Assembly: GCA_029194465.1 (NCBI GenBank)
Contig: JARFXS010000003.1
Coordinates: forward strand, 7,504 to 71,503
Direction of reading: 5' to 3'
Origin: Candidatus Nitrosocosmicus sp.
GTDB taxonomy: Archaea; Thermoproteota; Nitrososphaeria; Nitrososphaerales; Nitrososphaeraceae
DNA length: 64,000 nucleotides
The translations under genes were made by a program, and so were the position numbers. Positions 1 to 64,000 of this stretch are shown here, in pieces; position 1 is the stretch's first letter, and each line of letters begins with the position of its first letter. The notes beneath the pieces were generated by a model. It had not been told where the DNA came from and did no database searches. It worked only from the letters and a program-made list of their open reading frames with translations.

Positions 1-570
1 AAACTTTTCTACCATGCATGGACGGTCTGAAAAGTATGTTATGGCTTTACTTATTTCATTTTCTGATCTAATCAAATAATTTCCGCGACCGTCGTATGAA
101 TCTTCACAGGCCTTTAATAGTACAGGAAATCCCGAGGTAGAACAATAGTACCTCAATTGTTCTTCGCTAGAAACTAGTTCAAAATCGGGGACCGCAATCA
201 TGTTTTCTCTCAAAAATTTTTTTTGACGGTATTTGTTTTGAATGATAAAGAGTGTTTTTGGAGATGGATGTACCAAGAATCCAGATTCTTCCAGATTACT
301 GAGGGCAGTGGCATTTGCTAATTCTATTTCATAAGTAATGATATCAACCTCCTTTGATAAATCATATATTTTTTGTTCGTCAGAAAAATCACCAATGATT
401 AGCTTATCTGCTAAACTTGCAGCAGGACAATCCTTGCTCGGATCAAGTATTATGACCTTCATAAACATCCGCTTTGCCTCAATAGCCATCATCTTTCCAA
501 GTTGTCCCCCACCAACTATACCCAGTCTAACCGGTTTACTAATTGAAAACTTATCTTTAATGAATGTCAA
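1..570 (-). CDS. purK: 5-(carboxyamino)imidazole ribonucleotide synthase PurK, N-terminal part (runs off the left edge)
   Basis: The minus strand reads about 190 residues beginning M-T-F-I-K-D-K and containing the Rossmann-type loop GIVGGGQLGKMM at residues 15-26, followed by the ATP-grasp start (FPVLLKACEDSYDGRGNYLI). PurK uses ATP and bicarbonate to convert AIR to N5-CAIR in purine synthesis. The start is a TTG at 570; an in-frame TAA lies immediately before it (573-571), so no earlier start is possible. The C-terminal half lies outside the window. The QLGKMM motif and the Y-D-G-R-G ATP-grasp signature make this assignment strong. Confidence 0.88.
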   Translation of the reverse strand, partial: MTFIKDKFSISKPVRLGIVGGGQLGKMMAIEAKRMFMKVIILDPSKDCPAASLADKLIIGDFSDEQKIYDLSKEVDIITYEIELANATALSNLEESGFLVHPSPKTLFIIQNKYRQKKFLRENMIAVPDFELVSSEEQLRYYCSTSGFPVLLKACEDSYDGRGNYLIRSENEISKAITYFSDRPCMVEKF

Positions 571-631
571 TTAACTGACCTAATAAAATAACAAACCCAG
601 TTTTATAGACATAAATATCTCAAATCTCGAT

Positions 632-1282
632 TTACTTCACAAATATTTTAATCGCTTGAGGAGGACAGACATTTTCGCATGCCAAGCAGAAAATACAATC
701 CTTTTCTCTAATCATAAATGGTTTCCTCTCTGAGGCGGGATGTCCTGGTGTATCGAGCCATTCATAAACATTAACAGGGCATGCATCAATACAGGCACCA
801 TCTGAAATACAAATGTCAAAATCAACGCATACATCAGTACCCCAGATCCCAAGCTGTCCGGGTGCATCATATGGACCCCATACTTGGATTCCTTGGAACT
901 TCCCTGCAGATTGTCTCTTTGACTTAAAGCCAGTATCAATTGGACCTTCTGCTGTCTGGTAGTCAGTTCCAGTGCCTGTCAGTGATAGGGATGAATTGGC
1001 ACCGCCCTCACTTATACTGGGTGCCATAGCTTGTTGGGGGATGGATGCAGCACTTGGTGGGGCACCACTAACTATTTGGGTAGCTTGAACTGGGATGTTT
1101 GCATTCCGTGTACCTGAGGCTTTCTTTAGTTTCTCAGCTTCTGCATTAGCAAGAATTTTTTGTCTTTTTATGGGACATAATTGTGAGTGAACCTCTATTA
1201 TGCTCTGCAGCGTAGTTGGATTCAAATGGATTAGTAAAGAACCACAATCTTCACAGATATATTCTGCAACTGTAGATGACAA
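632..1282 (-). CDS. Zinc-finger plus 2x[4Fe-4S]/[3Fe-4S] ferredoxin
   Basis: A 216-residue protein with three parts. The first 40 residues hold a C-x2-C ... H-x3-C zinc-finger-like set (C10, C13, H and C near 33-37). Next is a Ser/Ala/Thr-rich linker of about 70 residues. The C-terminal domain resembles archaeal zinc-containing ferredoxins, with CISDGACIDACPVNV and CIFCLACENVCPP cluster motifs. It likely carries electrons between soluble oxidoreductases. The first cluster motif has a spaced cysteine pattern (C-x5-C-x3-CP) that can bind a 3Fe-4S cluster. The start is TTG at 1282. It faces away from coaD. Confidence 0.85.
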   Translation of the reverse strand: MSSTVAEYICEDCGSLLIHLNPTTLQSIIEVHSQLCPIKRQKILANAEAEKLKKASGTRNANIPVQATQIVSGAPPSAASIPQQAMAPSISEGGANSSLSLTGTGTDYQTAEGPIDTGFKSKRQSAGKFQGIQVWGPYDAPGQLGIWGTDVCVDFDICISDGACIDACPVNVYEWLDTPGHPASERKPFMIREKDCIFCLACENVCPPQAIKIFVK

Positions 1283-1369
1283 TAGTTATCTATCCTCAAT
1301 TAGGTATTTATAAATTTGTCAAATCCTGAGTCTGACTGTGAAATCAATAATTTTATATTATTTTTTAAG

Positions 1370-1861
1370 ATGAAATCTCTATTGAAAAAATATGAATGCG
1401 TGGCCATGGGCGGTACGTTTGATATTTTACACATTGGACATATTGAACTCTTAAAAAAATCATTCCAGATAGGAAAATTCGTCATAATAGGTTTATCATC
1501 AGATAATTTAGTAAAAGAAAGATTAAAGAAAAAAATAAAAAATCCATATGAAGTACGAAAACAAAATCTAGTCAAAATTATTGATATGGAAGTTGGGTCT
1601 AACCTCTACGAAGTTACAAAACTTGAGGATGTATTTGGACCGTTAATGTTCTCCGAAAAAGTTGACTGTATGGTAGCAAGTACTGAAACGAGTCACAAGG
1701 GAGAACAAGTTAATATGGTCAGGAGAAGAATGGGTCTCCCTACAATTGATATAGTTTCAGTTGAATTGAAATTGGCTCAAGATGGGTTGCCGATTTCTTC
1801 CAGTCGTATAAGAGCAAATGAGATTGATCAGATGGGTAATACAATAAAGAATAAAAAATAA
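1370..1861 (+). CDS. coaD: Archaeal phosphopantetheine adenylyltransferase
   Basis: A 163-residue nucleotidyltransferase that would transfer AMP from ATP to 4'-phosphopantetheine, the penultimate step of coenzyme A synthesis. The N-terminal GGTFDILHIGH (T/HxGH nucleotidyltransferase signature) and the C-terminal ISSSRIR motif are both present, as in the archaeal COG1019 family. The frame is open from a TTG at 1316, but the ATG at 1370 (MKSLLKKYECVAMGGTFD) gives the usual family length of about 155-165 residues and is preferred. Confidence 0.88.
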   Translation: MKSLLKKYECVAMGGTFDILHIGHIELLKKSFQIGKFVIIGLSSDNLVKERLKKKIKNPYEVRKQNLVKIIDMEVGSNLYEVTKLEDVFGPLMFSEKVDCMVASTETSHKGEQVNMVRRRMGLPTIDIVSVELKLAQDGLPISSSRIRANEIDQMGNTIKNKK

Positions 1862-1927
1862 TCTTATTTTATCAAATTAATTTAATACGTAGTAATAAAT
1901 TTTTAAAGTTGAAATTAGCTTCATAAG

Positions 1928-2260
1928 ATGAAGAATGGAACTGACGATCTAATACTAGATTATTGTAATAATATTACAAATCTTGGCGGTGGGTTGGACC
2001 CAGAGGTGCTAGCGTATTGGTACAAACGCGTTGAGGACAAAGCTAGGGAAGTTTGTAGTAAAGAGTTAGGTGAAAAAATAGTATTTACCCAAAATCGGAT
2101 TCTTTGGATGAAATTTGAAATTAAATTGTCAAAACGTGTAGTTCCTTTGGTACTTGAAACAATAAGAGATTATATGCCGTTGATGCCATACGCGACGGGC
2201 TTGTATTTTGAGAAAGTCTATCAACTCATCCTGGATGAGTTCAATATGGATTACGTGTGA
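1928..2260 (+). CDS. Conserved-looking hypothetical protein, 110 aa
   Basis: Begins at an ATG and ends with TGA. The protein is soluble, rich in charged and aromatic residues, and predicted helical (EVLAYWYKRVEDKAREVCSKELGEKI). I recognise no domain. Codon use resembles its neighbours, and there is no competing reading frame. It stands alone between coaD and a convergent minus-strand gene. Confidence 0.6.
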   Translation: MKNGTDDLILDYCNNITNLGGGLDPEVLAYWYKRVEDKAREVCSKELGEKIVFTQNRILWMKFEIKLSKRVVPLVLETIRDYMPLMPYATGLYFEKVYQLILDEFNMDYV

Positions 2261-2282
2261 AACAATTTTTTGATAATTAAGC

Positions 2283-2581
2283 CTATTGAGCTACTGCATC
2301 ACTTAAACTAATGAAAGCCACATCCCCTACATAATTTGTATCAGTAACTTGCCCCTTTCGCGATAAAAGTTCCTCAAAAAATTGTCCCAATTTGTGTGAA
2401 TTAATTTCATCCCTGAAAATAATGCTATGATGGGAACCATCTTTGAGCTTTTTACGACGACCTCATTGCCGATAGTTTTTACTATATTGCTAACAAATAG
2501 TGAATTATCCTTTTGTGGGGTAAAAATGCTTGCTAACTTTTCCGCTTCATAACTATCTTCACAGATGAATTTAAATTTCAA
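2283..2581 (-). pseudogene. Small conserved-type protein of about 99 aa, interrupted by one frameshift
   Basis: The open frame from 2581 covers M-K-F-K-F-I-C-E-D-S-Y-E-A-E-K to about residue 44. After the T5 run at 2449-2453 (A5 on the coding strand) the sensible protein continues in another frame: KLKDGSHHSIIFRDEINSHK, then LGQFFEELLSRKGQ, ending SLSDAVAQ-stop at 2283. One extra base in that run restores a 99-residue ORF. The uncorrected frame ends at 2327 with an unnatural tail. It lies 7 bp after trpS on the same strand, so it may be its operon partner. The N-terminal half vaguely recalls Pcc1-type KEOPS subunits, but I do not assign it. Confidence 0.5.
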
Positions 2582-2588
2582 CTTGAAT

Positions 2589-3856
2589 TCAAAAACAGCG
2601 TTTAACTAAAACCAGTATTATCATCTTCAAAAAATCTTTTCCATCAATCATAAAATCCTTGATCAAATTTTGTGCCTTATCTCTCTTTATTTGTATATCT
2701 TTAATAAATGGTTTTACCTTTTTTATCATATCGCCCTTACATTCTCCACATAGCAAATTACCACTGGGCATAATCATTATACCTCTCTTGAGATTCCTTT
2801 TCGGTATCGAAGAGATAATTTAGATACCAATATACTGGACAAATATTGGCATTTCCACCTAATTTGCGTTGGAGGGCTACTGTTGGTTGACCCCGGTAAA
2901 AGGTATTTTTGATTTTTGTCTCTAGGATCTCGGGCTCGTCCACAGTAAATAATGCAGTTTCGGGCCTTGAGGATGACATTTTTCCCCAGGCTAGTAAGTC
3001 CTGGAATAAATTTACTATGGATCTGGGCCGGTTTGGGGTAGCCCAATTTTTCCGCTACGTCTCTGGTCACTCTCCAATAGGGGTCCTGATCGATTGCGAA
3101 AGCTGGTATAAGTACAGGGGTCGGTTTGTTCTCAATTATTGATGGCAGGAAGCAAGGTGCACCCTGAACAGGAGGAAATCCTATCATCCCAATGTTAGAT
3201 GAATTAGAAAATCCAAAAACAGCCTTTGCAGTGGAGTAAGTGATTTTCTTCGCAATCTCAATAGACAAAGGATACAAATATTTAATATGTTTGGTATCAA
3301 CAATTACCTTGGTTCTTTTTGGATCAAATCCTATCGAAATAATGTCTAATATGTTTTCATATGTATATTTTTGAATGGTTTCCATATCCAAATTACTATT
3401 AAACAGAAATTTTTCATCGTCTGTCAATTGGAATATTAGGTCAACATTGAATTTTTCTTGTAAATATTTTGTGAATAACCATGGCATCAAATGTCCGAGA
3501 TGAACCAGGCCTGAAGGACCTCTTCCTGTGTAAAGATAAAACTTGTTGCCTCTCCTATACTCATCAAGAACCACATCTAGATCTCTGTGGGAAAAAAAAT
3601 ACCTATTTTTGAGAAATGGGTGTATTTCCCCAGTAAAATTTTTGATTTTTTCAATTAAAGTATCATCTATGGCACGGGTACCAAATTTTTCGATCAACTT
3701 TGAGTAGTCAATATCTCCCTCTACTTCCCAGGGGGTAACGATAAAATCTTTAGTTCCATTTGGATCTGATTCTGAATCATTATCAGTCTCTATCTCACTC
3801 GAATCTAACGTCATACTGCTTTTTTCAAATGAAATGCTGTCCTCTTCACTTGGCAT
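2589..3856 (-). pseudogene. trpS: Tryptophanyl-tRNA synthetase, split into three frames by two one-base insertions
   Basis: The first part (from ATG 3856) contains GPSGLVHLGHLMPW, the class I HIGH-type signature, and QLTDDEKFLF. The frame breaks at GLTSLGK: a T5 run at 2979-2983 (A5 on the coding strand) has one base too many. The next frame gives KMSSSRPETALFTVDEPEI, which holds the KMSKS-type loop. A second break falls at the GGG at 2766-2768 (CCC on the coding strand). The last frame supplies SGNLLCGECKGDMIKKV, the normal TrpRS C-terminus. Removing one base at each site gives about 420 residues, a normal archaeal length. TrpRS is essential, so sequencing error is more likely than true loss. 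Confidence 0.88.
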
Positions 3857-3884
3857 CCTTAAATTATTCTTTAAATGACCAAAG

Positions 3885-3898
3885 TTTAAACGTTTAAA
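3885..3898. promoter_or_regulatory. Symmetric divergent promoter of trpS and pheS
   Basis: The perfect palindrome TTTAAACGTTTAAA has its centre at 3891.5. The trpS ATG (3856) and pheS TTG (3926) have a midpoint of 3891. Each TTTAAA half is centred about 30 bases from its own start codon, the place expected for a TATA box on a leaderless archaeal transcript. Two TATA boxes in one dyad would make TBP/TFB binding for the two genes mutually exclusive. Confidence 0.55.
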
Positions 3899-3925
3899 AA
3901 TACTTGCACAAGTTTTCTACTTATA

Positions 3926-5491
3926 TTGGATAAGGATGAAGTACCAGGCAGGGATACATCGAAGTTTGAAAATAACCCCAATCTTTCGATTTCATCATTA
4001 CATCCCATAGAGAAAAAGCTTCTAATCGTACTGCGAATGGTAGAGGCTGGTTGGGTAACCGAATCTGACCTTGCTAAAAAGTCAGGATTGACATCAGACC
4101 AAGTGCGCAGAGGGGTTGAATGGTTAAGGTACAAAGATTTGGTTCAAATCACTGAGGATACGGACTTTAAAATCTATCTACATCCTGATATGTCTGCTAC
4201 GGAGCACATTGTACTCCCCGAAAGGATGCTTGTCGATATTGTAAACAACGGAGTAATTAAAATGTCAGAAATCATAAAGAGTGAAGAGTTTAGAGGCAAT
4301 GACAAGGAAGTTTTTGGAGCGATTCGGTATTGCAAAAAAAATAACTGGATTAGCATAATTGATGACAAGGTAACTCTTCTCCCAGATTCGCATAAACCAT
4401 CAAGTGAGGAGAATTTCATGGCCAAATTAAGAAATAAAGGATCAGTTTTAGAATCTCACTTTGATAATGAAGATAAAAAGGCATTTGAATCATTGAAAAA
4501 ACGACATAATATCCTGGTTACAGAGAAGCTGTTAGACAAGAAATACAGAATTGCCCAAATTAGTGTTCCTATTGTTGATTCATTGTTATTAACCGGCGAC
4601 AAAGTTGTTAGAAATTTGACTCAAGATGTTTTGGTATCTGGGAAATGGAGGGATCTAATTTTTGAGCAGATTGACGTAGAGGCTCCATTGCCATTGCTAA
4701 ACTATGGAAAGAAGAATCCTTTGGTCGATTTCATAGATGAAGTCAAAGAAATATTGGTAGGCATGGGTTTTAGCGAGATCGAAGGAAACTTAACGCAGTC
4801 ATGTTTTTGGAATTTTGATGCATTATTTATCCCTCAAGATCATCCAGCTAGGGATATGCAAGATACATTTTATCTGAAATCCCAAAAGGACCTATATTCT
4901 CCTTTACCAAAAAATACTCAGTTATTAGAACATGTGTCAAAAATTCATAGGGATAATTGGCAATATGATTGGAATATTGCAGATTCTAAACCATATGTAT
5001 TGCGGACTCATACCACTCCAGTCACACTCCAATATTTGTCTGAAGGTAAACCTGAGAAAGATAAGGTTTTTCTAATAGGACGTGTATTTAGGAACGAAAA
5101 AGTAACATTCAAGCATCTAGTTGAATTTCATCAAGTTGAAGGGATTTACGTGAATGAAGATGCCAATTTAAGGCAACTAATCGGAATTCAGTCCGAGTTT
5201 TATTCTAAACTTGGGATAAAGAAGATAAAGTTCTGGCCCACCTTTTTCCCTTATACCGAACCTTCTCTTCAATCAATGGTGTATAATGAGAAATTTGATA
5301 AATGGATTGAATTGTTTGGTATGGGCATATTTAGGCCTGAGGTAACAAAACCTTTGGGTATCAAAAATCCAGTTTTAGCCTGGGGAGGAGGCTTTGAAAG
5401 ATTGGCTATGTTACGTTTTAATCTTGATGATATACGCGAATTATATTCAAACAACTTAACCTGGCTAAAGAGTGTCCCCAAATGCCTGTAG
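3926..5491 (+). CDS. pheS: Phenylalanyl-tRNA synthetase alpha subunit
   Basis: A 521-residue class II synthetase subunit. Residues about 25-80 form the N-terminal winged helix (LHPIEKKLLIVLRMVEAGWV...). The catalytic domain carries motif 2 (FRNEKVTFKHLVEFHQVEG) and motif 3 (WGGGFERLAMLRF), so it binds ATP and Phe and charges tRNA-Phe as an (alpha-beta)2 tetramer with PheT. The start is TTG at 3926; nearby ATGs are out of frame, and the TATA-like half-site 30 bases upstream supports it. The gene overlaps pheT by 10 bp, implying coupled translation. Confidence 0.96.
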   Translation: MDKDEVPGRDTSKFENNPNLSISSLHPIEKKLLIVLRMVEAGWVTESDLAKKSGLTSDQVRRGVEWLRYKDLVQITEDTDFKIYLHPDMSATEHIVLPERMLVDIVNNGVIKMSEIIKSEEFRGNDKEVFGAIRYCKKNNWISIIDDKVTLLPDSHKPSSEENFMAKLRNKGSVLESHFDNEDKKAFESLKKRHNILVTEKLLDKKYRIAQISVPIVDSLLLTGDKVVRNLTQDVLVSGKWRDLIFEQIDVEAPLPLLNYGKKNPLVDFIDEVKEILVGMGFSEIEGNLTQSCFWNFDALFIPQDHPARDMQDTFYLKSQKDLYSPLPKNTQLLEHVSKIHRDNWQYDWNIADSKPYVLRTHTTPVTLQYLSEGKPEKDKVFLIGRVFRNEKVTFKHLVEFHQVEGIYVNEDANLRQLIGIQSEFYSKLGIKKIKFWPTFFPYTEPSLQSMVYNEKFDKWIELFGMGIFRPEVTKPLGIKNPVLAWGGGFERLAMLRFNLDDIRELYSNNLTWLKSVPKCL

Positions 5492-7179
5492 TAAACGTTC
5501 GAACATCTTTACTCTCAAGAGTCTTTTCTGAGATTTCTCTGGAAGAAATTATTGAAAAATTACCATACTTGGGTCTCGATATTGAAGGACTTGACGAGGC
5601 TAATGATAAAATTCGAATAGAGTTCAATCCCAATCGACCCGATTTTTCTTCTGAGAATGGGATTGTACGTGCTCTAAAAGGAATATTGAATGTAGAATTA
5701 GGATGCCCTAGCATACACGATCTTAGAGCCTCTTCAAGTTCAATAATAGTAGATGAACAATTGAAAAATGTAAGGCCCTTCATATATGGATTAGTTGCCA
5801 AGCGGGCTTTTCCAATAGATAATGAAGAATTAACACAATTGATATCCATGCAAGAAGATTTGCATAATGGAATCGGTAGAAACAGGAAAAAGGCTTCAAT
5901 AGGACTACATGATTATGATGCGTTAACCTTTCCCCTTTTATATAAAGGGGTTTCCAGGCAAGCCAAATTCATACCATTAGATGGGAATAAAGAATGCAGC
6001 CTAGCCGATATCCTTTCAGATTTTGACGTCGGAAAAAAGTATGGTCCCATCCTTGAAAAGTTTGAATTCGTACCTATTTTACTTGACTCAAAGGATAACA
6101 TCATCTCGTTTCCACCTATTATAAATGGAAACACAACAAGAGTAGACCTATCAACTAACAATCTATTCATAGAAGTTACATCAGTGAATCCAAAGTCTGC
6201 TAAAGATATGCTTTCAATATTATCGTTTGAGTTAAGGGATATGGGGTTTGATCTGTATTCTATTGTGGTTGATTCTCCTTTTTATGAAAAAATTGTTACT
6301 CCAATGTTAGAACCGCACAAACTGCAATTAGATTTTAAATATGTTAATAGAATGTTAGGTCTCGAATTAACTCATGAGGAAATCTTGGTATGCCTTCAGA
6401 GAAGTAGATGTGAAGGTATAGACAAAGGTAGCGGTAAACTAGAATGTATAATACCTAGTTATAGAATAGATTTGTTTGACAAAGTAGATGTATGCGAAGA
6501 GGTTGCTATTGGTTATGGGATCTTCAATTTAGAACCATTACACCCAAGCACTTATTTTCCTGGTCGCAAGAATAATCAATCCATTATTTTTGATAAAGTA
6601 CGTGACATATTAATTGGTCTTGGATTTATGGAAATTATTAATCCTGATATAATATCAAAAAGCTTGGTCAGAGATGTTTTTTTGGAAGCTGGTCATTCCG
6701 ATAAAAAATTAGTTACTTTAGATGATTCGAAAAATACAGATTTTGAGTTACTAAGAAACAGTCTAATTCCTTCCATCATCAATACCTTCTCTAAAAACAT
6801 TCATGAAAAATATCCTCAGAAATTATTTGAGATAGGTAAGACATTCTCTGCAACAGATGATGAAATCAGAGAAGATTGGTCACTTTGTGTTTCAATTGCG
6901 CATAATACGACAGACTATACAGAAATTAAATCTAATTTAGAATCTTTTATGAAGTATTGTTTCAATGCGATTGTTACTACACCCAGACATGACACTAATT
7001 ATTTTTTAACAGGTCATTCTGCAAGAATTCTCCTTAAGGATCAGAAAATTGGGGAGATCGGTGAAATTCATCCTCAGATTTTGGAAAATCTTAACTTGCG
7101 TACTTTGATAACTGTTTACGAATTCAATTTATCGGCAGTAGTTAATATCTTGAACCTTGATCAAATTCGTATAGTATAG
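5482..7179 (+). CDS. pheT: Phenylalanyl-tRNA synthetase beta subunit
   Basis: 565 residues, the typical size of the short archaeal/eukaryotic beta subunit without the bacterial B2/B8 extensions. A B3/B4-like editing region occupies the first half (NRPDFSSENGIVRALKGIL, NLFIEVTS). The later part contains a B5-like domain (VCEEVAIGYGIFNLEP) and a catalytic-like fold (PQKLFEIGKTF). It starts at ATG 5482 inside the end of pheS. The partner subunit PheS binds the aminoacyl-adenylate; PheT provides tRNA contacts and editing. Confidence 0.95.
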   Translation: MPVVNVRTSLLSRVFSEISLEEIIEKLPYLGLDIEGLDEANDKIRIEFNPNRPDFSSENGIVRALKGILNVELGCPSIHDLRASSSSIIVDEQLKNVRPFIYGLVAKRAFPIDNEELTQLISMQEDLHNGIGRNRKKASIGLHDYDALTFPLLYKGVSRQAKFIPLDGNKECSLADILSDFDVGKKYGPILEKFEFVPILLDSKDNIISFPPIINGNTTRVDLSTNNLFIEVTSVNPKSAKDMLSILSFELRDMGFDLYSIVVDSPFYEKIVTPMLEPHKLQLDFKYVNRMLGLELTHEEILVCLQRSRCEGIDKGSGKLECIIPSYRIDLFDKVDVCEEVAIGYGIFNLEPLHPSTYFPGRKNNQSIIFDKVRDILIGLGFMEIINPDIISKSLVRDVFLEAGHSDKKLVTLDDSKNTDFELLRNSLIPSIINTFSKNIHEKYPQKLFEIGKTFSATDDEIREDWSLCVSIAHNTTDYTEIKSNLESFMKYCFNAIVTTPRHDTNYFLTGHSARILLKDQKIGEIGEIHPQILENLNLRTLITVYEFNLSAVVNILNLDQIRIV

Positions 7180-7530
7180 TATTGGTAGTCTTGCAAATAC
7201 AATCTGCTTAATAAAAGATTCATAAATAATGTAAAAATGCAACTTTACCTATGTTTTACTTTCAAAGTTTCAAGTGTCTTGGCAACTTTATGAATCTAGA
7301 GATGATGATGACCATCTATTGCTAAAGTGGCTTTTTTTTACAACTGTGACTCTACTAGTTAAACGATATATAGCTGTTTAATTTTATAATCATTAATCCC
7401 CGTCAGAGAGTGCGCAATGAGTTATACACGGAGTGTAAGGCTAACTATGATTTTGCTGTGGGTCAGTGGCATAAAACTAATAATATTTGATGATTTCTAT
7501 CTATTCAAACCCTCAGATGTCCTTCTTGCT
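7180..7530. other. Intergenic, 351 bp
   Basis: AT-rich spacer between pheT and the broken aIF1A gene. I see no ORF above 40 codons that looks real, no tRNA and no repeat. A short run at 7297-7310 with ATGATGA resembles a C-box, but no matching D-box pair is present. Confidence 0.4.
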
Positions 7531-7781
7531 CTAACTTGTCTGCGTGGGCGTGATGTATCTCCAAATTATGTCTGCTTTATCTGATTGGAAATCCCAAGGT
7601 GCAATTAAAACTAGGTCATTATCACGGTATCCACATCCTTCTTTTTTTATCTTCCCTCTAATCCTACAAGTCCTAATTTTTCCGTGAACTTTTACAATGA
7701 TATTATCACCGCCTACCAATTTAATTACTCTTCAAATAACTCTCCTTCCTGGGGCATGACCAGTTCCTTCAAGTGAGTCAT
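7531..7781 (-). pseudogene. eif1A: Translation initiation factor 1A, frameshifted
   Basis: The downstream frame gives TCRIRGKIKK, then NDLVLIAPWDFQSDKADIIW, the diagnostic OB-fold of aIF1A. The upstream frame, from ATG 7781, gives M-T-H-L-K-E-L-V-M-P-Q-E-G-E-L-F-E, the usual N-terminus. They join at about 7729 if one base is restored (GAAGAG to GAAGGAG), giving EGVIKLVGGDN. aIF1A helps load initiator tRNA on the small ribosomal subunit and is universal in archaea. Another copy elsewhere would be required if this lesion is real. The VKVHGKIRTCR segment also seems one residue short of the usual DGK. Confidence 0.75.
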
Positions 7782-7800
7782 TAAAACTTTACGTTTGCTA

Positions 7801-7877
7801 TTATTTTCTAATCAATGGTTAGTGGCCCAAGATTAAACAAAACTTTTATTTTAGCCACTTACCATTGATTAAAATAA
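7801..7877. repeat. Imperfect inverted repeat with arms of about 24 bp
   Basis: The left arm core AATCAATGGTTAGTGGC (7810-7826) pairs with GCCACTTACCATTGATT (7854-7870) at 16 of 17 positions. Pairing continues outward through TTATTTT/AAAATAA with a two-base bulge. The loop is about 27 bases. It lies just upstream of the broken aIF1A gene. It could be a small mobile-element remnant or an RNA hairpin; nothing decides between them. Confidence 0.55.
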
Positions 7878-7897
7878 CGAAAATTGATTTTTACTTG

Positions 7898-7977
7898 TGG
7901 AATAGCGCAGATTATTTTACGACAGTTTTGGATTCACCGCCTACCAATTTTGAAAAATAGACTTTCATTATAGTAAA
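7898..7977 (-). pseudogene. Second, 5'-fragment-like copy of aIF1A
   Basis: The minus strand reads S-K-L-V-G-G-E-S-K-T-V-V-K-stop, close to the aIF1A segment KLVGGDNIIVKV in the neighbouring gene. A 17-bp stretch (TCACCGCCTACCAATTT) is identical at 7706-7722 and 7934-7950. The rest of aIF1A is absent. It looks like a partial duplication or recombination scar, with the inverted repeat between the two copies. Confidence 0.4.
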
Positions 7978-8083
7978 ATGCCATTCAACCTTGCATTTGG
8001 CAACGAACATAATTTTGAGAATAAGGACGATTTCCAGAATCGCTAAATTTTTTAAATAATGTAGTAAAATAATATGTTGATAA

Positions 8084-8469
8084 ATGTCAGAAGAATATTC
8101 TAAATCAAATTTAAAAAAATTAACTTCTGAGGAATTTGAAGTATGTAAATCGTGGACTGAGCCACCATTTTCTGGGAACCTTCTTTACAATAAAGAAGAT
8201 GGCGTCTATACGTAAAATGCTGGCGGTTCATTTTTTTGTTTGATTCCTAGTAATATGGATTCAAAGTCTGGTTGGCCAAGTTTTTGGGCTCCATCAAATA
8301 ATGAGAATATTAGAGAAAAAATCGACTATGATTATGGTATGATTAGAAAGGAAGTAGTTTGTTCAAAATGTGGATGCCATTTAGGTCATCTATTTGATGA
8401 TGGTCCCAAACCAACAGGATTGAGGTATTGTATTACCCTTTGTCATTAGATTTTAAAAAAGACGATTAA
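8084..8469 (+). pseudogene. msrB: Peptide methionine-(R)-S-oxide reductase MsrB, degraded
   Basis: Reads M-S-E-E-Y-S-K-S-N-L-K-K-L-T-S-E-E-F, then KEDGVYT-stop (TAA at 8214), and later [30 protein letters not shown] and RYCI. These are the MsrB substrate loop and second zinc CxxC. The first zinc CxxC is lost: the stop and a GGC replace the expected cysteines, and the LFxSxxKFDS segment is scrambled. Near the end one base is missing; the correct frame continues [10 protein letters not shown]-stop at 8469. There are several independent lesions, including the loss of zinc ligands, so this looks like a real pseudogene. Confidence 0.75.
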
Positions 8470-8628
8470 TCCTACCCTGATGGGCGGATTAATCTTTGGG
8501 ATTAAGTTAGAATCCTACAAAATATAAAATAATCCATGAGTTTACTCTATTGACAAAAATCATGGTTGCAATTAAAGTCAGAAGCATACATGACGATATT
8601 CGTATTTGCTCATAATCCCCTTATCTAA

Positions 8629-9960
8629 TATTGTCCTCACTAAATAATGACAAAAGTATTCTTGTTTTCTCCAAAGTAGTAAATCAAACTGATGACTTTG
8701 ATTTCAAGCTATATAACCTAGCAATAACAAGAACGATTCTGTTTATGGACAGATTCAAAGCATTGATAAAAATAACTTGTCACTTGTATGGCAGGATTCA
8801 AACCTTAAGACACGAGCATCAAATTTAGAGGATAGAAATTACGATATTTTTTTAAAAACGTTAATTTAGGTAATATTTCAAGCGGTGAAACCATTAACAT
8901 CAGCAATAATTCTGGTTTTCAGAACATCCACATATCTCCTCCTCAGAAAAACAATGTCTATTTGACGTGGGTTGACAACTCCAATGGTCATAAGCAAGTA
9001 TTCCCTCTGAACCAGTGATAACGGGTAAGACATTCGGTGAAAGTCATTTATTGAGTAACGATTATGTCAATGCATCTAATGTTGATGTTTATTCAAATGA
9101 TAAACATGTGTTGTTGTCTGGCAACAATCAAATTCCATTTCATTCTTCTGTTGCATTGTGAGTTAGTGATAATCTGGGTAAATCATTTAGTAGTGAGAAA
9201 ATTTTTCAGATTATAGTAGAGATTCATATCCAAAAGTGTTTGCAGATGAGCATACGTATGTTTCGGAATATAGACGCAGATAATCGGTTTCACCCAAGAG
9301 TGATTCAGAAGAAGAGGGATTAACAGGTAATAAGCTTTCAACATATTTCATTAAGCGAAGACCTTGGAAAAGTTTTAGTAAGTCTGTTAGATCGATTTTA
9401 ATGATAGCTTGATAACGTAAATCCCATGTCCGCTTTTGATAATATGTATACATACATGGTTCAGAGGGACTCAAATAAATTAGGAAATCTGTTTACTGCA
9501 AAAGTTCTGATAAATAGAATTTTTACAACCGATCAAAATTATTTCTGAGAACCAAGTCCTTGATGCGGCCAATTTAGATACATTCGCTTATCAGGATAAA
9601 TTATTCACGTCATTTGAGGCAGTCTCATAGAACCTGACTTAATAATGGCGCAGTATTGAACCAACATACAATTGAAATCTTCTGTTTTATTAGGACTATA
9701 ATCAAACCGGGGAATATATTATCTATAATTTGAGTTCGAATTCTTGGCATATCAGAATGTCCTTCATTACAATTAATGCATTGGACAAAATTGTTTCGTA
9801 GTATCCTGGGAAGATTATACTCCTGGTAATCATGAAATCTTTATGCGGTCTATTAATTATTGAATGGGTTTGTCTCACCTAAATGAATAGGCTTTGAGGG
9901 AAGTCAGGCGGAATAAATTTCGAGGTGAATCTTGTCTGATTTTGAATTGGAACTTTCAAA
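8629..9960 (+). pseudogene. Remnant of a sialidase/BNR-repeat secreted protein
   Basis: Fragments in shifting frames match the beta-propeller repeats common in Nitrososphaerales surface proteins. Examples are SLVWQDSNLKT (about 8790), NYDIFLK, ETINISNNSGF (about 8890), PHISPPQKNNVYLTWVDNSN (8925-8985), NVDVYSNDKHVLLSGNNQIP, SDNLGKSFSSEKIF (9170) and SLSEDLGKSF. At least six frame changes and stops prevent translation. No complete start or signal peptide remains in this part. Confidence 0.6.
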
Positions 9961-10286
9961 TCCATGAGAGTGTATGCGATCTATAGAAGAGTTACAATTT
10001 TGCAAATCAAGAAGAAGTCTCTAAGCAATTATTACATCTCCACATTGCAGTTAGCACCAAACCACACCTTCTGCAAGAATCTTCATTAAACATTAGTTAT
10101 CTACCTTAATTGTGTTTTAGGACTATATAAATTTTACAATACATTATATAAAATTTATATCAATTTAACACTTAATTTGAATATTTCGTTAGTAATGAAC
10201 TATAGGTCAAAACTTATTACATTTTTTGTTACTAAACAATCTTTCTAACTACGGATAGCAATATCGATAAAAGAGGTATAACAAAC
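9961..10286. other. Intergenic, about 325 bp
   Basis: Very AT-rich with no convincing ORF. It separates the sialidase-like remnant from a second secreted-protein remnant, and part of it may be eroded coding sequence. Confidence 0.3.
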
Positions 10287-10480
10287 ATGGAGATGATTTT
10301 TTTGTAAGATTTCCAATTCTGTTATTCATCTCTATTTTCTGCAAATAGTTTAGGGCAAACGCATATCGCTGTCAAAATGCTCGTATCTAACAGTATTGTT
10401 TTACTCAGGACCCTTCAATACATAAAAATGTCACAAAACTCGGAAGTCCGGTTTATTCTCTTCATTTTAATTGAAATTAA
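10287..10480 (+). pseudogene. Remnant of the 5' end of a secreted protein
   Basis: Reads M-E-M-I-F and, after a one-base shift in a T7 run, RFPILLFISIFSANSLGQTH. This is a good hydrophobic signal sequence. After another shift comes DPSIHKNVTKLGSPVYSLHF. It could be the displaced N-terminus of a sialidase-like protein such as the one at 8629-9960. No intact frame remains. Confidence 0.35.
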
Positions 10481-10591
10481 TTCAATGTAATAGGGGGACT
10501 ATCTTATTCATCATCGTCTTGTAACATCTGTATTTACATTATATCAATACATTCTATAGGTCTATCCATTAGTTCTGCTCTGGTACATCAG

Positions 10592-10741
10592 CTACTCAGT
10601 AATTATGGCCGCATGGTAAGGTTTCTTGCACTTTGGGCACATAGCATGATCACACACACACTCTATACAGTAATCGCTGCTTTCCTCAAACTCTATTTTA
10701 TTTCCTTTATAAAAACAAATTTCGCAAACTACTTTTTCCAT
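10592..10741 (-). CDS. Small zinc-ribbon-like protein, 49 aa
   Basis: The protein is M-E-K-V-V-C-E-I-C followed by CIECVCDHAMCPKCKK and PYHAAIITE-stop. It has seven cysteines and two histidines arranged as C-x2-C ... C-x2-C-x-C-x2-H-x2-C-x2-C, suggesting two zinc sites. It starts at ATG 10741 and ends at TAG 10592. It is intact although it lies in a decayed region. Its function is unknown. Confidence 0.6.
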   Translation of the reverse strand: MEKVVCEICFYKGNKIEFEESSDYCIECVCDHAMCPKCKKPYHAAIITE

Positions 10742-10807
10742 CTAAGTCATTAGTATGTGGATATAATACTTTATTTAATAGTTTATTGGACCGCCGGATA
10801 TCTTATC

Positions 10808-11185
10808 TTAAAGTGAAACTATTTTGATGGCTTCATCCCTAATATGGTCAATTTCAGATTGCGAAGATGCCGATATACACAAAATATCTGCCTTGTATGG
10901 AATGGTTATCATGGTGATTTTCTTTTGTCTAATCAATAAGTAGTCTACTGGGCCAAATTTTGTTGAGAATGATTGAAAAAAGCTGATATTAGAGAGAGAC
11001 TGCAGATACATATCCTGTTCTTCGTTTTGATCGAGTAATGGCTCGATTCCTTTTCGGAATCCGCCTTCTATAACTTCGCCTTCCCTATTTACGATTCCAA
11101 CAAACCTTATGTTTTTGTCAATTGCAAATATATCATTGCAAATATCCTTAGTGAATCGGTCTTGAATATCATTTTTCTTGGACAT
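10808..11185 (-). CDS. Thaumarchaeal DUF6659/roadblock-like protein
   Basis: About 125 residues containing DKNIRFVGIVNREGEVIEGG and ITIPYKADILCISA. The pattern (predicted from sequence) is that of small roadblock-like proteins that are abundant in Nitrososphaerales (DUF6659 type). The frame is open from a GTG at 11200, but ATG 11185 sits about 34 bases after an AAATATATATT box, so I prefer it. It has no membrane segment. The role is unknown; roadblock folds often act in small-GTPase or signalling complexes. Confidence 0.6.
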   Translation of the reverse strand: MSKKNDIQDRFTKDICNDIFAIDKNIRFVGIVNREGEVIEGGFRKGIEPLLDQNEEQDMYLQSLSNISFFQSFSTKFGPVDYLLIRQKKITMITIPYKADILCISASSQSEIDHIRDEAIKIVSL

Positions 11186-11233
11186 TTCTATATCTATCAC
11201 TTTTGTGGCGAGAATATATATTTAGATCATTAT

Positions 11234-11925
11234 TTACGTTACCAATTTCTTCGATTTATTGTTGTCAAAAAAAGTCATCTTTGAAGTCTTGTAATATATT
11301 ACTTCACCTCTCCGCTCTACAACCGCTATGACAACTGACTTGCCCATATTTTCAACCTGTTCAATAGCCTCGGCAAATTCCGCCGCTTTGATGTTGGTTC
11401 CCTCGTTTAATCCAATAGAGATATATTTTGATGTTTTCTTATTGTATTCTCCTCTTTCGTAGATTCTAAAATCTGTTCCAAATCCAAATCCATCTTTGAT
11501 TACATACCTTTGCTTCTCAAATCCCTAAAAATGAGATATTTTGTCAATCTTTTTGTCTTTTTTGATCAATGTTTTCAAAAATGAAGAAAAATCATATTCT
11601 GTTTTGTTATTGTAAATCTTGATTTTATTATTTTGGAGTAGATACAAGGCTTTTCAAGACTGTTTAAAACGTATTCTTTATTAAAAATCTCTCCAAACCC
11701 CTTGTTTCTTAATTGATCCTGCTGCTTTGCCTCCGGAACAACTATTTTTCCTTCCTTCGCATGGTGAACTGCCTCTATCATGAAATTCGAATCAATACTC
11801 TCTTCATTACTGGTTTTCATATCATTGAAATTTTCTGTAGGAAATGAGGACGAATCTAGATCTGTGGGTTCACCTTCCTGAGAGGGTTCGGTAGGGTCAT
11901 TGTGAGACTTATTTCCTGCGGACAT
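11234..11925 (-). pseudogene. endA: tRNA-splicing endonuclease EndA, multiply frameshifted
   Basis: From ATG 11925 there is an acidic extension, then IEAVHHAKEGKIVVPEAKQQ, then LYLLQNNKIKIYNN after a shift at about 11655. KTLIKKDKKIDKISHF ends in an in-frame TAG; RDLRSKG lies in another frame. The catalytic domain YVIKDGFGFGTDFRIYERGE ends with GKSVVIAVVERRGEVIYY and a stop at 11234. The catalytic Tyr and Lys positions are visible, but the expected His after the RIYERG segment reads Thr (KKTSKY instead of KKHSKY). At least three frame changes plus that substitution damage it. EndA removes tRNA introns and is normally essential. Confidence 0.75.
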
Positions 11926-11979
11926 AACAAATAAATCACAGCCAACGGCCTCATTTATTTATTAAAGAGAGGAATATTT

Positions 11980-12486
11980 GTGAAAGGTGTAAATTATAGA
12001 GAAATTCGTGGTATGCCTTATGTAAGGCGTGAATATATTAAAGGTAAACCTCAAATTAAGATTGCTAGGTTTGCATCTGGACAACCAAAAGGGAATTATG
12101 ATTATTTAGTCGAGCTAACTGTTACAGAACGAATTCAAATTCGTCATAACTCTCTTGAAGCTGCAAGACTCGCGGGCAATAAGACAATGGCTCAAGCAGG
12201 CGATATGACCTTTTTTTCACGACTAAGGGTCTATCCACACGTAATTCTAAGGGAAAATAAGATGATTGCTACAGCTGGTGCAGATCGTCTTCAGGAGGGA
12301 ATGAGACGTGCATTTGGTAAAGCCACAGGCTTGGCTGCACGAGTTGAGCGAGGAAGAACCATCTATGAGGCATATGTTACGAAGGAAAACCTAGAACTAA
12401 CCAAAAAGGCATTCAAAGTAGCTTCGAGCAAGGTGGGGTGTCCAACTATTACTAAAATAACTCCTATTAAGAAAGACACTGCCTAA
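11980..12486 (+). CDS. rpl10e: Large-subunit ribosomal protein L10e (uL16)
   Basis: 168 residues matching the archaeal L16/L10e family from end to end, for example YREIRGMPYVRREYI and FPHVILRENKM-like YPHVILRENKM, followed by RLQEGMRRAFGK. It binds 23S rRNA near the central protuberance and helps organise tRNA sites. It starts with GTG at 11980; a GAGAGG purine run 5-10 bases upstream and a TTTATTTATTAAA box support this start. The frame is intact, unlike the genes just before it. Confidence 0.96.
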   Translation: MKGVNYREIRGMPYVRREYIKGKPQIKIARFASGQPKGNYDYLVELTVTERIQIRHNSLEAARLAGNKTMAQAGDMTFFSRLRVYPHVILRENKMIATAGADRLQEGMRRAFGKATGLAARVERGRTIYEAYVTKENLELTKKAFKVASSKVGCPTITKITPIKKDTA

Positions 12487-12498
12487 GATGGATGACGG

Positions 12499-12518
12499 CT
12501 GAGCAGGGGTCTGTTCAG
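12499..12518 (+). terminator. Hairpin after rpl10e
   Basis: CTGAGCAG-GGGT-CTGTTCAG forms an eight-base-pair stem with one G-U pair and a four-base loop, 13 bases after the rpl10e stop. No strong U-run follows directly, so a processing or stability role is as likely as termination. Confidence 0.35.
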
Positions 12519-13838
12519 TCACACCAATTTTATAGCAAAGGGATCTTTAAGCTTACAGGCTACTAAAATTAACAGGGGACAAAACCCTCAATTTAATCTG
12601 GTTGTGGTATGTATTTGTACTCTGTGCTAAGGAATATGGACAAGAAACCAGATTATTCATACATTCTCAATAAATCGATGTTTTTGTTTATCTAGAACAA
12701 CCAACAATCACCTAATCGGATGAGTAAAGTCCATTGTCAAAGTTAAATTTACCACTAGTATATTTTTTTATACAGCAAAATAAAAAGACCCGTCAATTAG
12801 GCGATTTGATTAGGGGTGTTGGTCCATAGCCTCCTTCGTCTTGCCGGAAAATAATTCTAATGCGACTTGAATAAAATACCAAAATTGTTGTTTCTTTTAT
12901 GATATGTAGTAATGACAGGAGCAAAAGATGTAAATTATCACTCTTAATCCATATTTTATAGAAATATTTATACCATTAATGATATGCTAAAGATGTATGA
13001 AGTTAGATCAAAAATGTATGATTTTGGTTAGGGGCCAACTCATTGCTTTTGATGAAGGCATGACCAGATCCTATATAAACAGATTCGGATTATAGACTGA
13101 TATATATTAACAAATTCTAACTAGTTTTGTGCCTCTTTGTGTATCTTTTTAGTGTCTTTTTGTGTCGCTTTTGCAAAATAGCAATAAGTAGGGATACTGA
13201 CAGATAAGATGCTATAATTAGTATATATTCATAATCTCTTATAAGTGAACTTGCGTCTTGACCATCTTGCCCTATGTGAGTTATATAGAACCGCTTGTGC
13301 TAATATGAATTGATTATGTTTTGCTTCTTATCATGCCCAACAATACGATATCATGATATAAAATATAACATTAAGCTCTTACCTGGATCCTTTTGATAAA
13401 CAAAGGCATTGTCTTCGAGGTTTTATTACTGGGATAGATAAATAATTTACAATTTGTTAATCTCTAACCAGATCCAGTCGGATCTTCACAATTGTGTTTT
13501 CCTTCAAAGACCTTACAACGTTCTATTGGATTTTGTCCATATCCTGATTTGAAGCTAAAAATTACAGGTGTTTCTGGATTTAGGTACTAGGATTATTGCC
13601 CGAATAACATTGCATTTCTATACCTCAATGTCTTAAGGCTGGGAAAGGTCGAGGGTTTGAATGCATCCCTAAGCCCGAGGACCTCAAGGCTATACCTATT
13701 TGTTGCAATACATTTCGTAGTATGCTGTCCTAATTTTGAAGGAAATGGGTTATGTTCTTGAACTGATGGATCCAATTATTTTCCTTGTAGCAAAATTTCA
13801 CAACAAATATTTTATAACGAATAATTTTTATCTCTTTT
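12519..13838. other. Long intergenic region, about 1.3 kb
   Basis: No convincing intact gene. On the minus strand around 13480-13580 a 40-codon open stretch reads FSFKSGYGQNPIERCKVFEG, then KHNCEDPTGSG-stop, which could be the eroded tail of a secreted protein. At 13120-13170 the motif TTTGTGT is repeated at short intervals. The pgk promoter lies at the right end. Confidence 0.35.
13806..13820 (+). promoter_or_regulatory. TATA-like box of pgk
   Basis: ATATTTTATAACGA is centred about 26 bases before the pgk ATG, as expected for a leaderless archaeal mRNA. Confidence 0.45.
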
Positions 13839-15041
13839 ATGGGACAGATAAAATTCATTACAGATTTTGACGATCAGTTTTATCTTAATAAGAGAATCTT
13901 TGTTCGAGTTGATTTTAATGTAAAGGTTAAAGATAATGCTATTAGTGAAGATTATAGAATAAGATCTGCGATTCCAACTATAGAATATTTAGTAAAACGG
14001 GGTGCCAAAGTTATTCTGGCATCCCATCTCGACAGACCTTCTGGCAAGGACTTAAGATATTCTTTACGACCAGTATCAAAAAAACTGGGTGAAATGTTAT
14101 CCTCCTTCAATGCGGGAGTTACTTTTTCAGATGATTGTATAGGTAAGGATACTATTGACCTGATAAATGGGTTGAAAAATGGTGATGTGTTATTACTTGA
14201 GAATTTGAGATTCTACTCTGAGGAGGAAAAGAATGATCCTGTCTTTTCTGAAAAACTTGCTAATTACGCTGATATTTATGTAAACGATGCATTTAGTACT
14301 TCCCATAGGAAACACTCTTCTACTTATGGAACTGCAAAGTATTTCGACACTAGGATTGCTGGTTTTAATCTTGCCCAAGAGTTACAATACTTATCTCTAT
14401 TGAGAGAAAATCCCTCAATCCCATTTACCTTGGTAATTGGGGGTGTGAAGATCAAGGATAAAATTGGAGCTCTGAATCATCTTTTACCAAAAGCTAATAA
14501 GGTTCTCATAGGCGGGGCTGCTTCGTATACCTTTCTTAAAGCAAAAGGGTATTCTGTTGGGGATTCTCTTATTGAAGAAAACTATTTACCATGGGCTACT
14601 AAAGCTTTAGGGGATCATAGTGAAAAGATAATTCTGCCGGTAGACCATAAGGTGGCTTCTTCTGACGATAGTAGTCAATACCATATTGTAGAAGCGGATA
14701 TTCCAAAAAACATGAAGGGATTTGACATAGGAGACAAAACAATTCAAAAGTTCAGCTTTGAAATTCATAACAATGGCTTGGGTACAATTTTTTGGAATGG
14801 GCCTATGGGATATTTTGAAAAAGAGATATTTTCTAACGGAACAAAAAGTGTTGCAGTAAGTATGGCATTGGCATATTGGAGAGGGGTAAAGACTTTGATT
14901 GGGGGCGGTGATACCCTCGAGGCCATGAAGATATCTGGGGTTTCTGAGAAGGAAGTAACCCATGTATCTACAGGAGGGGGTGCTACGCTGAGATTTTTAG
15001 CTGGGGATGAAATGCCTGGGATAGATATTTTACACAATTGA
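13839..15041 (+). CDS. pgk: Phosphoglycerate kinase
   Basis: 400 residues, intact. The N-terminal domain has FVRVDFNVKV and ILASHLDRPSGK (3-phosphoglycerate binding). The nucleotide domain has LVIGGVKIKDK, GPMGYFEKEIF and GGGDTLEA, then STGGGATLRFL. It interconverts 1,3-bisphosphoglycerate and 3-phosphoglycerate, and in autotrophic thaumarchaea it works mainly in the gluconeogenic direction. It starts at ATG 13839 and ends with TGA. Confidence 0.96.
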   Translation: MGQIKFITDFDDQFYLNKRIFVRVDFNVKVKDNAISEDYRIRSAIPTIEYLVKRGAKVILASHLDRPSGKDLRYSLRPVSKKLGEMLSSFNAGVTFSDDCIGKDTIDLINGLKNGDVLLLENLRFYSEEEKNDPVFSEKLANYADIYVNDAFSTSHRKHSSTYGTAKYFDTRIAGFNLAQELQYLSLLRENPSIPFTLVIGGVKIKDKIGALNHLLPKANKVLIGGAASYTFLKAKGYSVGDSLIEENYLPWATKALGDHSEKIILPVDHKVASSDDSSQYHIVEADIPKNMKGFDIGDKTIQKFSFEIHNNGLGTIFWNGPMGYFEKEIFSNGTKSVAVSMALAYWRGVKTLIGGGDTLEAMKISGVSEKEVTHVSTGGGATLRFLAGDEMPGIDILHN

Positions 15042-15445
15042 TAAATGATAACAAGTTTGATAGACCACAATGACTAGGAAACTATTGCAATATTATTTCA
15101 TATTGAATTCTATCAAGATAAACCGAATTTGCATTTTTTTGTTAGATTTAAGGATGAATATGATAAAAATAGCTAAATTGCAAATAAATGAACGAATTAT
15201 CAGAATAGATCCTTTTTGTCAAGTATTCTATCAAAAACCTTTTTCCTTTACTTTAATTAATTTGCCTGTGATTCATACGATAACAATCATATTCTAAAAG
15301 CTTTCATTTTTCATTCAGTTAAGTCAGCTCCAACTCTGATGTTCGTTTGAGTTGTAATTCAAATTGTAATATGACTGGCAAATCATTTTTTGATATTAAT
15401 ACTCCATAGAATAAATAATTGTCAAGTTAATACTATTCATTAATT
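15042..15445. other. Intergenic, about 400 bp
   Basis: AT-rich. An open stretch of 75 codons (15070-15297) exists but its composition is Ile/Phe-rich without a recognisable pattern, and I regard it as chance. No RNA gene is seen. Confidence 0.4.
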
Positions 15446-16636
15446 TTGACTTCAGCATTAATAGCAGACTGTTACGATGCCATAGTCGGAGGTGGGAGTG
15501 TTTCAGGACTTATGGCGGCCCGCGAAATATCGTCTAGAGGTCTTAAGGTTCTAGTTCTAGAAGAAGATCATGAAATTGGAACCCCAGAACATTGTGGAGG
15601 TGTTGTCAGCCAAAAAGCACTCGAAGGCCTCGGGATTATACCTAGATCAAAAACAGTGGATAATGAGGTAAAGAGCGCCGTAATTCGGTCCCGGAATAGC
15701 TCTTTTGACATAAATTCTGAAAATCAAAGAGTTATAGTGATAGATAGGAGGTCTTTTGATAAGGAGATAGCACTTCAAGCTCAGAAAAATGGAGCAGAGA
15801 TTAACACTAGGAGTACTATTGTTTCCGTTAGTTTAGAAGCGAATCAGTTCAAAGTTAAGATCCAAGGGGGAAAAGTATTCGGCAGCAAATTTTTTGTTGA
15901 TGCTCGTGGAGTCGGCACATTAGTCAATAAAGGCAAAAGGAACATAATCCCATCGGGTCAGTTTGAAGTTTATGCTCCATGGATAATGAAAGACACAATA
16001 GAAGTAATTTTTGATTCAGAACTATACCCCGGCTTTTTTGCCTGGATTATTCCAACAGGTGAAGGAAAAGGTAAGGTAGGTGTAGCAGGTAAAAACATAA
16101 ATCCAAATTTATCTATAGAAAAATTCCTGGAGGCTCGGGGCAAGCCATATTCAATCATTAGGAAAATTTATGCACCTATATGGATTAGCGGCTATGTCAA
16201 ACCATTTTTTAACGGTAAAACCGTAATTGTAGGGGATGCTGCAGGGCAGACCAAACCTACAACTGCCGGAGGAATTTATACTGGAGGTATGGGAGGAATT
16301 TATGCTGGTCGTGCCATATCCGAGTCTATTTTAGGTGGCGGTGATGCTTTGAATTTAGACCAGTATGAGAATAATTGGTTGACTCGATTTGGAAATGAGT
16401 TTGATAGGTTGCTCTTATTTAGACGAATACTTGAACGTTTAGACAATAAGGCTTTGGACAAAATATTTACAGACATTTCAAAGAACACCTTGGAAAAGAT
16501 CTCATCTACAGGAGATTTTGATTTCCACTCTTCTGCTCTTAAACGTTTCATGAATACACGGATGACCATAAATTTGATGCGTACTCTTATGGGAAATGAA
16601 TATCGCAAAATTGTTAAGGATCTAAGCAAGATATAA
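15446..16636 (+). CDS. Geranylgeranyl reductase family flavoprotein
   Basis: 396 residues. The N-terminal FAD-binding motif is AIVGGGSVSGLMAAREI, with an E-E-D at the end of the second strand, and the second FAD motif is VIVGDAAGQTKPTTAGGIYT at about 264-283. The PEHCGGVVS segment is typical of digeranylgeranylglycerophospholipid reductases, which saturate the isoprenoid chains of archaeal membrane lipids. The start is TTG at 15446. The C-terminal 90 residues are basic and helical. Menaquinone side-chain reduction is an alternative within the family. Confidence 0.88.
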   Translation: MTSALIADCYDAIVGGGSVSGLMAAREISSRGLKVLVLEEDHEIGTPEHCGGVVSQKALEGLGIIPRSKTVDNEVKSAVIRSRNSSFDINSENQRVIVIDRRSFDKEIALQAQKNGAEINTRSTIVSVSLEANQFKVKIQGGKVFGSKFFVDARGVGTLVNKGKRNIIPSGQFEVYAPWIMKDTIEVIFDSELYPGFFAWIIPTGEGKGKVGVAGKNINPNLSIEKFLEARGKPYSIIRKIYAPIWISGYVKPFFNGKTVIVGDAAGQTKPTTAGGIYTGGMGGIYAGRAISESILGGGDALNLDQYENNWLTRFGNEFDRLLLFRRILERLDNKALDKIFTDISKNTLEKISSTGDFDFHSSALKRFMNTRMTINLMRTLMGNEYRKIVKDLSKI

Positions 16637-16662
16637 ATGCGGTTTGCAAGCCTTTAGATAAT

Positions 16663-16842
16663 ATGTCTAAGCAGTTACAATTACCTGTTTGTACTTCTTG
16701 CAACAGACCTATCATGCCTAACGATGCATGTGTAAGGTTTTACTGTCCAAATTGTGGGTATGTTATCATCTGGAGATGTCAGAGTTGTAGAGAATTTGCC
16801 AGACCTTATAAATGCGTAGGGTGTGGATTTGAGGGACCGTAA
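16663..16842 (+). CDS. Zinc-ribbon RNA-binding-type protein, 59 aa
   Basis: Contains four CxxC knuckles: VCTSCN, YCPNCG, RCQSCR and KCVGCGFEGP at the end. It matches the small archaeal HVO_2753-like zinc-ribbon family, proposed to bind RNA. It starts at ATG 16663 and stops five bases before the EF-1 beta ATG, so the two are probably one operon, a pairing that fits a translation-linked role. Confidence 0.8.
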   Translation: MSKQLQLPVCTSCNRPIMPNDACVRFYCPNCGYVIIWRCQSCREFARPYKCVGCGFEGP

Positions 16843-16847
16843 TTAAT

Positions 16848-17129
16848 ATGACTAGACTCGTTGCACGGATCAAGATCCTTCCAGCAGATTCAGAAACTGA
16901 TATGGAATCATTAGCAAATGTTCTAAAATCAAATGTTCCTGAGGGCATGGAATTGAAGGCACACGCTAAAGAGCCAATAGCATTTGGCCTAAATGCGCTT
17001 GTTGGTGATTTCCTATTAGACGATGCCGAAGGAGAAATGGAAAAGCTGGAAGAATCCATAAAAAAAGTTGAAGGTGCTGGAGAAATTCAAGTCATCAATA
17101 TTAGCAGACAGTCTGTAAAGATGAAATAA
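16848..17129 (+). CDS. ef1b: Translation elongation factor 1-beta
   Basis: 93 residues, the full length of archaeal aEF-1 beta (RLVARIKILPADSETDME...PIAFGLNALVGDFLLDD). It is the nucleotide exchange factor that recycles EF-1 alpha, which is encoded at 46484-47797. It is the second gene of an apparent operon with the zinc-ribbon protein and is followed by the broken CDC48 gene. Confidence 0.94.
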   Translation: MTRLVARIKILPADSETDMESLANVLKSNVPEGMELKAHAKEPIAFGLNALVGDFLLDDAEGEMEKLEESIKKVEGAGEIQVINISRQSVKMK

Positions 17130-17156
17130 TATCTAATAGTTAGCATCCGGATTGAT

Positions 17157-19324
<2,168 letters not shown>

Positions 19325-19381
19325 TAAAATATTTTATGGTTAATTAGATTAGAGAAAATATCTTATTTCTAAACCTATAAT

Positions 19382-19612
19382 ATGCTCCAAGTTAAAATTG
19401 ATATTGTGAACTATCCTATAAGAAATATTATATTTGAAAAGATTAAACAGTTAGGTACTACTACCGACCAAGATTTGCTTAATTTCTCTGTCTAAGGATG
19501 GTGTTAGTGTATTAGAAGACGAATTCAACAAAGTATTATTGGACCTGAAATTTTATGGCCTTATTAGGTTGTCAGTTGGTTGACAAAGGATGATAAAAGA
19601 GAATCGAGTTAA
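19382..19612 (+). pseudogene. Small winged-helix-type protein, frameshifted
   Basis: Starts M-L-Q-V-K-I-D-I-V-N-Y-P-I-R-N-I-I-F-E-K and, after a one-base shift at about 19480, continues SLSKDGVSVLEDEFNKVLLD and LKFYGLIRLS. A further shift gives SWLTKDDKR. The pattern (a helix pair then a short beta wing ending WxTKDxRRIE) is like small thaumarchaeal DNA-binding proteins. It lies between broken CDC48 and ctaB. Confidence 0.55.
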
Positions 19613-19633
19613 CCCAATGAATGATTAACTGGT

Positions 19634-20550
19634 TTACTCCATAAAGGTACATGAATCTACAAAAAATCTAAGCGACCATAATGAGTCAGAGGTTATCGCA
19701 ACAAAATTATCACTAGATAGGGTGCTGTTACTTTGTATGCCTTCCATGCTAATTCTGGTGTTGATCTTTCAAAAAGTTTGTAATGGTATAAAGTCATTAG
19801 TGATCCAGACACTGCTGCTACACCTAAATATAAACCTAATCCAAAAAAATACATGAAAGTGAATAAGGAATCAATATCAAAGAATTTATGAAAATATATT
19901 TAGCCGTTACTTGATTACCATATAACCGAAGATGGGGCACGCCTTTTGAATATTCTTTCTTTGTTTGATGGCTACACCAGAAATGAGGAGGTGTCCACAT
20001 AAAGACAATCCATCCTAACAAAAATCTAAAAACATCAATACTATTTGTGGTTGTGGCCCAACCTGCCATAGCAGCTGCACTTCCTGCGAATCTCCAATTA
20101 CGATATTCCAAACAGTCCTTCTCTTAAGAAGTAATGTGTGTAAATAACTACGTAGAAAAAAATTCCCAAACCTATCATAAAAGTTGCCATTGGATTTAAT
20201 GAACCATGAGAGGACAACTGATATCACACACAGAGCCAAGCCATATATCAATAATATTTGCCTCAATCTGCCTGATGGAATCGGTCTCTTATTGTTCTTC
20301 CCATCAAATTATCGATATTCTTATCATAAAATTGATTTATTGCGCTTGTTCATTGGAATAGTGGATCCACTAATGATTAGAAACAATAATTTCATCCAGA
20401 AACATCCCAGCTCGTGTTTGGCATCGTCAAATCTAGTCGCTGCAACATAGAGGTTACCGCTGTAATGATTTATATAACTACAATTCGCGGTTTTGAAACC
20501 TCGATATAATCCTTAATCGCAGAAGATTCTACTCGACCACTCAATGACAC
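19634..20550 (-). pseudogene. ctaB: Protoheme IX farnesyltransferase (heme O synthase), disrupted
   Basis: UbiA-family prenyltransferase pieces are in order on the minus strand. They are IKDYIEVSKPRIVV (about 20515), YDKNIDNLMGRT-like remnants, RPIPSGRLRQI, LIYGLALCVISVVLSWF and [20 protein letters not shown]. Next come [11 protein letters not shown] and TPELAWKAYKVTAPYLV, with SLWSLRFFVDSCTFME-stop at 19634. The D-box, with its NxxxDxxxD pattern, is damaged and there are about eight frame changes. It would farnesylate heme B for terminal oxidases. The stop is 21 bp past the winged-helix remnant (convergent). Confidence 0.8.
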
Positions 20551-20738
20551 AGGTTTTCAATAATAAAGACCTAATCCTGAATTTAACTCATTCGATGCAC
20601 AAGTAAACTGAATATCGCGTCAATTATTTAATATCTTCTTTTTTTATCTATTTTTGGATTTTTTTTGAGGTCTTTAGTTGGCCGGTAGACCATTTTACAA
20701 ATCCTTCTATCAATTCTCTTTATATTATTTGAGATACA

Positions 20739-20993
20739 CTAGAAGCCTGCAAAAATTTTTTCATATGTTTTGCAACAAACAACCATATTTGTTATTGCGT
20801 CATTGATAAAGTCATTTTTATTGTTCTTTATGTAATTCTCCTTAAATTCATCAAGTAATCTATTAGTTCTTTTAGTTATTTCATCTATCCCGACGATATC
20901 TTCATACCTTTTATCATTGTCGAACAACTTGACTGTACAATTATTGTAAGAAGAATATTTATTAATGTATATATAAAACAAACCGAACATCAA
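20739..20993 (-). CDS. Hypothetical protein, up to 84 aa
   Basis: An open frame whose last 60 residues look protein-like (DKRYEDIVGIDEITKRTNRL, then LDEFKENYIKN). The first residues are encoded over a TATATATA-rich stretch, so the true start may be the TTG at 20927. No recognisable domain. It lies between the decayed ctaB and the winged-helix/ATPase pair. Confidence 0.35.
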   Translation of the reverse strand: MMFGLFYIYINKYSSYNNCTVKLFDNDKRYEDIVGIDEITKRTNRLLDEFKENYIKNNKNDFINDAITNMVVCCKTYEKIFAGF

Positions 20994-21174
20994 ACGGTAC
21001 CAATATAGGTCAGATACCCTAGTGCTCTCATCATTATTTTATCAGACAAATGTATCATCATTCCCATGGATCTCAATCATATAAATTAATTCTTATATTT
21101 GTTTATTTTTTTTTACAGCATAATTATTTTTTATTCACTATCTTTTTTTTATCTTGTTTTTTTATTTTGCTAGT

Positions 21175-21831
21175 ATGTCCGACTTAGCTATGATCTACAA
21201 TGATATTAATTCTTTTGGATCTACAGGAGTCAAGAAATCTGAATTAAAAAAAAAATATCCTGAGGATAATTTTGAGAATACCTTAAATGAACTAGCATCA
21301 CAGGATAAAATATGCATATCTAAAAAAGGAACATATGTATATTGCTGGGCTAAGGAGTATTATCTCGATCACCTACTCTTATCAGATATAAAATTCAAAT
21401 ATCTATACGATTCTATAATAGGTATTCAGCAGAAACTAAACAACTACTCTGATAGCATATTTAAATATGTAGAAAAAATTGACTGCGAATTAGTAGAAGT
21501 TAAGAATTCCTTCAATAGAATCGAGGATAAAATAAATAACATAAAAGTAGATTCTAGTAACATTGATTATGATAATAATCAAATATCTATTGATACTTTC
21601 AAAGAACACTTTGATAGAGCAATTGTAAATCGTTCAACTTCAATCGGCTGGGTAGAACTGTCTTTGGTTAAGGACGAGTTGTGTGAATCATGCGACCTTT
21701 CCAGTAATGAATTTTACACCCTTGTAAGTGAACTCATTGAGTTGTATCCAGAAAAATATGAATTATCATCTGGAGGTTATGAAGGAGTAGTCTTAAGAGG
21801 AATAGTCCATGGGTTTGTGAGGTGCATATGA
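21175..21831 (+). CDS. Winged-helix and coiled-coil protein, partner of the downstream ATPase
   Basis: 218 residues from ATG 21175. Residues 1-60 resemble a winged helix (IYNDINSFGSTGVKKSELKK, then a KGTYVYCW wing). Residues about 65-115 are a predicted coiled coil (YDSIIGIQQKLNNYSDSIFK...EVKNSFNRIEDKINN). The C-terminal 85 residues form a second helical/winged module ending VLRGIVHGFVRCI. The TGA stop overlaps the next gene's ATG as ATGA, so translation is coupled. It has no family that I recognise. The layout suggests a DNA- or partner-sensing subunit for the ATPase. Confidence 0.7.
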   Translation: MSDLAMIYNDINSFGSTGVKKSELKKKYPEDNFENTLNELASQDKICISKKGTYVYCWAKEYYLDHLLLSDIKFKYLYDSIIGIQQKLNNYSDSIFKYVEKIDCELVEVKNSFNRIEDKINNIKVDSSNIDYDNNQISIDTFKEHFDRAIVNRSTSIGWVELSLVKDELCESCDLSSNEFYTLVSELIELYPEKYELSSGGYEGVVLRGIVHGFVRCI

Positions 21832-23459
21832 TGGCACCATATAATTTGACCGTTAATCCTTTTCCTAGTAGTCCCACACCCACTTTATCCAGTGCTAATA
21901 TTCTTGGGGGGAAAAGGCACATCGCAGCACTAAATTCAATTAAGGATTGCTTGAACGAATTAAACTTGAAATTAAATAGTACAGAGCCTCTAAATGAAGA
22001 TCTATTCAAGATAGTCTCTGTAATCCAAGATGTGGGATCAGGTAAAACACATTTAACGCTGCATATGAGGACTTTACCTGAAATCAATGATAAATCAATT
22101 ATTTCATACGTCGACTTAACTCAAGTTCAACCCAGAGAGATCGATAATTTTTTTCATTCTATTGTAAGAGGATTTGGAAAAGAATACTTTGACTCTATAA
22201 AGACAAAGTTAATTGATTACCTAAAAGACAGTTATGTACAGAATCCAAAGTTAGTAAAGAAGATAGTCAAATACGGATTTTTTGATTCACTCAATGGGAA
22301 CTCAATATCTGAAAAGATAGAACAAATGGGTGAAAAAAAAATAAAAATATCTTACGAACATTTATTTGAATTAATGTCAAGTGATTTTACCAAAATAGAG
22401 ACACATCTAATTACTGAAATTATCAAGACAGGAACATTAAACTATTCCGATCTAAAAACATTTGAAAATCTTACTATGGTCTTAACCAACTTGGCAATGA
22501 TCAACTATAAACTGTTCAAGAAAATTACCATTTTTCAAATCGATGAGTTTGACACCAACATAAATTCCTTGGATTATTTGAAGGGATTAATTAATTCTCA
22601 TGTTCCGTATGCTCTGTTTATGATAGTGACTACCCCTTCCTTGTATGCTGATATTTCAAAGATCAATCCATCACTTTTCGATCGCCTTGAAAAGGCAAAT
22701 TATAAAATTGATTTGGCAGGATCCAATTCCTTCGATGAAATAAATAGCATTGTTCTTCAGTATGTGCTGCATTATAACAGTGAACTTTCATCATCAGAAA
22801 GGAAAGATCTTTCATCAAAAATAAAAATAATTTATGATGAATTTCCAGATTTTCGGAACATTAGATCTATTTTAAATGTCTTGTATCATGCCTTTGAAAT
22901 GTCTGTAAAGAAGAATTCTTCGAACATAGATGAGCAATCAATAGAAGAGACGATCAAAAATGTCTATCCTGGGTTGCGGTTGAGAGGAAGTATCATGGGA
23001 ATACCGATATCGGATTTTATTAAAATGAGAAAAATATCAGTTGATAAAGATATTGTAGAATCGAATGTAAAAGACGCCGTCAGAAATTTGATTAGCTATT
23101 TTGATGAATTGGGAACTGTAAAAAAGTATGAAGAAAAGATCGAAACCGATTATTTAGACGCAATATATAACGATCAAATGGGAAAAAAGGTCGGTATATC
23201 GATCGCAGTCGATTCTGATAAGAATAAAAACTTTGACAAGATTGTTAAAAGCACTAAAAAGAATTCAGTAGTTGATAAATTAGTAATTTTGACTACCAAT
23301 ATTACAAACATAAAAAGAAATGGTACTACCCTAGTAACCATTGACAAATGGAAACTAGCTGATTTGCTCTACTTCAGCAAAAAATACGATAGTGACGAGA
23401 TCAAATCAGAGGATCCACAAAAGGCAATATTACTCGCAAAGTCAATTCAAATCTGCTAA
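21828..23459 (+). CDS. P-loop ATPase of AAA+/STAND-like type, unknown system
   Basis: About 543 residues from ATG 21828. The N-terminus NLTVNPFPSSPTPTLSSANI followed by LGGKRH recalls the NPF...P entry of ExeA/TniB/ORC-like AAA proteins. Walker A is DVGSGKTHL at about residue 73 and Walker B is KITIFQIDEFD at about 240. A sensor-like MIVTTPSLY follows. The middle holds a long helical insertion. Residues 395-500 form a C-terminal domain that ends in alternating strands (GKKVGISIAVDSD, VDKLVILTTN), loosely like a nuclease-fold core, but no E-x-K is present. It is likely a regulated ATPase working with the upstream winged-helix protein. Function is unknown. Confidence 0.75.
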   Translation: MMAPYNLTVNPFPSSPTPTLSSANILGGKRHIAALNSIKDCLNELNLKLNSTEPLNEDLFKIVSVIQDVGSGKTHLTLHMRTLPEINDKSIISYVDLTQVQPREIDNFFHSIVRGFGKEYFDSIKTKLIDYLKDSYVQNPKLVKKIVKYGFFDSLNGNSISEKIEQMGEKKIKISYEHLFELMSSDFTKIETHLITEIIKTGTLNYSDLKTFENLTMVLTNLAMINYKLFKKITIFQIDEFDTNINSLDYLKGLINSHVPYALFMIVTTPSLYADISKINPSLFDRLEKANYKIDLAGSNSFDEINSIVLQYVLHYNSELSSSERKDLSSKIKIIYDEFPDFRNIRSILNVLYHAFEMSVKKNSSNIDEQSIEETIKNVYPGLRLRGSIMGIPISDFIKMRKISVDKDIVESNVKDAVRNLISYFDELGTVKKYEEKIETDYLDAIYNDQMGKKVGISIAVDSDKNKNFDKIVKSTKKNSVVDKLVILTTNITNIKRNGTTLVTIDKWKLADLLYFSKKYDSDEIKSEDPQKAILLAKSIQIC

Positions 23460-23609
23460 CTAGTAAATACCCGTCCTCAGTATCTCACAATGATCTAATT
23501 TATATTTTAATAATTTTCAAGTTGTTCTGTAAACTTGAAGAAAAACTTGAATTCCCTTGAAGATTTCTAGCTAATGTTCACAAGCTGGGTTTTTCTATAA
23601 TCGACTATA

Positions 23610-23930
23610 ATGGAACTAATGTTCTGCTTACTCCTCGAAAATGTTCAATTTGAAAATATTATTAGTAAATCATATGGCAAACCGAACTTGATTGATACTA
23701 ACTTAAATATTTATGATGACGGACACCATGTTTTTGTAAATTTGAACATAAACTTTCTTAATGCCGATCTTGAATTTGATTTCTTACTATTCGCAAATGA
23801 AAGTATCGATTTTTTTAGATTCCTTGCAACGGCTGGAATGTTAGGTATTGCACCTCATGAATCTAAAAGCAGTAATATTTTTTTCGTTCAATTACCCAAA
23901 AAGATCAAGCCGAAAAAGCATTTGAGTTAA
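23610..23930 (+). CDS. Hypothetical protein, 106 aa
   Basis: Intact frame from ATG 23610. The protein is acidic and beta-rich in prediction (ENIISKSYGKPNLIDTNLNI, then DADLEFDF-like NADLEFDFLLF). It ends with a lysine-rich tail (LPKKIKPKKHLS). No domain recognised. It follows the ATPase by 150 bp but need not be in its operon. Confidence 0.5.
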   Translation: MELMFCLLLENVQFENIISKSYGKPNLIDTNLNIYDDGHHVFVNLNINFLNADLEFDFLLFANESIDFFRFLATAGMLGIAPHESKSSNIFFVQLPKKIKPKKHLS

Positions 23931-24057
23931 TCAAATCAAAAATCAATTAGCTGATAATGTTTTTCTTATTTTAACTTTATGAACACGGATTCAGTCATTT
24001 GTATTTTCTATATATTTGTTTTAAATAACCGATTGGTTTTTCAATAATTGTTCTAAT

Positions 24058-24813
24058 TTGAAGCATAGAAATAGGACACCTCGTGGTAATAAGACTAATT
24101 ATCGCAAGCTACTAATTATGGCAGTTCTGTTCGGGGCACTTTTAATCGGAGGCTCAATTACAGCATTTTCTAATTTTGGAGGCAAGAATAAATCGTCCTC
24201 TTCTAACCCTGCTGATACCCAACAATTGATTTCCAATCTAACTACTCCAGTTATTCCAGGTGCTGAAGCTATCGGCAATGACAATGCCACGCTAAATATT
24301 ATTGAGTTTGGTGATTATCAATGTCCATTTTGTGCTAGATTCAATCAAGAAACTAAGGATCAGCTAGTTTCAAAATACGTTGATACTGGCATAGTGAGAT
24401 TTGGATTTAAAGATCTGGTAATCAACGACTTACCCAAAGATAAACTATCTACACTTGGTGCAGAGGCCTCTTATTGTGCAGCTGAACAGAACAAGTATTG
24501 GGATTATCATGATGAGGTTTATAGAAACTCAAGAGGAGAAAACACTGGTTGGATTAGTATTGACAGCCTAGTAGGATTTGCCAAAAATGTAAACATGCCC
24601 AACATTTCTCAGTTCACAGATTGCTTGAATTCACATAAATTCAACCAGCTTGTGGCACAAAATGATATGTTTGCTAAAGGTCTCGGACTGGGAAGTACTC
24701 CTACCTTCCTTATTCTCAAGGATAATACAACAAAAATAGCCGCGCTGGAGGGTGCTCAGCCAATCAAAGTCTTTGACGATGTAATTGCTCAATTTTTGAA
24801 TAATACCCTCTAA
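24058..24813 (+). CDS. Membrane-anchored DsbA/thioredoxin-like oxidoreductase
   Basis: 251 residues. Residues 18-38 form one N-terminal membrane anchor (LLIMAVLFGALLIGGSITAF), followed by a Ser/Asn-rich linker. The thioredoxin fold starts at TLNIIEFGDYQCPFCARF, with the active site C89-P-F-C92, and a cis-proline loop STPTFLIL lies near residue 222. It probably makes or isomerises disulfides in extracellular proteins, of which this region encodes several. The start is TTG at 24058. Confidence 0.88.
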   Translation: MKHRNRTPRGNKTNYRKLLIMAVLFGALLIGGSITAFSNFGGKNKSSSSNPADTQQLISNLTTPVIPGAEAIGNDNATLNIIEFGDYQCPFCARFNQETKDQLVSKYVDTGIVRFGFKDLVINDLPKDKLSTLGAEASYCAAEQNKYWDYHDEVYRNSRGENTGWISIDSLVGFAKNVNMPNISQFTDCLNSHKFNQLVAQNDMFAKGLGLGSTPTFLILKDNTTKIAALEGAQPIKVFDDVIAQFLNNTL

Positions 24814-25549
24814 CTTTTTTCAATTTGTCTTAATGAATTTTGCTTGCAGACTTTTTTTGACTTGCAATGCAGGATTACAAAGATGGAAATTCATGTATAA
24901 TTCCAAACACCAATTACAGTTTATGAACCTGCCATAGTACTAATTGATTGGAATGGCTTGCATTAGGGTTAGGGCTAAAAAATATTTATGATTTAGAAAT
25001 AGATGCGAAAAATAAAACTGATACTATTAATATCCCAATTATGATATACCACCGAGCAAAAACGTTACTCATTGTAGCCAAGTGCCGCTAAATCACTCTC
25101 ATTTCTTAAACAGAAACTTTCCATTTCATAGCAAGATTATGACATACATTGCCCTTTCACTTATTTACATTACATATTTTCCGACTTGTCAAATGCAAAA
25201 GGCTTTATCAAAAATCTTGATTCTAATTCAACAAATCAACAATCTGTACGAATTTAAAGACTAGTGCTCCTAAAATTATTGTATTCTGATTTACAATTCG
25301 CGGTCTTTTGCATTTATTGAGTCCTCAATAGCAGTGTAACTCTGAATGACCACATCCACCCAAACAATGTCTGATTTTTAATATTCGCCTATGAATTTAC
25401 TTGCCGACTTTCATTCACTGTATTGCAATTAATATTTTCAAATTCTAAAAAACCCTCAAGTATAGGTCATATCTTTATCGTCATAAATTAAGGATACTTC
25501 ATAGTCACCAAGGAGTTATTCATATTTTTCATATAGATACTTCCTTTGA
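24814..25549. other. Intergenic, about 735 bp
   Basis: No convincing gene. A 60-codon open stretch at 25082-25264 lacks coding character. The convergent 3' ends of the DsbA-like gene and the sensor kinase flank it. No hairpin longer than about six base pairs was noticed. Confidence 0.4.
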
Positions 25550-27463
25550 TCAAACCGCATCAAAGGAAAACTTGAATGATGCTCCATTGCGATAAGACAA
25601 ATCGATCCAAATTTTGCCTCCCTGGGATTCTATAATACTCCTACATACTACTAACCCCAATCCGGTCCCACCAATTTTTCTTACCAGGCTCAAATCTATT
25701 TGACAAAATTTGTTTGATAACCCTTCCATATTTTCTGGTTGTATCCCGATACCATTGTCTTCAACTGTAAATATGATTGATTTGTGATGTTTGTTGACAT
25801 TATTATTGAGGCTCGTTTTACTAGAAATTTCAGGTTCTTCATCGACTCGAATGGTAATTTCCCCACCTTGTTCAGGAACAAGATCAACAGCATTATTTAC
25901 AAGGTGGAACAATACTTCACTAACCCTTACTGGATCGCATAATATACTACCACTGGCATTAACAATCGAACTAAACTTGATGTTTTTGTCTATAATTAGG
26001 GGGGATAGTCTTGAGATGTTTTTCTCAATTAAATCTATAATATTGGTAACCTCCTTGTGGATGGGAAAACTATTCAATTCTAACTTATACAATGTAAAAA
26101 TGTCATCTATAATGGTCTCTAGCTTTGATATGTTTTTACCAATAATAATGAGTGCTTTTCTACTGACATCTTCTGGATCTTCTGATTTATTTTCTTTTTG
26201 CATCATTTCGATATATTGCTTCATCGGAGTGATAGGGTCCTTGAGTTCTTGACTCGCCATTGAAAGAAATTCTTCCCTGGTTCTATTTGACATCTTCAAT
26301 TCGTTATTAATTGAGTTAACTTGAATTTCTTTGGTTTTCAATTCTTCATTAGCCCGTTCAAGATCTTCTGTCCTTTCTCTAACTTTACGGATCAAATTCT
26401 TTTTAGAATTCTCGATATTTCTTCTCATAGCCTCAAGGCTAATAGAAAGATCTTTTACCTCATTTGATCCGCCAACCACTATTTCCTTCCCAAAATTGCC
26501 CTTACTTAATTCTAAAGCCGAGTTCTTCAAATAAGTAATTGGAGATATGATTTTCTTTACAGCAAAGACAGTAGCTACTATCGCGATTAGCAAGATCACC
26601 GTTGAAGAAATTAGGAAACCATTTACTGTTTTGTTATAATCACTCATTATTGGGGCCAAATTTCCTTCAAGGAGGAGTGTCCAATTCCCGTCAGATCGAT
26701 AGCCATTCGCGTTTTCAGATTCAGGGACCACAATCGTGATAGAGTCTTGTGACTTTCTTTTATCATCTTCGGTGATCTGAGCTCCTAGAAGAGGGACTTT
26801 TAGATTGGGTTGGGCATTCTGATCATTGGGCCTATTTTCCTGGCTTGTTGCATAAATTACTGAGCCGTCACTATGAATCAATCTTGAATCAAAATTCAAA
26901 GAGCCATTTTCGATATCATTATGAAAGAGGGTGTTATTGACTATGTTGTCAATAAAACTTATTGAAACTTCAAGATCCATTATACTTCTTATGACCTTGT
27001 TAGCATCATAAATGGGGGCTGAAAAATGGAATCCAGTTTGATTGAATGCGATTTCATCTGGATTCTTATCAAAATACGGTCCTCCTGATAACGCTTGCTT
27101 AAAAAATTCTTCCTGCAAGGCATTTCCATCTAGAGATTTGTCAGATGTATCAATGATCGCAGTCCCATTTCTATCATAAACAGATACTGCTAGATATTCC
27201 GAGTTACTAAAATTAAGGTGTCTTTGAAGTAAATTGATTTGGTCATTTAAGGGGGCGGTTGAATTAACTAATATAGGGTGGGTAGCCAAACTATTAAGAT
27301 CTTTCGCAATCTCATTTACCTCAACTGAGAGTTTGTTCATAAGTTGGATTCCAGACAATTCATAAATATCATAAAATTTTGCTCGAACTCCAGAAATATT
27401 TTGGAGTGAAATGATGGAGGTAATTACTATCGAACCTATGATTAATGGTATAATTAATATCAA
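25550..27463 (-). CDS. Cache-HAMP sensor kinase-like protein lacking the phospho-acceptor His
   Basis: 637 residues. TM1 spans 1-20; a Cache-type extracellular sensor spans about 25-275 (LAVSVYDRNGTAIIDTSD); TM2 spans about 282-303. A HAMP region (SPITYLKNSALELSKGNFGK) and coiled coil precede a dimerisation helix. The ATPase domain has an N box (HLVNNAVDLVP), G1 (VEDNGIGI) and G2 (GGTGLGL). In the H box the sequence is SMASQELKDPITPM: residue 405 is Gln (CAA at 26251-26249) where His is required. It may regulate a partner kinase or act as a sensor without autophosphorylation. Confidence 0.85.
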   Translation of the reverse strand: MILIIPLIIGSIVITSIISLQNISGVRAKFYDIYELSGIQLMNKLSVEVNEIAKDLNSLATHPILVNSTAPLNDQINLLQRHLNFSNSEYLAVSVYDRNGTAIIDTSDKSLDGNALQEEFFKQALSGGPYFDKNPDEIAFNQTGFHFSAPIYDANKVIRSIMDLEVSISFIDNIVNNTLFHNDIENGSLNFDSRLIHSDGSVIYATSQENRPNDQNAQPNLKVPLLGAQITEDDKRKSQDSITIVVPESENANGYRSDGNWTLLLEGNLAPIMSDYNKTVNGFLISSTVILLIAIVATVFAVKKIISPITYLKNSALELSKGNFGKEIVVGGSNEVKDLSISLEAMRRNIENSKKNLIRKVRERTEDLERANEELKTKEIQVNSINNELKMSNRTREEFLSMASQELKDPITPMKQYIEMMQKENKSEDPEDVSRKALIIIGKNISKLETIIDDIFTLYKLELNSFPIHKEVTNIIDLIEKNISRLSPLIIDKNIKFSSIVNASGSILCDPVRVSEVLFHLVNNAVDLVPEQGGEITIRVDEEPEISSKTSLNNNVNKHHKSIIFTVEDNGIGIQPENMEGLSNKFCQIDLSLVRKIGGTGLGLVVCRSIIESQGGKIWIDLSYRNGASFKFSFDAV

Positions 27464-27610
27464 AATATTAGTTGCTACCTTCGTGTTAATTCAAATTCAA
27501 ATAGCACTAGAAATATTAAATAGATTTCTAAATGGATATATTCAATTACTATTGTCTGATAAAAAGTAATATGTAACATAGCATTAATATGATTTCTGAC
27601 CTTTCATTTC

Positions 27611-28390
27611 ATGTTTAGTTTATCATTAAAATCTCTTCTTTTGGTAATTGTTGCCCTCGGAACAACTTCCTTCATTTTTTATTTTGCAGAGTCTTATCTT
27701 GGGTATTATAACATTCCAAATATAATATCCAGCGGAATAGTGGTTTACTTGATATTCTTCCTGATTCATAGATCCGGAAATTCAATACTCCGCATGGACA
27801 GGGTGCAATTGTTTCTGTTGTTGTCATTTCTAAGTTGGTTTTCAGCTGAAGCAATGTTTGGGTTCTATAGTGGTGTTCTAAATACTGACCCTTATCCTTC
27901 TATTGCAGATATATTTTATCTTGCAGGGTATATTTTTTTCGTTTTGTTACTGTGGAGTTTAAATAAGACATACAAAATTGAGCTAAGCATCTTTATTAGC
28001 TTACTAGTCACATTTTTCCTAATAGCTTTTTATGTATTATATGTCTCAGTTTTCATTTTCAATGTGTATTCTCTAAGTGGGAGTTTTCTCGACTTTATGC
28101 TTGTTTTTGCATATCCTATCTTTGATTTACTTATTGTCGTAAGCGGTGTTCTATACTACTTTAGAGAAAAGGAGATTTCGTTAAATAAGGGCTATCTCTC
28201 TTGGTTACTCTTTTCTGCCTGTGGTTTTTTCTTCTTCCTTGCAGATGTAATTTTTGGATTTGATGATTTATTTGGGATAACTCAAGATGACCATCTGTTC
28301 GATCTTTTCTTCAATATCGGATATCTGATGCTTGGATTTGCGGTATTAACCCGAATTTTTTATTTGAATATTCATAGCAGGAATGATTGA
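27611..28390 (+). CDS. Polytopic membrane protein, about eight TM segments
   Basis: 259 residues, ATG 27611. Eight hydrophobic segments are visible, including LLLVIVALGTTSFIFYF, IVVYLIFFLI, LFLLLSFLSWFSAEAMFGFY, IFFVLLLW, LLVTFFLIAFYVLYVSVFI and LLFSACGFFFFLADVIF. A short acidic loop FDDLFGITQDDHLFD precedes the last helix. It resembles the free-standing multi-TM sensor-like domains of Nitrososphaerales proteins, but no motif fixes the function. It diverges from the sensor kinase. Confidence 0.6.
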   Translation: MFSLSLKSLLLVIVALGTTSFIFYFAESYLGYYNIPNIISSGIVVYLIFFLIHRSGNSILRMDRVQLFLLLSFLSWFSAEAMFGFYSGVLNTDPYPSIADIFYLAGYIFFVLLLWSLNKTYKIELSIFISLLVTFFLIAFYVLYVSVFIFNVYSLSGSFLDFMLVFAYPIFDLLIVVSGVLYYFREKEISLNKGYLSWLLFSACGFFFFLADVIFGFDDLFGITQDDHLFDLFFNIGYLMLGFAVLTRIFYLNIHSRND

Positions 28391-28475
28391 CTAACCGGGC
28401 AACCAATTATTCCTCCTACTTGCGAAAATTAAGAGCCAAAATATTATTGATTGGATATAGTAACAACCTGCTCAT

Positions 28476-28710
28476 ATGGAATGGTATTTGACAATTGGGT
28501 CCTCATATTATGATTGCATTGCATCAATATTCTTCACCCCTATGAGACGACATGCATATTTGATCCAGATAGTCAATCTCTTATTAAAGATCGAGTATGG
28601 CCTCCATCAAGGTCTTATCTCTCATCCGGATGGACAAAGACCAATTAGGAGCCTGATTCAGAAACCACTTAGCAGTTCTGGATTAAATTACAAAGGCTAC
28701 ATTTCATGAG
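28476..28710 (+). pseudogene. Possible remnant of a secreted Cys-rich module
   Basis: In two frames the plus strand gives ETTCIFDPDSQS and EYGLHQGLISHPDGQRPIRS. These loosely recall the TCIFDPSxPxC and CPPGFxxNEDGQCxP modules of thaumarchaeal secreted proteins. Key cysteines are missing and frames change, so only a weak case for a decayed gene can be made. Confidence 0.25.
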
Positions 28711-29328
28711 CATCCCCAATACAAATAATACATGAAATATTGACTTTGATATCGGTAAGTATGACATACCCTGAGATTTCAATTTCATAGCAAGTATTAC
28801 TTTTCATAAAGATTTTCGAAATTGAAGTGTTTGTTAATAAACTACCTATTACAAAAACTTTTGATTCAAGTGTTTTTGTATGTCTTGTATAGTATCATCC
28901 ATTCAGTGTAAATCATAGCCATAATAAATCAATATACAATCTGAACCCTTATTTAGAATCTGGTTTTGGAACATATTGGTCATAAGTCAGTTTTCTATAT
29001 GTATGGCCAAATAACAAACTCGTCTAGATATAACAATGAGAATTGTGTTATCAGAAAATGAACAATGATCTGTTTGTGTTATTTTTTTATTTGCTAACAT
29101 TGAAATTAATTACTTATATAAAGATTTTTTTGTTGGTCAAAACTGATAAACGATCAAATGTTTTTTCATTACATCGTCGTAATCCGTCCTTTTATTTAAA
29201 TGATGTCTGTATCATGAAATTAATTATTGTTTGGGTAACAGCCAAGTAACATAATAATTACATTTGTAATTGCCGTCATTTGGAGATAATCGACTATGAA
29301 TGTTCTTTTTCTGGAATACTAGATATAT
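28711..29328. other. Intergenic, about 620 bp
   Basis: AT-rich with no supported gene; a 68-codon open stretch at 29043-29249 has no coding character. Confidence 0.35.
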
Positions 29329-29338
29329 GTTTATATAA
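29329..29338 (+). promoter_or_regulatory. TATA box of the small secreted protein gene
   Basis: TTTATATAAA is centred 27 bases before the ATG at 29361, a textbook distance for a leaderless archaeal transcript. It also decides the start against upstream in-frame codons. Confidence 0.6.
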
Positions 29339-29360
29339 ACATGTGCATAGTAGAAAACTG

Positions 29361-29609
29361 ATGGATACTAAAATAAGTTCATTAGTAATTGCATTAGCAG
29401 TCGCATCAATGGCACTAACCCCGTTGATTATGATTCAAAATGCAGATGCTGCATCATTTAAGTGTGAGAACCAGTCAGGTAAACCACATGCATGGATTAC
29501 CGGTTGTAAAGATGGATGGTACGATCATGACCATTGCTTATCATATTCACCAGGATCTGGCGACTATGCTAAAGGATATAAAGTAGGTTGGGCAAAGGGT
29601 AGCTGCTAA
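29361..29609 (+). CDS. Small secreted Cys-containing protein, 82 aa
   Basis: The signal peptide SSLVIALAVASMALTPLIMI is followed by QNADAASFKCENQSG. The mature part has about 54 residues with cysteines in SFKCENQ, ITGCKDG, DHCLSY and the C-terminal GSC, plus many Gly, Tyr and Trp. The four cysteines could form two disulfides, perhaps with help from the DsbA-like protein at 24058. The frame is open from 29280, but the TATA box and the signal peptide favour ATG 29361. Function unknown. Confidence 0.7.
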   Translation: MDTKISSLVIALAVASMALTPLIMIQNADAASFKCENQSGKPHAWITGCKDGWYDHDHCLSYSPGSGDYAKGYKVGWAKGSC

Positions 29610-30644
29610 TCACATTTCACTAAAATCTTTTTTTGCTTTTTTCACAAAATAAATTACTAAATCGTGTTTTTGAAGTTTCTCTAGTTGGATTTGAAAAAAG
29701 TGTGTCATGATTAAAGCATGGCCAATGTCGATTTTCAGCCATAAGGGTGAAAATTGGTTCGCAAGAAAAGTTAATTCTCTTTTGATTGGGTATTCTTATT
29801 AATTCAGCTGATCCCCTTATCTTCCTCAATATAAACAATACCAATATCGCTTTTCGTTGTTGCAATCTGAATTACAAGATTATGAACCCATGTGTCTCCA
29901 TTTCATTCAGACATTCAGGTTCAGTTTGCTATCCTATAGCATCAGGAAAATCTAACTTATACCCATTCCTTAATAGCTTTCTAAATATCATAAGTGCATT
30001 ACTTCATTTTTTTATCTTGCTTATCTATTTGCATATTGTCTAACATAACTTTTTTCATTCACTCCTCTAATATTTTTAATATCCCTGCCTCTAGAGTGGT
30101 TGAGAGGTTCGTAGACTGTGATTCTTATCGATGGTCTTTAACTTTTGGAATTCCATAAATAAGATTATTTTTGATATTCAAATCTTATGTTTAGAGAATG
30201 ATTTTGAAGGATCCAAAGAATTTCCTAAATAGAATAACTTTGTCAATTTCACTTACCTTACTTTTCACTATAACAGTTGGTTTTCGATACTATATAGTAC
30301 TGAGTTATCATATCTTTTTTCTACCCGATCTAAAATTTGTCCAATTAATGACAATTTTGAAATTCTAAATTACATTTAAACAAGCTTTTAATCGTACTAA
30401 CTAGATGCAATGACACTATATTTTATCCTCAATGATTCAAAAGGTATTCATTACATATTTGGGGTAAATTTTGGGTATTATTGCAATATTTTCTATCTAT
30501 TCTTTGATTGCTTGACCATTCATAAAATTGGGCGAAGAGACAAGTAAAGGGATTTTCAAACATATAATGGAATTTAGTTTTCTGGTCTGATTGAGTTAAT
30601 TTAAGTTTAGTTTATATGATGTTAATCATGTTTGAACCATAAAC
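29610..30644. other. Intergenic, about 1 kb
   Basis: No supported gene. A 56-codon ORF (30198-30368) encodes one hydrophobic stretch (SISLTLLFTITVGFRYYIVL) and could be a small membrane protein or a gene fragment, but nothing confirms it. Confidence 0.35.
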
Positions 30645-30654
30645 ATTTTAAATG
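30645..30654 (+). promoter_or_regulatory. TATA-like box of the DUF1059 gene
   Basis: ATTTTAAATG lies about 24 bases before the ATG at 30673. Confidence 0.4.
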
Positions 30655-30672
30655 CTTTTACTAAGTTAACGA

Positions 30673-30861
30673 ATGCTAAGTTTCAAATGCCGTGATGTAG
30701 GGTTTGATTGTGATTATGTAGTAATGGAAAATAATGATACAGAAATTATGAATAAAGTTATGGAACATGGAAAAAGAGACCATAATCTAAATTCCAATGA
30801 TTTCACACCATCACTAATTGAGAATATAAGAGGTAAGATGCAGAAAGTAGAAGACCATTGA
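30673..30861 (+). CDS. DUF1059 family small protein, 62 aa
   Basis: The sequence FKCRDVGFDCDYVVMENNDT, with a later VMEHGKRDHNL, matches DUF1059, a family of small soluble proteins with a C-x6-C pair and a conserved H-x3-H near the end. Its function is not established. Length is typical. The start is ATG with a TATA-like box upstream. Confidence 0.8.
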   Translation: MLSFKCRDVGFDCDYVVMENNDTEIMNKVMEHGKRDHNLNSNDFTPSLIENIRGKMQKVEDH

Positions 30862-31034
30862 GAAAACACTTCTGCACAAGTGAGCCAGGAATTTTAAGAT
30901 ACATGAAAAATTTGGTTTTCAAAAATGTCGATGTTTATTTATTAAATAATATGAACAACATCATTCGTCAATTACAAACATGCAAGTAAACTCACCTATA
31001 AGAATCACGATTTATCTAACATCGGAGAGTGATA

Positions 31035-32747
31035 TTGTCTTCTTTTAGGATTCTTGATAACCAGAAGGATATCACTAAGGGTTTTACTCAGTTGCTCTAT
31101 AACGCTGTGAATCATTTAGATGGTTTTGGAATTACCGACCCAACACCGTTGATTTTAGAGTCAGAAGTAATTCAAGGATGCATCAGAAATTTAAGAGATC
31201 TGGGTAAAAGAGTTAGATACATTACAAATATAGAAAATGCAAACATAGAAAGTTGTAAGAAGATATCTGAAATTGTTGAGTTAAGACACTTGGACAAGAT
31301 TCAAGGCGGAATAATTATAAATGATTTTGAATATTTAGGTTTGTTAGAATCGAGGAATGATGGCCCCGCCTCCAATCCTATTCACATCTATAGCAAAAAT
31401 AAATGGCTGGTAGAACAACAGAGACTAATTTTTGACATGTTGTGGGAAAAGTCAATTCCAGCAAAGATTAGGGTTAAACAGATTGAACAGGGACTTGAAA
31501 GAGATGTTTGTGAACTTATAACTGATGAAAATAGCATTATGACAAAATATGAACAGGCTCTAAGGTTGTTAGTTAAGGAGCTGCGTATTTTTTATTCTGC
31601 ATCGGAAGATGATGTTCCTAATGAATGGATAGGGCAAAAAATTTCGGAAATCATAAGACATATTTCTAAGAGCAAATCAAAAGATATGAAAATAATAATA
31701 ATAGTTCTTACCAACAGTTCGATTGACGGAAAAGCTCCTCTAACAGGGTTTAGCCAAATCGGGCAAGATTATGATGTAAGAATAAAATATATGACTAAAG
31801 AACCCGTAAACTTCCAATTATCTCGAGACCTGATGATTTTGACTGTAGATAGAAAAGAATTATTTATTTCAGAACTCAAAAATTTTGAGGAGATATCACG
31901 CAGTACATTTGAAAATGATATTAATTTTACCATCCATTCTAATAGTGGTTCGGTCGTATCTACTTACAATACAATTCTTGACATGATGTGGAGTCAGGAT
32001 GAATTATATAAGAAATCAGAAGTGGCAATTACTCAACTGAAATTACAGGATAAGTTGCAAAAAGAATTCGTTCATAATTTTGCTAACGGATTGAGAAACC
32101 CATTGCAACCGATACTCGGGTTTTCCGAGATATTACTTGAGAAGAAGGAAGATTTCAGTGGATATGGTGACATTCTTGACATAATTAATGCATGTGCGCA
32201 AAAGCTTGCTAAACATGTTAACAATATGATCGATATCACAGAAATAGAAAATGAAACCTTCATCCTACATAAGGAAACATTTGATCTGGTGAAATTGATA
32301 AGAGACGTTACTAAACAAATCAAAAAAAATATCTTATCAGTTACCAAAAAGAATTTTTGCATTTCTACGAATGTTGATAGCATGATGATAAACGCAGACA
32401 AAAATAGAATGAAATTCACGATTGAAAACGTGATCACTAATGCAGTAGACATACCAAATTCTAACAATATCAAGATCTTAGTTGAGACGACTAGATCAAG
32501 TAGTAGTCAAAATGGTGACAAGAATCAATGTTTTGTTTTCGTAACTGTTATCGATGATGGAACTGGAATAGATAGAATGATTCTTCCAAGATTGTTTTCA
32601 AAGTTTGTTGCCGATTCTCGAGATGGGTTAGGATTGGGCTTGTACTTGGCTAAATATATTATTCAAAAGCATGGTGGAGAAATGTGGGCCGAAAATAACG
32701 AAAATGGCAAAGGAGCAACAATTCGATTCAGTCTTCCGATACCTTAG
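31035..32747 (+). CDS. Thaumarchaeal cytosolic sensor kinase-like protein lacking the phospho-acceptor His
   Basis: About 570 residues, no TM. The N-terminal 300 residues are a sensor of the type found in Nitrososphaerales kinases and TrmB-like regulators (VRYITNIENANIESCKKISE, then VELRHLDKIQGG; FVEQQ-like LVEQQRLIFDMLW). The dimerisation helix reads EFVHNFANGLRNPLQPILGF. Residue 351 is Asn (AAC at 32085-32087) where His is expected, and the next residue is Gly instead of Glu. The ATPase domain keeps NVITNAVDIP, DDGTGI and GLGLGLYLAKY. A GGAG purine run at 31024-31027 is well placed for TTG 31035; the in-frame GTG at 31029 is too close. Confidence 0.82.
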   Translation: MSSFRILDNQKDITKGFTQLLYNAVNHLDGFGITDPTPLILESEVIQGCIRNLRDLGKRVRYITNIENANIESCKKISEIVELRHLDKIQGGIIINDFEYLGLLESRNDGPASNPIHIYSKNKWLVEQQRLIFDMLWEKSIPAKIRVKQIEQGLERDVCELITDENSIMTKYEQALRLLVKELRIFYSASEDDVPNEWIGQKISEIIRHISKSKSKDMKIIIIVLTNSSIDGKAPLTGFSQIGQDYDVRIKYMTKEPVNFQLSRDLMILTVDRKELFISELKNFEEISRSTFENDINFTIHSNSGSVVSTYNTILDMMWSQDELYKKSEVAITQLKLQDKLQKEFVHNFANGLRNPLQPILGFSEILLEKKEDFSGYGDILDIINACAQKLAKHVNNMIDITEIENETFILHKETFDLVKLIRDVTKQIKKNILSVTKKNFCISTNVDSMMINADKNRMKFTIENVITNAVDIPNSNNIKILVETTRSSSSQNGDKNQCFVFVTVIDDGTGIDRMILPRLFSKFVADSRDGLGLGLYLAKYIIQKHGGEMWAENNENGKGATIRFSLPIP

Positions 32748-32923
32748 TTTTGATTTAGATATCAAGACCATAATTTGAAGCTTTTATCTGCTTCCCTAGT
32801 GTTTGTTACCATTGGACAATATGACAATCAACCTGAAGCAGAAACAAAAGTTATTTGTACTGCAGGGACACACAATAAAAATAAACAATGAACTCATCAG
32901 GATAAAGTGATTTTGGTACATCG

Positions 32924-33043
32924 ATGTCCAAAAATAATGATCCATTTACAGATTTTTGTAACAAAGTGAACAATTGCGATCAGAATGCTGCCAACCCTAT
33001 TTCTCATGCAACAGGAGTGTCGGCAGATGGTATGAAAGTCTAG
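32924..33043 (+). CDS. Possible 39-aa protein
   Basis: ATG 32924 opens a frame reading DPFTDFCNKVNNCDQNAANP and ending GVSADGMKV-stop. The composition is protein-like with two cysteines. There is no other support, and it overlaps no other gene. Confidence 0.25.
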   Translation: MSKNNDPFTDFCNKVNNCDQNAANPISHATGVSADGMKV

Positions 33044-33117
33044 GGTGGATGTCAAGAAATAGAATCTCTTGCGGTACTCAATTTTCAAATAATTAATCAT
33101 CATACCCAAATTAGGGT

Positions 33118-33351
33118 TCATTTCACCGGACCCGGGTATCTTTGTCTTCCCTGAAATGCTTCCAATATGTTGCGGCGAGAAAAAATAGACATGGATTGTT
33201 CCCCACTATTATAACCTCCCAATTCAATAAACTCCAGAAACATCTTGAAGGTTTTTGGAAACTTCAACGATTCAGGAGATTCTAAAACAAGTGTAAATAA
33301 ATCCACAGGATTAGTACTAAATTCTTGGATCCCTTTTTCCTCTAAGATCAC
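33118..33351 (-). pseudogene. N-terminal fragment of a thaumarchaeal tyrosine-recombinase integrase
   Basis: The 77-residue frame has NPVDLFTLVLESPESLKFPK and TFKMFLEFIELGG. This resembles the SAM-like core-binding domain of archaeal XerC/D-type integrases (SPES-x-YP+RFKxFLDFL). No catalytic R...HxxR...Y domain follows; downstream frames to 32897 are broken. It begins 46 bp after the 3' end of tRNA-Ile, the usual place for an integrase of a tRNA-integrated element. Confidence 0.5.
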
Positions 33352-33397
33352 ATAATGTTACGATCACTGGGCTTGAATAAAGGGTCATCTTCGTAGT

Positions 33398-33470
33398 GGG
33401 CCGAAAGGGATTTGAACCCTCGGCCTTTCGATTATCAGTCGAACGCTCCACCAAGCTGAGCTATCGGCCC
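33398..33470 (-). tRNA. tRNA-Ile(GAU)
   Basis: Minus strand. The acceptor stem GGGCCGA pairs with TCGGCCC. The D-arm is GCTC...GAGC. The anticodon stem TTCGA/TCGAA encloses loop CTGATAA, giving anticodon GAU. The T-arm has GAGGG-TTCAAAT-CCCTT. It is 73 nt with no intron and no encoded CCA. Confidence 0.93.
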
Positions 33471-33848
33471 TTTTTTTCTATTTTCTAAAGGCTTTATTTT
33501 TGTAATATAAATGTAATTTATTGTGTTCCAAAGGCTAGTTTTTGCCAAGTACTCAAGCCTCACATACATTGTAATTAATCAACGACGCTCAATTTCTCTA
33601 ATTAATTTATCCTTACCTCTATTACACTCTCCCTATCTGAAAATATGAACTAATTTTGGCCAAAGTTTCATATTTCGAATTTGAAAGTTTCATTTCTTAT
33701 GATCATATTTAGCATTTGCTCTCGGATATAGTATTCTAGTAATTTGTTTTAATTTTGACTAAAAATTCCGTCAAAAATTCAAAAACCTTTCTGGTATTCA
33801 AAATGAAATGAGTAAAAAAATATACTACCGTGTTTTATCATTAACTGC
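33471..33848. other. Intergenic, about 380 bp
   Basis: AT-rich spacer upstream of tRNA-Ile (minus) and nadK (plus). The motif AAAGTTTCAT occurs twice within 30 bp near 33664-33693. No gene seen. Confidence 0.4.
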
Positions 33849-34649
33849 TTGAGTAATCGAATCCGATGTATTGCCATTTTTACCAAAAGAAATAATGAAG
33901 AATCTAGAAAAGTTTCTTACTTGTTAAGAGAAAAGTTGGCTGAGCAAGGGATTAATGTCATAGACTTTAAGAAGGACTATGATTCACATCGCCCCGATAT
34001 GGGCATTGATGTTGATTTGGCTATAGCCATCGGGGGCGATGGAACTACCATCAAGACTTTTAGAACGTTACCTCCAGATATACCAGTACTTTGTATAAAT
34101 GCAGGTGGTACTCGCGGAATTTTGTCGGAGGTGTCAAAAGATTCGGTAGATTCAGTAGTGGACCCACTCTTGAATGGCCATTATTTTCTCGATAGAAGGA
34201 TAAGAATTGTAGCACAGATTGATGATGATACCACGGTCCCCGCTCTAAACGATTACGTCATAATGCGATCTGATCTTACCAAAACACCTTTGTTTTATCT
34301 CTCTATCAATGACGATGGATATAGTCAAAAGATGGATGGAATGATAGTTTCTACTCCTACTGGATCCACAGGACATTCACTATCCAATGGCGGGCCGATA
34401 CTTCAAGAACATTTGGACTGTATGTTGATTACCCCAATAGGATCCGTTAATAGGCTGCCTTCTTTTGTGTTACCTTTGATGGCAGTTACTATTAGCGCGA
34501 ATCATGATCTCAAATTAATTATGGATGGACAGCTTGTTAAGGAAATCCAGGAGAACCAACCTATAAAGATTTCAAAATATCGGTATGATGCTGTTTTTCT
34601 CAGATTCAACAAGAATGATACTCGACAGATGAATAAACTTGGATTCTAG
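33849..34649 (+). CDS. nadK: NAD kinase
   Basis: 266 residues with both family signatures: AIAIGGDGTTIKTF (GGDGT) and STPTGSTGHSLSNGGPI. It phosphorylates NAD to NADP using ATP or polyphosphate. The start is TTG at 33849. The last 11 bases overlap the start of nob1, so the two are probably translated together. Confidence 0.93.
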   Translation: MSNRIRCIAIFTKRNNEESRKVSYLLREKLAEQGINVIDFKKDYDSHRPDMGIDVDLAIAIGGDGTTIKTFRTLPPDIPVLCINAGGTRGILSEVSKDSVDSVVDPLLNGHYFLDRRIRIVAQIDDDTTVPALNDYVIMRSDLTKTPLFYLSINDDGYSQKMDGMIVSTPTGSTGHSLSNGGPILQEHLDCMLITPIGSVNRLPSFVLPLMAVTISANHDLKLIMDGQLVKEIQENQPIKISKYRYDAVFLRFNKNDTRQMNKLGF

Positions 34650-35133
34650 AAAAGAATATGTAACGGATTCCAATATTTTTTACAGCGGAATACCATTTCA
34701 AACCACCTCAGATTATGTTTATTATATAACACCTGCTATTCAGGAGGAAATAAATCACATTAAGAGACGAATCGATGGATTGAATTTATTGATAAATGCA
34801 GGAAAGGTAAAAATTCATGAACCCGATACCATTATGCATTCCATCGTCAAACGAAAATGTATAGATTTGGGCCAATTGGAATTATCAAAAGCTGATCATT
34901 CAGTAATTGCACTTAGCTTACAGCTTAAGTTACCCATCTTATCGTCCGATTATGCTCTGGCTAATGCTGCAAAATATTTTTCTATAAACGTATTGACGCC
35001 CGGAAAAAAAAATTTTGTGACAAAAAAAACAACAAAGTATTGCAGTATATGTAAGACTTTTTTTGATTTAAAATCAAGTTTTTGTAACAGGTGTGGTAAC
35101 TCGCTAGTTCTCAAAAAAGAAAAGATTCGCTAG
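34639..35133 (+). CDS. nob1: PIN-domain endoribonuclease Nob1
   Basis: 164 residues. The PIN domain has YVTDSNIFYSGIP (first Asp), EEINHIKRRI, LSKADHSVIALSLQL (later Asp) and ILSSDYALANAA. The C-terminal zinc ribbon is KYCSICKTFFDLKSSFCNRC, followed by G-N. This architecture is that of Nob1, which trims the 3' end of 16S rRNA in late small-subunit assembly. The start is TTG 34639, inside the end of nadK. Confidence 0.9.
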   Translation: MDSRKEYVTDSNIFYSGIPFQTTSDYVYYITPAIQEEINHIKRRIDGLNLLINAGKVKIHEPDTIMHSIVKRKCIDLGQLELSKADHSVIALSLQLKLPILSSDYALANAAKYFSINVLTPGKKNFVTKKTTKYCSICKTFFDLKSSFCNRCGNSLVLKKEKIR

Positions 35134-35386
35134 AAAGATTTCATGTTGTAATCTAACTCACTAATGATTCATTAGCCAAGTTTGCAATTATTCTTTTATC
35201 AAGAATTCTTGAAAATGGAATTCTTGTCCTTAGATATCGGCTCGGTTATTGTTGATTGATTTGTTAAATTCTTTATAAGAATAGACAGTTAAGTTCTTAA
35301 GCAATTGATGTAATTGTGGTATATGAAAAATAATTTAAGTTTCACACATAGGAGAATGACAAATATGGTTAATTATTTTTTAAGAG

Positions 35387-35593
35387 ATGTATTGTAGATC
35401 AATCTGCAAAAAGTATAAAGCATACAAAACCAACGACTCTTTTAGTTATTACAGTCAAGGTTACAAATTGTGCAAAGAATGTGAATTGTTTCTTGAATGG
35501 CAGGGATTTAAATGTCCATGTTGTAATACTATTCTGAGGAGTAGACCACATAATTCATTTTCTAAACAGCGATTACGCTTTGGTCAACATTGA
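35387..35593 (+). CDS. Thaumarchaeal zinc-finger protein, 68 aa
   Basis: Reads YCRSICKKYKAYKT, then YKLCKECELFLEWQGFKCPC and CNTILRSRP. The C-x3-C ... C-x2-C ... C-x-C-C pattern followed by a basic tail (KQRLRF) fits a small family common in ammonia-oxidising archaea, possibly nucleic-acid binding. Function unknown. Confidence 0.7.
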   Translation: MYCRSICKKYKAYKTNDSFSYYSQGYKLCKECELFLEWQGFKCPCCNTILRSRPHNSFSKQRLRFGQH

Positions 35594-35631
35594 AGATCAA
35601 GAAAAAATGATTGATATACTAGTCAATAAAA

Positions 35632-36861
35632 TCATTTCTTAAAGTAATCAATTTGCTGAGGAGTTAAACTGTCTATTTTTAAACCAAATGAATCCAATGC
35701 AGCCAATGTTATCTTCTTTTCAATTTTTTTTGGTGTATTATAAATTTGGTTACCTAATTTTTCATGAAATTGAGAAAGGTAAACAATAGACAAGAACTGA
35801 TTAGCAAAAGAAATACCCATTACTTCTGGAGAGTTACCCTCTGCACCAACCAAATTGATAACCCTCCCTTTTGCTAACAAGTAAATTTTCCTCTTGTTCT
35901 CTCCGACTCTGTAGCATTCGACATTCATTCTTGGAGAGAAATGATTCTGGTCTATAGAATTCAAATAATTAATGTCGATTTCTACGTCAAAATGGCCCGC
36001 ATTACATAATATTGCTCCCTCGTTAATTTTTTCAATTTGATCTTGGCCAATAACATTTACTTGACCAGTACAAGTTATGAAAATATCTGCATTTGATATT
36101 ACTTCATCTAACGGCTTTACTTCAAAGCCATCAAAATATGCCTCCAATGCTTTCAGTGGATTGACTTCTGTAATTGTAACTTTGGCTCCCATCCCGTTAG
36201 CACATCTTGCTACTCCCTTTCCAACCCATCCATAGCCGCAAACTACAATCCTCTTACTAGACAATAGTATCCCTGTAGTTTTTAATATCCCTTCTATTGT
36301 ACTCTGTCCTGTTCCATATCTGTTATCCAACAGAAATTTTGTCCTTGAACGATTTACTGCGATAACTGGGTACATCAACAAACCTTCTTTACCCCATGCC
36401 ATGAGTCTGTTAACTCCAGAAGTAGTCTCCTCAGTTCCGCCGATAATGTTGAACTTTCTACACAATGCCTTTTTGTGAAGCTCTCCCCCATCATCGGTAA
36501 TAATGTGAGGTTTGGTATCTAGTACGCCTTCCATATTGCTGTAAAAATCTAGGAGGGTATCATCTTTTTTAGAAAAAATCTTAATGTCATTCATTATCAA
36601 AAATGATTTGATAGAATCCTGGATTGAGAGTGGATTGGCAGGGCACAAGTTAACCTCAGCACCAGCTTCTTTCAGTGCCATCAGTAATACCGAAGTTTCT
36701 TTTGTTATGTGTAGACAAATACCCAGTCTAAAATTTTGCAAGGCCTTTTTACATACAAATCTACGAGTTAAACGATCTAGAACGGGCATGTGCTTCTTTG
36801 CCCACAAGTATTCTGATTTTCCTATCTCATCCTCCTCTTTGATCTCAGAGCCAATTGCCAT
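35632..36861 (-). CDS. ahcY: Adenosylhomocysteinase
   Basis: 409 residues. NAD-binding core IVVCGYGWVGKGVARCANGM; substrate-domain features LGICLHITKETSVLLMALKE, AEVNLCPANPLS and ITDDGGELH. The C-terminal part has EVMGISFANQFLS. It hydrolyses S-adenosylhomocysteine to adenosine and homocysteine, sustaining methylation. It starts at ATG 36861 and is intact. Confidence 0.95.
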   Translation of the reverse strand: MAIGSEIKEEDEIGKSEYLWAKKHMPVLDRLTRRFVCKKALQNFRLGICLHITKETSVLLMALKEAGAEVNLCPANPLSIQDSIKSFLIMNDIKIFSKKDDTLLDFYSNMEGVLDTKPHIITDDGGELHKKALCRKFNIIGGTEETTSGVNRLMAWGKEGLLMYPVIAVNRSRTKFLLDNRYGTGQSTIEGILKTTGILLSSKRIVVCGYGWVGKGVARCANGMGAKVTITEVNPLKALEAYFDGFEVKPLDEVISNADIFITCTGQVNVIGQDQIEKINEGAILCNAGHFDVEIDINYLNSIDQNHFSPRMNVECYRVGENKRKIYLLAKGRVINLVGAEGNSPEVMGISFANQFLSIVYLSQFHEKLGNQIYNTPKKIEKKITLAALDSFGLKIDSLTPQQIDYFKK

Positions 36862-36909
36862 CCAAATTTCATCTCATTCTAAATGATATGGTGGCAATAG
36901 TTCCATTTT

Positions 36910-37074
36910 CTACTTATAATCGCTTAATATGTCTGAGTATCTTGCATCCTTGTATGCAACGTATTTAACATATTCTCCATATGTCTTATCAAAACCGCAA
37001 TTATCACACTTGACTATAGAAAAATCATCGCTAAGAAATGCCGCCTCTTTACAATCAGGACATCTTATTTTCAC
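36910..37074 (-). CDS. Small zinc-ribbon protein, 54 aa
   Basis: Translates as M-K-I-R-C-P-D-C-K-E-A-A-F-L-S-D-D-F-S, then VKCDNCGFDKTYGEYVKYVA and a hydrophilic end. The two CxxC pairs form one zinc ribbon. It starts with GTG directly after the rpoP stop codon (TAA-GTG), so it shares its operon. The function is unknown, but the link to RNA polymerase subunit P suggests an information-processing role. Confidence 0.7.
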   Translation of the reverse strand: MKIRCPDCKEAAFLSDDFSIVKCDNCGFDKTYGEYVKYVAYKDARYSDILSDYK

Positions 37075-37239
37075 TTAAATCGCTTTTAGTTGTTTTATAA
37101 TTGGTTGTCTTACCTTTCTAAATACCCTGAACCCGCAAATACATTTTATTTCTGGTAAGTATGACAATTCTTCTGCTGTTACGTTTGTGCCACATGACAT
37201 ACATTCATACGTTACCGCACCCATAACTTCGTTACTCAT
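37075..37239 (-). CDS. rpoP: DNA-directed RNA polymerase subunit P (Rpb12-like)
   Basis: 54 residues with TYECMSCGTNVTAEELSYLP and EIKCICGFRVFRKVRQPIIK: a C-x2-C ... C-x-C zinc knuckle and the G-x-R-V-F-x-K-x-R motif of archaeal RpoP. It is a small stabilising subunit of RNA polymerase. It starts at ATG 37239; a second ATG six codons in is possible. Confidence 0.88.
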   Translation of the reverse strand: MSNEVMGAVTYECMSCGTNVTAEELSYLPEIKCICGFRVFRKVRQPIIKQLKAI

Positions 37240-37368
37240 ACGTAATATCTCTCCGAACAGCTATATAATTATTATCCAATCAATAAACGTCAACTAGCTA
37301 TCTACCTGTCCTTTCTCACTGATTTAGCAATAATTTTGGTTAAATTGGTTGAGAATATGAACAAATGA

Positions 37369-37602
37369 TTACTCTGCAAAACCAGTACATGCACAATAGC
37401 CAAATTCGTCTATCCGTTTATCACACCGAGGACATTTTTCAAAGTAATTGACCTCCCACATGTGTTTGCCATATAATTGATAATGTGTATCTATTTCTAA
37501 AGGAACAGTAAATTTCTGATCTATGTTCCCTGCCTGAGGATCTTTAATTGAACCCTTATCCTTTTTATTCAATACTCCAGTTATTAGAAAAGGCAATCCC
37601 AT
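37369..37602 (-). CDS. Hypothetical protein with C-terminal zinc motif, 77 aa
   Basis: MGLPFLITGVLNKKD at the start and EKCPRCDKRIDEFGYCACTG near the end. The CxxC ... CxC cysteines suggest a single zinc site. It is conserved-looking and intact, upstream of rpoP on the same strand (gap 130 bp). Confidence 0.6.
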   Translation of the reverse strand: MGLPFLITGVLNKKDKGSIKDPQAGNIDQKFTVPLEIDTHYQLYGKHMWEVNYFEKCPRCDKRIDEFGYCACTGFAE

Positions 37603-37663
37603 ATTTCTATTTAATTATCATTAAACTAAATATTATGAGGATCTTCTCTATTATTAATCCACG

Positions 37664-38527
37664 ATGAATGACTACTATTTAGTTAATGATGACCTTATTA
37701 GACAAATTATAAAACCTCGAAGTATTTTGTCGAGAAAAGGGGAAAACGGAATAGCCCTAGTCGTTGGTGGGAGCCGAATCTATCATGGTGCTCCTCTACT
37801 ATCTTCCTTGGCTGCATTAAGGAGTGGGACTGACTTGGTCTATACAGCTATTCCAAAGATAAACCTAATTTCATCTCGAATTTTTTCACCTGATCTTATA
37901 ATCTTACCATTTCCAGATGACAAGTTAACTACTGGATCAGTTAGAAGACTATTAAACACCGTACCGAAAAAAATTAATGCTGCAGCGATTGGGATGGGAT
38001 TGAATGTATCTAAATCACAACCGTTGATCTTGCTTATCAAGGAGCTTTTGGGGGCTAATTCTCATCTAGTCATAGACGCTGGGGCTATCCTTCCTGAGAT
38101 TTTACCAAATATATCCAATAATGACACCATAGTTACCCCACATGCTGGAGAATTCAAACGGCTTTTTGGTGATAGCCCTACCACAAAGTTATCTGAACAG
38201 ATCGAACTGGTATCGAGAAAAGCAAAGGAATTCGGCTTGGTAATAGTACTGAAGGGATATCAGAACATAGTCTCTGACGGTGTAAGCACTTTTGTTTTGG
38301 AAAGGTCCACTCCATCAATGACAGTAGGGGGGACAGGTGATGTACTTTCAGGCCTAATTACGGGATTCAGGACAAAATATGGATCATTACATTCCTGTTT
38401 GCTTGGTTTATTCTTTAACGGGAAAGCAGCATCACGGTTATCAAGTAAGATAGGATTTCACATGCTAGCTTCTGATCTTTTGACTGAGTTACCCTTCGTA
38501 ATGAAGGAATATGATACCATCAACTGA
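37664..38527 (+). CDS. nnrD: ADP/ATP-dependent NAD(P)H-hydrate dehydratase
   Basis: 287 residues of the YjeF C-terminal, ribokinase-like fold: ALVVGGSRIYHGAPLLSSLA, DTIVTPHAGEFKRLFG and SMTVGGTGDVLSGLITG. It dehydrates the S form of damaged NADHX/NADPHX. The N-terminal epimerase domain that is often fused is absent. It ends with TGA. Confidence 0.9.
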   Translation: MNDYYLVNDDLIRQIIKPRSILSRKGENGIALVVGGSRIYHGAPLLSSLAALRSGTDLVYTAIPKINLISSRIFSPDLIILPFPDDKLTTGSVRRLLNTVPKKINAAAIGMGLNVSKSQPLILLIKELLGANSHLVIDAGAILPEILPNISNNDTIVTPHAGEFKRLFGDSPTTKLSEQIELVSRKAKEFGLVIVLKGYQNIVSDGVSTFVLERSTPSMTVGGTGDVLSGLITGFRTKYGSLHSCLLGLFFNGKAASRLSSKIGFHMLASDLLTELPFVMKEYDTIN

Positions 38528-38555
38528 TAACATTATGAACTAATTTACTGACAAA

Positions 38556-39347
38556 TCACATATTGATAGGATCTATTTTGTTATTCCCTAAAGGTGTTGT
38601 TTCCATCTTAGTCCAAGTGTCGTTGAATTGATTAACTAGAGTGGGAACAAAAATTTCATGAGAATCAAAATAGGCTGATTTTGTCCCATCGTTATTAATT
38701 ATTATTATACTATTGTTATCAAAGATGAACATATTTGTACTAATCTTGGCACTTTTCTTATCTATTGCGTTAGGTAAAATTATTGAATCCGCCTGACACA
38801 TAAAATCAAACAGTATTCTTACTTTTACTCCTCTATAAATGGCCTTCAATATTTCTTCCTTAGAGGCATTTAGAATCACATTACCCCAATGATTTAGAGA
38901 TATATCAATTGATTCATTTGTGTTTTTTAACAATTCAGTAATCTTGCTATCTGTGCAGAATTGATTTAAGACTAGATATCTTTTTTCCTCAATTCCCTTG
39001 TTCTTTAATCCATTTTCATTAATTTGCTGAAGTGTATCTATTATTTTTCTTAAACTGTCAATCCTGTTTTGATACTTACTTAATATGTTGTCAAAAGAAT
39101 CCTTAGGAGAAAGAGCCCTAAACATTAATGGCTTTTGGTAATTTATAAAAACTAAATTCTTTTTTTCCAGCTTTTTTAGAATGAAGTAGATTTTTGTCCT
39201 TGGCAAATTTGAGTAATATGCTATTTCAGTTGCTGAAATCATGCCCTTGCCAAGCAGACTATAATATGCTGATGCCTCGTATTTTGTTAATCCTAACTCT
39301 TCTAGACCACCAAGAATTTCATTATTTACACTACCATCAGTTGACAT
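38556..39347 (-). CDS. TrmB family transcriptional regulator
   Basis: 263 residues from ATG 39347. The winged helix (ILGGLEELGLTKYEASAYYS, SATEIAYYSNLPRTKIYFIL) is the TrmB N-terminal domain. The C-terminal half is a PLD-like effector-binding fold (ESIDISLNHWG, ILKAIYRGVKVRILFDF). The frame is open a further 27 codons upstream, but that stretch is hydrophobic and unrelated. It probably regulates sugar or other metabolic genes in response to a small molecule. Confidence 0.82.
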   Translation of the reverse strand: MSTDGSVNNEILGGLEELGLTKYEASAYYSLLGKGMISATEIAYYSNLPRTKIYFILKKLEKKNLVFINYQKPLMFRALSPKDSFDNILSKYQNRIDSLRKIIDTLQQINENGLKNKGIEEKRYLVLNQFCTDSKITELLKNTNESIDISLNHWGNVILNASKEEILKAIYRGVKVRILFDFMCQADSIILPNAIDKKSAKISTNMFIFDNNSIIIINNDGTKSAYFDSHEIFVPTLVNQFNDTWTKMETTPLGNNKIDPINM

Positions 39348-39542
39348 CACGATCAACAATGTAGCATAAAGGATAGTAAGAAGGTGTGTCAAAAATATTG
39401 TATTAATAATTAAAAAAAAGACAACCACAAGTCGTTGTTGACTAAATCAAAACAGGTTTATTTTTTTTTATTCTTTTGATTAAAACTATTTACTTCATAT
39501 CCTATCAAACAAATTAGAAATATACGATGAGAACGTAATACT

Positions 39543-40844
39543 ATGACACTTGCGCCACAGGAATTAGAGAATACTGCAAGCAAATTTGCCGCCGAAGCTA
39601 TCAAACTGGATTCTCAAGGATCACATTCATCAGCAATAAACTCTTATCAAAGGGCTACTGAGGCTTTAATAAAGTTAGTTCAAATCTATCCAGAGTACAA
39701 GTTAAATAGAGTATATCTAGAAAGGGCAGGTGCCTATCAGAATAGGATTAAAGCTATACAAATGGCAAATGGAATACTAGGGGAGGATAGGCAGCCTTCG
39801 GCCGAACCCGATTTGCAGCGAAATAATATAATGGACAATCCGTTGCCAAAGATGAACTCCAGAATTAATAACGTTATTCCTCCAAATAAAACAAATTTGC
39901 ACAATGATATTCAGAATGGACGGAATAACCCACAGTCTGCAGATTCAGACAAGATTCAAGAGTTAGGTTCAGAGCTAGCAAACCTGATCCTAAAGGAAAA
40001 GCCTCTGGTGAGTTGGAAAGAAGTAGTGGGGCTTGAAGATGCCAAGAGAGCCATTCGTGAATCTATTGTATACCCAACAAGACGCCCTGACTTATTCCCA
40101 TTGGGTTGGCCTAGAGGTATTTTGCTTTTTGGACCCCCTGGTTGCGGAAAAACTTTACTTGCAGCCGCCGCTGCCGCTGAAATACATGGTTATTTCATGA
40201 TTATTGATGCAGCCTCAATGATGAGCAAATGGTTAGGAGAAGCCGAAAAGAATATTTCAAAACTATTTACCTTTGCTAGAGCATTGCACCAGAAAGAAAA
40301 AATTCCAATTTTGTTATTTATTGACGAAATAGATTCCCTTTTGGGGACCAGGAATGGAGAAGTTGGTGGAGAAGTTCGTGTAAAGAATCAATTCTTGACC
40401 GAAATGGATGGAATTAATGGAAAATCTAAGGAATCCTTCCTTTATGTAATAGGTGCAACCAACAAACCTTGGAGCCTTGAATCTGGATTTTTGAGAAGGT
40501 TTCAAAAGAGGATCTATGTTACACTTCCTGATATGGCTTCCAGACGGAACCTTTTCAAACAATATGTTTCAAAGCTTACAAAAGACCCCTCACTGAAGGT
40601 GGATGAATTGGCTAGATTATCCGAAGCCTACAGTGCTAGTGACATTAAAGACATTTGTCAATCTGCACAACTACGAGTCGTTAATGAACTCTTTGAAAAA
40701 AGTGAAACATTGGTGGATGATGATTTACCCAGGGAATTGAATTTGGCTGACTTTAAAGAAATGTTTAAAGTTAGAAAACCTAGTGTGAGCTCAGATATGA
40801 TTAGAGCTTATATGCGTTGGAGTGAACAATTCAAAGCCCTATGA
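39543..40844 (+). CDS. cdvC: Cell-division ATPase CdvC (Vps4-like)
   Basis: 433 residues. The N-terminal MIT domain (residues about 5-80) has repeated helices with AAEAIKLDSQGSHSSAINSY. A Pro/Asn-rich linker follows. The AAA domain has SWKEVVGLEDAKRAI, Walker A FGPPGCGKTLL, Walker B LLFIDEIDSLLG and sensor VIGATNKPW. The C-terminal part has a Vps4-type helix. It disassembles ESCRT-III-like CdvB polymers at division. It overlaps the 3' end of ppa by 6 bp. Confidence 0.94.
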   Translation: MTLAPQELENTASKFAAEAIKLDSQGSHSSAINSYQRATEALIKLVQIYPEYKLNRVYLERAGAYQNRIKAIQMANGILGEDRQPSAEPDLQRNNIMDNPLPKMNSRINNVIPPNKTNLHNDIQNGRNNPQSADSDKIQELGSELANLILKEKPLVSWKEVVGLEDAKRAIRESIVYPTRRPDLFPLGWPRGILLFGPPGCGKTLLAAAAAAEIHGYFMIIDAASMMSKWLGEAEKNISKLFTFARALHQKEKIPILLFIDEIDSLLGTRNGEVGGEVRVKNQFLTEMDGINGKSKESFLYVIGATNKPWSLESGFLRRFQKRIYVTLPDMASRRNLFKQYVSKLTKDPSLKVDELARLSEAYSASDIKDICQSAQLRVVNELFEKSETLVDDDLPRELNLADFKEMFKVRKPSVSSDMIRAYMRWSEQFKAL

Positions 40845-41429
40845 TTCCTTCTTAAACCTATCAATTCCATCATTAATTATCTGTTCAGCTACCTTACTAC
40901 TCTCCCAGCCGGTGACTTTTACAAATTTGCCTTTTTCTAACTCCTTATAGTGCTCGAAAAAGTGTTTTATTTTATCCAAAGTTCGGCTATCCAATTGATC
41001 TATTTCATTGTATCTGGCATAATCAAAATCAATCTTTTCATGAGGTACGGCTATGATTTTGGAGTCCTTGCCTTCTTCGTCCTCCATGATTAAGACACCA
41101 ATCGGCTTTGCTTTGATTACTGAAAGGGGAGAAAATTGATCGTTACTTAATATCAGGATATCTATTGGGTCCCCATCCTCTTCCTTAGTTTGGGGAACAA
41201 ATCCATAGTTAAATGGATATACCATGGAGGTATGTAACTTTCTGTCTACAAATAAAATTCCGGTTTCTTCATCCAATTCATATTTGATGTTACTATTCTT
41301 AGGTATTTCAACTACTACATAAATGTCACCAGGTGGATTCTTTCCTGCTCCAATTTGATTGAATTTATTCACATTAAGAGATTTTTGCAATTTTAATATA
41401 ATTCTATTTATGAGAGGAATCTTTATCAA
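40839..41429 (-). CDS. ppa: Inorganic pyrophosphatase (family I)
   Basis: 196 residues. The signature is DGDPIDILILSNDQ with nearby Mg-binding aspartates; also GAGKNPPGDIYVVVEIPKNS and VYPFNYGFVPQT. It hydrolyses pyrophosphate and drives biosynthesis. The start is TTG 41429; the first 25 residues are basic and unusual for the family, so a later start is possible. It is tail-to-tail with cdvC, sharing 6 bp. Confidence 0.93.
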   Translation of the reverse strand: MIKIPLINRIILKLQKSLNVNKFNQIGAGKNPPGDIYVVVEIPKNSNIKYELDEETGILFVDRKLHTSMVYPFNYGFVPQTKEEDGDPIDILILSNDQFSPLSVIKAKPIGVLIMEDEEGKDSKIIAVPHEKIDFDYARYNEIDQLDSRTLDKIKHFFEHYKELEKGKFVKVTGWESSKVAEQIINDGIDRFKKES

Positions 41430-41643
41430 AGTGCTTTTAAACTATAACCTACTTTATGTAATTTTCTAACATTCCTGGGTTTTGCCAGGATGCGTAAAAA
41501 TCACGCAGTCTAATATTTGAAATTATTTACTCATCAGACCGCCCTATTATCTGTAGCAGAAATTTGATAGTGGTTTTTGGCGTTGAAACGAACCCAAGTT
41601 CCAAAAATATAAGAATGGATGGACATTTGATTTCCAGTATATT

Positions 41644-44600
41644 ATGAAATTGGGGGATAAATTTGAGCTAAAGACATTTGAAAATCAAGTTAGAGCATAT
41701 TATGATGATCCCACAATAAAAAAAAACATCAACGAATACCTTAGAGATCCTGAAAATTTCAAAAAGACGATAGGTTACGTAGAAGGTCCGCCTACTATGA
41801 ATGGGGAGCCACACCTTGGTCATCTAAGAGGGAGAATAATTAAAGATCTCTGGTTTAGAAAATCTACCTTAGAAAAAAAGAAAATGGAGTTTCAACCAGG
41901 CTGGGATTCGCAAGGATTACCGGTCGAACTTCAAGCAGAAAAGATTCTAGGTTTAACCGGAAATAAATCAGATAATCTCCGGAAAGTTGGAATCAAGAAG
42001 ATCGTCGAAACATGTAAAAAATTGATTCTTGAATATAACAAAAAATGGGTAGAAGTAGATAGTTTGATTGGAATGTCTTTCAATTATGATAAAGGCTACT
42101 GGACTTATACAGATACATATATTGAAAGAGAATGGAAGTACATCAGCAAAGCATTAGAAGATGGGATATTGAGGGAATGGTTTCGAGTTGTAGCATATTG
42201 TCCATCTTGTCAAACGTCTTTAAGTAATGCTGAAATCAATCAAAGTTATGAACAGGTAGAAGATCCTTCATTCTATTATAAGGTAAAACTAAAGGAATCA
42301 GCAACATTCCTAGTGGTATGGACCACAATGCCTTTTACATTAATTACCGACGAATTGGTGGGTGTGAATCCAGAGGCTCAATATTTAACATTAGAGGTGG
42401 ATTTTAAAGGCAAAAATGAAAAATGGATTGTCTCCGAAAATAGAGTTAAAGAATTAATGGCCGACTTGAAGATTGAAAATTATGAAGTAGTCGATACATT
42501 CTTGGGCATAAAACTAGAAGGCCAGTATTACATTCATCCCCTCATAGAAAATATACCCGGATTGAATGATCTTTCCTCCCAAGGAAAAATCCATTTTGTA
42601 GTCGCAGAAAATTTTGTGGATGTTACTACGGGAAGTGGAATTGTTCACTTATCCCCAGCCAATGGAGAAGAGGACTTTGAAATAGCAAATAGACGTAAAA
42701 TACCGATCTTTGTACCCATTGATGACAAGGTATGCTTTACTAAAGATGCCGGCAAGTACCAAAATCAATTCGTAAGAGATGTTGACCCAATAGTTGTTAA
42801 TGATATGCAATTGACAGATTCGGTGGTAAAGATAGGCAGGATAACCCATAAGTACCCTACTTGTTGGCGATCTCATCACAAAATAGTTTGGTTGGCAAGG
42901 AAGGAGTATTTCTATATGATTGATGTTTTAGGAGATCAACCTATAGTTGCTGCGTCAAAGGTAAACTATTTCTACGAGCAACCAAAAAATCGGTTTCAAG
43001 AGATTATTAGAGAAAAGGTTCCTTGGTGTATATCGCGAGAACGAGTATGGGGTACACCACTCCCAATTTGGAAATGTACCAAATGTTCTTTTAAAGAAGG
43101 GTTATTTTCCAGGAAGGCAATTATCGCAAGAGCATCTTATTTGCCTGATGGAGAAACCTTTGAATTACACAGGCCTTGGATAGATGAGGTATTAATCGAC
43201 TGTCCCAAATGTCAAAATAAAATGAAGAGAGAATTATTTGTCTTAGATACATGGCATAACAGCGGCAGTGCCCCTTATTCATCACTTTCCGATGTAGAAT
43301 ACGATACATTAATTCCAGCTGAATTCTTGACGGAGGGGATTGACCAAACCCGGGGTTGGGCATACACTTTATTGATGCTAAATGTTATCTTTAAAAAAAG
43401 TCCCCAATCTCCTTTTCAATCGTTCCTGTTCACGGGGCATGTTTTGGATGATAAAGGAAACAAGATGAGCAAGAGTTTAGGAAATGTGGTTGATGCAAAA
43501 TCCCTACTAACCGACAATTCTGTGGACTTAATAAGACTTTACTTCATATGGAAATCATCTCCGATAGAGCCGTGAAATTTTGACATTAGGGAAATGTCTT
43601 CTAGACCTCATCAGGTTTTAAGTACACTTTTTTTCTTACACATTTATTATCAGCAAAATGCGAACTATGATCAATTCAAATTCACTGATTGGTACTCAAG
43701 ATCGGGTTGGAAGGCAAAGGATCTTTCATTGAGGAGTCAAGACGTTTGGATCTTGACAAAGCTTAGAGACTTGATCGATGAATCCTCTCATTTGTTAAGT
43801 AGCTGTAGATTTCATGAAGCTTCTCATGCGGTTGAGGACTTTATAATAAATTCATTGAGTCAAACGTATGTTCCTTTAATAAGATATGATCTTTGGAGCG
43901 ATGATCTTGATAACCAGAATAGGAGGTTTACTGTATATAGAATCCTATCTCGATGTTTATTGACAATTGATATCATACTTCATCCTATTTGTCCATTTTT
44001 TACTGAATATCTTTACCAATCATGCTTCAAGCAGTTTGATTCAATTCTGATGGAAAATCTGCCTGGAAGTGAAGAATTAGACATGATAGCTAATAAAAAA
44101 GTTGAAGCAGCATTTGACAAGATCAAAGGAATCTCATCCTTATCATTTTCATTGAGAAACCGACACAAGTTGAAAAGGAGGTGGCCGTTAGAATCAGCAC
44201 AGATTTACCTTGATGAGATTGAATTTCTAAAAGTGGTAGGGATAAAAGAATTGTTAAAAGAACAAATGAACGTTGAAAATATTGAAGTTAAGAATTTCAG
44301 GGCAAATAATATTGTTGAAAAAATATTAAATTTGATGAACCTTAAAGCTCCAATCATACCATCAATTACCATAAACAGAAAAAGTGTTGCCAAGATTGTT
44401 AAAAGCGATATTGGCATATTAATTGACAAGTTTGAAAGTGAAGATAAAATACAGATTCTAAAGCAATTGCAAGTGAAGGGGTTTTATCATTTAGATTATT
44501 CACCAAATAAATCAATAGATTTGACGATGACCGACATGGATTTTACATTTATCCCAAGGAACGGTTATGTGATAGGGGAGAAAGAAAATACAATTCTCCT

Positions 44601-44892
44601 GATAAATACTTCTAGAAACGAAGAATTAATTATAAAGGGTTTGGTAAAGGATTTGGCTCGAAATATTCAGCAACTTCGAAAAGAATTGGGATATTCTCCT
44701 ACCCAAATACTTGATACCGCATATATTTCCAATTTATCTCCTGAAGAAATTTCAAAATTACTCAATTTTGAAATAGATCTAAAGAATTTGGTACGGGTAA
44801 ACAGGATTGAATTTTCAAATAAGACCGATGAAGATAAAGGATTTAAAAAAATAGAATTAGACGGTAGAGAAATTTCACTTTATATACTTTAG
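41644..44892 (+). pseudogene. ileS: Isoleucyl-tRNA synthetase with an in-frame TGA
   Basis: The two ORFs 41644-43575 and 43576-44892 are in one frame, separated only by TGA at 43573-43575. The class I HIGH motif lies in GPPTMNGEPHLGHLRGR, and KMSKS in DKGNKMSKSLGNVV. The context at the stop is SSPIEP-stop-NFDIREMSSRP, where Trp is the simplest sense reading (TGG to TGA). The rest, about 1080 residues with the anticodon-binding and C-terminal domains, is undamaged. IleRS is essential, so read-through, error or a second copy must be considered. Confidence 0.9.
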
Positions 44893-45316
44893 GGTCATCC
44901 ACGACATGGATCACCACAATAAACTCATGAACCGCTGATAGAATTTGAAGTCAAAAAAATAATCTCACTTTTTTAGATTATAGGAATTTTTTTTACCTTT
45001 ACCTATTCTAATGTCCTAATCATTTACTACTGAGAAAGAGTAAACTAAATAAATTGTCCTCAAATTTAATACCATCATGCGCTATCCGCTTTTTGAGATA
45101 TACATAAGCAATCATAATAACTGAGGTAGTATTGTTTGATTGAGTCATGTCACGGTGTATAAACGGAAGGGGAGGTAGTCCTGATTCGGATCAATACTTT
45201 TAATATTTTTAGCGGGGAAGCGTTTTTTAGCAGTATTTGAAAAATAGTTGCCTATGATGTGTAAAGATTATTAGTTAAGAGTCAAATGTAATGATCTTTA
45301 ATGTAGATAAATTCTT
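44893..45316. other. Intergenic, about 420 bp
   Basis: AT-rich with poly-T runs and no supported gene or RNA. Confidence 0.4.
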
Positions 45317-45697
45317 TTGGTTGAAAAAGAATGCTTGAAAAAGGTGCGGAGATTGCAAGAAAGTAAACAAATGTCCTTTGAAGATTGCCTTATTGACAAT
45401 TTCAAAGAGAAGTTGATGGATCTTTCTCAGACCGTGGCTGAAACAGGCAAACCAGTAATACTTTACACTACACTCCTTGATGAGGTAAGTGATTATGGAG
45501 AACAAGAACTTGCAATAGTAAATGAGGATTTCGTCGTGATCCAAGTTATTACCTTTGGAGGCTATGTTCCGATCGCAATCCAGCATCAGAGGGTCTTTAC
45601 GTTCGATGAATTTTCTACTTGGATATACAAGAGAAGTAATAATCTCTTTGTCCAATGCTTTGGTACTCTCGATGATTCATTGATATCAATCCGCTAA
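45317..45697 (+). CDS. Hypothetical protein, 108-126 aa
   Basis: Protein-like sequence with MSFEDCLIDNFKEKL, VILYTTLLDEVSDYGEQE and IQVITFGGYVPIAIQHQRVF. It starts either with TTG 45317 or with the ATG at 45371. An antisense ORF covers nearly the same stretch, but its composition (long Leu/Phe/His/Lys runs) is less natural. No domain recognised. Confidence 0.5.
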   Translation: MVEKECLKKVRRLQESKQMSFEDCLIDNFKEKLMDLSQTVAETGKPVILYTTLLDEVSDYGEQELAIVNEDFVVIQVITFGGYVPIAIQHQRVFTFDEFSTWIYKRSNNLFVQCFGTLDDSLISIR

Positions 45698-45846
45698 TAC
45701 TATTTTTGAATCTAGATTAATCTATTTATCACAGTCTTTGTTTTTGATGCTACCCTTATTTCAATGGGAATACCTTTGAATTTCTAAGGATCAGAAAATG
45801 CGAAATTTATTTTTAAATAACATGATAGAGATTACTATCTAGAAAC

Positions 45847-46191
45847 ATGATAGAGGTTTATGAGGAGAATCGACCCTGGGGGAAATTTGAAAAATTTGTC
45901 GAAAACGAAAAATGCACTGTCAAGTTATTACATTTGAATCCGCATTCTCAAACCAGTTTGCAGTATCACCATAAAAGAGAAGAATGGTGGAAGGTTCTAA
46001 AGGGCTCTATTTCTGTGGAACTTGATGATAATAAGAGTATACTGAAGGAAAACGACATAATTTTCATTAGTAAGGGTTCAAAACACAGGGTTAAGAATTT
46101 GGAATTCCCATCTACCATTTTGGAAATCTCAATGGGCGAATTTGAAGAATCTGACATAGTTCGACTAGAGGATGCCTATAACAGAAAATAA
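45847..46191 (+). CDS. Cupin, mannose-6-phosphate isomerase type II-like
   Basis: 114 residues. ENRPWGKFEKFVENEKCTVK and SLQYHHKREEWWKVLKG, then FISKGSKHRVKN, match the C-terminal cupin of GDP-mannose pyrophosphorylase/phosphomannose isomerase, with metal-binding His-His-Glu and His in the usual places. It probably isomerises or binds a sugar phosphate for polysaccharide or protein glycosylation. It is intact and stand-alone. Confidence 0.82.
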   Translation: MIEVYEENRPWGKFEKFVENEKCTVKLLHLNPHSQTSLQYHHKREEWWKVLKGSISVELDDNKSILKENDIIFISKGSKHRVKNLEFPSTILEISMGEFEESDIVRLEDAYNRK

Positions 46192-46324
46192 GGCGGCGAC
46201 AATAGATATTCACCAACTTTTCATCCCACTAGTTTTTACCGGTCTGGCTTCTTTAATAGGCAATAGTTTATTATTATCAAAATTGGTCAGGGACTGTTGG
46301 ATCTTCATATTGGTTGTTAATTGA
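46172..46324 (+). CDS. Possible truncated membrane protein, 50 aa
   Basis: ATG 46172 overlaps the last 20 bases of the cupin gene and gives a short hydrophilic start, then HQLFIPLVFTGLASLIGNSL and LVRDCWIFILVVN-stop. It has one or two hydrophobic stretches and resembles the N-terminus of a transporter cut short. The overlap suggests coupling to the cupin. Confidence 0.3.
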   Translation: MPITENKAATIDIHQLFIPLVFTGLASLIGNSLLLSKLVRDCWIFILVVN

Positions 46325-46483
46325 CTGACTAATTCATAACCAAGGATCAGAGTTATTTTTGTCCCCTTTTGTTGTTTTTACGGTTCCAGGACTTGTTCTA
46401 TAACCTTGTAAATATGATTTCAAAACGTTATTAAAAATAAGATAGCGAAATACAAATAAACCCCTGAATGATTTTTATCTTTT

Positions 46484-47797
46484 ATGAGCGCAAGTAAAAA
46501 ACCACATATGAATTTGGTGGTTACAGGACATGTCGATAATGGTAAATCAACTACTGTTGGTCATTTAATGGTCGATTTAGGTGTTATAGATCAAAGAACT
46601 ATTGATTCTTTTGCAAAAGAGTCTGAAGCAACAGGGAAGGGTGACACCTTTAAATATGCTTGGGTTTTGGACAGCATAAAAGATGAACGAGAAAGGGGCA
46701 TCACCATTGATTTGGCATTTCAAAAGTTTGAAACTCCAAAATTCTTCTATACTTTAATAGATGCACCTGGGCACAGAGATTTTATCAAGAACATGATTAC
46801 TGGAGCTTCTGAAGCTGATGCATCAATTCTAGTAGTTTCAGTAAAGCCTGGAGAAACAGAAGCAGCCACTGAACCAGGTGGTCAAGCGAGAGAACATGCC
46901 TTTCTGTCAAGAACACTCGGGGTAGGACAAATAGTAGTTGCCTTAAACAAAATGGATGACGTTAACTATGGAGAAGCTCGATATAATGAAGTTAAGGAAA
47001 TTGTTGAGAAAATGTTAAAAATGGTGGGATATAATACGTCAAAAGTAAGCTTTATTCCAGTTTCTGCCTGGAAAGGTGACAACCTTGTAAAAAAATCTGA
47101 AAATATGGCCTGGTACAAGGGATCTACACTAGCAGAAGCATTGGATTCTTTTACTCCTCCTGAAAAACCTATCAATAAACCATTGCGTATTCCAGTTCAA
47201 GATGTATATACCATAACTGGTGTAGGTACGGTACCTGTTGGACGTGTAGAAACGGGTAAAATGAAAACAAACGAGAAGGTTATTGTTATGCCCTCAGGTG
47301 TCCCCGGTGAGATAAAGTCGATTGAAACTCACCATACCCAGATGGATTATGCTGAAGCTGGAGATAACATTGGATTTAATCTGCGAGGTGTGGACAAAAA
47401 GGCCATACATAGAGGGGATATAATAGGGAATATTGATAGCCCACCCAGTGTTGCTAAAGAGTTTGAAGCACAAATTATTGTAATTCATCATCCTACAGCT
47501 ATGGCACCAGGCTACACTCCGGTGTTGCACGCACATACAGCTCAAGTTGCAGCTACTATTTCAGAATTCGTAGCCAAGATAGATCCTAAAACTGGTGGAA
47601 TTGTAGAAGAAAAACCAAAATTTTTGAAAACAGGTGATGCTGCAATAGTGAAAATCAGGCCAGTAAGACCATTGGCAATAGAGACTTTTAAGGAATTCCC
47701 TGAAATTGGTCGATTTGCTCTACGAGATATGGGAACTACTATAGCAGCAGGAATCGTGAAAAACATCACTGAAAAACACGATCCAAACAAGAAATAA
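46484..47797 (+). CDS. tuf: Translation elongation factor 1-alpha
   Basis: 437 residues. GTPase motifs: G1 GHVDNGKST, G3 DAPGHRDFIKNM and G4 NKMD. Domains 2 and 3 complete (PLRIPVQDVYTITGVGTVPV; GVDKKAIHRGD). It delivers aminoacyl-tRNA to the ribosome. It starts at ATG 46484. The rps10 gene follows after 10 bp, as in many archaea. Confidence 0.97.
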   Translation: MSASKKPHMNLVVTGHVDNGKSTTVGHLMVDLGVIDQRTIDSFAKESEATGKGDTFKYAWVLDSIKDERERGITIDLAFQKFETPKFFYTLIDAPGHRDFIKNMITGASEADASILVVSVKPGETEAATEPGGQAREHAFLSRTLGVGQIVVALNKMDDVNYGEARYNEVKEIVEKMLKMVGYNTSKVSFIPVSAWKGDNLVKKSENMAWYKGSTLAEALDSFTPPEKPINKPLRIPVQDVYTITGVGTVPVGRVETGKMKTNEKVIVMPSGVPGEIKSIETHHTQMDYAEAGDNIGFNLRGVDKKAIHRGDIIGNIDSPPSVAKEFEAQIIVIHHPTAMAPGYTPVLHAHTAQVAATISEFVAKIDPKTGGIVEEKPKFLKTGDAAIVKIRPVRPLAIETFKEFPEIGRFALRDMGTTIAAGIVKNITEKHDPNKK

Positions 47798-47807
47798 GTG
47801 ACTATAG

Positions 47808-48119
47808 ATGCCTCAAGAAGCTAGAATTAAACTCACGAGCACAAACTTATTGACATTGGAAAATGTATGCACCGAAATTAAGGATATTGGAGAAAAAAAC
47901 GGAATACGTCTAAAGGGACCTCACCCCCTACCTACAAAAAAGATGCGGGTCGTTACACGCAAGTCCCCATGCGGACAGGGGACTAATACTTGGGACAAGT
48001 ATGAATTGAGAGTTCATAGGCGTGTAATTGACTTAGGGGCAGATGATAGATCGATCAGGCAATTAATGCGTCTAAAGATCCCAGAAGATGTATATATTGA
48101 GGTATCTTTAACTCAATAA
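47808..48119 (+). CDS. rps10: Small-subunit ribosomal protein S10
   Basis: 103 residues, complete: ARIKLTSTNLLTLENVCTEI, RLKGPHPLPTKKMRVVTRKS and ELRVHRRVIDLGADDRSIRQ. Co-transcribed with EF-1 alpha. Confidence 0.96.
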   Translation: MPQEARIKLTSTNLLTLENVCTEIKDIGEKNGIRLKGPHPLPTKKMRVVTRKSPCGQGTNTWDKYELRVHRRVIDLGADDRSIRQLMRLKIPEDVYIEVSLTQ

Positions 48120-48122
48120 TTT

Positions 48123-49124
48123 TTATTTATCTTGTTTCCTTTTCTTTAACCATGTTTCAGTAGCATTTTCAAGCTCCTTTAAGACCTCATCAAATCGCCC
48201 CGGGTCAGATTTCATCTTTGCACCTGCTGCATATTCATGACCTCCTCCCTCAATGAGTTCATTCGCTATATTGTTGCACTCGATTAAGGGATTGTTTCTT
48301 CGAATACTAACTTTGGCTTCTTTGTTAAAAAAGAAAGCCACATCTGCTGCGGTTTTCTGGAATATTTCTTCTGAAAACAAACTTGTTTGGATAAAGGGTG
48401 AGACTGGGACTACTGCCATTTTAAGTCCACCCGATAATTCTTGAATTCTAACCATTTTTAGGGAGTTTGATTTTGCATCGTTCCGAAGGGTGACGTAAAC
48501 ATTATAGTCTGTCTGCATGTCAGTATCCCACAATACCCCATCTGAAACTCGCTTGGTCAATAAAGTAAGTTTTGGATAGAAATTTGGAAGTGTTCTGTAA
48601 TATACTATCAACTCGGGCAAGGGAGGTATCTCTTGGTCTTTTAAGAGATAGTCTGAGGTATGTGCAATGCTTGCTAATTGACTCGCTCTGCTATTCCCAC
48701 ATAAAAAATGTTCATACATCAATTCCGAGGCGCACTTGTTTCCGCCTTTGTCAAGGACCAGTTGAAGGGCTTTATTCTTGTCAAATAAGTTCAATGCGTT
48801 CTCTGACCAAGGATGGTGATCGATCCAAAGTACGGACCACGAGTTTGACAAAAGGAAACTAAATGTGTCCGATATAGAGGAAATCGAATCATCATTTAGG
48901 CCCAAATCAGTGAAAATGACTAGACCGTTTCCCTGAGTTGAGACGACCTCCCTGTAAATTAAATCTGAAATACGCAAAAAGTTCTCCTTTCCATATGAAG
49001 AAAAAACTAGTTTGGATTGGGGGTATCTCATGAGTGCTATTGATGCAGAAAATATACCGTCTACATCAGATTCATGAGTAACTATTATGGAGTTCAATCT
49101 GTTGCCAGTGAGCGAACTATTCAA
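48123..49124 (-). CDS. DHH/DHHA1 family phosphoesterase
   Basis: 333 residues. IIVTHESDVDGIFSASIALM (motif I), IFTDLGLND (motif II), VLWIDHHPW (DHH) and GGGHEYAAGAKM (DHHA1). It likely acts on short oligonucleotides or cyclic dinucleotides, or on ssDNA like RecJ; archaeal relatives include GAN-type proteins. It is tail-to-tail with rps10. Confidence 0.87.
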   Translation of the reverse strand: MNSSLTGNRLNSIIVTHESDVDGIFSASIALMRYPQSKLVFSSYGKENFLRISDLIYREVVSTQGNGLVIFTDLGLNDDSISSISDTFSFLLSNSWSVLWIDHHPWSENALNLFDKNKALQLVLDKGGNKCASELMYEHFLCGNSRASQLASIAHTSDYLLKDQEIPPLPELIVYYRTLPNFYPKLTLLTKRVSDGVLWDTDMQTDYNVYVTLRNDAKSNSLKMVRIQELSGGLKMAVVPVSPFIQTSLFSEEIFQKTAADVAFFFNKEAKVSIRRNNPLIECNNIANELIEGGGHEYAAGAKMKSDPGRFDEVLKELENATETWLKKRKQDK

Positions 49125-49153
49125 AAGTATTTAAGCAGAGTACAAAAGATCTC

Positions 49154-49566
49154 TTATCTCAAATCCCATAATGTCTCTTCCGTTCTATAGAATTCAGGGT
49201 CTATTCTAAACCCTTTCGAAACCTCAAATGGGGTTTCAACAAGCTTTAGGTGGTACTCCTTTTTCATCCTCTTAAATTGTTTCTCTAGCCACAACAAGAA
49301 CTGTTGTTCTAAAATGTTTCCCTCTTCTTTAAGCATTTTTGGATGTACCTGAGATAATTTTGTAATAAACTCAATTTCAAAATATAAATTAAAGAAATCC
49401 CAACCCATAGTCTTTCCAACCGAAGAGCATTCAAACCTCGATTGATAATGGCAGCCCCACTCTAGTTGTCCTACTAATTCTAATATGGAATCTCTTTCTT
49501 TATTGAAGTTGAGACATGATCTGAAATTAATACCGCTGGTGGTTTTTCAGCATCTTTTTTATGCAT
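49154..49566 (-). pseudogene. Hypothetical protein of about 135 aa with a probable frameshift
   Basis: The clean frame ends MKKEYHLKLVETPFEVSKGF, then RIDPEFYRTEETLWDLR. It stays open upstream through NKERDSILELVGQLEWGCHY and SRFECSSVGKTMGWDFF, beyond the first ATG (49408). A stop then forces a change to a frame giving M-H-K-K-D-A-E-K-P-P-A-V-L-I-S-D-H-V-S-T-S from ATG 49566. A one-base indel near 49515-49530 would join them. No domain recognised. Confidence 0.45.
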
Positions 49567-49667
49567 ATCTTTACAAAACGTAATTACTATTTAAAATTTA
49601 AACGCTTTAAAAAAATTTTAATCTAGTTTAACATTAAGGGGTGGTTATATACCTTATCATTTGAAAG

Positions 49668-49973
49668 TTGATACACTCATATTGGTTAATTTTTGACTTT
49701 ATTTGGGAGAAATTGGAAGTACCTATTTCTGAATATGTGACCTACTTTAATTATGAAGGAGAGAATGCCGATTTCTTGGTAAGGGAAATAAAGAAGGGGG
49801 TTTTTAAAGTCTTGATCCGTGAATATAATGACAATCATGAATCTGAATTCATTGAAAAAGAATTTTTTGTAAAGAAAGATACTTTAGATGCACTTTTTGA
49901 AGAGTACAACGTAATGAAAAAACCTACTGGTACAGAAAAAATTTTAGAACCTACACACGAAATAGAATTGTAA
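49668..49973 (+). CDS. Hypothetical protein, 86-101 aa
   Basis: The sequence reads WEKLEVPISEYVTYFNYEGE, then FLVREIKKGVFKVLIREYND and FFVKKDTLDALFEEYNVMKK. It is acidic and predicted beta-rich. The start is uncertain (TTG 49668 or TTG 49713). A TTATATA box lies at 49645-49651. No domain recognised. Confidence 0.5.
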   Translation: MIHSYWLIFDFIWEKLEVPISEYVTYFNYEGENADFLVREIKKGVFKVLIREYNDNHESEFIEKEFFVKKDTLDALFEEYNVMKKPTGTEKILEPTHEIEL

Positions 49974-50185
49974 AAATTATCCGTTTTCCAAATTCTTACC
50001 AATAATTGTAAAATATTTAATTATGAACTAAAAATTTGTCATTTACAGCCCGGACCTTTGCGATTTGTATCTTTTAAGTTGAAGGCGATCTTTCAAACAC
50101 ACATAATCGTGTTTGTTAGACGAGGTTGTCTAGATGACCTACCATATAATTAATATAACCTAGATTTTTATAAAAAGTCACGAAT

Positions 50186-50260
50186 GCGACGGTCGTCCAG
50201 TTTAGTCTAGGACATCAGATTGCCAATCTGGTAACCCGGGTTCAAATCCCGGCCGTCGCA
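50186..50260 (+). tRNA. tRNA-Gly(GCC)
   Basis: The acceptor stem GCGACGG pairs with CCGTCGC. The D-arm is GTCC...GGAC. The anticodon stem ends in loop TTGCCAA, giving anticodon GCC. The T-arm is CCGGG-TTCAAAT-CCCGG. No intron. A TTTATAAAAAG box precedes it. Confidence 0.93.
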
Positions 50261-50345
50261 TTGGTTACCATTAGACCATAAGGCCTCCTAAATCTTTTAG
50301 TACGTTATAGAATTATTAATCGATGAGAACAATAGACTGATAAAT

Positions 50346-50906
50346 ATGCTACCTAGACTTGATTATATCAAACAGGCCAGACTAAAATTAGGAGTGACCC
50401 AGAAGAAATTAGCTATATTGTGCGGGATAAGTACTTCTATGGTAAATCAAATCGAGTCAGGAAGATGTAAGCCTAGTTACGATACTGCAAAGAGAATATT
50501 TGAAATATTGCTCTCGATGGAGAGCAATGCATCTATAAAAGCTGGCGATATATGCAATAGAGATCTCATAACTATTCAAAGTGAAGAATCTTTGAGTACA
50601 GCAATTTTAAAAATGCGTGATCACAGTATCAGTCAAATGCCAGTCTTCAACGGAACTAGATTAGTTGGCATATTAACTGAGGATGATCTAGCCAAAATAA
50701 TGATAGAAAATAATGATAAAGACATACACTTGGTAAAAATTGGCTCTGTTATGGAACCGCCACCTCCTCTTGTAGATGAATCTACCCCTGCAAAGGCTCT
50801 ACTCTCCCTAGTAAGATTTGCTAAATGTGTATTAGTTAGCGAGCAGGGTAATGTAATTGGTATAATCACATTAACTGATACACTAAAGATTGTAGAACTA
50901 ACTTAA
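50346..50906 (+). CDS. XRE-family helix-turn-helix regulator with two CBS domains
   Basis: 186 residues. The HTH (residues 9-58) has ARLKLGVTQKKLAILCGIST, then SMVNQIESGRCKPSYDTAKR. The CBS pair spans about 70-186 (AGDICNRDLITIQSEESLST; RLVGILTEDDLAKIM; NVIGIITLTDTLKIV). CBS pairs bind adenine nucleotides, so this may be an energy-sensing repressor. The architecture is common in archaea. Confidence 0.88.
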   Translation: MLPRLDYIKQARLKLGVTQKKLAILCGISTSMVNQIESGRCKPSYDTAKRIFEILLSMESNASIKAGDICNRDLITIQSEESLSTAILKMRDHSISQMPVFNGTRLVGILTEDDLAKIMIENNDKDIHLVKIGSVMEPPPPLVDESTPAKALLSLVRFAKCVLVSEQGNVIGIITLTDTLKIVELT

Positions 50907-50913
50907 TCGTTTT

Positions 50914-51030
50914 CTACAACTTTTCTAGACCAACACAACAGTCAGCACACTTTAGACAATCGCTGCAAATACTTACATGTGATTCCTTGGGAAGGGCGAT
51001 CGCACAAAGAGCACATTTTTTATCACTCAA
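50914..51030 (-). CDS. Small Cys-rich protein, 38 aa
   Basis: Reads M-S-D-K-K-C-A-L-C-A-I-A-L-P-K-E-S-H, then ICSDCLKCADCCVGLEKL-stop, with seven cysteines and a likely double zinc site. It starts with TTG 51030 and stops at 50914, convergent with the XRE-CBS gene. Function unknown. Confidence 0.5.
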   Translation of the reverse strand: MSDKKCALCAIALPKESHVSICSDCLKCADCCVGLEKL

Positions 51031-51130
51031 TAAATTCACATGGTGTTATTACCTTATTAATCTTATTTTCAAATTTTCAAATATACCAAAAATTAATTAA
51101 ATTAAATATTCTACTCTCTTTTGAGTCAAG

Positions 51131-51757
51131 GTGGATATCATTAATATTATTACATCTCTTGTTTCCTCTTATGGATATCTCGGAATATTCATTGCCGCAT
51201 TTGCCGAAACTATGTTTCCACCTATTCCAAGTGAGCTAATATTCCCTCTTGCAGGATTCGTAGGGTTCCAATCTAATTTTACTTATCTGGAGACATTCTT
51301 TATGGCTGCGGCGGGGGCGGTAGGAGCGACAATCGGGGCTATAGTCATTTATTTTATTTCTTTTAAAATAGGGCGAATTGCTATTATCAAGATTGGAAAG
51401 TATGTTTTTGTAAGTGAGAAAAAGATCGAATCTGCAGAAAAATGGTTTGAAAAATATGGTATTTATGCTGTATTCCTAGGGCGTATGGCTCCAGGGGTTA
51501 GAGAATTAATTAGTGTCCCAGCCGGGATAGCTCGAATGCCTTTTGCAAAATTCGTAATTTTTACGTTTCTTGGATCTCTTGTATGGAGCTTAATTTTGGT
51601 TTTTTCAGGTTACTTTCTGGGAAATTCATGGGATAGCCTGTCAGAAGCACTTTCAAAATATTTTCCAATCATATCTATTGTTACGTTGCTGGCAATAGGT
51701 ATAGTAATTACATGTTATGTATTTATCAGTAAAAGGAAGAAAGGCATAAAAAACTAG
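51131..51757 (+). CDS. DedA family membrane protein
   Basis: 208 residues with four or five TM segments. The DedA signatures are FIAAFAETMFPPIPSELIFP and FLGRMAPGVRELISVPAGIA (F/Y-x-R-x-x-P-x-x-R-x3-x-x-x-A-G). DedA proteins are thought to move or scramble membrane lipids and to support proton homeostasis. It starts with GTG 51131. Confidence 0.9.
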   Translation: MDIINIITSLVSSYGYLGIFIAAFAETMFPPIPSELIFPLAGFVGFQSNFTYLETFFMAAAGAVGATIGAIVIYFISFKIGRIAIIKIGKYVFVSEKKIESAEKWFEKYGIYAVFLGRMAPGVRELISVPAGIARMPFAKFVIFTFLGSLVWSLILVFSGYFLGNSWDSLSEALSKYFPIISIVTLLAIGIVITCYVFISKRKKGIKN

Positions 51758-51954
51758 GAGCGGGCCTAACCCTCTCTCCCTCTCAATAATCCTTTGAATC
51801 TTATCATCTAATCAATTCATAAATCTATCAATCACTTGGGTTGATAATCTTCAAAAAATCTTTATATTTTCATAGGATCAATTCTTGGACACCGTATTTA
51901 CTGAAAAATCAGTGGTCGAAAAATGTATTAATATTACGACAAAGAACTTGACAT

Positions 51955-52776
51955 ATGGAAAAGAAAATATTTGCTGATGTGAGTGAAAAGGAGATTACTC
52001 GTTCCATTGCTTCTATGTTTTTTGAAACTATTCAAGAATACAGCGATTCTGATGTCATAATCTTGGGGGCAGGACCAGCAGGGTTATCAGCTGGGAGAGA
52101 AATCGCAAAAAGCGGAGCTAGAACCCTGATAATAGAACAGAATAATTATCTTGGGGGTGGCTACTGGGTAGGTGGATATATGATGAATCCAGTCACAGTT
52201 AGAGCGCCAGCCCAAAAAGTTTGGGACGAACTAGGAGTTCCCTATAGGAAAATTAATGAAAATTTGTATGCAGCTTGGGGGCCTGATGCCTGTTCTAAAT
52301 TAATATCGGCAGCATGTGATTCTGGGGTTAGATTCTTGCAGTTGACCAAATTCGATGACCTTGTTTTGAAAAATAAAAAGGTGTGTGGGGTGGTCATAAA
52401 CTGGATGCCAGTATCTGCGCTGCCAAGAAATATTACCTGTGTTGATCCAGTGGCTTTTGAGAGTAAGATAGTAATCGACGCTACAGGTCACGATTCTGTG
52501 GCAGTAAAACGACTAATGCAAAGAGGTCTGGTTGATTGGAAAGGTATGAATCCAATGTGGGTAGAAGGTGGCGAAGACGGAGTTGTTCATTCGACAGGAG
52601 AAGTATATCCGGGATTAATAGCTGCTGGTATGTCTGTGACTGAAACTTTTGGATTACCGCGAATGGGTCCTACTTTTGGATCAATGCTATTGTCAGGTCG
52701 AAAAGCAGGCGAATTAGCAGTAGCCAAATTGAAAAACGTAACGGACTCCCCGAGAATCAAAGTCAAGGTCAAGTAA
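51955..52776 (+). CDS. thi4: Thiamine thiazole synthase Thi4 (Cys-type active site)
   Basis: 273 residues. NAD-binding motif VIILGAGPAGLSAGREIAKS, GGGYWVGGYMMN, and the C-terminal GLPRMGPTFGSMLLSGRKAG. It makes the thiazole part of thiamine from NAD, glycine and a sulfur source. At the catalytic position the sequence is PRNITCVDP, with a Cys where methanogen enzymes have His (LHVDP). Yeast-like Thi4 uses that Cys as a one-time sulfur donor, so a suicidal mechanism is predicted. ATG 51955 follows a TATTAATATTAC box by about 24 bases. Confidence 0.92.
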   Translation: MEKKIFADVSEKEITRSIASMFFETIQEYSDSDVIILGAGPAGLSAGREIAKSGARTLIIEQNNYLGGGYWVGGYMMNPVTVRAPAQKVWDELGVPYRKINENLYAAWGPDACSKLISAACDSGVRFLQLTKFDDLVLKNKKVCGVVINWMPVSALPRNITCVDPVAFESKIVIDATGHDSVAVKRLMQRGLVDWKGMNPMWVEGGEDGVVHSTGEVYPGLIAAGMSVTETFGLPRMGPTFGSMLLSGRKAGELAVAKLKNVTDSPRIKVKVK

Positions 52777-52873
52777 GCAAATACTGGATTTGCTTTATTA
52801 ATTTGAGTCTAATTTTTAGTCCTGTAATTATTTATCTATAAAAAAACTAAAATTATATCAATTTTATACTTAG

Positions 52874-53737
52874 ATGGATATATTGACAGCTAAGATAATA
52901 GATGGATTAGCGGTATCAAATCACGTAAAAGATAATCTAAAGAATGAAATTTCTGAACTAGCAACTAAAGGTGTGATACCTTGTCTGGCTACAATCATTG
53001 TTGGATCCGATCCGCCTTCATTGGTTTATATTAACAACAAACAAAAAGCTGCCAATTCGATAGGGATACGGACTCTTGATTACCGATTAGATGGTAATAT
53101 CTCACAGACTGAATTGATCACATTAATTGAAAAACTTAACTTAGATTCAACTGTTCATGGAATATTAATACAATTACCATTACCAGGTCATCTGGATCAA
53201 TATCAGATAATAAACAAAGTGGATCCTAGGAAAGATGTTGATGGATTAACATATATCAATTCTGGTTTGTTACTTTACAATAAAACGAATCTAATACCAT
53301 GTACCCCTCTCGGGATAATGGAACTATTCAGGTTTTATGATATTCAATTGGATGGGGCCAATTCATTGATTATTAACCGGAGTAATTTGGTTGGAAAGCC
53401 CTTGGCATCATTGTTACTAAGGAAAAATTCTACTATTACTATTTCTCACTCTCATACCAAGAATCTCAATCTTTTCTCTCAAAATGCAGACATTATAATT
53501 ACCGCTGTAGGGAATAGGGATTCATTTGTATTAACCCCTGACATGGTCAAATACGGCTCAACAATAATTGATGTCGGAACAAATAGAGTGAATGGTAAAC
53601 TTTGCGGGGATGTGGATTTTGAAAAGGTAAAGGAAAAGGCCGGCTTCATCACTCCTGTGCCTGGTGGGGTTGGCCCCATGACCATATGCATGCTCTTGCG
53701 GAACACAGTCGAGGCTTCCAAGGCATACGCAAAGTAA
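52874..53737 (+). CDS. folD: Bifunctional methylene-THF dehydrogenase/methenyl-THF cyclohydrolase
   Basis: 287 residues. VYINNKQKAANSIGI (YxxxK catalytic region), HGILIQLPLPGHL, PRKDVDGL, NRSNLVGKPLASLLL and ITPVPGGVGPMT, all in family order. It interconverts 5,10-methylene- and 10-formyl-tetrahydrofolate. The 5-formyl-THF cyclo-ligase gene follows after 3 bp, forming a one-carbon operon. Confidence 0.95.
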   Translation: MDILTAKIIDGLAVSNHVKDNLKNEISELATKGVIPCLATIIVGSDPPSLVYINNKQKAANSIGIRTLDYRLDGNISQTELITLIEKLNLDSTVHGILIQLPLPGHLDQYQIINKVDPRKDVDGLTYINSGLLLYNKTNLIPCTPLGIMELFRFYDIQLDGANSLIINRSNLVGKPLASLLLRKNSTITISHSHTKNLNLFSQNADIIITAVGNRDSFVLTPDMVKYGSTIIDVGTNRVNGKLCGDVDFEKVKEKAGFITPVPGGVGPMTICMLLRNTVEASKAYAK

Positions 53738-53740
53738 AAA

Positions 53741-54309
53741 ATGGTACATTCTAAAGAAATCTTGAGAAAGAAATATCTCCTGATACGAAAAAACTTGCCT
53801 TATTATGATTGCTATGCAAAAAGCATGTCTGCTCAACAAAGATTCCTTGGTTCAAAATACTTTTCAGAAAGTAAAGTTATTGGTCTGTATTATCCTATTT
53901 TAAATGAAGTCCAAACCTTTCAAATAATATCTCAAGCCATTTTGAATTTAAAGACAGTATGTCTGCCTACAATTGTAAATGAGCAGATTAATTTTTTCAA
54001 ATACGATCCAACTAAGAACCTTAAAATTGGCAAATATGGCATTATGGAACCTGAGACCTCTAGTAAAAATATGAATCGCTTTCTTGATATCGTCATAACG
54101 CCAGGCGTCGTGTTTGACGTAACGGGTAACAGGTTGGATATGGAAAGGGCTATTACGACCAGTTCTTTAATTCTAATGGTTTTCAAAACATGACTTTAGT
54201 GGGACTCGGATATGATTTCCAATTAATTTTGGAAAAAATTAATTGTAATGCTCAAGATGTTAAAATGAATACACTTATTTCAGAGGAAAGAACGATAAAA
54301 GTGAATTAA
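53741..54309 (+). pseudogene. 5-formyltetrahydrofolate cyclo-ligase with one frameshift
   Basis: The N-terminal frame covers SKEILRKKYLLIRKNLPYYD through ITPGVVFDVTGNRL. At about 54137 a base is missing: the GG in TTGGATATGG should be GGG, giving GYGKGYYDQFFNSNGFQN, the conserved substrate/ATP loop. That frame ends EERTIKVN-stop at 54309. With the repair it is 189 residues, full length. The gene salvages 5-formyl-THF to methenyl-THF, fitting the folD partner. Confidence 0.82.
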
Positions 54310-54310
54310 G

Positions 54311-55630
54311 TCACTTATCAGGGTTCAAGCCTTTTCTACCAATATCGGTTCTATAATGCTGTTGATTATCACCCCAAGATATTTCCCGCACTATTTGATA
54401 AGATTTGTTCATAGCTTCATCAATTGACCTGCCCAATGATGTTATACCCAATACTCGTCCCCCAGAAGTAACCAGTTCATTATCTTGGTTTAGTTTTGTC
54501 CCGGAATGAAATATCATAATTTCATTATCAGGTGGCTTACCCAAACCTCCTATTGGGTATCCGGTTTCGTACTTGTCAGGTGCCTTACCCAAACCTCTTA
54601 TTGTGTATCCGGTTTCGTACTTGTCAGGATATCCCTTAGATGTCATTATGACGCATGTAGAAAACTTGTCCTTCCACATAATAGGCTGCATAGAATCCAA
54701 TGATTTATTTTCTGCTGCCTTTATGTACTCAAACAAGTCAGATTTCATTCTCATCATTAACGGTTGACACTCAGGGTCTCCCATCCTCGCATTGAATTCC
54801 AGGACAAATGGTTTGCCGGTATGTTTTTCAATCATTATTCCAGCATAAAGGAAACCCTGAAATGGGTTACCCTCAGCTCGCATTCCGTTGACAGCAGGCT
54901 TAAACACTTTATCTGAAATATAATTCAAATCGCTTTCGCCTATTTCAGGGACAGGCGAATAACTACCCATACCTCCTGTATTAGGGCCAAGATCGTCATC
55001 AAAAACTCTCTTATGATCTCTGCAGGTATCCATAATCATGAAAGTTTCTCCGTCACAAATGGCTATTAGGGAGACTTCTTCTCCTGATATTTTCTTCTCA
55101 ACGATGATTTTATCGGATGCAGGGCCAAAGATTTTCTTATTTAATAACTGGTCAATTGCATCCATGGCTTCTGTTTTGTTGTTGCTTACAAAAACTCCTT
55201 TTCCTGCTGCCAGTCCATCAGCTTTTATTACCGCATTAAAGTTAATCCTCTCAACGTAATCTGTAGCCTTTTCGGCATCAGTAAATACTTTGAACTCGCT
55301 AGTTGGTATAGAATGACGAGTCATGAATTGTTTTGAAAAATCTTTACTGGTTTCTAATCTAGCAGCACTTTTTGTGGGACCAAAAATGGGTAAATCGTAT
55401 GAATTAAACGTGTCAACTATTCCTAATGATAATGGTACTGGACCAACAACAGTAAATAATTCCTTTTCTTTAGCATATTGGACTAATTTGTCTATTTCAG
55501 TAGGTAATATCTGAGCATTTTGATGAGTCCCACCATTCCTGTTTGCATATATTACTTTTTTCACATTGTTATTTTGAGAAATCTTCAAAAGCATGTTCTC
55601 TACCCCGACCCTACGATTAGTAGTCAACAT
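54311..55630 (-). pseudogene. purD: Phosphoribosylamine-glycine ligase with N-terminal indels and an internal duplication
   Basis: The ATP-grasp core is sound (SAARLETSKDFSKQFM, AVIKADGLAAGKGVFV, VLEFNARMGDPECQPL). The usual N-terminal GSGGREHA loop is present only across three frames: VGS in one, GREHA in the next, then LLKIS. The continuous frame reads nonsense there (TTNRRVGVENM). The phosphate loop PGN reads NRN. A 16-residue segment (DKYETGY..., GLGK) is duplicated near the C-terminus. ATG 55630 is the sensible start, though the frame stays open to 55750. The 3' end faces the cyclo-ligase gene with a gap of only 1 bp. Confidence 0.78.
54528..54623 (-). repeat. Tandem 48-bp duplication inside purD
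   Basis: Two units (54528-54575 and 54576-54623) differ at about three positions. The repeat is in frame and inserts 16 residues into the C-terminal domain. A single copy is expected from the family. Confidence 0.75.
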
Positions 55631-55750
55631 AGTAACTTGAATTGTTTTTTCTACTTTGTATTTCCCACATGAAATTTCCAGATGGTAAAAACAAATGTTT
55701 TGTAAGAATGATCCTTTCTGTTGGTAATGATTCATCTGAACAATCGTCAT

Positions 55751-56048
55751 TGTCTATGAAATCAGTATCCACAACTCATCAAATATTACTAAGGATTATA
55801 ATCTTATACTAAGATTAAATTCATTTTGGAGAGTATCTTATAATTTTTGTTCTGTCAATTTCATGTCATGGCGATTTACAGGGCTTTGTCCTAACTCAAT
55901 CTGATTATATTTTGGGGAATGATGAATTAATGTCGACTAAATGAATAAACATCCACCCAATCTGAAAGACCCAATTTATTATCTTAAATTGTAAATAAGG
56001 GAAAAAATAATCTAACTCAATCAAAAAAAATATCCGGTAGCGATTGGT
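55751..56048. other. Intergenic, about 300 bp
   Basis: Upstream of purD and downstream of the OB-fold gene. No gene is seen; the AT content is high. Confidence 0.4.
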
Positions 56049-56390
56049 TTATGTAATGTGAGAACCTGGAATCGTTTCTTCAATGACAGTTAATAGAATG
56101 GGTCTCCCATTTTCGTTTGAAGCGGCCAGGACCATGCCATCTGAAACCTGATCTCCAAATTTCCTAGGCTCAAGATTGGTACATACTACAACATTCTTAT
56201 TTATTATCTCTTCAGGTTGGTAGTGCTTGGCCAGTCCGGACATGATCTCTCTTTCCTCACCACCCAAATCGATTACTAGTCTTAATATCTTCTTATATCC
56301 TGGCATATTCTCTGCACTTAATATTTTGCCGACCCTAAGTTCAACTTTGCTAAATTCATCAAATGATATCTTATTCTTAATTTCGCTCAT
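56049..56390 (-). CDS. Stand-alone tRNA-binding OB-fold protein (MetRS C-terminal-like)
   Basis: 113 residues. ISFDEFSKVELRVGKILSAE, IVDLGGEEREIMSGLAKHYQ-like segment and NLEPRKFGDQVSDGMVLAAS match the EMAP/Trbp111 tRNA-binding domain that forms the C-terminus of methionyl-tRNA synthetase in other organisms. It may be the separate beta subunit of MetRS or a chaperone-like tRNA binder. Confidence 0.88.
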   Translation of the reverse strand: MSEIKNKISFDEFSKVELRVGKILSAENMPGYKKILRLVIDLGGEEREIMSGLAKHYQPEEIINKNVVVCTNLEPRKFGDQVSDGMVLAASNENGRPILLTVIEETIPGSHIT

Positions 56391-56582
56391 ATTGCATCAA
56401 CGAGACAATAAAGTGTGTGGGAATACTATTTAATTCCAAAAAGTTCCTTAAATGGGTTAATTAAAGGATCCAAGAAGGAAGGTGGAGCAGTTTGATTATC
56501 AGAAGTTGGGCTTGAACCAGGTTGGACACTATTGACATTAGAGCCATTATCCAGTTGATTCACATTTGAAGTTGCTGGACTG

Positions 56583-56768
56583 ATGGTTTCATTTGCAGCT
56601 GTTGTATCAATGGTTTCATTTGTTGCAGTACTCTGATTCACATTTGAAGTTGCTGGACTGATGGTTTCATTTGCAGCTGTTGTATCAATGGTTTCATTTG
56701 CAGCTGTTGTATCAATGGTTTCATTTGCAGCTGTTGTATCAATGGTTTCATTTGCAGCTGTTGTATCA
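56583..56768 (-). repeat. 27-bp repeats encoding DTTAANETI
   Basis: Exact units lie at 56583-56609, 56661-56687, 56688-56714, 56715-56741 and 56742-56768; a variant of 51 bp fills the gap. More, imperfect copies lie at 57045-57150. Confidence 0.85.
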
Positions 56769-56810
56769 ATGGTTTCATTAACTGGGGCAATTTGAGACAT
56801 ATTGGTGTCG

Positions 56811-57503
56811 TCAATAGACATAGTTGCATTATTGGGAGGAATTGTATCTGCAAGATCACTTTGATTAAACGAACTACTCTCAGCGGTGATAGAACCATTG
56901 TCATCTTGAATTGTCATCGAAAAGTTTTCATTGGTGCTTTCGAGTGGGATTTGAGCGTCAGGTGTAATAACGGTCGCATTTTCAGGGACTACTAATTGAC
57001 TATCCACGGTAGCATTTATTCACATTTGAAGTTGCTGGACTGATGGTTTCATTTGCAGCTGTTGTATCAATGGTTTCATTTGCAGCTGTTGTATCAATGG
57101 TTTCATTTGTTGTTGTATCAATGGTTTCATTTGAAGTTGCTGGACCGATGGTTTCATTCGTCAGCTGTTGTATCATAGTTGCATTGTTGGGAGGAATGGT
57201 TTATCTGCTGTTGTATCAATGGTTTGATTAAACGATCAATGGTTTCATTTGGTGCTGTTGTATCAATGGTTTTGTCATCTTGAATTGTCATTAACGAAAA
57301 GACATATTTTTCAATAGACATAGGTGCATTATTGGGAGGAATTGTATCTGCAAGATCACTTTGATTAAACGAAGCGTCAGCGGTGATAGAACCATTGTCA
57401 TCTTGAATTGTCATCGGTTCGCATTTTGAGTGGGGATTTGAGCGTCAGGTGTAATAACGGTCGCATTTTCAGGACTACTAATTGACTATCCACGGTAGCA
57501 TTT
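56811..57503. repeat. Direct repeat of about 200 bp in the secreted-protein gene
   Basis: Copy A is 56811-57017 and copy B is 57311-57503; both run from TCAATAGACATA to CACGGTAGCATTT with small indels. The separation is about 500 bp. The intervening sequence is a scrambled set of repeat fragments. Confidence 0.75.
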
Positions 57504-57652
57504 GGTGATATCTGTTGAGTTTCATTAGAAGATAACAAATCTTGATTAACCGGGTCTTGAGAAACTTCCTCTGCCAAGTTACCTGGCAAATCCGGGGTCA
57601 TTATCAAAGAAATATTTGAAGTAACATCTGGCAAAAGCTCAGATGAATCAGG

Positions 57653-57771
57653 TGTTGTTTGAGGTTCAGTCTCTGCTGTTGTTTGAGGTTCAGTCTCTGC
57701 TGTTGTTTGAGGTTCAGTCTCTGCTGTTGTTTGAGGTTCAGTCTCTGCTGTTGTTTGAGGTTCAGTCTCAG
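57653..57771 (-). repeat. 24-bp tandem repeat, five units
   Basis: A 24-bp unit (plus strand begins GTTGTTTGAGG) is repeated five times nearly exactly and encodes the octapeptide AETEPQTT on the minus strand. Confidence 0.85.
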
Positions 57772-58058
57772 GTGAAATTGGAGCATTTGTTGAAGTATCA
57801 TTGTCATTTTACTCAATTCCACAGGATTGGAACAATACTGCACAAAATCGCAAACCAGCACTGAATCCGTCTGTGCAAATGAAATCGCTACGCTGTAATT
57901 TTGAGAAAGTAGGAATGTGGAAATTACAAGGAATAATAAACTAAAGGCATGTTTATCTATTTTAATTTTTTCAAACATTATCTAAGCTTTTATTAAAAGT
58001 TTTACTTAAAAATGTTTACTAAGTTCCTGATAGTATTGTGTTATATTTATATGTCAAA

Positions 58059-59283
58059 ATGAAAGTTGAATCATTGGTGGAAATCTCCATAATTATCAAC
58101 ATATTCTTGGCCATAATCATAATAGGCTCGTTTGGAATATGGGTTTATCTTTTTTTTGTGCTGAGGAGATCATTTGAATTATCTCCAAAGATTTGTTCGA
58201 ATGATAATTTAGATTTAGGAGGAGAATTAATCAGTGTGATTGTTCCAGCTAGAAACGAAGAAAAATATATTAAAAAATGCATTCAAAGTCTTTTAGATCA
58301 AAACATAAAGAATTATGAGTTATTGCTTGTAGATGACAATTCAACCGATTCTACATTCAACTTGATGGAGAATTTTAGTAAGGACCCTAGAGTTAGAATA
58401 TTCAAAGCAGGAGAGAAGCCGTCAGGTTGGGTTGGAAAAAACTGGCCCTGTTACATTGGATATCAAAATTCAAAAGGAAAATATCTGATGTTTACCGACG
58501 CTGATACGATTCATTCAAATAGAAGTGTTCGAGATTCATTAGGAACACTGATCAAGGAAAAGTTGGATGTTATTACTGCAGTTCCAAACTTGAAATACCC
58601 AAATTTTATTGTAAAAATGGTATTACCTGTGTTATCAGTTTTTATGTTTTCTAGATACTCTCCTATGAGAGTAAATGATCCTAATGTCAGTATTGGATAT
58701 TTGTTTGGGAGTTTTTTCGTGATAACTCGAGAATGCTATGAAAGTGTTGGTACCCATGCTATCGTCAAATCAGAAATAGTTGAAGATGGAGCTTTGGGTA
58801 AAAAATTGAAGGAGGAGGGATATAAACTAAAAAATGTTCCGCGGTGAAGACTTATTGGAAGCCTACTGGGCACGAGATTTTAACACCCTTTGAAATTCTT
58901 TGAAAAGATTAATTATTCCTTTATACTTTACTGACTGGTTGAACTCAATCATTATGACGATTGGGATATTTTTCTTTAATGTCTTTTCCTTTCCTGGTCC
59001 TCGGATATTGTTTGGTAAAACTTATGCCCATCTTCCCGAACAAGATCTATCCTATAATGTTTTGGCGTCGCTTACAATCTTAAGCATACTGAGCATTTAC
59101 TGGACAAATTTTTACCAATTGAAAAAAGCCAATACACATAGTGCGATTTACTTTCTAGGCACTCCAGTTGGCTGCTTTGTTGTATCCCTCTCATTTGTAT
59201 GGTCTATATTGATCTCAGATCAGCATGCAAAGATAAAATGGAGAGATAGAGAATATAACTATAGCAAGGGGATTAGCTGCTAA
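58059..59283 (+). pseudogene. Family 2 glycosyltransferase with one frameshift and one in-frame TGA
   Basis: The N-terminal TM segment (IIINIFLAIIIIGSFGIWVY) is followed by a GT2 catalytic domain: ISVIVPARNEEKYIKKCIQS, LLLVDDNSTDST, FTDADTIHS (DxD) and EDGALGKKLKEEGYK. An A6 run at about 58829 has one base too many. The other frame gives MFRGEDLLEAYWARD, then NTL-stop-NSLKRL with TGA at 58872-58874 where Trp is the natural reading. The C-terminal TM segments lie in 58900-59283. It probably glycosylates a lipid carrier. Confidence 0.8.
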
Positions 59284-59300
59284 AGAATCATTTACAAAAA

Positions 59301-59310
59301 TTTATAAATG
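59301..59310 (+). promoter_or_regulatory. TATA-like box of carA
   Basis: TTTATAAATG is centred about 21 bases before the TTG at 59326, which is the best start for carA if the A7 run after it has lost one base. Confidence 0.45.
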
Positions 59311-59325
59311 ATTTTAATTTTTGGA

Positions 59326-60482
59326 TTGAGAGGGACAAAAAAATTCCGACTTTATTAAACAGAATAATAGATTATAAAGCAAAACTAATTCTAGATGATG
59401 GTTCTATTTTTGAAGGCAAAGGATTTGGCTTTCCAACAAGTGTGTCAGGAGAAATAGTGTTCAATACTGGTATGGTCGGGTATACCGAAACACTTACTGA
59501 TCCATCATACCGGGGTCAAATATTGTGTTTTACATATCCTTCTATTGGTAATTACGGCGTTCCATCTCAGCAGGAATTAGACGATTTTGGTTTACCCAAA
59601 TTTTTTGAATCTGAGAGAATTCAAACAAGAGGTATGATAGTTAATAATTTATCAAATGTCTCAAGTCACTGGTTATGTGAGAGGACTCTAGATCAATGGC
59701 TATTTGACGAGAAAATTCCAGGGGTTTGTGATGTGGATACCAGAGAGTTAACAAAAAAGATTAGGTCGAATGGCGTCATGAATGCTAGGATCATAATGGA
59801 AAAGTCTGAAAACCAGGACGATGAAACTTTTGATTATGATTCTTATAATTTTATGCCGGAGGTATCAATTAGCAAGCCTACCTATTACGGAAAAGGGTCA
59901 TCTCCAAAAATAGTACTAATTGATACCGGTACTAAATCTAGCATTATATGAAACCTTTTAAGACTTGGATTCCAGGTAGTGAGGTTGCCTTGGAACTCCT
60001 CAATAGATCAGGTAATAGCCCAGAACCCGGCTGGTGTGGTTCTCAGCAACGGTCCCGGGGATCCGATAGTATGTAAAGAAACTATAGAGACTGCTTCTGA
60101 GCTAATAGAAAGATCCATCCCTACGCTTGGCATATGTTTAGGCAATCAAATTCTTGCTTTGGCAGGAGGTGCAAAAACACACAAGTTAAAATTTGGACAT
60201 AGGGGTCAAAATAAAAGCTGTCGGGACCTAGTTTCAGAGCATACCCTAATAACAAGTCAGAACCATGGATATGGAATCGAGACAGAGAGCCTAGACAAGA
60301 CTGATTTTGAAATATGGTTCAAGAATATTGATGATCAGACAGTTGAAGGCATAAAACACATGGAGAAGCCAGTTATAGCAGTACAGTTTCATCCTGAAGC
60401 CTCACCTGGTCCTGACGACTGCTTGTATGTCTTTGATAAGTTTAAAGATCTAGTAAAGACACATAAAATCGTGACACCATAG
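59326..60482 (+). pseudogene. carA: Carbamoyl-phosphate synthase small subunit, disrupted
   Basis: The N-terminal domain KLILDDGSIFEGKGFGFPTS, VFNTGMVGYTETLTDPSYRG is in one frame; joining it to a start (TTG 59326) needs one more A in the run at 59337-59343. The glutamine amidotransferase domain has VVLSNGPGDP, TLGICLGNQILALAGG (catalytic Cys) and VQFHPEASPGP (His, Glu). Between the domains TGA at 59949-59951 interrupts DTGTKSSII-stop-NLLRLGF, at a position that is Arg in many CarA proteins (CGA to TGA). CarA supplies ammonia from glutamine to CarB. Confidence 0.85.
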
Positions 60483-60548
60483 AAAAGATATAAATTTAAT
60501 TCCTAATGTTCATAGTTTTAGTCAAAATGTCACTTGTGATGAAAATTA

Positions 60549-63500
60549 ATGCCTCGAAACCGGAATATAAATAAGGTCCTGGTACTAGGTAGCGGAGCAA
60601 TAAAAATCGGAGAAGCAGGCGAAAGCTAGATCAAATATCTGGCCGCCATTTCGACTACTCTGGTTCTCAATGCTTAAAGGCCTTGAAAGAGGAAGGCATA
60701 TCTAGTGTCCTTATTAATCCAAACATTGCAACCATTCAAACAGATAGTAAATTTGCAGACAAAGTTTATTTGTTACCAATAAATAGGAATTATGTTGAAC
60801 GAGTTATTGAAATAGAAAGACCTGATTCCATTATGCTAAGTTATGGTGGACAAACTGCATTAAATTGCGGAGTAGATCTATATGACAATGAAGTTCTTAG
60901 AAAATATGATATACGTGTTCTAAATACGTCTGTTGAGGGTATAAAGTTAACAGAAGATAGACAGGAATTTAAAGATGCGATGGTGAAAAGCAACGTTCCT
61001 GTTCTGGAAAGTGCTACTGCTTATTCATATGAGGAAGCCCTGAGAGTATCAAAGGAAATTGGCTTCCCCGTGATAATAAGGGTGGCATATACTCTAGGTG
61101 GACGCGGAGGTGGTGTAGCATATAATGAATATGATTTGCAGGAAATAGTTCAAAGAGGATTGTCTTTGAGTATGGTTCATCAGGTCCTGATTGAAAGATA
61201 TGTTGGAGAATGGAAGCAGATCGAATATGAAGTAATGAGGGATTCTGTTGGAAACAACGTGATTATATGCAATATGGAAAATGTATTGGGGATGAAAGTT
61301 CACACTGGGGATAATATTGTTGTTGCCCCATCACAAACACTGAATAATCACGAATATCATATGCTGCGAGATGCAGCCCTAAGGGCTACAACGTATTGTA
61401 AAATCAATGGCGAATGTAATATCCAATTTGGATTGAATCCATTGTCTAATGAATATTGCGCTATTGAAATTAACGCGCGACTGTCACGCTCTTCAGCCCT
61501 AGCTAGCAAAGCCACTGGTTATCCCTTGGCATATATGGCAGCAAAAATAGGTTTGGGATATACGTTACCCGAGCTTGTAAACACGATCACAAAAGTGACT
61601 TCAGCATGTTTCGAACCCGCGTTGGACTATATGGTAGTAAAAATGCCCCGCTGGGATTTCAGGAAATTTGAGCTAGTTAAAAGAAAATTAGGAAGTGCAA
61701 TGAAATCTGTTGGTGAAGTAATGGCTATTGGGAAAAATTTTGAAGAAGTTATACAGAAAGCTATTAGGATGTGTGAAATCGGCAAGGACGGGCTGGTGGC
61801 AAATGACGGGGATGAAAATAAGTATGATTCCATAATTAGACAAATTGAAAACTCAAAAGCTAATCACGATACTTCTATTATAGAAAAAATAGAATACTCA
61901 TTAATTCATCCAGACGATGAAATAATTTTCAACGTTGCAAAAAGCAATAAAAAGGTTGGATTCAGTATTGATAGAATAAACAAACTCTCTTCTATAGATC
62001 CTTGGTTTCTAATTAAAATTAAGAATATTATTGACAAAGAGAATGAATTGAAAAATTCAAAATTTGACTTACATTTAATTGAAGAATCTAAGAAACTTGG
62101 ATTTTCTGATAAACAAGTCGGTCGATGCTTGAATCTACAGGAAGATCAAGTTAGGGAGTTTAGAAAAAAATTCGGGATAACTCCGGTGGTAAAGCAAATT
62201 GATACATTAGCCGCCGAATGGCCCGCTAAAACAAATTATTTATACGTAACATACAACGGCAAGTCCGATGACTTGTCATTTGGTGACGTTAAAAAAGACA
62301 GATCCGTAATAGTCCTTGGAGCTGGTCCATATAGGATTGGAAGTAGCGTTGAATTTGACTGGGCGACCGTTAACATGGTATTTGGTCTAAGAAAGAATGG
62401 GGTAAATAACATATCCATCATTAATTGTAATCCCGAAACCGTTTCCACCGATTACGACGTTCCAGATAGACTATACTTTGAAGAGTTGACTTTGGAAAGG
62501 GTCTTGGATATTTATGAAAAGGAGAATCCGAAAGGTTTAGTAGCTTGTGTTGGTGGACAAAGTGCAAACAATTTAGTTTCTAAATTAAGCAATTATGATG
62601 TCCAAATCCTAGGGACGTCCAGCAGAGACGTAGATAATGCAGAGGATCGTTCTAAATTTAGTCATTTATTGGATGTGTTGGGAATAAAGCAGCCACCTTG
62701 GAAAATGTTTACCAATTTGGCAGAATCCAAAAGATTTGCGAATATAGAAGGCTATCCTGTTTTAGTAAGACCATCATATGTCTTAAGTGGCGCTGCCATG
62801 AAGGTTATTTGGAGTGAAACTCAGCTCGAGCAGTTCATCTTGGAAGCTTCAAGTGTAAGCCCTGATTATCCAATTGTAATAAGCAAATTTTTGGAAGAAG
62901 CCTCAGAGGTAGAAGTTGATGCAATTGGGGGCACAAATGAAATTGTAATTGGGTCCATTATTGAGCACATTGATAACGCAGGAATCCACTCCGGAGATGC
63001 TATGATGTGCATTCCACCATGGCGACTTAATCGGGAAACAATGGAAACCATAATTGAAAACTCAGTTAAGATAGGTAAAGCATTGAATGTAAAAGGCCCA
63101 CTAAACATCCAGTATTTGGTAAAGGATAATGAAGTTTATGTGATTGAAGCTAATGTTAGGGCATCTCGTTCAATGCCTTTTGTATCAAAGTTCTATGACT
63201 TGAATCTAATTGAATTGGCGGCAAGATCTATCTTGGGATATGATTTTCAAACAGTAGATAATGAGCATTGGCTCAAGAAATCTGGCTTTGGAATCAAGGT
63301 ACCACAATTTTCTTTTATGCAATTGGAGGGAGCTGATATTGTATTGGGGGTTGAGATGCAGTCAACGGGTGAAGTTGCTTGTTTTGGGAACTCATTCTAT
63401 GATGCTCTATCCAAATCATATTTAGCTGCGGGATACTCTTTACCCACTGCAGGAGCAGCATTAATTACAATAGGAGGAACAAGAAATAAGGAAAAACTAC

Positions 63501-63868
63501 TTCCAATCGTTTCCCTAATATCTGCACTCGGTTTCAAAATATTGGCAACTGAACATACTGCAGAATACTTTAAGAAATCTGGACTTGAAAATGTTGAATT
63601 AGTCTATAAAATTAGCGAGCCCGAAAGAAATCCAAACATACTGTCGCTACTTACAGAAAGGAAAATTAATTTTATTGTAAATATACCTTCTACATCCACA
63701 ATTGAAAAATATGTTGGAATGCTTTATGATGAATATCAAATACGACGCAAAGCAGTAGAAATGGGAATACCCGTTCTCACTACTGTGGAAAGTACAGTTT
63801 CATTCGTGAAAACTCTGGAGTGGACTAAGCACAATGAACCGACAGTAAGACCAATGGATAGTTACTAA
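60549..63868 (+). pseudogene. carB: Carbamoyl-phosphate synthase large subunit with a 26-bp insertion near the 5' end
   Basis: The start ATG 60549 gives NKVLVLGSGAIKIGEAGE; then 26 foreign bases (60624-60649) follow, containing an in-frame TAG. After them the expected FDYSGSQCLKALKEEG continues in the main frame to 63868. The rest is complete: two ATP-grasp halves (GFPVIIRVAYTLGGRGGGVA; GYPVLVRPSYVLSGAAM), an oligomerisation part and an allosteric domain (STGEVACFGNSFYDALSKSY). It makes carbamoyl phosphate for pyrimidine and arginine synthesis. Confidence 0.9.
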
Positions 63869-63894
63869 TAGGGTGTATTTTATAATCACTATTA

Positions 63895-64000
63895 CTAGTA
63901 AAGTAGCCCTGCTAAATCCACTTCCGAACCAATGATCGACCCATCCATGGTAAACAAAAAAGCCTTTTCTACCGACCAGTTTAATCTATTTATCATGTTA
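63895..64000 (-). CDS. 3' end of an unknown gene (runs off the right edge)
   Basis: The minus strand reads LNWSVEKAFLFTMDGSIIGS, then EVDLAGLLY-stop (TAG at 63895-63897), a natural-looking C-terminus that converges on carB. Only about 35 residues are visible; I do not recognise the family. Confidence 0.45.
   Translation of the reverse strand, partial: NMINRLNWSVEKAFLFTMDGSIIGSEVDLAGLLY

Follow-up and report, generated by a model that had tools for sequence, protein, structure and literature searches.

A winged-helix and AAA+ ATPase gene pair of ammonia-oxidising archaea, probably descended from a nuclease-bearing Thermoproteota module

Several described systems come close to the gene pair presented here. 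The BREX ATPases BrxC and BrxD (DUF6079, PF10923) are AAA+ proteins of the ORC/Cdc6 clade with an insert after strand 2 and a lid, BrxC itself carrying winged helices and a coiled coil. Orc1/Cdc6 proteins belong to the same AAA+ clade and exhibit a C-terminal winged helix (PF09079), and in ATPases of the TniB, MuB, TnsC and ExeA types an NPF..P segment precedes the Walker A motif. In arCOG03166, an AAA+ ATPase is fused to an HTH and a RecB nuclease, with a likely function in defence (PMC4158269). Besides, the archaeal RecJ/GAN/Cdc45 proteins, where the nuclease was inactivated independently in archaeal lineages and the protein kept as a chromosomal factor (PMC3307487), are unrelated to the present pair in fold and partners and serve here as a precedent for inactivation.

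The pair lies in a stretch of 64,000 nucleotides, hereafter the window, from a 3.3 Mb genome (263 contigs) of the genus Ca. Nitrosocosmicus. Both open reading frames are intact and, like all features given below, on the + strand: gene 1 runs from an ATG at 21175 to a TGA at 21829-21831 (21175..21831, 218 aa) and gene 2 from an ATG at 21828 to a TAA at 23457-23459 (21828..23459, 543 aa), the two overlapping as ATGA at 21828-21831, as a preliminary description of the locus had stated. The AAA+, HTH and PD-(D/E)XK ingredients are the same as those fused within one protein in arCOG03166, and the winged helices and coiled coil that BrxC carries itself are here supplied by gene 1. Unlike BREX, the pair comprises a separate adaptor gene and a C-terminal PD-(D/E)XK-fold domain, and it is a core, vertically inherited component of the genome. 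Neither gene of the window has an above-cut-off Pfam family match, and NCBIfam, PHROGs and PADLOC returned nothing convincing for either protein; a sequence search of solved structures gave no match, a viral fold library only generic AAA+ matches, viral contigs no relative, and plasmid and phage records, searched with the Sulfolobaceae homologues, none either. Within the accessible text of the openly searchable literature, the pair is not described in work dealing with archaeal dark matter, the mobile elements of thaumarchaea or BREX, and no account of its function was found; it has apparently been undescribed until now. With moderate confidence, it is regarded here as the ammonia-oxidiser form of an ancient Thermoproteota module, whose ATPase would once have borne a working nuclease and probably acted against invaders, until repeated inactivation of the nuclease left it as a chromosomal DNA-dependent ATPase.

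Gene 1 has the layout of an adaptor, i.e. winged helix, coiled coil and winged helix, as seen in an AlphaFold2 model built on an alignment of named homologues (mean pLDDT 83), and its orthologues are adjacent to gene 2. The N-terminal winged helix (residues 3-59; 21181..21351), defined by the secondary structure of the model, has Foldseek matches to winged-helix proteins, e.g. of the Rpc34 and MarR types, and is followed by a long helix or coiled coil (residues 72-122; 21388..21540), likewise taken from the model. The second C-terminal module pointed out in the preliminary description, together with the winged helix and the coiled coil, turns out to be a second winged helix (residues 139-217; 21589..21825), delimited by alignments and found as the same module across Thermoproteales and Sulfolobaceae. 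It is the best conserved part of the protein, holding 17 of the 18 invariant alignment columns and the pattern GW..L..V, YELSSGG.EG..RG..HGFVR. From the modelled folds, gene 1 would bind DNA through its winged helices. In Nitrosocaldaceae, gene 1 reaches 405-626 aa, the coiled coil between the winged helices being longer and internally repetitive (L117:4124-6001, L068:8323-9537).

The resemblance of these winged helices to MarR and Rpc34 types, as well as sub-threshold STAND matches in distant relatives, could suggest a transcription regulator in which a STAND-like ATPase switches the DNA binding of the winged-helix protein. Such a role is very improbable, as two winged helices on a coiled coil whose length varies, together with an AAA+ with a long insert, better suit a DNA scaffold, and the families share no conserved neighbour that might be under its control. 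The best fold match of gene 1 is 8iue_P; the identity of gene 1 as an archaeal Rpc34 was rejected, no Rpc34 model (PF05158) being matched in the genome.

Gene 2 joins an AAA+ ATPase of the ORC/Cdc6-BrxC clade to a C-terminal PD-(D/E)XK-fold domain, as judged from homologue alignment, an AlphaFold2 model (alignment of named homologues, pLDDT 87) and fold and profile comparison. Strand 1 is followed in the model by Walker A, strand 2, a helical insert of ~125 residues, Walker B, an arginine, strand 5 and the lid. The N-terminal entry motif PYNLTVNPFPSSPTP (21837..21881), with the invariant residues Y5, L7, N10 and P11, aligns across families; Walker A (QDVGSGKTH, 22026..22052) contains G70, G72, K73, T74 and H75, invariant in 45 homologues, over which DVGSGKTH (residues 68-75), Walker B and the NPF..P motif are altogether nearly invariant. 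The long helical insert after strand 2 covers residues 105-230 (22140..22517) in the model, the Walker B strand and motif are placed by the homologue alignment in the FQIDEFD region (D239 and E240; 22524..22550), and the lid helices, supported by the model and by conservation, span residues 302-379 (22731..22964). By analogy, R286 (22683..22685), which is at least 90% conserved and precedes strand 5 (292-295), is a candidate arginine finger, and R346, within the lid, a candidate sensor 2. Walker A, Walker B, NPF..P segment, helical insert and C-terminal alpha/beta domain (407-539 in the model) had all been noticed beforehand in the sequence and are borne out by the 45-homologue alignment and AlphaFold2. 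One Nitrososphaeraceae genome encodes a second, diverged gene 2 paralogue (L080:8998-10713), with an altered Walker B and no finger arginine.

When compared with solved structures using Foldseek, gene 2 best matches the N-terminal part of BrxC (E 4e-7), with further matches to Drosophila ORC (E 5e-6), archaeal Cdc6 (6e-5) and MuB (8e-4). The likeness of the entry motif to ORC and TniB-type proteins, proposed in the preliminary description, is supported, and so is the broader proposal of a two-component, DNA-linked AAA+ system. Gene 2 is nonetheless not Orc1/Cdc6, an identity that had been envisaged: PF09079 is absent from gene 2 and matches elsewhere in the genome, and a direct relationship to Orc1/Cdc6 was set aside as the profile comparison with the ammonia-oxidiser gene 2 was not significant; MuB was discarded as a direct relative on the same ground. 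With the Sulfolobaceae gene 2 profile, the comparison to Orc1/Cdc6 reaches E 1.8e-7. Unlike TniB, TnsC and ExeA, gene 2 has no transposase partner at the pair and no match to a family model. It does not match PF01637, the model of the ATPase_2/DUF234-type archaeal ATPase-nucleases and the family that we take arCOG03166 to represent, and relatives match PF01637 below threshold. Neither BrxC_BrxD (PF10923) nor any PADLOC BREX model is matched by gene 2 of the window, and the window has no BREX locus at the pair, i.e. no PglZ, methyltransferase or other BREX genes, the neighbours being housekeeping genes.

These usual neighbours are genes for a glycosyltransferase, a ferredoxin, ribosomal L10e, Cdc48 and CtaB. 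Directly downstream of the pair, a third small co-directional gene is present in 28 of 47 loci (~139 aa in relatives; intact in L061; no Pfam match), the remains of which occupy 23535..23950 of the window with frame disruptions in this assembly. The pair had been described as sitting between a decayed block and ordinary genes; the ordinary genes are confirmed, but the block, upstream of the pair, is no old scar, as it consists of Cdc48 and CtaB, which form intact frames of 743 and 306 codons in a close relative (gene 2 98% identical), where the third gene is intact as well. Frame-broken housekeeping genes of the window, namely Cdc48, CtaB, the third gene, IleS and CarA, are located at 17087-20266, 23535-23950, 41644-44892 and 59442-60482. 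Because the close relative has unbroken versions of Cdc48, CtaB and the third gene, and since other housekeeping genes are broken too, the frame breaks are likely assembly indels or recent decay.

Among near genomes, counted like all genomes here from drawn samples, gene 2 is present in 92 of 201 and gene 1 in 83, all with gene 2 and never without it there. The pair, or gene 2, was recovered from 66 of 70 Nitrososphaeraceae genomes, the four others being 59-85% complete. Nitrosocaldaceae and certain genera of Nitrosopumilaceae type have it too, and with few exceptions it is present in single copy. Of the 200 genomes examined from the Nitrosopumilaceae-type family, 57 gave matches (one of them spurious), clustered in few genera, and only three genomes of the large, Nitrosopumilus-type genus g44 have one; the pair is missing from most marine Nitrosopumilaceae and is therefore dispensable there. 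The co-occurrence that the preliminary description had suggested looking for was indeed found in archaeal genomes, the two genes nearly always abutting (in 69 of 70 pairs the spacing lies between -23 and +4 nt), and this conservation is far beyond chance because orthologues of both genes stay paired in dozens of genomes. Homologues standing singly, which the preliminary description had named as speaking against its reading, exist in part: gene 2 occurs without a recognisable gene 1 in family f13 and in the three g44 genomes, and is otherwise usually beside gene 1. The f13 members (L076, L077, L078, L127 and L133) combine a solo gene 2 with a half-degenerate nuclease motif, the acid being lost and the lysine kept. 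Within ammonia oxidisers, the gene 2 tree agrees with taxonomy and the pair is vertically inherited. In G521, a 3.2 kb contig bears a full-length match that has no full-length counterpart elsewhere in the 81 genomes of the class; it may be contamination and is not the sole support for any of these statements.

Beyond ammonia oxidisers, a profile search led to Thermoproteia, where a shorter AAA+ gene of ~275 aa is preceded in the examined loci by a gene of ~170 aa with a gene 1-type C-terminal winged helix. A profile of this winged helix, containing no Sulfolobaceae sequence, gave matches down to E 1.6e-11 in 18 Sulfolobaceae-like genomes, again beside an AAA+ gene. Family f35 would correspond to Sulfolobaceae and families f26 and f38 to Thermoproteales, on a basis that includes gene content. 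In profile-profile comparison, gene 2 aligns with its Sulfolobaceae counterpart with 99.2% probability and E 6e-20 over 401 columns, reaching into the C-terminal domain, and with the Thermoproteales one at E 2.5e-15, and gene 1 aligns with its Sulfolobaceae counterpart at E 4e-18 over 168 columns. Because of these comparisons, the homology of the pair to the Sulfolobaceae and Thermoproteales genes, as read from sequence profiles, can be considered firm. The Sulfolobaceae and Thermoproteales pairs also abut.

The presence of a nuclease fold at the C-terminus of the ATPase, which the preliminary description had named as a finding that would support a system, is corroborated, with the triad lost in the window copy. 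This domain (23046..23456) appears to be a catalytically dead PD-(D/E)XK fold, as deduced from the element order in AlphaFold2 and from alignment with motif-bearing relatives, the Foldseek runs having covered gene 2 as a whole, and from motif counts and a weak Mrr_cat match (E 0.003 in an f13 relative, below cut-off). It aligns with sequences whose D...(D)xK triad is canonical (L169 and L165); in the window copy D444 is kept, the acid position is S458 and the lysine position A460. None of the 40 ammonia-oxidiser copies with a readable region has an intact triad: they usually retain the first D, mostly carry A, S or T in place of the acid, and have V, A, I, L, T or S at the lysine position, two f13 rows with the lysine kept and the acid lost standing outside this residue summary. 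In 18 Sulfolobaceae genomes, two classes were set by copy number or patchy presence, tree position and neighbours taken together, namely a core class of 18 copies, one per genome, with the full triad in 0/18 and the first D lost, mostly to G, and an accessory class of 9 copies in 9 of the 18 genomes, with the full triad in 9/9. In family f22, all six genomes with matches share a degenerate copy, and a second, intact copy is restricted to one genome; in Thermoproteales, gene 2 has no C-terminal nuclease domain. Intact-triad copies are scattered in the gene 2 tree, with at least three forced changes. Since lineages lost different residues and the intact copies are so scattered, separate inactivation of the nuclease in several lineages would be the simplest account of the sequences, some deep placements being on long branches, and the accessory class may conceivably derive from the core class.

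The accessory copies of Sulfolobaceae, which occupy variable genome regions, look like genes in a mobile or defence setting: as raw counts, 7 of 9 lie near CRISPR/cas, transposase, TnpB or PIN-like genes, and two of these beside CRISPR or cas. One copy (L281:6013-11756) has Cas3-type helicase and HD nuclease genes on one side and an AbrB/PIN-like gene pair on the other, for another the distance to a CRISPR array with 68 repeats is ~2.3 kb (L272:881-5240, L272:7524-9436), and a third, in L280, adjoins an IS607 transposase and TnpB. In L278, L292, L294 and L299, transposase-like, TnpB-like or PIN-like neighbours were judged by eye from sequence, NCBIfam naming none of those of L278; no mobile or defence-type neighbours were seen in L274 and L297. 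The defence idea of the preliminary description unexpectedly suits these accessory relatives, with the motif kept and, for several, cas3, a CRISPR array or insertion sequences alongside, but no defence island is supported for the window copy. For the latter, a defence or plasmid-maintenance module is not supported either, in view of its single-copy, vertical and motif-less state, its ordinary neighbours and its distance from orc1/cdc6.

The same accessory relatives, by cas3, the 68-copy CRISPR array and IS elements, might nevertheless indicate that the core pair itself acts in immunity: an ATPase sensing DNA in a BREX-like or type IV-like manner would use its dead nuclease domain for sensing or docking and block invaders without cleavage. 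BrxC is the nearest fold match, one Thermoproteales gene 2 orthologue passes the Pfam BrxC_BrxD cut-off narrowly (22.4 vs 22.2 bits), and inactive REases paired with NTPases have been proposed as nucleotide sensors in immunity (PMC12839542). This is rather unlikely for a pair that is single copy, vertical and in a stable ordinary neighbourhood, for which PADLOC gave no match and around which neither PglZ nor PglX nor any other effector was seen.

In the favoured reading, that of a nuclease-bearing ATPase turned chromosomal factor, gene 1 would be an adaptor, probably dimeric, with a DNA-binding winged helix at each coiled-coil end, and would recruit the gene 2 ATPase to DNA, where the latter would assemble in an ATP-dependent manner via its Walker motifs, arginine finger and lid. 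The PD-(D/E)XK domain would formerly have cut DNA and in core copies may at most bind DNA or a partner. The ancestor would have been a nuclease-bearing module of anti-invader type, a role that the accessory copies would keep, and several lineages would separately have inactivated the nuclease and retained the ATPase. For the core copies, the role we favour and infer is DNA-bound chromosome maintenance, in which they would assist replication, segregation or repair, and not restriction. Counted against this whole explanation are the restriction of the GINS-MCM linkage to one genus, the absence of the pair from most marine Nitrosopumilaceae, and the non-significant comparison of the ammonia-oxidiser gene 2 profile alone with Orc1/Cdc6. 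A bolder version is more tentative, possible but doubtful: that a Thermoproteota-wide core chromosome-maintenance complex arose from repeated independent nuclease inactivation, the intact accessory copies representing an undescribed archaeal anti-invader system circulating near CRISPR-Cas. Two anonymous genes are in any case placed in a module that ammonia oxidisers share with Sulfolobaceae and Thermoproteales; some of these archaea are genetically tractable, so that the function of the module is testable. Should the domestication be real, it would be a clear case of a defence ATPase-nuclease turned chromosomal factor several times, with nuclease-competent living relatives for comparison, and would add an archaeal branch to the ORC/Cdc6-BrxC family.

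Regarding replication, GINS and MCM directly follow the pair on the same strand in all four genomes of one Thermoproteales genus (L224-L227), and Pyrobaculum-like genomes exhibit an endonuclease III-like neighbour, judged from sequence; such lineage-specific neighbours hint at replication or repair. The position directly upstream of GINS-MCM, an AAA+ of the ORC/Cdc6 clade and a partner with winged helices would also be expected of an alternative replication initiator or helicase loader, comparable to Orc1/Cdc6 plus a Cdt1/WhiP-like partner. This is quite improbable, given that canonical Orc1/Cdc6 is encoded by this genome as well as by each of 14 others checked, that most marine Nitrosopumilaceae do without the pair, that gene 2 is devoid of the Cdc6 C-terminal winged helix, and that, over nine complete genomes, 0.21-0.44 of the genome length separates the pair from orc1/cdc6, distances by which proximity to the origin was rejected. 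As a side observation, two equal-scoring Orc1/Cdc6 C-terminal matches lie 2.6 kb apart on one contig of the genome that contains the window (G000:C257:18136-18405, 20725-20994), reflecting either a tandem duplication or an assembly artefact.
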